Positions 1 through 31,392 of a stretch of 31,392 nt of DNA are shown in pieces. Source of the stretch: Spirogloea muscicola. Lineage: Eukaryota; Streptophyta; Zygnematophyceae; Spirogloeales; Spirogloeaceae. The stretch spans positions 215,128 through 246,519 of the forward strand of contig WELB01000155.1 of assembly GCA_009602725.1 (NCBI GenBank), written 5' to 3'. The position numbers and the translations under genes are program-made. The notes below the pieces were generated by a model. It had not been told where the DNA came from. It did not search any database and saw only the letters and a list, made by a program, of their open reading frames with translations. Position 1 is the first letter of the stretch. Every line of letters begins with the position of its first letter.

Positions 1-3000
1 GGGCGGCCGCCTCCCGCTGGCGCCGCCGGCGGACGCGGCGCCGGAGTGGGGGGAGAGCGTGCTGCCGCCGCTCGCCAACGGCGCAGCCGAGGCGGTGTTC
101 GGGCCGGAGCCGGCGGCGGCGGCGGCGGAGGAGGACTGGATGTCCCAGCCGCCAGCGGCGTCCATCACCGGCGACAGCATGAGCCCCGCGCTGCACCACG
201 CGCTGATGGTGGCCACCATGCTGCTGGTCTGCGCCGGCGGCGGCGCTTACCTCGGCTGGAAGCTCAACATGGTTGTCAGGAACATCGCCACCATCGGGCC
301 GACGCCGATCCTCTTCCTGGCCACTGAGGTGTCCATCTACCTCTCCACGCTCGTGCTCTTCCTGGAGGTGTCGCGCCCCGCGCGCGAGCGCCCCGCCAAG
401 CTCATGCCCTCCGCCGGGCCCTTCCCCGTCGTCTCCATCCTCGTCTGCTGCTGCAATGAGGACCTCGAGGTCATCCAAGGTGCGTACACGCCCATGTACA
501 ATGAATCTCTCTGCAGACTCAGACTCAGTCTCCACGTCCTCTTTTGGTAAGGAAGTCTTCATCACCAGTTATGCACATTCGCGGTTGACCTACTAATGAC
601 GAACTTGCTTTGCTGCACACAATGCTGCTGCTGCACGGCTTCCAGGCCAGCCGTCGACTTGCATGGGCATGCCGAGCTTGAAGGAGGCAAGCAGTGCCCG
701 TTACTAACAGCAGCTGGACGCGCCGCAGATACGGTGCGGGCGGCCGCCAGCCAGAAGTACCCCACCAGCTACTTCACCGTGTGGGTATGCGACGATGGTG
801 GCGACGACAAACTCAAGGTCCGCTTCCCTCGTGCTGCTCGTGCATGCATGAGCCCAAAGACAGGCATGAGGCAGCCTTCTGCTGCCTCCAAAATGCTTAT
901 CTAAAAGTTGCTTAATTTGAGGTAGGAATGCCAACATACGAAAAGCTACTGATCATAGAAGCTGGTTTGAGTACGCAGGACTGGGTGGAGGTCGAGGGTG
1001 CTGAGACGGGCGGGAGGGTGCGGTATCTCCGGAGATCGAAGCCCAAGGGGGTGCCCCACCACTTCAAGGTCATGAGCTCGCTTAGTGCTGGCTGCTCATC
1101 CACGTTGGCCTATGCCGGTTGCGCGCAGCAGCTGCCATTGAGCGCTGCTGGTACGCAGCCTTCTGAGCTGGTACAAATTTCCTTTTCCGATTGCTCCTGA
1201 CAGGCAGGGAACATCAACTGGGGCCTGCGCCACGCATCTGGCGACTTCGTCGCCATCCTGGACGCGGACATGATACCCTCGCGCTTCTTCCTGGCCAGCA
1301 TGCTGCCGCACTTCGACTCCGACAACGTGGCCTTCGTGCAGAGCCCGCAAGCCTTCTACAACATCGTTCGTGGAGACCCCCTTAACGACGCGTCCCAGGT
1401 ACCACAGCAGGCATCCTTGGTGAAGCTTGCTCAGGAACTTGCTTGACCTCCCCGAGCTTGGCCCCCTTGTAGTGCGCCAGCTTGTCATGACCAAGCATAC
1501 CTTCGTCGCCCGGCGATCACGCAGGACTTCTACGATGTCATCTTGCCATACCGCGATGGGCGCAACAGCGCCCAGTGTGTCGGCACCGGCATGGTGATCC
1601 GCAGCAGCTGCTTGCGCCAGATCCAGGGCTTCACAACGGGCTCCATCACTGAGGACTTTGACACGGCACTGACATTGCACTCACAGGGCTACAACTCAGT
1701 CTACATCACACAGCGCCTGCAGGTCAGGCTCGTTGCTTGCACATGCAGCCTCTGCCTCAGTCTTGCCGCCGTGAAGTGCTGCTGCAGATTCATCCAAACC
1801 CACTTGAGAAGCTGGCAAGCTAGTAGCAATACCACACATTCTGGACCTACTCCTTGAGATTCTCATGAGGGTGGACAGTGACGTCTCCGCTGGCACTTGC
1901 CAGGCAGGCCTTGCGGCGTGGACGCTGCAGGGGTACATCAAGCAGCACCAGCGGTGGGCAACGGGCAGCCTGCAGATTCTCTTCAAGCATAATCCCCTCT
2001 TCCGAAGAGGACACCAATTCAGGTCCTCCTGTGCCCCAGCACCTGCCAAACTCTGTTCTGGCGTTGTGTTCAAGCTGGTCGCTAGAGCGAGAAATGAACC
2101 CTAAAATCTTCCACTTTCTCAACGGCAGCAGACTGTTTGAAGATGTTTGGCACGCAATTAAATACATGTAAGACGTTTCTCGCGCCCATTCTTTGGCAGT
2201 CTGTATCGCCGCATCATCTACTGGTATGCCGGCGTCCACTACTTCCAGAACGTCGTCGTCCTGCTGATGATGATCCTTCCTATCTTCATTCTCGCCTTTG
2301 ACTTGCGCATCATGGCCGGCGGATACAAGGTGAGCACAGCTTTCCTGCTTTGACGCGGTCTAGCTGCTGCACACTTTCTGATCTGCATCTCAGCCACATC
2401 CAGGAGCTAGTTGGTCAGCTGGCAGCTAGCAAGTTGGTCTCTGAGTGCATGCAGTAGTCGGTACTTCTGGATCATGTAATATGCAGACTGCGAAGGTATA
2501 CATCATTCTCCTGGTGCCATATGTAGTAGCTTCACGCATCATGTGCTACATCTTCTTCTGCCGCCTTCCCAAGTCCATCAACGTCCAAATCCGGGGGGAG
2601 CAGGTCTGTGAGCCTCCAGCTGTTCATCCCTGACAGAAAGCCTACCTTACTTTCCATATTAATGTGTCGCCACCAGTCTCCCCAAATTTGTGTTGGTCAA
2701 ACAAGGGTTTTCTCGTAAGTGAAGGAGTAAATGGACGTCATTACCTGCAATTGCTCTACAGTGCCAGAGACATTGTGGTTTGCGCTGGGGTGAGACTGAC
2801 TCATTCGTGAAGAAGGCATTTTGGATAGAGACCTTGAGCCTGAGCTACGCTGCGCCGTTTGACCTGAAAGACTCTGCTGTTTATTGGGCCAGTGCTGGTA
2901 TTGGATGGCACCGTACAATTGCTGGGCAATTGCACGGGTCTTCTTTCCTTGGTTCACAAGTCGCTTTGAGGCCACCGGAAGCACTAAAAAGGTCAGCATA

Positions 3001-3915
3001 CGATATTTGATATACCCAGATTGTTATAGCTCGTACTTTTCCGGTGGCGTTCTCTATGCTTGATAAGCATTTACACTGGCCGCATCTGTGGGCGACCTGC
3101 TTTGATGATCTGCATAGTATGCTTGCTCCTGGAACAGAAAGCCATCAATTGGACGGACAACTTCGGCATTGTCTGGTTTCATGTTGTGTATTGCATCGCT
3201 GGAGGCGTAGTCATTGCATACAAGGTGCGCTGGCATAGTGAATGTGCAGTACTCATCACCTGCAGCATGCTTTCATCAAGAGCATCCTTTATCTGGGCTG
3301 CAGGATGGATTTGTTAAGCTCACATTCTGCCCACGAAGCACAGTATTTAAGAGGTTTCTCTCCCTAGATGGCAATGCTGGACTACCGAGACTGTGGAGCT
3401 CTTCTCAAGGTCACCTCTTGGGTGCCATTCCTACTATTTGGGATGCAGAACATGTTTGTGCCTGTCCTCCACGTCATGATGGAGAGGTATGAATACATTT
3501 CCACGTGTAACCACCTATATTGATCAGGTCATTTCTTTACGTGCACTCGAGCTCAAGCCTTACTTTCCAAAGCTACAAGCAATAGCTTCTGAAGTGGGCC
3601 TGTGGAATACACTACTTGGGGATAGCAAGTGCCTAAGCTTCTCATCAGGCAATGCTGCTCTCTATGCATGCATCTCATGACAGATGGCACCCAAGGCCTA
3701 GCAGTCGGAGGGCAATGCTCAACTTTGACGAGTACGGTGTTCCGATCCTGGCCCCCCAGCAGCTCGTACCTCTACCCGACTGGCGCGTGCCGCTGTACAC
3801 GGTTGTGCCCATTGTCTGGTTCTTGGTTTGTGCGTTCTACTTCTTTGCGGCAGTCTCTGGCTACGAGCCACCTTTCTGCACACGTGGCGGGCTTTTCTCC
3901 TACCACCGCCTATGA
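1..3915 (+). CDS. BcsA/cellulose synthase-like GT2 glycosyltransferase, 5' partial
   Basis: Processive family 2 glycosyltransferase of the cellulose synthase superfamily, a membrane enzyme expected to polymerise a beta-linked glucan from a nucleotide sugar. Exons: <2-479, 729-817, 979-1068, 1204-1398, 1525-1722, 1904-2022, 2200-2329, 2487-2607, 2762-2789, about 2871-2991, 3030-3224, 3368-3486, 3684-3915. All join in phase and give about 704 residues; the start lies outside the window. Visible in order: two N-terminal membrane helices; PVVSILVCCCNED; CDDGGDD near residue 181; LDADM near 239; QSPQAFYN; TED near 326; QHQRW near 364; then hydrophobic segments in the later exons. These are the D, DxD, TED and QxxRW sites of the superfamily. 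The PQxFxN motif and architecture look more like bacterial or cyanobacterial BcsA than plant CslA/C, and no plant CesA RING or plant-conserved region is visible. The acceptor at 2870 is weak. Product polysaccharide is unknown. Confidence 0.9.
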
Positions 3916-3970
3916 ACAAGCTGCATATGGCGGGCTTTTCTGCCACCACCGCCTACGAACAAGCGGCATA
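3885..3970 (+). repeat. 43-bp tandem duplication across the CSL stop codon
   Basis: Two adjacent 43-bp copies, 3885-3927 and 3928-3970, each starting TGGCGGGCTTTTCT and ending near CATA. They differ at only a few bases. The reading frame stops in the first copy (CTA TGA); the second copy has CTACGA at that place. The unit is not a multiple of three, so the copies are read in different frames. Confidence 0.85.
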
Positions 3971-4968
3971 GGGCAGCTACTCCGACTCGAGTCTTGAGCA
4001 ACCTGTATGATGCTGGAAGGGACCCTAGTATTAGACCAGGTTGCTAGAATCATGCATTTCACCTAGCAGTGGGTGAAGTGCTAGCAGCCGGTGAGGTGCA
4101 AGAAACACTCACGCTGCATGCAGTCCTCAAGGACTGTTTACTAGACATTCATAGACAGCTGTTGAAGGTCATGAGCTGTGCGCAAGAGAAGCAGATCAGT
4201 TGTGGTGATCGCGAGGGCCTAACATAGGTAGGAAGTGTGTGTCATGACTTGATATCTCCCCTGTGCTTGTATACTCATGGGACTTACACTATGTTGATCT
4301 TGTGATGGTCACACATGTGAAACCATATCTGGTACAGGGCTAGTGCTTGCACTTAAGCCGGCCTCCTCTGAAGAAGCTGCTCCTACGGAAGGAGGCGAGG
4401 GCTGTAAGAATCGAGCCCACAAAAGAGTCAACATGCCTTGAGGACTTCCTGATGTTGGGTAGGGAATCCTTGTTGTACGTCATGTCAATGTGCGCTTCCC
4501 ATGCACTTGAATGAGAGCTCATGCACTTTCTGTCAGACAGAAATGCAACTCACTTATAATGATTGCCACTTCAGTCGTAGCTTCTCCAACAGCTTCTCGC
4601 CCACTTTGGCAGAGTAATTTTTGAAAGTACACCCGCAAGCAAAGATGGGGTCTGTCTTGATCACAGCGATCGCCTCTCTACTGGAATAGTCTTTCTTTGT
4701 TCGTCTTGAAGCAAACCGCAGTGAGGCATGGCAGCTGCAGCTAGCCGAGCACATCGAGAGCGTGGCTTGACGACGGCCAAGCGGGGATGGCCAGCTCTGC
4801 GGAGGCGTCAGCTCGGCGCTCGAGACGAGGTTGCGGCAAGCTGCGGCGCGGCGGCCGCGCACTCCAGCTGACAGGCCCTCCTCAGGCGCTCGGACCTCGG
4901 CGCCTGTCCCTAAGCCCTTCAACCCCGAACCCTAAAGCTAAAACTTGAACGTTGCGTGGAGGTCCGCC
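3971..4968. other. Intergenic region between CSL and TBCE
   Basis: Presumed 3' UTR of the CSL gene followed by the TBCE promoter. I see no further coding exon. Base composition shifts to GC-rich from about 4780 towards the TBCE start. A telo-box-like CGAACCCTAAAGC lies at about 4926-4938, just upstream of the TBCE ATG. Nothing else was recognised. Confidence 0.5.
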
Positions 4969-7900
4969 ATGGCGGCGGCGGGCTTCCGGCCGGGGCAGCG
5001 CGTGCGAGTCGCGGCGGCTGCGACAGGCGACGGGTCGCAGAGCCACCACGCCGCGACGGTGCGCTACGTGGGGCCCGTCGCAGGCCAGGCCGGCGACTGG
5101 CTCGGCGTAGACTGGGACGACCCCTCGCGCGGCCGCCACTCCGGCGACGCCGGCGGCGTCTCCTATTTCGCCGCCGCCACGCCCGGCGGCGCGTCCTTCG
5201 TGCGGCCGTCCCAGGCGTGCGCTGGCGTCAGCCTCCTGGCGGCGCTGGAGGCGCGATACACATCCCGCGAGCCCACCGCCGGTGCGCTCGTAACGCCAGC
5301 TTCCCGCCGGCTTTCCGAGCTTCCTCGACTCCAGTCCTCGAGCCAGAAGGCTGATCTGCAGACCTAGGGCTTCACTTATAGCTAAACCCTAACCCTAAAT
5401 CGGTAACCCCACACCCTAAGCCCTGAGCCACTAAAAGTCTAAACCCTAGATCGCAAAGACTGATCTGCAGACCTAGGGCTTCAATCATAGCTAACCTAAC
5501 CCTGAACCACTGTACCTTAACCCTAAACCCTAGACCAAAACCCCTAACCCCCAAACCCTAAACCCTACACCCGTCTATAGCCTGACCAGGCTTTAAGCGG
5601 TGGCGCTGCGGCAGGAGCTGATGACATGTACATACTTTCGAGCGGGCGACGGCGCCTGCCGATTGAGCTAGTCGGCCGAGCGCAGGTGGAGGCGCAGCAG
5701 GCCCGGCTGGATCGCCTCAGCGTGGCGTATCTGCCTGGAGCTGGCGTCGCGTCGGCTGGATGCCCTGGCGAGCTCCGAGCAGCTGCTGGCAGTATCCTTC
5801 TGGATGTCTGAGGGGTCCTCGTGTGAATTGACAGTGGCTGTGAAGAGGTAACTCATTACATACGCATTGATCGTTAAACCACCTTAAATCTGACATTGCA
5901 GCCTGAGGGCCGAAGGACTAAGCGACAAGGCTAGCACGTTGTGGCTTGCCTTTCCATTCCATGTCCCGCCCAAATGGAGACGAGGTTGGGATCAACAGGA
6001 AACTTTTGCTGTCCTTAACAATGCCGGCGGCAGATCTTCGGGAACTCTATATCTCGGGCCACCTGCTTTCATACTGGGAGGTGAGGCACGCTGCCCCTCG
6101 ATCGTCAACGTCAAGTCCTGAACTCTGTCTCCTTCCATTCTGAACCACCATTGAAGAAAGGGAGCCTGTCACCAGTTGACTGCGTGCAACGAACTGTGAG
6201 GCCAGGATGTGAGCAGGATCTGCCAGGAGCTTCCCGTGCTGGAAACACTCGACCTGAGCGACGGCAGGCTCCTGCCAGCACCGCCGCTCGTGCCTGGCAT
6301 GGCGGAACTCAAGATTCTTGTGCTGAACAACTGCAATCTGCAGTGGAAGGATGTAAGCTTAAGAAAGCCCCAATATCTTATATGAAGTCTCTCTCATTGA
6401 GTTACTGAGTATTAGCAAATTGCAAGATTGCTGCCAATCTGCCCACTCCTGTGAGTTCAGAAGTAGGAGTGATTGTCGTCATTAATGGCAGCTTGTTGTC
6501 CTGCATCCATCATCGTTCAGGTCCAATTATTGAGCACGAGCATCCCAAGAATCCAGGAGCTCCATCTCTGCAGCAACCTCATCAAAGATTTGCAGGTTTC
6601 AGATCTAAGTTTGCCTCTGGTGTAAGAGCTGCTGTGCTTGCTGATCAATAGCAGTCTCCAGTCGTTGTGTACGCTGCTGTGCTTGCTGCCCACTTGCTGG
6701 TCTTTGCTTAAATCAGTACAAATACCTTCATCAACAAGAGGCGAGATGCTGGCACGGTGTACTGCTACTCATTCGCTTGTCGTGGGACTGAGTCTGCTTA
6801 TATATTCATTTGCGGTTGCCTTTGGGATTGAGAGGTAAGATGTCAACAGAGGCGCTGCTCTAAGGCAAGGTCCTTGCGCTGCCTGACGCAGTTGGACACA
6901 GCACGTGGCTGCAAGCTCAGCTTCCCGTTGTTGCGCCTGCTTGATTTTGAGGGCAACCAAATACGCAACTGGGATGAGGTCAAGTGCTTGTCCAGCCTTG
7001 TTAGGTACGACACGTGCAATCTCCATCATCCTGTCTCTTATGTGAACTGTTTGAATTCTTGAATCTTCAATATCACATGTAATGCTCAATCAAGTGTGAC
7101 CAACGCGAGTCAAAATTAGAGTTACAGGTGGGCCTTAGGGGTTTGGACGGCGGAAGATGCGACCTTCTGTCACTCACTCTTCTAAGGTCTCTGCTCAATT
7201 GCTGCTCAACTGACCATGTTCTGTCCTGTATATTCTGTAGTTTGGAGGTGCTCAATCTCAGTGGCAATGGGCTCCTCAATGTGGAGCCCTTGTCTGCCAC
7301 AGAAGAACTGGCGCCATCAGTTGCTCATGAAGTCGGGGCCACAGAGCCTCCCTTTGCCAGGCTCGGGTGCTTGCTTCTTGGCAAGTGCAGTTCCCTGTTT
7401 GTTGCCTTGGCCGTGCCTCAGTCACTTCTTCATTCTTCAAGGTTTTCCACATGGTTCCACTTCTGACAGTGCATTGAGTGTATCGCTGTGTGTGTCAGGC
7501 AACAACAGCATAAGCACCATGGCAACTATTGATGCTCTGAATACGTACTCGGCTCTGAAGGTTCGTAAGGATAGGCCCTGTCAAGTATACTAGCCCTTTG
7601 GACCACTCATGAAAACGGCAGGTTCCGCGCCGCACTTCTTGTTTTCCACTGAATGCTGAAGCGGATTCTATGTGACAAGCATTGATGCAATTGTCTTCAG
7701 AGGTCTTCCTACAGCCGACATGGGCCCCTACGGAATGTGGAGTAACTGCATGCTTATGCATGTTACCAAACATGAAGACAAGCTGATAGCCTTGATGAAT
7801 GTAGAGTGAAAGATTGGCAGAAGTGTTATGTGGGCTTACTGCCTCTCTGACTTCAAGGATATTCTTGGGCCTTCGCTGTGCTGGCCATGCATGCTGGTCT

Positions 7901-9667
7901 GCGTTTGGCAGGATGTGCGCCTGACAGGCAACCCCATCACACACACTACATCTGGTGCTGCCCAGCGGTGTATGGTCGTGGCGCGTGTGAAGGGGCTCAA
8001 GGTCTTGAATGGTGGTGAAGTAAGTCTAGTTGTAGTGACTTGCAAAGCGCTTGTTCTTCAGCAAGCAATACTGAATCGCTCAAGTAGATGAGCTTTTTGT
8101 TTAGTATGGAATTTTGCACGTGCAATTACTTGGGTTCACATGACCAGGTCCACGAACACGACCTTGCTGTACGACACAAGGGTGTGCAATCTGTCCTTGT
8201 TATGCCTTGCCAGGAAGGGCAAGGCTGATGCAATAAGCTACCATGGACATGGGTTTCTGCAGATCACGCTGCATGAGCGAAGGGACTCGGAGATCAGGTG
8301 AGCCTAACTGCGTCATGAGACTAACATGAGACTAAGTGACGCTGACCTTGACTGGGGTTGTTATTTCCTCCCCAAGTGATACTTAGGGGCAGATCTTGAC
8401 AAATCCAGGTACATCCACGAGATCATGTCCCAGGAGTCCATCAGGAGCAGGGAAGACATCCAGCGGGAGCACCCCAGGTGCTTAGGCTCTGCCAGCTCTA
8501 GCCATTGCTCAGGCACTCCATGGCCACACCTGCATGGCCTGTAATTTAGTGGGCACCTTTTCATTTATTTACAAATACCAGTGTTTGAGCAGGTACGAAG
8601 AACTGTTGCAGCTGCACCAAGTTGAGCAGAGCATGGTCGCTGTGCCTAGCAAGAGAGCGCGGGCACTCGCAGACGACTTCCTAAGTGAGTCCTTCTGTAA
8701 CCGCTTCCAGATTGTCTTTGTTGTGGCAAAAATTGGTTCTTTCGAAGGATCAGCTGCATTTTCTTCCTAGTATCGATGCCTTTCCCAACAGTAGGGCTGA
8801 GATAACAGCAACCTTGACAGGCGTCCACTTGAGTGGGGTAGATTATCTCATTCTGTGCTGGGAAGGGTGATCTTAGACTACATGCTTAGATTACCCTGGC
8901 TTGACCATATTGTAGCCTAGTCAGTGTTTGCCAGAATGTGCCCATGCTTCCCTTAATTGGCTGACTGTGGGTGAATGCTGTGCCAAATCCTTGTCTTGAC
9001 CAGCTGTGACGCTGAATCTCAAAGGAGATGGGGACCTGCCACCGAAGCAACTGATCAAAAAACTTCCTGGGTCTACGACCGTGAGTTCCTAGTGAAATGA
9101 GCGTGCTTGTCAACATGCAGGCCTGGATATTAATGCATTCTTCCAAAGACTGTCAGTGCATTTCAGGTGGTGTCTGTTGCTCTCCTGCTTTACAGTCTGC
9201 CCAACTCCATTTCATCTGTTGCAATCTTCAGGTTGGGCGCTTGAAGTTGTTGTGCCACAGGCTGTTTGGCTTCAGGCGCAGCAGCCACATACTTGTGCAG
9301 GCTACCAGCGCTGTATGGAAGAGCCTGGGAGCCTTCTTCTTGCCTTCTTTGCAAGATGTTGCGTGCACCAATGCTTGAGGAATGATTCAGTATCATGCTT
9401 GGCCTTGCTTGCCTGGCAGACTGATCATTGAGATGAAAGCTAGGATTTGTGAAGTTGAACAAGATGTGCCCATTGACATCTTCCATTCATGTAATATATG
9501 AATGGGCCTACTGATCCTCTGTGTTGTGGCCGGCTTCCGCTGCTGCACAGGAAGGCTGGGCTGCCCTTGAACTCACGGATGACCGAAAGACATTGGCAGA
9601 TGTGGCAGAGCAGAAGCAAGCCTTCATTGTTGTGTCCGAGGTTAGCCTCTTGAAGCCCGAGCGCTGA
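4969..9667 (+). CDS. TBCE: Tubulin-folding cofactor E (CAP-Gly, LRR, ubiquitin-like)
   Basis: Cytosolic chaperone that binds alpha-tubulin and, with cofactors C and D, assembles the alpha/beta-tubulin dimer. Exons: 4969-5281, 5615-5791, 6034-6080, 6206-6352, 6521-6595, 6892-7004, 7241-7380, 7499-7560, 7912-8019, 8263-8297, 8409-8477, 8593-8684, 9004-9080, 9232-9275, 9420-about 9465, 9551-9667. This gives about 553 residues, close to the family's usual length. The N-terminal CAP-Gly domain shows RYVGPVAGQAGDWLGVDWDD and SFVRPSQ. MYILSSGRRRLPIELVG leads into leucine-rich repeats (LRELYISGHLLSYWE, LEVLNLSGNGLLNVE, LLLGNNSISTM, VRLTGNPIT). The C-terminal ubiquitin-like fold starts at TVTLNLKGDGD and ends ELTDDRKTLADV...AFIVVSE. 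The ATG at 4969 precedes the CAP-Gly start directly. Intron 7 has a GC donor (G|GCAAGT at 7381). The splice pattern 9270-9470 is tentative and may use another GC donor at 9276. Confidence 0.93.
5351..5582 (+). repeat. Interstitial telomere-like (CCCTAAA) tract in TBCE intron 1
   Basis: Degenerate copies of CCCTAAA/CCCTAA, the plant-type telomere repeat, fill much of intron 1 on the coding strand (for example about 5381-5396 and 5519-5578). A segment beginning CTGATCTGCAGACCTAGGGC occurs twice, near 5351 and 5460, so the tract also contains a duplication of about 109 bp. The first copy begins inside the intron after the donor at 5282. Confidence 0.85.
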
Positions 9668-11395
9668 CTTCGATCATGGCAACTGCTGGTCCTGTCTAAG
9701 CTGCAGCTGGGGAGTGGCATCTTATCAATCATTTGCGCTTGGTTAATCGAGTGCCCACTTCAATGATGCCTCCCTCGGCAGGTACACTGATTAGACGAGG
9801 TTGGCGACACCTTCTGACCTGCCCTACTTAGAATGTGCCACACGAGACTTCTCATGCTGAAGTGGCAACTCATGCACACTTACACAGCAGTCACCTGGTG
9901 AGTGCCGTGTTCCTGCAAAAGTCTCAGGTGACTGACGGCATTGTTAAATGCAAGGGCAGGGCAAGTGGCATGCATGCTTACCTACTTCCGGTGCTTGCCC
10001 GTTCACACGTTCTTTTGGTGGTGTGGCTGCTCAGAAGGTGCTTCCGAAGAGACGGTCAAGATGAGTTCAAGTGAGACTGATGTGCTCATTGGTATATCAG
10101 ATACTAGCACAGTCTTGCTTTAATGGCAAAGTGGCCTTGCTGTGTTTCGCTCCTGCATCACAAGGACCCCACAGGGGGTTGGCTGCATTGCCGTGGCAAA
10201 TGCTAGTACTAACTCAAGAAGGCAGCTTATCGCAGAACCATGTCCTTCCGAACCTGTCAAGGTTATGTGTTGTCATAAGAACGGGCAAGTTGTTTTCCAC
10301 ATTTGTTCCCTCAATTTATTGCTGAAGGGGCGACCATATACTGATATAATCACCATCATGCGAAGGCGAGGAAGAGAGGCCTGTTGCCATGAACAGGGTA
10401 CTGGGCATTGACTTGCAGACAAGCCTTTGTAAGGTCACCAGCCTTCTTACTATCGCAATTTCTGCCCTTCAGGACAGGGTTGCCTGCTTAGCAAGCTACT
10501 GTTTACAAGCTGCAACGTTGTGTACGCAGCTGTACGAGCCCCAAATATGCAGCTTGTGCTGCTCGTGATTTTTGAGTGGGTTGAGCTATCATCATAGAGA
10601 AAAGTCAAGTTATGACTAGTCTGTACAAGCTGCAGCTTTAACATGTTCATTGGCACCAACATAATAATGAGCTGCTTTCGCTTCGCTCGACTGATGGTCT
10701 TTGAACTTGCCGCAGGGAGCTGTTTAGCCCGCACCCAACATGCAGGGATCTTGTGCTAACTTGCCAATAAGAAAGATGTGTTTTGAGTGATGGAGGACCT
10801 TAGTAGTCAAGTACAAAGACAAGCACATGTGACAGTTGTACAAGAGGGAGCGTAGCTGAGGGCCAGCATATGCAACATGATTCAAGGGAGGTGGAGTCTG
10901 CAACACCTACATCGAGGTTACTGCACTGAAGCCCTTACTCTATTCCCTTAATGCTTGTCACAGCAATTGCGCTTTTGAAGAGCTGCTGGTGTTCTGGCAC
11001 TTCTCTGTTGATGCACCTTTCTTTGAGCGGTGTGTGGACTTCCGTTGCCAGCATCTTTGTTGCATGTCTCCTCCTGCTGGTCCAGGAATCTGTAGCCAGT
11101 GGCTCGAGCTTCTTGGATAGCAGGGTCAAGTCCTTAAAATAACAATCCCATTGCCTGGCCAAATGTTGCCGTGCTCACCTCACCCACAAAGACCACTTGT
11201 GATGGATTCTTCATCCTCTGGGATATCGGAGGCAGTTAATCCACATTGATCAACACATCCGTCAGACCCCTTATCCATGAACTTGGGCTAACGCTTCAAG
11301 CCCTTATGGAAGAGCTTCTATTGCCAGGGCTCGCAGATGTTCTATGAACAGGTCTATGGAAAGATGCGGTCTTCCAAGTGGACAAGATGATCGGG
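9668..11395. other. Non-coding stretch after TBCE, nothing recognised
   Basis: Contains only short frames on both strands with no family resemblance, no run of splice-compatible exons and no low-complexity signature typical of coding DNA here. The first few hundred bases are presumably TBCE 3' UTR. No RNA gene was recognised by eye. Confidence 0.4.
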
Positions 11396-12010
11396 AGTGG
11401 CATCAGAAAGGCAATAGCTGTGACAAGCCAGCCCGAGAGAAAGGGAGAGAGGATAAGACTCTTCCATAAGATGAAGCAGCTCGGCTCCCACAAGAGGAGG
11501 CGGTGGCTTTGAAGGGCCAGCCCAATCGCTGAATTGGTCAAGGGAATGCCCATTACAAAGGCGCAATTCACTCTGCACAACTCGTGGCTAAAACGGAATG
11601 CCATCGAGAAACCCATAGGCAAAAGTTGCTAGTTGGGAACGATCAGAGGCTAGCTGGGAAAATCAGAGGTCTGATTTTGATCCAAGCCCCTCTTTGCAAT
11701 GCGCCTTTGGTCAATCAGAGGGAGATGCCGCTGGAGGAAAGAACAGCTCTTATATTGAAAATAAAAAATCAAGAAAACGATGAGCAGGGCTGGACGATCA
11801 GCTGCAGTGCACAACAGAGAGACAGCCTCTAACAGAGTGAGAGAAGAAGAGCGAACAGCTCTTCCCAGGTGACAGCAATGGTGGTGAGAGGCCAGGTCAA
11901 ACGAAGGACGCTTCCAAAAGAGAGAAGGGCTCGCCCATTGAAGATGTAGGGGCTGGAAAAGCCAGCCCAGAAAAGAATGAACAAAGGACGAGAAGGGGCC
12001 AGGGGAAGTA
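11396..12010 (-). repeat. Cluster of GGGCTGGC stem-loop modules, minus orientation
   Basis: Three related palindromic modules, read on the minus strand: 11416-11434, 11505-11523 and 11949-11968 (the last pairs GGGCTGGC with CCAGCCCC around TTTT). The third is preceded on the minus strand (11985-12004) by the same CTGGCCCCTTC... lead-in seen at 15385 and 17759, and followed by CAATGGGCGAGCCC as at 15657. These are copies of the family seen at 15.4-18.0 kb in the opposite orientation. The open frames here have no recognised product. Confidence 0.75.
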
Positions 12011-12538
12011 CGAAGAACAACAAGCACAGAGAAGAAACGAAGCAGCTACGAAGCACTCAGCAACCCCTGCTAAGCAGCCTCCGGTCAGAGAGACTGGGTG
12101 ATTCCAAAAGGAATCTACGTCGACATTACAATCGAAAGAAATCGTCAGTAGGGTGTAAGCGCCCGGCCACGCGCAAGCGGGGGACCCAGGCACTGCCTGA
12201 CGGCAGCCGTCAGCAGCCGCGGCTAGGGCGAGGGGCCGACCGCGAACGCGGGGCCGCACCGCGCGAATCCAGGACGTGCTCACTGCACGACACGTGGCGA
12301 CCTCCGAGTCAGCGGCGGGGGGCCCCCCCACGGCGGAGCGCAGCCGCCAACGGCTCCGGCGCCGGGGGTTAGGGTGGATTGCTCCACCAATCAGATTTCG
12401 AATCTCCCGAAGGTAGTGATTCGGTAAGCCACTGAGGCTTTTGTGGAGAGGGGGGTGACCGCCTAGGGGCCTGCGGTGCCCCCTCGAATGTTCCCCCTTA
12501 CGCACCGACGGCATTCACCGTTTTCCACAACATTGCAG
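12011..12538. other. GC-rich upstream region of the Ala/Glu/Pro-rich gene
   Basis: A very GC-rich stretch (about 12150-12370) with GACACGTGGCG, a G-box-like CACGTG core, at about 12289-12299. It is followed by CAATCAGATTTCGAATCTCC, which loosely resembles a tRNA B-box but has no cloverleaf that I can draw. It probably contains the promoter of the next gene. Confidence 0.3.
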
Positions 12539-12606
12539 CACGAGGCGCCCGAAGCTTCCGCCGCCGCCGCCGCCGCCGCCGACGCCGCCGCCGCCGCCGC
12601 CGCCGC

Positions 12607-12607
12607 N
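12607..12607. other. Ambiguous base or hidden gap inside a GCC repeat
   Basis: A single N sits in a run of GCC triplets (about 12558-12610). In frame from 12539, after the acceptor ATTGCAG, the sequence reads HEAPEASAAAAAAADAAAA, then the N, then a possible donor at 12616. This may be an upstream exon of the gene below, but its phase does not fit the next exon if the N is one base. Confidence 0.5.
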
Positions 12608-12756
12608 CCCCCGCGGTGAGCCCCGGCACCGGCGAGCGGCAGCGCCGCGAGCAGCGGCGTCGCAGGCTCGTGCGCAATGCTGCGACCACGGGCGCCATTT
12701 CTGCTGCAATTTCCGGCACCATTGTCAGCTCCACAACGTCCTGCTAGTCTACGCAG

Positions 12757-14225
12757 GTCCCTCTTGATGGCATTGACAGCCCCAGCTCCGTGAAGCCCGA
12801 GGGCCCTCTGACGAGACGGCCTGCTTCTCAATGTGACACATTATGCGCCGCCGCTGCCGCCTGCCAGGCGGGCCTCAAGGACAAGAGCGGCGGCGTCGCC
12901 GTCCACCCTTCCGCGGGGTCTGCACCCGCTCAGGAGCAGCCAACGGCCGCCAGCGGCCCGAAGAAGGAGGACGCGCTGGCTGTGGCGACTGCGGCTGCTC
13001 CTGCACCCGAGGACAGTGCCACGGACGGCGGCATCAAGGTGATCGTTTTGGCCACGTGCTACTTCTGTCCATAAGTGCGAGTTGCCGGGCTTGACATAGT
13101 CAAGCCTAAAGTACATTAGGATGGCATACTCATGGAGTAGCCTGAGGCACTGTAGCACATTCTCACCTTGGGTTTTCTGATGGTTCTGGTGGAGATAAGG
13201 CTGGATTTAGTGAACATGGTAATTGCATAGCTTACTCGGAGGTATTGACGCCCTACATTATGCAGGACCCTGCATCTGGGGCCGACAAAGGGGAGGGTTT
13301 TGGTCCCGAAGAGGTGAAGACTGTGCTGCCGAGCACGCCCGCTACACTGGAGCACGTGACTGCGCCTGAAGGTGATGACAACGTTGACACAAAGGCTGCA
13401 GCAAATGGTACCATCTTCATGAAGAATGTGCAAGACACGGCAATCCCATATGATGAGGTGTGCTGCTAGCTCCCAATTGTCAAGTCTACTGCACAAGAGG
13501 CGTGACCACATGATTTGCAAAATTTGGAGCTGTCTTTGTGGCTGCAATCTTTTCCTGGGTGAGGGAATGGTTGCAAGTGCATGTACATAAAGCTCAGAGT
13601 TTGTTTCAGCTAGCCACAACTTTGGAGGACTTGATTGATCAGCTCTTGGCATGCTCTTGAGCAGGTGTCTGCAGAGTTGGGTGCCGACCGTGTGATTGCG
13701 CTTCCTGAAGAGGCCGTTCCCATGGCAGAGGAGCCAGCTGTGAAGGAGGGCACTGTGAAACCCGAGGAGACTGCACAGGAAAGATTGTCTGTAGAGGGCA
13801 ACCTAGGAGCACAGGAAGCCCTTGTAGGTGACGCAGGGCAGGTTGCCGGTGTTCCCATGTTGGCAAAGCAAGCCATGGCGCACGTGACGGAGGTACCTCC
13901 TGTTGTATCTACGCCACCCAAGGAGGAGGCTAAGGAGATTGGCGAAGCAGTCCACCTCCTTGCTGCTGGAGAGCCTGCAGAGCCCGTGGCTCCTGGGGAG
14001 CCTGCTGAGCTCGCACAGCCTGTGGCACCTGCAGAGCGCGCAGAATATCCGCAGTCTGCTGAGGCGGTGGCGCCTGTGGCACTTGTGGCCTCTGCTGCAC
14101 CTACAAAGCCTGTGGAAGAGCTTGTGGAGCTTGTAAGGCCCTTGAAGACATTCGATCATTCAAATTCGATTGCACTTACCGAGGAGGAGATGGCAGCCAT
14201 CTTCGGTAGCTCAGGGCTTCCATGA
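12757..14225 (+). CDS. Unrecognised disordered Ala/Glu/Pro-rich protein
   Basis: I do not recognise this gene. Three exons join in phase 0: 12757-13038, 13266-13457 and 13665-14225, giving 344 residues before the stop. The N-terminus is probably incomplete: the frame has a stop at 12745-12747, just before an acceptor TACGCAG, and an upstream exon may lie around the N at 12607. The protein is low in hydrophobic-core residues and rich in Ala, Pro, Glu and Val. It has irregular repeats such as GEPAEPVAPGEPAELAQPVA and later PVEELVELV. The C-terminus is more ordered: LKTFDHSNSIALTEEEMAAI ending FGSSGLP. No signal peptide, membrane helix or catalytic motif is visible. In-phase splicing across long GC-biased frames supports a real gene. 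Function unknown. Confidence 0.65.
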
Positions 14226-15180
14226 GCAGAAAACATGACGCATCTCAGCATGTTCACACTTGGGCTGCTTCAAGCGTGGATGATGAAACGGGAATTTTGT
14301 GTTACAATTACAGCTGCTGAGTGAAGCTGGCATCATATGGTGCCTGAAGCTACAAAAATTCCGCCCCACCCCTCACCACCGTCCTCACCACCTTCCAAAT
14401 GGCTTACAGGCATGGATTGCTGTTGCCAAGGTCTTGTTGGCCGCGGCTTTACACTCCTACCCAATATCAGCAGCATCTGTGACTATGTTAGTCGTCATGC
14501 TGGTGAAGCAGCCTTGCGACCATCTTCTTAGTGGAATCTGTGATTGCTACTCCGTGCTCTTGGTACATAATACCACTCTGTTAGCAGCTGCTAGTGATCC
14601 AAGTGAGTAGCACCATCGGTCCTGGCAGGTGGATAGCATGCCGCTTACAGTGCTGCGTAAGTCAGAGCAGATAGCAGCAAGCTTTCTCAATCTGAGGGAT
14701 GAGCAGTATGCCATAAGGACCAGCGGGGAGCTGCTCCCCGCCTGTCCTCCTCAGACGAGCAGTCTGTCAAGAGCCTAGAATTTCCTACCTTGGTTACATG
14801 TTCTCGACGCAGTCAGCCTGTGCATAAGCTTTGCTTTGGACCTTTTGCTTTCTACTCTTTGAGTACTGTGGCTAGTGCCCTTTGGGGACGAAATAGAGCT
14901 CGGCATTGATTTAGTCGCTGACGAGCCCTACAATTATGGCATCCTGGACTTTGGCTGTTAGCACCTCAAAGTACAACGTGCTCCCCCTTCCTTCCCTTGG
15001 CAAGCTTTTGCCACCTAGCTAAGTAAGGTCTGAAACAGACGTGGAGATTACTTCCTCACCAGAACTTTCAACTTATTCATAGGGCAACATTTGATGTAGC
15101 AACTGCTGGTTTGGCAGTCATTGACTAGCACCAGAAGAAGCGACAAAAGTTGGCCTTACAGGATCAGCTCTAAACATAAT
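14226..15180. other. Non-coding region downstream of the disordered-protein gene
   Basis: Presumed 3' UTR and intergenic DNA. Short frames only, and no recognised domain, RNA gene or repeat module. An imperfect pair of short repeats, GGCCTTACAGGATCAGCTC near 15153 and GGCCTTAAAGGATAAGCTC near 15181, marks the border with the repeat-rich block. Confidence 0.4.
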
Positions 15181-15384
15181 GGCCTTAAAGGATAAGCTCA
15201 TTCATATAATGGCCGGCCTAAATGGATCAGCCCGAATACCTACTGGCAAATACTACAGGGGAAGGGTGTCGCAAATTTATCAGATGAAGAGAGGTGCATT
15301 ATTTGTGGTGGTGACTGAATGGCTTGGATTCAAGGGGCGGCTTGCTTTACTTGGTTCGTCTCCGGCAGACAAAGGTTTTGCTTT

Positions 15385-15710
15385 CCCTGGCCCCTTCGAG
15401 CTTTGCTCATTCTGTTTTCTGGGCTGGCCTCTCAAAGCCATCGCCCTCTCCTCTCCGACATGTGGCTGCTTAGCAGAGGTTACTGACTGTTTCGTAGCTA
15501 CTTGATTCCCTGTGTGCTGTAGCGCTTGTCCTGGCCCCTTCAAACTCTGTTCACTCTTTTCTCTAAGCTGGCCTCTCCCAGCCACCGCCTTCTCCTGAAG
15601 CGTCTTCCTCTCCTTTTGTTCCTTCATTTTTGGGCTGGCTTTTCCAGCCCCTATCCTCAATGGGCGAGCCCTTTCTTCTCCTGAAAGCGTCTTTCTTCTT
15701 CTATTGGTTG
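15385..15710 (+). repeat. Three stem-loop modules of the GGGCTGGC family
   Basis: Three successive modules in plus orientation, with stem-loops at 15421-15439, 15566-15583 and 15632-15651. The first two are preceded by a CTGGCCCCTTC... lead-in (15387 and 15533). The third is the canonical palindrome GGGCTGGCTTTTCCAGCCCC followed by CAATGGGCGAGCCC. The 159-residue frame on the minus strand here is only the complement of these modules. Confidence 0.8.
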
Positions 15711-15857
15711 GAGCAAACACTTGGCTAAACCCCACAGCCATGCCCGCGGCCATGCCCACGGCGACGTCTTTCCGCCAGCTAGCGATTTAGACTTGCATCT
15801 ACTGACTAGAGGTTACTGAGAGTCCGCTTGCTGCTGTCTGTCCTTCACACTCCGGCT

Positions 15858-16277
15858 CCTTCAGCGGCTTGGCCCGCTAGGCCATTGACCGGCGGCCGGG
15901 TCTGCCAGGGGCGATGCTTCAACTTCGCCGGTTCGCTCGCCCAAGTCTTCCGCATGCGCCTGGCGGTATTGCTTCAACGCTCCCTTGCCCACGTCGTCCA
16001 CACGCGAGCAGGCCGTGCTATAGCCGCCGCCTCTGGGTCCATTCCTTGGGGCTGGCCTCTCCCAGCCACCAATTAATCTGGCCGCGCTTGCTTCTGGGTC
16101 TCGGCGGAGTGCCTCTTTCCCTGCAGCGAGCTACTCAGACCTGATGTTGCTCACTCGTGGGTACTGAGCTTCCCTCTGCATCGTCTGTGCAGTGTTTTGT
16201 AGTGTAGTCCATTTTCCGGCTCCTCTTTCTTTGGCTTTGGACATTGTCCATTCTTTTGGGGCTGGCTTTGCCAGCCC
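15858..16277 (+). pseudogene. Retroelement fragment, copy A (5'-truncated, broken)
   Basis: Matches the 3' end of copy C: the segment for the ..RLARQAI..RPG region, then SLAQVFR.RLAV.LQRSLAH and HTRAGRA, to the shared stop TACTGA at 16165-16167. It then has the same 3' tail, ending at the stem-loop 16258-16277. The reading frame is broken: an in-frame TAG in CGCTAGGCC, small deletions, and the 53-bp insertion at 16040-16092. The shared 3' end and different 5' break points are typical of 5'-truncated LINE copies. Confidence 0.75.
16032..16100 (+). mobile_element. 53-bp hairpin insertion with 8-bp target-site duplication
   Basis: TCTGGGTC occurs at 16032-16039 and again at 16093-16100. Between them lie 53 bp containing the stem-loop GGGCTGGCCTCTCCCAGCC (16048-16066) and then TTAATCTGGCCGCGCTTGCT. 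Copy C has the uninterrupted site (GCCGCCTCTGGGTCCCGGCG, near 17220-17239), so this is an insertion into copy A. Nearly the same insert sequence is found at about 17653-17705. Confidence 0.8.
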
Positions 16278-16285
16278 CTCTTCTC

Positions 16286-16640
16286 GAAGGCCGCTCGCAG
16301 CAAGGCGGCCAAACACGCCGACCACCCGGCTGCAGATGAGTTCGTCCCCCTGGCTGTGGACGTGCACGGGGCTCTCGGGTCCCAGTGGCTCGACCTGCTA
16401 GCCAGGCTTGCGCGGCGCGCTGTGTCCCGCAGGGGCGGTGAGCCGGCTGACTTCAACGCCGCTGGCTCGTGGGCTCAGGTATATCGTATGCGCTTGTCCG
16501 TCTCCCTTCAGCGGTCCATGGCCCACGCCTTGCATCTGCGTGCTGGCCGTGCTCTCGCTGCGGCCTCCGGCTTTCGTCAGGGGGATGATTTTCCGGCAGC
16601 TAGTGTGTCGCATTTGAGGCTCCTCACTCGTAACTACTGA
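16286..16640 (+). pseudogene. Retroelement fragment, copy B (C-terminal domain)
   Basis: Open frame of about 118 codons from about 16287 to the stop at 16640. It reads KAAKHADHPAADEF..., SQWLDLLARLARRAVSRRGG, AAGSWAQVYRMRLSVSLQRS, MAHALHLRAGRA and ends LRLLTRNY. It aligns along its whole length with the end of copy C but is clearly more diverged, so it belongs to a different subfamily or is older. It starts directly after the stem-loop that ends copy A, which fits 5' truncation. It lacks the upstream HD..RD domain. Confidence 0.75.
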
Positions 16641-16659
16641 GTGGTCCATCCTCCCCTGT

Positions 16660-17434
16660 TCTGCCATAGCCTCTTCCGGACCGCTTCCCACGACCTCCTG
16701 CGCGATGGTATGCAGAGGGTGTTTTCGGAGGCGGGCTTCAAGGTCGCGGTGGAGAACTCCTCCATCATGCCCATCCACCTGGGCGCGGACGGCCAGCCCC
16801 ATACGCGACGCGCCGACCTGGTCGCCATCCCGCCCGGCGACGGTCCCCGCATCATCGCTGATGTGGTGACAACGGACTGCATCGACTCCGCCAATCCCAC
16901 CAGATCGGCGTCGTTTTGCAGGGCACGCGGTCGGCCAGGCGGCCCGGGGCAAGGAGCGAAAATATGCTGATCACCCGGTGGGGGATGAATTCGCGGCCCT
17001 GGCGATGGGCGATGTACACTGGGCTTTCGGCAGCCGCTGGCTGGATCTCATTCAGCGGCTTGCTCGCCAGGCCATTGCCCGGCGGCCGGGTCTGCTAGGG
17101 GCGATGCCCGGCTTCAATGCCGCCGGTTCGCTAGCACAAGTCTTCCGCGTGCGCCTGGCCGTATCGCTTCAACGCTCCCTTGCCCACGCCGTCCACACGC
17201 GCGCAGGCCGTGCTATGGCCGCCGCCTCTGGGTCCCGGCGGAGTGCCTCTTTCCCTGCAGCGAGCTACTCAGACCTGATGTTGCTCACTCGTGGGTACTG
17301 AGCTTCCCTCTGCATCGTTTCTGTGTTCTGCAGTGTTTTGTGATTCTCCCTTTGTAGTGTAGTCCTTTCTCCGGCTCCTCTTTCTTTGGCTTTAGACATT
17401 GTCCTTTTTTTTTTGGGCTGGCTTTGCCAGCCCC
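16660..17434 (+). pseudogene. Retroelement fragment, copy C (nuclease-like ORF plus 3' tail)
   Basis: Longest copy. The upstream frame (to about 16890) reads ASHDLLRDGMQRVFSEAGF, then RRADLVAIPPGDGP, then IIADVVTTD. The downstream frame, shifted by one base, reads GHAVGQAARGKERKYADHPV, SRWLDLIQRLARQAIARRPG and SLAQVFRVRLAVSLQRSLAH, and stops at 17301. The order HD..RD, R.D, DV.T, KYA, W..L is what I associate with the restriction-like nuclease region at the C-terminus of some algal and animal non-LTR retrotransposon ORFs; this is family memory, not a search. The 3' tail 17302-17434 matches that of copy A and ends at the stem-loop 17415-17434. No reverse transcriptase domain is present. Confidence 0.7.
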
Positions 17435-17574
17435 TCTTCTCTATGGGCGCGCACTTCTCTCTTCAGGCCCCTTAGTAGCTGCTTTGCTCGTAGTTTGGCC
17501 GCTTCGAACCTTGTCATTTCTTTTCGGGCTGGCTTCTCACAGAGAAGTGCGCGCCCATAGAGAAGAGGGGCTGG
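17427..17574. repeat. 34-bp perfect inverted repeat with 80-bp spacer
   Basis: 17427-17460 (beginning CCAGCCCCTCTTCTCTATGG) is the exact reverse complement of 17541-17574 (ending AGAGAAGAGGGGCTGG). Together they could fold into a long hairpin in DNA or RNA. The left arm includes half of the terminal stem-loop of copy C. Confidence 0.9.
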
Positions 17575-18000
17575 CTTCTCACAGCCCTTGCCCCCGTTGG
17601 GAGAGCCACTTCTCTCTTCTCTATGGGCTAGCACTACCTTCAGACCTTGTCCATTGCTTTGGGCTGGCCTCTCCCAGCCACCAGTTAATCTGGCCGCGCT
17701 TGCTTCATGCACGACACTTCGGTGACTACAGCCTTCTGCCACCAGCTGGAGCTCTCGCCTTGGCCCCTTCGAACCTTGTCAATTCTTTTCGGGCTGGCTT
17801 CTCACAGCCCTTGCCCCCATTGGGAGAGCCACTTCTTCTCACAGCCCTTGCCCCCATTGGGAGAGCCACTTCTTCCAGGAGAATCGGAGCAGCGCTTCCA
17901 AGTCTCTCGCCTTGGCCCCTTCGAACCTTGTCAAATCTTTTCGGGCTGGCTTCTCACAGCCCTTGCCCCCATTGGGAGAGCCACTTCTTCTTCGCCCAGA
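17500..18000 (+). repeat. Stem-loop modules including a tandem unit of about 150 bp
   Basis: Modules with the lead-in TTGGCCCCTTCGAACCTTGT followed by CTTTTCGGGCTGGCTTCTCA occur at about 17759 and 17910, with a variant (TTGGCCGCTTCGAACC) at about 17493. Further stem-loop halves are at 17570, 17660 and 17838. The segment from CTCTCGCC (17753) to GAGAGCCACTTCTTC is duplicated in tandem with a period of about 150 bp, and its end is duplicated once more at 17837-17874. The block ends about 170 bp before the next gene's likely start. Confidence 0.8.
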
Positions 18001-18171
18001 GGCTGCAGCCAAAAAGCGCGACCGGCACGTCGATGCAACACCAGCAGCCGCTGATCTGATGTAATTTATTTCATTTGATTCAATTCAACTTCGTCTTCTT
18101 CTTCTTCTCCTGGGACCCGCAAACTCGCGGCGGGGGACTGCGGCGCCGGCTGCGCCGCGCCGCGCGGCCGC

Positions 18172-18472
18172 ATGCCGCCGCGGCGGCGGCNNNNNNNNNN
18201 NNNNNNNNNNNNNNNNNNNNNNNNNGCGATGACGGCGACGACGGCGACGACGAGAGGGGCGCGGCGGCGCCGCCGCCGGCGCCGCCGCCGGCGCTGGCGG
18301 AGGTCCAGCTCGCGAACCTGACGGTGTTTACGACGCACGACTGGCCGCTCTCGCGGCCGTCGGTGTACTGGCGCTGCTCCGGCGGCGCCAAGGCGCGCCT
18401 CCCGGACGTCGTCGCCAAGAACACCCTCTACGCCTTCCACGGCCACGAGTCCTGGCAGGTCCTCCGCCGCCT

Positions 18473-18507
<35 letters not shown>

Positions 18508-19795
18508 TGGGGCCTCACGCTGCCTGGCGCTGGGTCTGGGGTTTCCTGGCGGAGGGCAGCCGGTGGCGGTGCTGGAGGGCGACAAGTGCCAGCGGTGCGG
18601 GCTGTACGAGGAGGACACGCTGACGCGCGACGACGTGTTCGGCGAGTGGGAGCTGTGCCCGCTAGACTTCGGGCCGCCGCCCGACGGCGCCTACCGCCGC
18701 AACCGCAGCGGCGAGTTCGACCTCACGCTCCTCTGCCCGCGCTGCAACCCAGGTGGGCTCACCCCCAGCTTCTCTGCGGCCTGCTCTCTAACTTTTGGTT
18801 ATAAGGTGCGGTTAGTGAATTCTATAATGGAAGGCCAAAGTGGCCAAGTATCACGGCAAGCACATCTGATGGCGTACGTTACCCGCTGACCTGCTCAGTA
18901 ACCACGGGTTAACACATGACGGACGCTATTTGGTGCCTGAACACCAGATGGCAGACCCAAGCCCTTCTGCCTTCTCTCTATCTCTGGGCTGTCCACGCAC
19001 TGCCCCTGGCCCGGCAGCCGCAGCAGCCGCCACAGCTGCGAAGGAGTCATGCAGCAACTGCGTACAATGACGTGATGATGCTCTCTTGGAGCTCAGATTT
19101 GTGCATGCAGGGGGGGCTCTTGCAGGGTAGTCATAAGAGGTCCCATATCAGCGAGCCCGTAAGCGAGGAAGTCTAGTCGTTAGCGCCACCACTTAGCCGG
19201 AGTACTTGAAGCATCCAGGTTGGTCAGCAGGGGTGCACTTCAGTATTGCTGGCGTGGTTGAGGCTGGTGACAGGAATAGAGCTGGCAATGGGTCTGGCGC
19301 CTGAGCTGACACAGCCTCCAGTCATGGCTTCCACCATGTAAAAGTTGGTCTTAAGGATGAACGATTAAGAGTGTTGGGGTTGTGCGCTGCATCTCACAAA
19401 GGGCGAGCACGAATTATGGTTGTGTTGCGCCAAGTGTTGGTGAGAGCGGCAAGGGCTCAAGAGCCACGCTAACTTGACGCAGGGGACTCCTTATGTAAGG
19501 GTGGCTGCCCTTGCATAGATGGTGAAAGCAATCTCATAGCCTGCTCTGTACTTGCTCCTACTGTCATGCAGATGGGCTGGAGGACAGTGAAGAAGAGTCC
19601 ACGGCGCACCGGCGAGGGCGGTCGGGCAGCTCAGTGGCGCTCATCGTTATCAGCAGCGTGCTGGGCAGTCTTCTGTTGCTGGGAGCGCTGCTGGGGGGGA
19701 TCCTCCTGTGGCGGAGGCAAACGGCTGCACGGCGCGCCCGCTTCGTCCAGCTCTTTGACGACAACGACGACTTTGACAAGGAGCTGGAGCTGTAG
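18172..19795 (+). CDS. Single-pass membrane protein with Cys-rich ectodomain (plant DUF7953-like)
   Basis: Exons: 18172-18458 (interrupted by N 18191-18225), 18560-18752 and 19572-19795, joining in phases 0 and 1 to a stop at 19793-19795. The ectodomain reads NLTVFTTHDWPLSRPSVYWR, LPDVVAKNTLYAFHGHESWQ, then KCQRCGLYEEDTLTRDDVFG, EWELCPLDF and LLCPRCNP, with two CxxC pairs. A short linker leads to one membrane helix (VALIVISSVLGSLLLLGALL), a basic stop-transfer RRQTAARRAR and an acidic tail FDDNDDFDKELEL. This order matches an uncharacterised plant family that I remember as DUF7953 (type I membrane proteins); the name is from memory. The likely ATG is 18172; a signal peptide would fall in the gap. 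The leader at 18090-18115 is pyrimidine-rich. Function unknown. Confidence 0.8.
18191..18225. other. Assembly gap of 35 N in first exon
   Basis: Run of N in a GC-rich (CGG)n context within the first coding exon of the membrane-protein gene. True length is unknown, so the frame across it cannot be checked. Confidence 0.98.
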
Positions 19796-20359
19796 GTGCG
19801 AAATGTTCCTGCCAGATCAGGCCAGCTTTATAATCTGATTGTCGCAAAGTGGCGCCTTTGGATCAAAATGCCTTTACATGTAGAGTGCGCGAGCAGATGT
19901 TCCCTCGCCGGCTCTTTGTATTATTAAAATTCTGTGCCACTGCACCAAGCATTGTACAACGCAGCTCATCTTGCCTTTTTCCAGGACTCGGGCTTTGGTG
20001 GCCCTCTCAGCTCCCTCATCTGCAATATTTAGGAAGGATCATAAGAGTTGCACCTTCAAGTAGCATCAGCTTCATGTGCTTAGCCTTTGCGGACTTTGAG
20101 GTCATATACATCTAGCCTGGCGGGTGTTGTACAAGAGAGGGAACCATGTCATATGCAGGGGTCCACATCTCTGCATGGAGGAGCTTCTGTGAGTAACAAT
20201 ACTGTACACCTAAGTTTGCACTCTTGGCGCTCCAGATAGAGCAATGCAGGCACTGCTTCACCAGGATGTGTACACGTGCTGCAACTATCACACTGGCCTG
20301 GCAGTCAAGAGAGCTGCTTTAGCCTCAGCATCTTAATTATCTATAATGAAGTCGGGAGA
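19796..20359. other. 3' region between convergent genes
   Basis: Lies between the stops of the plus-strand membrane-protein gene and the minus-strand channel gene, so it should hold both 3' UTRs. No coding exon, RNA gene or repeat module recognised. Confidence 0.5.
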
Positions 20360-23300
20360 TCAATATTCCTTGGGCTTCGGTGAAGCAAACATGGCGGTGA
20401 GCATGCGGAGGCGGTCGCGCTTGAGCTCTCCAGGGTCGCCGCTGAGGTATCCGCTGCGGGGGAGGAGCAGGCCGCTGAGCTGGCCGCTGAACGGCAAGAG
20501 GTTGCCGCTAGGCGGCAGCAGCAGGCCGTGCCGGGATGCTTCGTCGCTGCCGGGGTTCTCGGCCGCCCACTGCTTGGCACGGTACCGACGCCAAGCCAGC
20601 TGGATCGTGACGGCTGCCCACGTGCGCCAGTGTGGCGAGTAGTGCTTGATCATGTGCCGCAGGTGCTTGCTGCGCAGCTGGAAGTGGAAGTGCATCGTCA
20701 CGTACCTGCGTCACTCCAATGGGCATGATTAAGACCTGCAGTACTTGCACAGAAAGGATCACACAATCATGACAAAAGGCGAAGAGGGCAATGGGTCCGC
20801 AGTTACTTGAGATCCTCCGCTTCCAGGACAAATGCCTCCACCCCATCAGACGCAACAAGGCCAGCGGACGAGCATGGGAGGCTGTCCTCGTCCACACGCT
20901 TGCTGAGGCACCAGCTGAGAAGCTCCTCGCCCGTACTGCTGCCAGGACCAAGTAGGATGGTGCTGCCCAAAGCCACGTGCAACACTTGCTGCTGTCAGAT
21001 GGCCAGGAAGAAATGGGCCAAATGGGCCAGTAGTGTATCCATCCATTTTGTGCATGAGAAAGAGGTTGAGGTAGAGGCTGCTGCGGCTGTCACTTGCACC
21101 TAGTGTCAGGTGGGATAAATCAATGACATAGCTATAGACATGATTTTATCAAGTAAGTGATTGCCCCTCGCTGAAGTACCTCACTTTGCCGTTGGTCAGC
21201 TTGTGCTTGGTCTGAAGGTGCCCGCGGATGATGAACAGCATGCGCTGCACCGGCTCGCCCTGTCGCATGATCTGCGTCATAGAATGCTCTGCATTCAGGC
21301 CAGGGTTTACACTCAAGGCAAGAGCTCTCGCAGACTCTGATACTGGAATTGATCAGAGAGTGGGCGCTCATACTGGGTTACACAAATTCCACAGTGTGTG
21401 GAGCCCAACCCAGAAAGGGAAGCTTGCGGTATATGAAAAATTGTCTCCGATGCTGACCTGCATACCAGCCGTGAAGTGGATAGGTTGCAGCCGCTCACAG
21501 ATGTTGTCAAGGACCAGGTCCTCCATCTTCTCAAAAAGAGGCACCTGAAGCACCAAACTCGCAGCAAGATTGAACCATCAATGACTTTAACAAGGCTCGC
21601 GTAACTAACACTATGCTGTTGATGTGCGAAATTTCTTCAGTGTGACAAGCAGCAGGACAGGCGCTGGTTGCTGGAGGACCCAACCTTGCGGACGAGATCG
21701 AGGCAAAGGTGACGCTTGATGTCGCGCCGCAGCGACTCAGGCAGGCTTTGCACCATGGCCTCCTCATTGACGCCACGCGTGGCAGCCCAGCGCTGCCGCT
21801 CAAAGCGCCGAACTGCTTGCTTGAGCCGCCATGGCAGCTGCCGCCGCCGCATCCAGAATTCGAGGTCCCGTCGGTGCAGCTGCATGCCCTCCATCCGGCT
21901 CGTAATATTGTGCAGGAATACCTGCCAGCAAGATATTTCCACGAGCTAGACTAGAGGTCAATAGTCTGTTCCTGTGGAAGCATGCAGACAACATTATCAA
22001 GTACTGACTGGGTGACCAGCATGTCAACAGACAGAGCAAATAAGTGAAGCACAGCTGCTTGAAAGGAAGATTCGCCCCAAGCGAGCGCATTCATTGACAT
22101 ATCGCCATGCTCGCAGAAGCAAGCACTTGCACTTGCCAAAATGTCAACTGCAAGCATTGGCTGGTTTGGACTGCAGGTTTTGCATGTGCTTCTTACTAAG
22201 ACTCAAAAGCACTTCTGTTTCATAGGAGGGGGCAACCAGACCTGGATGTTGCCAATGAGGAGCATAAAGAGGAGGAGGCCAGAGAGGACAATGATGATGC
22301 TAAAGACCACCTCTGACATCGAGTTGCTTGGCACAAGAGCATTGGCAAAGGAGCTGGGCGGCAGGAAACGGGCGGGCTTGTCAGCATGCAATTTAGATAC
22401 AGGGATCACATTGTCGTTCATCAGACTACTACAAGACTGGCTTCTGAAGGCACCGACGCACTGTTGCAACTTTTAACATGTGGCAACCGCTCATTAAGGG
22501 CATTAGATCCACAGTTACAATTTAGCAGAAGGCTGGAGGCGTGCCTGAAGGACATGGTGCCCCAGAACAGCGGTAGGAGGATCTTCTCCAGGAAGTTGCT
22601 GTCGTACACGAGCGAGACAGCCGGCTTGTAGATGCCCCACTGGTACGTGCTGAATGGCTCGCCAGTTTTGAGGCATTGGTCGTGGACAGTGACGTTGGAG
22701 CCCCAGGCGGCACGCTCGGCGCCGCCGTCGAGCTGCGACCCAAATGCTAGAGGTGTGGGGCAGGCTAGGAGGAGCAGGCTGCGGTCCTGGGCGCCAATCT
22801 CAGCACCGAGGCAGTCGCACACCCGCTGGATGGTGAACAGGTACCACACCGCGCCGGCGACCTGCTCACAACAGCCGCTTGATCATGGCCGCCGGCTCCT
22901 AGGACGGACATTTCAAGATGCCACATTGCAGCAGAGATGGCTGAGAAGTACCACAGCGACGGCAACGGGGGGCATCGGCACTGACATGAGCGGCGATGAT
23001 GTATGCGGTCAGGTTGAGCGCGAAACCCCACCACGCCGTCCCGAAGACGTACCCGGTCACGCGCTGCGCGACAGGCAGGGCGAGTCGTGGTGAAGCCCAG
23101 GTCCCTGAAGGTCCTGACCACCGATGCTAAATGCAGACCCGTGATGATAACTACATAGTCATTGTCATTCATCCTGCTTGAATTAGCATCAAATTTTCAT
23201 TCACCAACACAGAATATAGTCACAAGTAGGTGGGACAATGCGCAAGTTGTGCAGCAGATGCCAAGCTGGGCGGTGTGGCAAACAGTTGTGGCAGGCACCC

Positions 23301-24124
23301 AAGGTCTGGCGCACAGGGGTGGAAGGCGGAGGTGGCCAAACCTCTATGCGACGCATGATGGTGACGGTGTGGTAGGCCCTGGGAAAGTACTGGGCGAGGA
23401 TGGTGGTCAGCAGGGTCAAGGTGACGGCGTCGGTGCTGGCACCGGCGCGCAGCATGGCAGGCGCGGTGACCCACACAGCGATCTGGGGCACCGGCAGTAC
23501 GACAAAGAGGTCGACGAGGAAGCCGCCGCGGAGCTTGGTGTAGTGCCGCACGATGGCCCGCGCGTCCTCCACGAGCTCGCCGCGGCCGAGCACCATGGAG
23601 GCCTTGGAAACGTACGCCATTCGCAGCGAGAGCCACATGTGGAGGAAGTACATGGCGTCCGTGGCGGAGCGGAGGAGCGTGACGACGAGCAGCGGCGTGG
23701 CCTGGACGTAGGCGCACAGGAGGTGCGAGTCGACGGCCAGCGTGTAGAAGAAGAGCGGGTCCACCGTCACCGCCAGCACGCACGACAGCAGGAACAGCCG
23801 GTTCCACAGCTGCGTAGCGGCAGCACAACGTTGCCAAGAGTTAAAGCCATGCCATTGCCGGCGCAGGGCTTGCCGAGCGGCTCAGCACGGCAGCCATTGT
23901 GCTGCCGCATGAGATCTCAAGATTGGGAATCTTATTGGGCCGCACGATCGCTGCTCCTGGCAGCATTGGCAGCGGCGACGGCAGCGACGGCCGTGCGCCC
24001 GCGGAGGCAGCCGGCAGCGGTGGCTGGCGTAGCGCGGACCTGCACGGCAGGTTGGCGGGGGTCCAGCACGGAGCCGAACCACCAGCGGCGGCGGCCCCAG
24101 CTGCCGCTGCGCCGCAGGCCCGGT
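20360..24124 (-). CDS. CNGC-like cation channel 'a', 5' partial at a gap
   Basis: Plant-type cyclic nucleotide-gated channel, a plasma- or endomembrane cation channel. Minus-strand exons from the 5' end: 24124-24040, 23809-23342, 23063-22986, 22861-22545, 22353-22242, 21921-21685, 21544-21458, 21271-21180, 20962-20807, 20705-20360; about 658 residues. Order: RRRWWFGSVLDPR; S1 LWNRLFLLSCVLAVTVDPLF; S2-S4 with GRGELVED and VDLFVVLPVPQIAVW; S5 GYVFGTAWWGFALN; pore FWGTMSFSSFANALVPSN; S6 LLLFMLLIGNIQ; C-linker RRRQLPWRLKQAVRRFERQR and LCLDLVRK; binding domain VPLFEKMEDLVLDNICERLQ to TGEELLSWCL; IQ motif AAVTIQLAWRRYRAK; tail ending ASPKPKEY. It resembles land-plant group IV (CNGC19/20, CNGC2/4) most. 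The pore intron has a GC donor (CAG|GCACGC). The ATG at 24159 belongs to SAHH sequence and is not its start. Confidence 0.92.
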
Positions 24125-24125
24125 N
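24125..24125. other. Single N that is a hidden scaffold gap or misjoin
   Basis: On the minus strand the 22 bases before the N (24147-24126) are SAHH exon 2 (TAVLIET), following a good acceptor. The bases directly after it are a CNGC exon (GLRRSGSWGRRRWWFG). More than 380 residues of SAHH and the start of the channel gene are missing between them, so the N hides an unknown length of sequence. Confidence 0.9.
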
Positions 24126-24673
24126 GTGTCTCAATGAGCACAGCAGTCTGATCTCGCATACATTACAGCACAGCACAAGACCATCAACTCAGAGCAATAG
24201 CACCTCATTCATAGTGTGCTCTGTGGACCGACTTGACATGACTGCTGAGCGTAGGAGCCAACAGATGAAGAAATGCGACCAGCAGTGCCTCCCTCTCAGC
24301 TGTGACGACAAAGAAAGTGGCAAGAGCAGCACGGATGCAGGAGTGATCGGCAGTAGGTAGAGCGGGAGGCATACGGCGACATGCGACCTGGACTGCCAGG
24401 ATTTTGCAGGGGTTTTGAATGAGTAGGCAGGGCAGGACGCTGCTGCCGGACCTGGATCGTCATGTGCAGGGAGCCAGTGATCTGCGCGCCCTTGAAGGGC
24501 TGCGCGGCCCTATACTCCTCCACGCAGGACACGAGGCCGGGCATCTCGACCTCGGCGAGCTCGATCTCGAGGCGCCCGAAGTCGGCCAGCGCCATGTCCT
24601 TGACCTTGTACTCATTGCCCGCGGACGTCTTCTCCACCTCCAGGTCGCCGGACCCGGCGCTGAGAGCGGCCAT
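24126..24673 (-). CDS. SAHH: S-adenosylhomocysteine hydrolase, N-terminal fragment
   Basis: Hydrolyses S-adenosylhomocysteine to adenosine and homocysteine, relieving product inhibition of methyltransferases; a cytosolic NAD-dependent enzyme. Exon 1 is 24673-24452, with the ATG in GCCATGGCC. It encodes 74 residues: [35 protein letters not shown], then [17 protein letters not shown], very close to the plant SAHH N-terminus. Exon 2 starts at 24147 after an AG acceptor and reads TAVLIET before the N at 24125. In known SAHH these pieces are contiguous ([13 protein letters not shown]), so the splice is right. The remaining roughly 400 residues, including the NAD-binding domain, are absent because of the gap; nothing suggests a pseudogene. 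It is transcribed divergently from UTP23. Confidence 0.95.
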
Positions 24674-25441
24674 GGCGGGCGGCGGCGGCGGCGGCGGCGG
24701 GGGAGGTGCCTTGCTTCGAAGGCACAGCAATCGCTGAGGGCTCGGTCCGAGCGGGGCGGGAAGCCACCCGTTGGCGGGCCGCCGTTTCAAGCGAGTCGAT
24801 ATATTCGATTTCTGTGGCTATGGCGATGCGGCGGGGGTGGCCCGGTCACGGCTACGAGCCGGCCGTCGCCCCGATTCATCTGCGCACGGAAACGGAGGAG
24901 GAGGGGGGGGGCGCCTCGTGGCCAGGCCTGCGCCCCAGCCCCGACGGGAGGTGACGGAACGGGGGCACCGACGCCGACGATACCGTCGTGGCGTGTCCGT
25001 TGGCGGCGACCCCATTCCAGCCACAGGCTGGCCTAGCGGGGTCCCGCGACCAGACCCACTGACATAAATAGGCTCCACTTATTAGATATAAGGACGCCCT
25101 CTGTGTGCACCTGGCTGGCTTTTACAGCCGCTCCTTTATTGTCAGGCAGCCGCATTTCCATTCTTCCATTTCAATCCTCTCCCTTATCCCCGCCGCTGGT
25201 CATTCCCGAGCGAGCTCCGGGCCCTGCGCGCGGCATGGCGACCATGGCCGCCGCCGCTGCCGCCGCCGCCGCAGCCGCCGCCGCCACCACCGGCCGCCGC
25301 CGCTATCGGTGCCGCCGCTGTCCTCATGACTTGAACCTGCACCTCCCGGCTCATGTGGCCTGGCCAGCTAGTGGGAGCCTGCTCGTGAGTACCACCAGTC
25401 AGTTAGCTGGGAGACGAGGCGCCTGACTTGCGTTGGCCTCC
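24674..25441. promoter_or_regulatory. Divergent promoter region of SAHH and UTP23
   Basis: About 770 bp separate the two start codons. ACATAAATAGGC at about 25061-25072 is a possible TATA element for the plus-strand gene. At 25113-25129 GGCTGGCTTTTACAGCC resembles the stem-loop module of the 15-18 kb block. An open frame from the ATG at 25236, with a long poly-Ala run, ends at 25424-25426 without joining the UTP23 frame; it may be leader sequence or an alternative first exon. Confidence 0.45.
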
Positions 25442-27116
25442 ATGGCGTGGCCGCCGCCGCCGGCGCACCGCCGGCAGGTGCTGTGCGATGGCAACTTCCT
25501 ACACGCGGCGCTGCAGGGCCGGCCCGCCGGCTTGGCCGATGCGCTGCCCAAGCTCCTCGGCGGCGCCGCCAAGCCCATGGTCACCAGGTGTGTCGGCGCC
25601 GCCCTTGCGTCGCCATTGTGCTACCGCCATTGCCAGCGCACGCCTCAAACCCTAAATCCTTAAACCCTACACCCTAAACCTTGATCCTAACCTCTCACCC
25701 CAAACCATCGACCCAAACGCTTATTTGATGTGCAGCATGTCCGCCTGACCTCAGGTGCGTCTCCATGGAGCTCCGGAGGCTGGGCGCCGCCTTCTCAACA
25801 ACTGCCCAGGCTGCCCGCCGCATAGACCTCGCCAAGTAGGTACCGCCAGAGCGCTGAGCCACTGCTGCACCTGGGTATCCTGGCCTTCTGCTTTGCAGGA
25901 TCGCCTGTCTTGGTGTACAATTGGACATTGCCCCTTGCTACACAAGGTGCCAGCCACAATGGTGGTACTCACTGCCGGCTGCGACGTCTTCTGTTGGACG
26001 GGCCACAGGTGCGGCCACGATCCGGTCGTGGCGGCCGCCGACTGCCTGGCCGACATGGTGGGCGCCGAAAACCCCGAGCACTTTTTCGTTGCCTCGCAGG
26101 ACGCGGACCTCCGCCGCAAGCTGCGCAAGGTGAGGCTGGGCATCCCTGGTTGCCAAGCCCCCAGTCAGCTGTGCTCCATGATCAGGTGCAGGCATCGCCT
26201 GACACTCAGCGGCAGTGCCGCAAGTGGCAGGTCCCGGCAGCGGCACTCATCTTCAGTAAAGGCACGATGTTGGTACTGGAGCCGCCGACGCCGCTGCAGC
26301 AGGCAGCCGCGCGCGGCGGCGAGGCCGAGCGCACACGAGTGCCGGATCGCGAGCTCGCCGCCCTAGGCATGGCGATCAATGGCAAGCAGCTGGCGACTGT
26401 GCACCATTCAAGTGACAAGGAAGCCCGTGCCAGCGGCGATGACAACAATGGCGAGGGACGAGTGCCAAGCGATGCTGGTGATGCGCAGCCCGCAGGCGAA
26501 CGCTTGGGCGTCACCGCCAGCATGGTTGCTCCGGATAGCTCGAGGTCCTTGTTCCAGCGTCGCAGAGCCAAGGTGGGGTTTTCACAGCTAGTATGAGGTG
26601 GTTAATGATTTAGGAAACTGCCATTCTGCAGCTGCGCTGCACTTTAAGAATGTGCTTCTGCACAAAATTATCCTGCATATTTTGACTAGCTGCTGATTGT
26701 GCGACGTGGGCAGGGCCCAAACCCGCTGTCCATGAAGAAGAAGCAGCAGCAGCCGTCAAAGTCAAAGGTGCAAGTGCAGCCGCCACTGCGGCAGGCGCCG
26801 TCTTTGCAAAAGGTGACGCCCCTGCAAGTTCAAAGTGGTTGCGCAGTTGGCAACAAGTGTATGCCGCTGTTTAGTCTGTCGATATTGAATTCTGTCTCAG
26901 TTTTGAGCAGCAAACGCCGTGGGCAGAAGCGGCGCAGAAGAGGCGCCGCCACTAGTGCGGGGCCACCTGTGACTTACACCGTGTGACGTTTTCGGCAGCT
27001 GTCAGGCAACGCAGGAGATGATGGTGCCACGATGCTGCAAGAGAGTAAGCGGAAGCGGAAGCGTGCGAGGCATCGACACAGCATATTAGTTGCGCCATCT
27101 AGTCCAGTAGCCTAGC
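25442..27116 (+). CDS. UTP23: UTP23-like PIN-domain rRNA-processing factor
   Basis: Nucleolar small-subunit processome protein needed for early 18S rRNA processing and snR30/U17 snoRNP release. Exons: 25442-25587, 25755-25835, 26009-26129, 26231-26572, then from 26714. Visible: VLCDGNFLHAAL (PIN start), KLLGGAAKPMVTRCVSMELR, a C..H pair (KCGHDPV), AADCLADMVGAENPEHFFVA, SQDADLRRKLRK, LIFSKGTMLVLEPP, and the hallmark RRRAKGPNPLSMKKK near the C-terminus. The end is uncertain. Exon 5 may run 26714-26812, splice to 26911 and stop at 26955, or a last exon at about 27001-27116 may add SKRKRKRARHRH, which resembles the usual basic tail. The start is also uncertain: the ATG at 25442 gives only MAWPPPPAHRRQ before the PIN domain, whereas known UTP23 has a basic segment of about 25 residues with an FGFREP-type motif, which I cannot find upstream. 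Confidence 0.88.
25645..25708 (+). repeat. Interstitial telomere-like repeats in UTP23 intron 1
   Basis: Degenerate CCCTAAA units on the coding strand (AAACCCTAAATCC, TTAAACCCTACACCCTAAAC, then further CCTAA and CCCAAA variants) within the intron 25588-25754. Same motif and orientation as in TBCE intron 1. Confidence 0.85.
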
Positions 27117-27663
27117 AGCGCCGCCTTGCATGGCAGCCGATCTAGCTTGTGATTGTTGCTGGACAAATTTCGTGGATCGCAAGGTGATCGGCATGGCCGC
27201 TTACCCCAAGTTTAGTCTTAGCGGGACTGCACTGCTACTGTGTCAAGGTACACTGGCGGATTGAGCCATGTATACTTCGTGGTAGATCAAATTGCACAAG
27301 ATAAGGCTATTTCTTTTGAAGAGCAATATTCCTGCGCTTGCTCTGTGTAAGGTCCCTTGTCTGACTTCCCCGTCTCATTACCAGTGTTGTCGATCCGGAA
27401 TGAGGTAAAGCGCAAGAGAGCCATGCTAAGACTACCTGTGCAGAAGTCAAAAGCTTAGCACTTGAAACTCGTTAAGGTGCGCCTGCAGCTAGCTCACAGA
27501 ATATGAGCGACAAGTTGCAGAACTTGTACAGAAGTTGACCTAAATTTTTTCGAAGCCAGTGGCCTTCAGAATGATAATACAGGGCAGGCATCGCTGACAG
27601 GCACAGGCAAGGCCGCAAGGGACTCACAGGAAGTGAGATCGAGGGCCCTGGCCATGCGCTGCA
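27117..27663. other. 3' region between UTP23 and CNGC 'b'
   Basis: Convergent intergenic DNA presumed to hold both 3' UTRs. No further exon, RNA gene or repeat recognised. Confidence 0.5.
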
Positions 27664-30600
27664 TCAGCACGAGTCTGCGGGCTTTGGGGACGTGAACATG
27701 GCAGTGTATATGCGCAGCCGATTCCGACGGAGCTCCCCTGAATCTACGAGCTGCCCGCTTGTGGGCACCTGCTGCCCACTGTACGGCAGCAGCTGCCCGC
27801 TGTATGGCACTGCCGCTGCAAGGCTGCCACTCGCCTCGCCGCCACCACCACCACCGCCGCCGCCGCCTGCCGTGGAAGCCTCGCCACCCGCGACAGCAGC
27901 CATTACCGCAGCCCACTGCTTGGCACGGTAACGCCGATATGCCAGCTGGATTGTGACCGCAGCCCAGGTCCGCCAGTGCGGCGAGTAGTGCCGGATGGCA
28001 TGCTGCAGGTGCCGTCCTCGGAAGTGCTGTCGGAAGTGCTCCGTTACGTACCTGGCAGCAGCACAAGCTAGATGTCAACAGGCACAGACAGAGAGCCGCA
28101 TGGACGGGCACAGTACTAAGATGCAAGCTGCACCAGTGGACTGGAGTTTATAATGTTGGTCAAGATTAATGAGGTAAACAATAGGCGCCAGAGTAAGGTG
28201 ACGCCTTACTTGAGATCCTGGGCCTCAAGGACGAAAGATTCAGCGGCGTCAACTGTGGTCAGGTCCGAGGTGGCAAGCGGCAGCACGTCAGCTGTAGCAA
28301 GCCGGCTGCTGAGGCACCATCCCACGAGCTCCTCGCCCGAGAACTTCCCGGGCCCAAGCACAATTGTGCTGCCGAGGAAGCACAGAAGGGATCAGCGAAG
28401 AGCTGACAGTCAGCGAGGTGTGGCCTTCGCATAGCGGCCAGCATGTTGAGCGCAGGACTCTGGACCAAGAAGCTACACTCTGAGCCTAGATTATGAAAAT
28501 CGTAAGTTTGATAGCCAAGCACCACGTGCCTCTTCCCAGTGCTCATTGCCTGTGTTACAAGTCGTCTTGGCCGACACCATTGCCATAGACAGGGAGGCTC
28601 TTGGTTGTCACATCATTGCTAGCCTCCACCTATACAAGCAACTTCACAAGCGGCTCTGACATACCTGACAGTGCCACTGGAGAGCTGGTGGAGACACTGG
28701 AGGTGGCCGCGGATGATGAAGATCATGCGTTTCACTGGCTCTCCAGCTCGAACAAGCTGCACCATCACACCACATGCCGGTGAGGCGACTGCAAGGCCCT
28801 GCCACAAGCAGGTCACTTACTGGGCACCAAATGGACAAGCGCTTGGCAATAGCAAGTGATAGACACTGCTTGGAGAGAGGCTGAAGCTGGGGGTGGCTAG
28901 GATTTGCCGTACGGCTTACCGTCGTCTTCTCCAAGTAGACAACTGGCCGCAGGCGCATGCAGATGGCATCCAGCACCAGGCGGTCCATGTGTTTGAACAG
29001 CGGGACCTGCAGGGGAGGAGCACAGTACCGCCTCCATGAGCAGAGTCCAATTTTATGTCCTAAAGCCAGATTGATCTTACAAAGTGAGCAACATACATCT
29101 TGAACATAGAATACACTCGCGTGCAGTCAAACCTCTAACAGTGACGAGCTGGAGCTGCAGGAGCGTTGACGAACCTTACGAACAAGGTCGAGGCAGAGGT
29201 GGCGCTTGATGTCGCGCTGCAAAGAGTCGGGCAGGCCTTGCAGGACAGCCTCCTCATCGACGCCCCGCGTCGCTGCCCACATGTGCCGCTCATACTTGAC
29301 CACACGCTGCTGCAGGCGTGCCGGAAGCTGCCGCCGTCGCATCCACCACTGCAGGTCCCGCTTGCGCAGCTGCATCGCCTCCATGCGTTCAGTGATGGAG
29401 TGCAGGAAGACCTGCCCCGCCACACCACGCCAGCCGGAAGGTCAACTTTGGCCCACAGCATCTCATATCACGCTGACTAAAAGCTCCATGACAAGAACAT
29501 CTGGATCGAGGACCTCAGTGCCTTGAGCCTGAGGGCAGGATGCTTTAGAAGTAGCAGTAAAAGTAGCAGGTCATATGTGCTGGCGCACCTGGATGTTGCC
29601 AACGAGCAGCACGAAAAGCAGCACGCCGCCGATGACAATGAAGAGGGCGAAGATAGTCTCCACCATGTAGTTGCTGGGTGTCAGCGCATTTGCAAAGGAG
29701 CTGCCGCAGCAGACACAATTGTATGAAACAAGTGAACTGGCATCAGCCAAGAGGTCGCAGCTTGGTAGGCGGCCAGAGGGCCGAGTTCGTTGACCATGCA
29801 AGGCTGGTACATTGCGGCTCTGCATGACCTTGGAGTTACATGTGGAGTCACACGGGCTCAAGACAAAATTTTCAACTTCTATTCTGCAACTTGTGCATGA
29901 GCTCAGGAGGGGTCATCGACGTCCTTCAAGGTCTGGAGACGAGTGCATGGTGCCGAGACGGGTGTCTCTAGCACTGCACTGTCTAAGGTCTGGATGATTA
30001 TGATAATTCTTGAGGTTTCAATTAGGTGTGAAATCTCAAAGTCCCCCTAAAGTGGAAGACTCTCCATCCTAAAGTGGAAAAGTCTTGTTCAAATGCCTCT
30101 GCTCACAAGCAAATGGCATCTGAGGGGCCAGTGATCAAACATTGTCTGGGTCAATTACTGGTCTAGGAGGAAATACTGTGGCTGGGCGGCTGAGTTGCGG
30201 TGGCACCTGAGGGACATGATGCCCCAGAAGAAGGCGTAGAGGATCTTCTGCAGGCCGTTGGTCTCGGTCACAAGCGGCAGCGCCTGCGAGTACAGACCGT
30301 ATGTGAACGTGGTGTTGCTGCTCAGGCAGCGCTGCACGGTCGTGGCATTGGATCCCCAAGGTTCGCCGCTCGCTAGAGTGTTGCCGACACGCGCACCAAA
30401 CGCCAACGGGTCCCGGCAGCTCATGCGCCCATCATCACACCCGGGTATCGTCTTGCACTCGCGATACAGGCACATCTCCACACGTTGTATGGACAGCAGG
30501 TACCACACTGCGCCAACGAGCTGCAGGAGAGGCAGGGAGGAGGAGGACGTGAGAGACACAGACAAAACCACTTAGCGTCTCTCCTGCCGGTGAACTGCCA

Positions 30601-31392
30601 TGGCCCTACGAATCGTCAGACAAGAGCGCCAACGGCCAAGCACTAAACTGCCAAGGATTGCTAAAATTTAGCTTGTTTAAGGATCAGAGACTAGACAGAG
30701 TAGAGAAGAGAAGTGGCGCAGTTGACGCTCACGTGCGAGGAGATGATGTAGATGGCCATGTTGAGCGCAATGGCCCACCAGACGGTGCCAAAGACGTAGC
30801 CGTTGACGCGCTGCATGCGGCGCATGAGCGTGATGGCGTGATACACCTTCCGCACGTACTGGACGAGCGTGACAAGCAGCACGAGGAGGATGGCGGTGAA
30901 GGTGCCCTGTGCGGCAGACGCGACGGCGGGGACGACGACCCACAGAGCGAGCTGCGGGATGGGCAGCAGCACGAAGAGGTCGAGCCAGAAGCCGCCGCGC
31001 CAGCGGAGGTAGTGGGCGGCGATGCGGCGGGCGTCGACGACGAGCTCGCCCCAGCCGACGACCATGGACTCGGCAGAGACGTAGCCGGTGCGCAGCGAGA
31101 GCGCGACATGCGCGAGGTAGATGAGGTCGGTGAGGGAGCGCAGGACCGTGATGACGACGGCGAAGTAGCCCTGGATGTAGATGCACAGGTAGCGGCGGTC
31201 GATGGCGAGGAGGAAGAAGTGGAGGGGGTCGACGGAGATGGAGAGGCCGCAGGAGATGAGCAGCAGGCGGTTCCAGGACGGCCACGGCGCGCGGCGGGGG
31301 TCGATGACGCGCCCGAACCACCACCGCGACCGGCCCCACCCCTGGTCCGCTGCCGGCGGCGCCACGGCGGCCCTGGCCCTGCTGCCCGAGCG
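27664..31392 (-). CDS. CNGC-like cation channel 'b', 5' partial at window end
   Basis: Paralogue of channel 'a'. Minus-strand exons: >31392-30733, 30520-30207, 29700-29589, 29411-29175, 29006-28920, 28756-28665, 28368-28210, 28051-27664; 682 residues to the stop. Order: SRWWFGRVIDPR; S1 WNRLLLISCGLSISVDPLHF; S2-S4 with YVSAESMVVGWGELVVDAR and LDLFVLLPIPQLALW; S5 GYVFGTVWWAIALNMAIYI; pore FFWGIMSLSSFANALTPSN; S6 GGVLLFVLLVGNIQ; C-linker MRRRQLPARLQQRVVKYERH and DIKRHLCLDLVRK; binding domain VPLFKHMDRLVLDAICMRLR to SGEELVGWCLSSR; IQ motif AAVTIQLAYRRYRAK; a poly-Gly stretch; tail ending SPKPADSC. The S1-S3 pattern recalls CNGC19/20 (group IVb). Four exons (112, 237, 87, 92 nt) have the same length as in 'a'. 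The start codon lies beyond the window. Confidence 0.93.

Follow-up and report, generated by a model that had tools for sequence, protein, structure and literature searches.

Nested 5'-truncated LINE copies with a common hairpin tail in Spirogloea muscicola, and the insertion of a young family into such tails

The window analyzed here is a stretch of 31,392 nucleotides from contig WELB01000155.1 of Spirogloea muscicola. Near its middle, three coding fragments (copies A, B, and C) lie close together among several copies of one short hairpin. This raises the question of what kind of element produces both the fragments and the hairpins that stand free of them. The original prediction regarded copies A and C as 5'-truncated insertions of a LINE-like element, and this reading has been borne out: full-length relatives were found, and the copies are consistent with target-primed insertion. 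We consider it very likely that the locus is a nested pile of 5'-truncated copies belonging to four or more related LINE families (A, copy-B, T2, and T4) with a common tail of about 75 nt.

Nested LINE Copies in the Window

All features described here are on the plus strand unless stated otherwise. Copy D, from the family with the T4 tail, is represented by its coding end (...LHLLTRGY, the last codons translated by eye) and the start of its 3' UTR at 15790–15863, with a stop codon at 15817–15819. Its remainder, the T4 tail, follows at 17643–17706. The 3' UTR of copy D is interrupted by copy A (15864–17636), a 5'-truncated member of family A that holds further inserts. Copy A is bracketed by the duplication CCTTCA (15858–15863 and 17637–17642), as read from the joined and printed flanks rather than from an alignment to an uninterrupted relative.

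Copy A is a single element with two interruptions. The first is a 53-nt T4 tail fragment (16040–16092) within the coding part, between two copies of TCTGGGTC (16032–16039 and 16093–16100). The stop codon of copy A is at 16165–16167 and its hairpin at 16259–16278. Directly 3' of this hairpin, in the tail, lies the second interruption, copy B (16286–17613, stop codon 16638–16640), which is flanked by CTCTTCTC at 16278–16285 and 17614–17621. The 3' UTR of copy B in turn contains copy C (16677–17458), a 5'-truncated family A copy with a broken frame, its stop codon at 17299–17301 and its hairpin at 17415–17434; the duplication here is CTCTTC (16671–16676 and 17459–17464). Finally, a 28-nt piece of family A tail is inserted in reverse (17543–17570, minus strand) in the copy B hairpin, between copies of CTGGCTTCTCACAG at 17529–17542 and 17571–17584.

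These insertions were assessed by an empty-site test, in which the flanks minus one copy of the duplication were joined and aligned to an uninterrupted relative. The relative was copy C for the 53-nt fragment, the tail of copy C for copy B, locus L081 for copy C, and the L081 tail for the reversed piece. All four window insertions tested fit the alignment, with duplications of 6–14 bp. The window is thereby supported as a nested series of broken LINE copies.

Loose tails are found on both sides of the nest. A T2-type tail at 15616–15679 (hairpin 15632–15651) belongs to another family, of which it is a very short 3' end. At 17752–17839 there is a very short copy of the T3 tail, the type carried by copy B, followed by a partial second tail up to 17875. 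A further T3 tail at 17904–17991 is 99% identical to the one at 17752–17839.

Copies A and C had been predicted to share a stop codon, a tail, and a terminal hairpin behind unlike 5' ends. All of this is correct except the terminal position of the hairpin. The two copies also share C-terminal coding sequence, and the distance from the stop codon to the end of the hairpin is 111 nt in copy A and 133 nt in copy C. Copy B had been thought to have only the C-terminal coding part in common with them. It proves to belong to another family, and its 3' UTR and tail resume after copy C, at 17465–17613. Elsewhere in the genome, locus L133 has a 48-nt copy-B-family tail in the 3' UTR of a relative; its insertion point, CTTCTTC/AGGCCCC, is the one also used by copy C in copy B.

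The Common Tail and the Constant 3' End

In the window, the 20-nt hairpin sequence is matched five times with at most three mismatches, against 0.01 expected; one of the five is the reverse-strand reading of the copy A hairpin. The genome sequence that was searched (153.1 Mb, 471 contigs) contains 1,526 exact copies of it and none of the reversed control. The tail in which the hairpin is embedded measures about 75 nt and consists of a T-rich run, a GGGCTGG..CCAGCC hairpin, a short spacer, a GGGCGAGC-like box, and CTTCTT. Outside these last 75 nt or so, the 3' UTRs of different families do not align.

The hairpin itself is not the 3' terminus. From the duplications in the window, copy B ends 26 nt past its hairpin and copy C 24 nt past. 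In young family A copies, the constant sequence extends 26 nt beyond the hairpin and ends in ATGGGCGAGCC TTCTTC; the 46-mer made of hairpin and constant end occurs in 103 exact copies. A constant 3' end, as predicted, does therefore exist, but it lies downstream of the hairpin and not at it. Ends away from the hairpin had been named beforehand as an outcome that would speak against a LINE, and such ends are what was found. The LINE reading survives because a constant 3' end exists just 3' of the hairpin.

Single-sequence folds of the tail form the hairpin. Among five folded tails, a candidate outer helix (GUCCAU with AUGGGC) appears in the folds of tails 1 and 2 and in the centroid of tail 4. 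The z values are −4.0, −3.1, and −2.8 where this helix appears and −0.95 and −0.33 for the other two tails. An RNAalifold consensus of 40 tails lacked the outer helix and revealed no real covariation. For the hairpin, covariation gives no support because the stem barely varies, a constancy that is partly circular among these 40 tails, since the pattern by which they were selected already contains the stem. In Rfam, no family was found for the tail, and the two matches obtained were weak (20.4 bits at a cut-off of 80 and 18.5 bits at a cut-off of 60).

Family A Encodes a Reverse Transcriptase and an Apparent RLE-type Endonuclease

The relatives of the copy C C-terminal protein used here are the best 150 scored among about 18,861 first-look candidates. 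As the original prediction anticipated, full-length copies with a reverse transcriptase (RT) upstream are among them. The open reading frame of locus L007 comprises 1393 residues and matches RVT_1 at residues 667–893 (E 2.4e-13), and that of L008 comprises 1433 residues and matches at 707–933 (E 2.5e-13). In the L007 frame, residue 36 probably corresponds to the first ATG within the element, leaving about 1,358 residues. RVT_1 is the only Pfam match in either protein up to an E value of 0.1, so that an APE endonuclease is not matched. A DNA transposon was excluded, as the open reading frame carries an RT.

Five other copies (L008, L029, L030, L031, and L032) are 99.72–99.95% identical to L007 over 4.29–4.31 kb, and the 5' starts of the full-length copies of this kind differ by at most 17 nt. 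L033 is equally close (99.9%) but truncated. Judged from these alignments, family A is young and has a defined 5' end.

According to PMC5678591, LINEs with an RLE carry a Cys/His knuckle, CX2–3CX7–8HX4C, followed by the endonuclease residues D, D/E, and KX2KY, where the first lysine is catalytic and the second is less conserved. In family A, Asp-1234, Asp-1249, and Lys-1279 are invariant in all five aligned members. The KX2KY site reads KEKKY in one member, KERKY in two, and, in the two members of lowest identity (41% and 44%), KLLHY and KERHC. A putative knuckle, CX1CX12HX3C, is situated at residues 1163–1182, with the residue order as published but not the spacing, and GX2W is found in place of the published GXW motif. 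Two Cys/His-rich, finger-like motifs at residues 175–195 and 353–373 were recognized by eye and have no Pfam match. Family A thus appears to be a single-ORF LINE, its RT assigned by family match and its RLE-type endonuclease by motif only.

Sequence searches of the Protein Data Bank returned no relative apart from one weak match to a group II intron RT (E 1.5). A scan of IMG/VR for viral relatives gave one stretch that matched the pattern, and none was confirmed. No published description of this LINE family was found among the papers listed in the literature searches, and the family may have been published earlier.

Young Family A Copies Are Found Preferentially in the Tails of Relatives

The sites of young family A insertions were examined for 87 of the 103 exact copies of the 46-mer, in a first batch of 47 (40 in list order and seven loci collected previously) and a second batch of 40. 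Removal of three duplicated flanks left 84 distinct 3' flanks. In 19 of these 84, the insertion precedes the GGGCGAGC-like box of a relative by no more than 12 nt, in the same sense (95% interval 14–33%). At random positions, the 12-nt rule holds for 429 of 59,294 (0.72%), taken from four usable regions with 29,958 non-N bases, two of the six regions (L035 and L039) being all N; the genome-wide tail count implies 0.07% of positions, N included.

By one pattern, a same-sense box lay within 30 nt in 11 of the 47 first-batch insertions; by a slightly looser one, 11 of the 47 preceded a box by 12 nt or less. The two sets of 11 have all but one member in common. In the second batch, for which the looser pattern and the 12-nt rule were fixed beforehand, the count was nine of 40. 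A box in reverse sense was found once among the 84 (none of 47 in the first batch, one of 40 in the second). Most of the tail insertions are in the spacer between the hairpin and the box. Locus L065 resembles a tail insertion with a deviating box and was left uncounted.

The enrichment could reflect a mere preference for pyrimidine-rich nick sites beginning with T, which tails happen to contain. A T follows the family A 3' end in 71 of the 84 insertions, and the spacer is rich in pyrimidines, as this explanation would have it. However, when the comparison is confined to T-started, pyrimidine-rich sites, eight of 23 first-batch insertions are in tails, against eight of 2,623 random sites. The scarcity of reverse-sense boxes, and the absence of tail insertions from the copy-B family described below, also argue against such a preference, which we hold to be an unlikely cause.

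The arrangement of tail within tail could also have arisen by recombination, by gene conversion between tails, or by template jumping, without any insertion into tails. Inspection by eye identified the 5' hairpin half of the target tail, in addition to the box on the 3' side, in ten of the 19 cases (L044, L057, L058, L068 in part, L070 with its duplicate L114, L078, L113, L116, L119, and L120), as insertion would leave it. Six of the 19 (L047, L051, L085, L095, L103, and L105) have no matching 5' half by eye, the target hairpin being missing in L085, and these would fit an exchange between tails; the 5' junction is ambiguous in L053, L071, and L077. An automatic rule had flagged a 5' half in 15 of 20, the duplicate included, and four of these were rejected by eye. 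In three pairs (L070/L114, L027/L094, and L098/L100), loci from different contigs have both the insertion and the 3' flank in common, a pattern expected of duplicated segments or of uncollapsed haplotypes; this too is compatible with exchange. Against this, copy B lies in copy A between the two copies of an 8-bp duplication, and its empty site is clean. We regard exchange between tails as quite improbable.

The insertions themselves are mostly short. Of the first-batch copies, 44 have a match that ends within the retrieved sequence; 40 of these measure 60–266 nt (eight of them bounded by N), one 3.3 kb, and three 4.3 kb. Duplications of at least 6 bp were present in eight of the 36 usable copies of the 47, compared with 4.0% of shuffled pairs (eight copies end at N on the 5' side). 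Since 28 of the 36 have no duplication of this length, most copies show none that can be distinguished from chance. Several of the short copies with N on the 5' side run into it at roughly one coding position.

The Copy-B Family and Other Related Families

The copy-B, T2, and T4 families are known here from their C-terminal coding parts and UTRs. Coding sequences of the copy-B family end in LLTRNY or LLTRTY and are followed by the T3 tail; those of the T2 family end in LLSRGY, and those of the T4 family in LLTRGY. The full protein of the copy-B family could not be read because the bodies are long N runs in the three loci retrieved (L081 404–4290, L082 1440–5012, and L083 1–4126).

A copy-B-family 48-mer has 405 exact copies in the genome. 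Of 20 insertions, the first 20 places among the 405 listed, none precedes a box by 12 nt or less, which differs from family A with a one-sided Fisher p of 0.011. The tail preference is therefore not general to the whole group, and its statistical demonstration is confined to young family A. The window's copy B demonstrates that the copy-B family can enter a tail, without implying a preference. In two of the 20 insertions a tail feature is nearby: a box at 20 nt in L124, and a hairpin just 3' of the insertion in L127. L133, mentioned above, lies in the 3' UTR of a relative.

Loose Hairpins of Four Traced Tail Types Are Very Short LINE Copies

The free hairpins had been interpreted either as ultra-short 3' ends or as a parasitic SINE-like family. 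The first interpretation is confirmed for the tested inserts and for tail types T1, T2, T3, and T4, each of which was traced to a LINE C terminus. Among 35 T2 tails that were printed, the 5' ends vary, and the longer ones reach, by eye, coding sequence ending in LLSRGY and a stop codon. It is very improbable that the loose hairpins are a SINE family moved by the LINEs, with the T5 type described below as a possible exception. The thousands of short tails, with 15,414 genome-wide matches to a loose tail pattern against 385 for the reversed pattern, would suit such a family, but all four tail types run into LINE coding, the short family A copies vary in length as given above, and neither the 35 T2 tails nor the family A copies have the short body of constant extent, starting at a 5' end of its own, that marks a SINE. 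The LINE reading accounts for the 15,414 matches, which would otherwise resemble an orphan hairpin repeat.

Tails of the same strand are clustered. On contig C1, eight of 86 gaps are 300 nt or shorter, against 1.03 expected, based on the plus strand and on 87 of 100 listed places, the other 13 having been discarded on visual inspection because they did not resemble a tail.

A further tail-like type, T5, which reads GGCTGGCATTTCACAGCCG... or similar and then CAGCAGCCGC, was observed in the window around 25113, in L008 near 7020, and in the 5' flanks of L047, L095, and L105. Short repeats that have no hairpin (e.g. GCTGGGCGAGCTCTAGTTGG... and ACAGGACATTTGTA...) recur beside tails and serve as targets, as in L007 (2291–2436), L013, L018, L030, and L058.

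A Possible Double Use of the Tail

The anatomy of the copies suggests a mechanism in which target-primed reverse transcription by a single-ORF LINE with an RT and an RLE-type endonuclease would leave a constant 3' end and, in most cases, a copy of 60–270 nt, the shortest of which would be the loose hairpins. The hairpin RNA may plausibly be recognized by the RT, and the tail DNA might be recognized by the N-terminal zinc-finger-like motifs. Young family A favors the tails of relatives in the same sense, mainly in the spacer between hairpin and box. We tentatively propose, as something possible rather than probable, that this RLE LINE lineage uses the tail twice, as an RT start signal in the RNA and as a DNA site favored by the endonuclease. 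Each insertion would provide a fresh landing pad, open to related families, and same-sense tail arrays would seed themselves. If this is true, tail recognition and target choice depend on one short sequence. A comparison of family A with the copy-B family could reveal determinants of LINE targeting, because the young copies are nearly identical and the preference is seen in family A but in none of the 20 copy-B-family insertions.

Comparison with Known LINEs

RLE-type LINEs as described in PMC4640811 and PMC5678591 (CRE, R2, R4, NeSL, and HERO) resemble family A in having one ORF, a central RT, and a C-terminal Cys/His motif followed by D-D-KX2KY, with no APE match in family A; their N-terminal zinc fingers may have a counterpart in its two finger-like motifs. 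The Utopia lineage is likewise reported to have N-terminal fingers, an RT, a finger, and an RLE (PMC4640811). Family A deviates from the descriptions in these papers in the spacing of the knuckle and of the GXW motif. The targets given there are rDNA, snRNA genes, and microsatellites, whereas family A prefers the tails of relatives. Dualen, found in relatives of Chlamydomonas, also has an RLE but encodes an APE as well according to PMC4640811 and PMC8226300, unlike family A as far as the Pfam matches indicate.

Nested insertion into existing copies and arrays of 3' ends are features that the elements studied here have in common with Zepp and Zepp-like LINEs of green algae. Zepp clusters are described as arising by insertion into existing copies and as being composed mostly of 3' ends (PMC8226300). 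Zepp is an L1-clade element, and in Coccomyxa each chromosome has a single cluster of it (PMC3446292). In contrast to these accounts, the family A protein has no APE match, several families carry one common tail, and insertion is at a set place and in a set sense within the tail. The tails are also spread along contigs, as throughout contig C1, in an assembly whose contigs have no chromosome assignment. Self-nesting LINEs are thus already known from Zepp, and those studied here look to be of RLE type, with a tail common to several families.

Stringent-type LINEs and LINE/SINE pairs are also described as having in common a stem-loop close to the 3' end (PMC4176376 and PMC5135761). In those reports recognition was tested by retrotransposition assay, whereas the present hairpin is described from sequence.

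Other Features of the Window

Two similar-looking minus-strand gene stretches at 20360–23779 and 27566–31365 presumably resemble ion-channel sequences; the two pieces of them that were tested gave no Pfam match. Pieces of host genes were recognized at three other places in the window: a glycosyltransferase group 2 piece at 1543–1857 (plus strand, E 9.5e-09), a CAP-Gly piece at 4945–5367 (plus strand, E 5.3e-18), and an S-adenosyl-L-homocysteine hydrolase piece at 24296–24790 (minus strand, E 9.7e-20).
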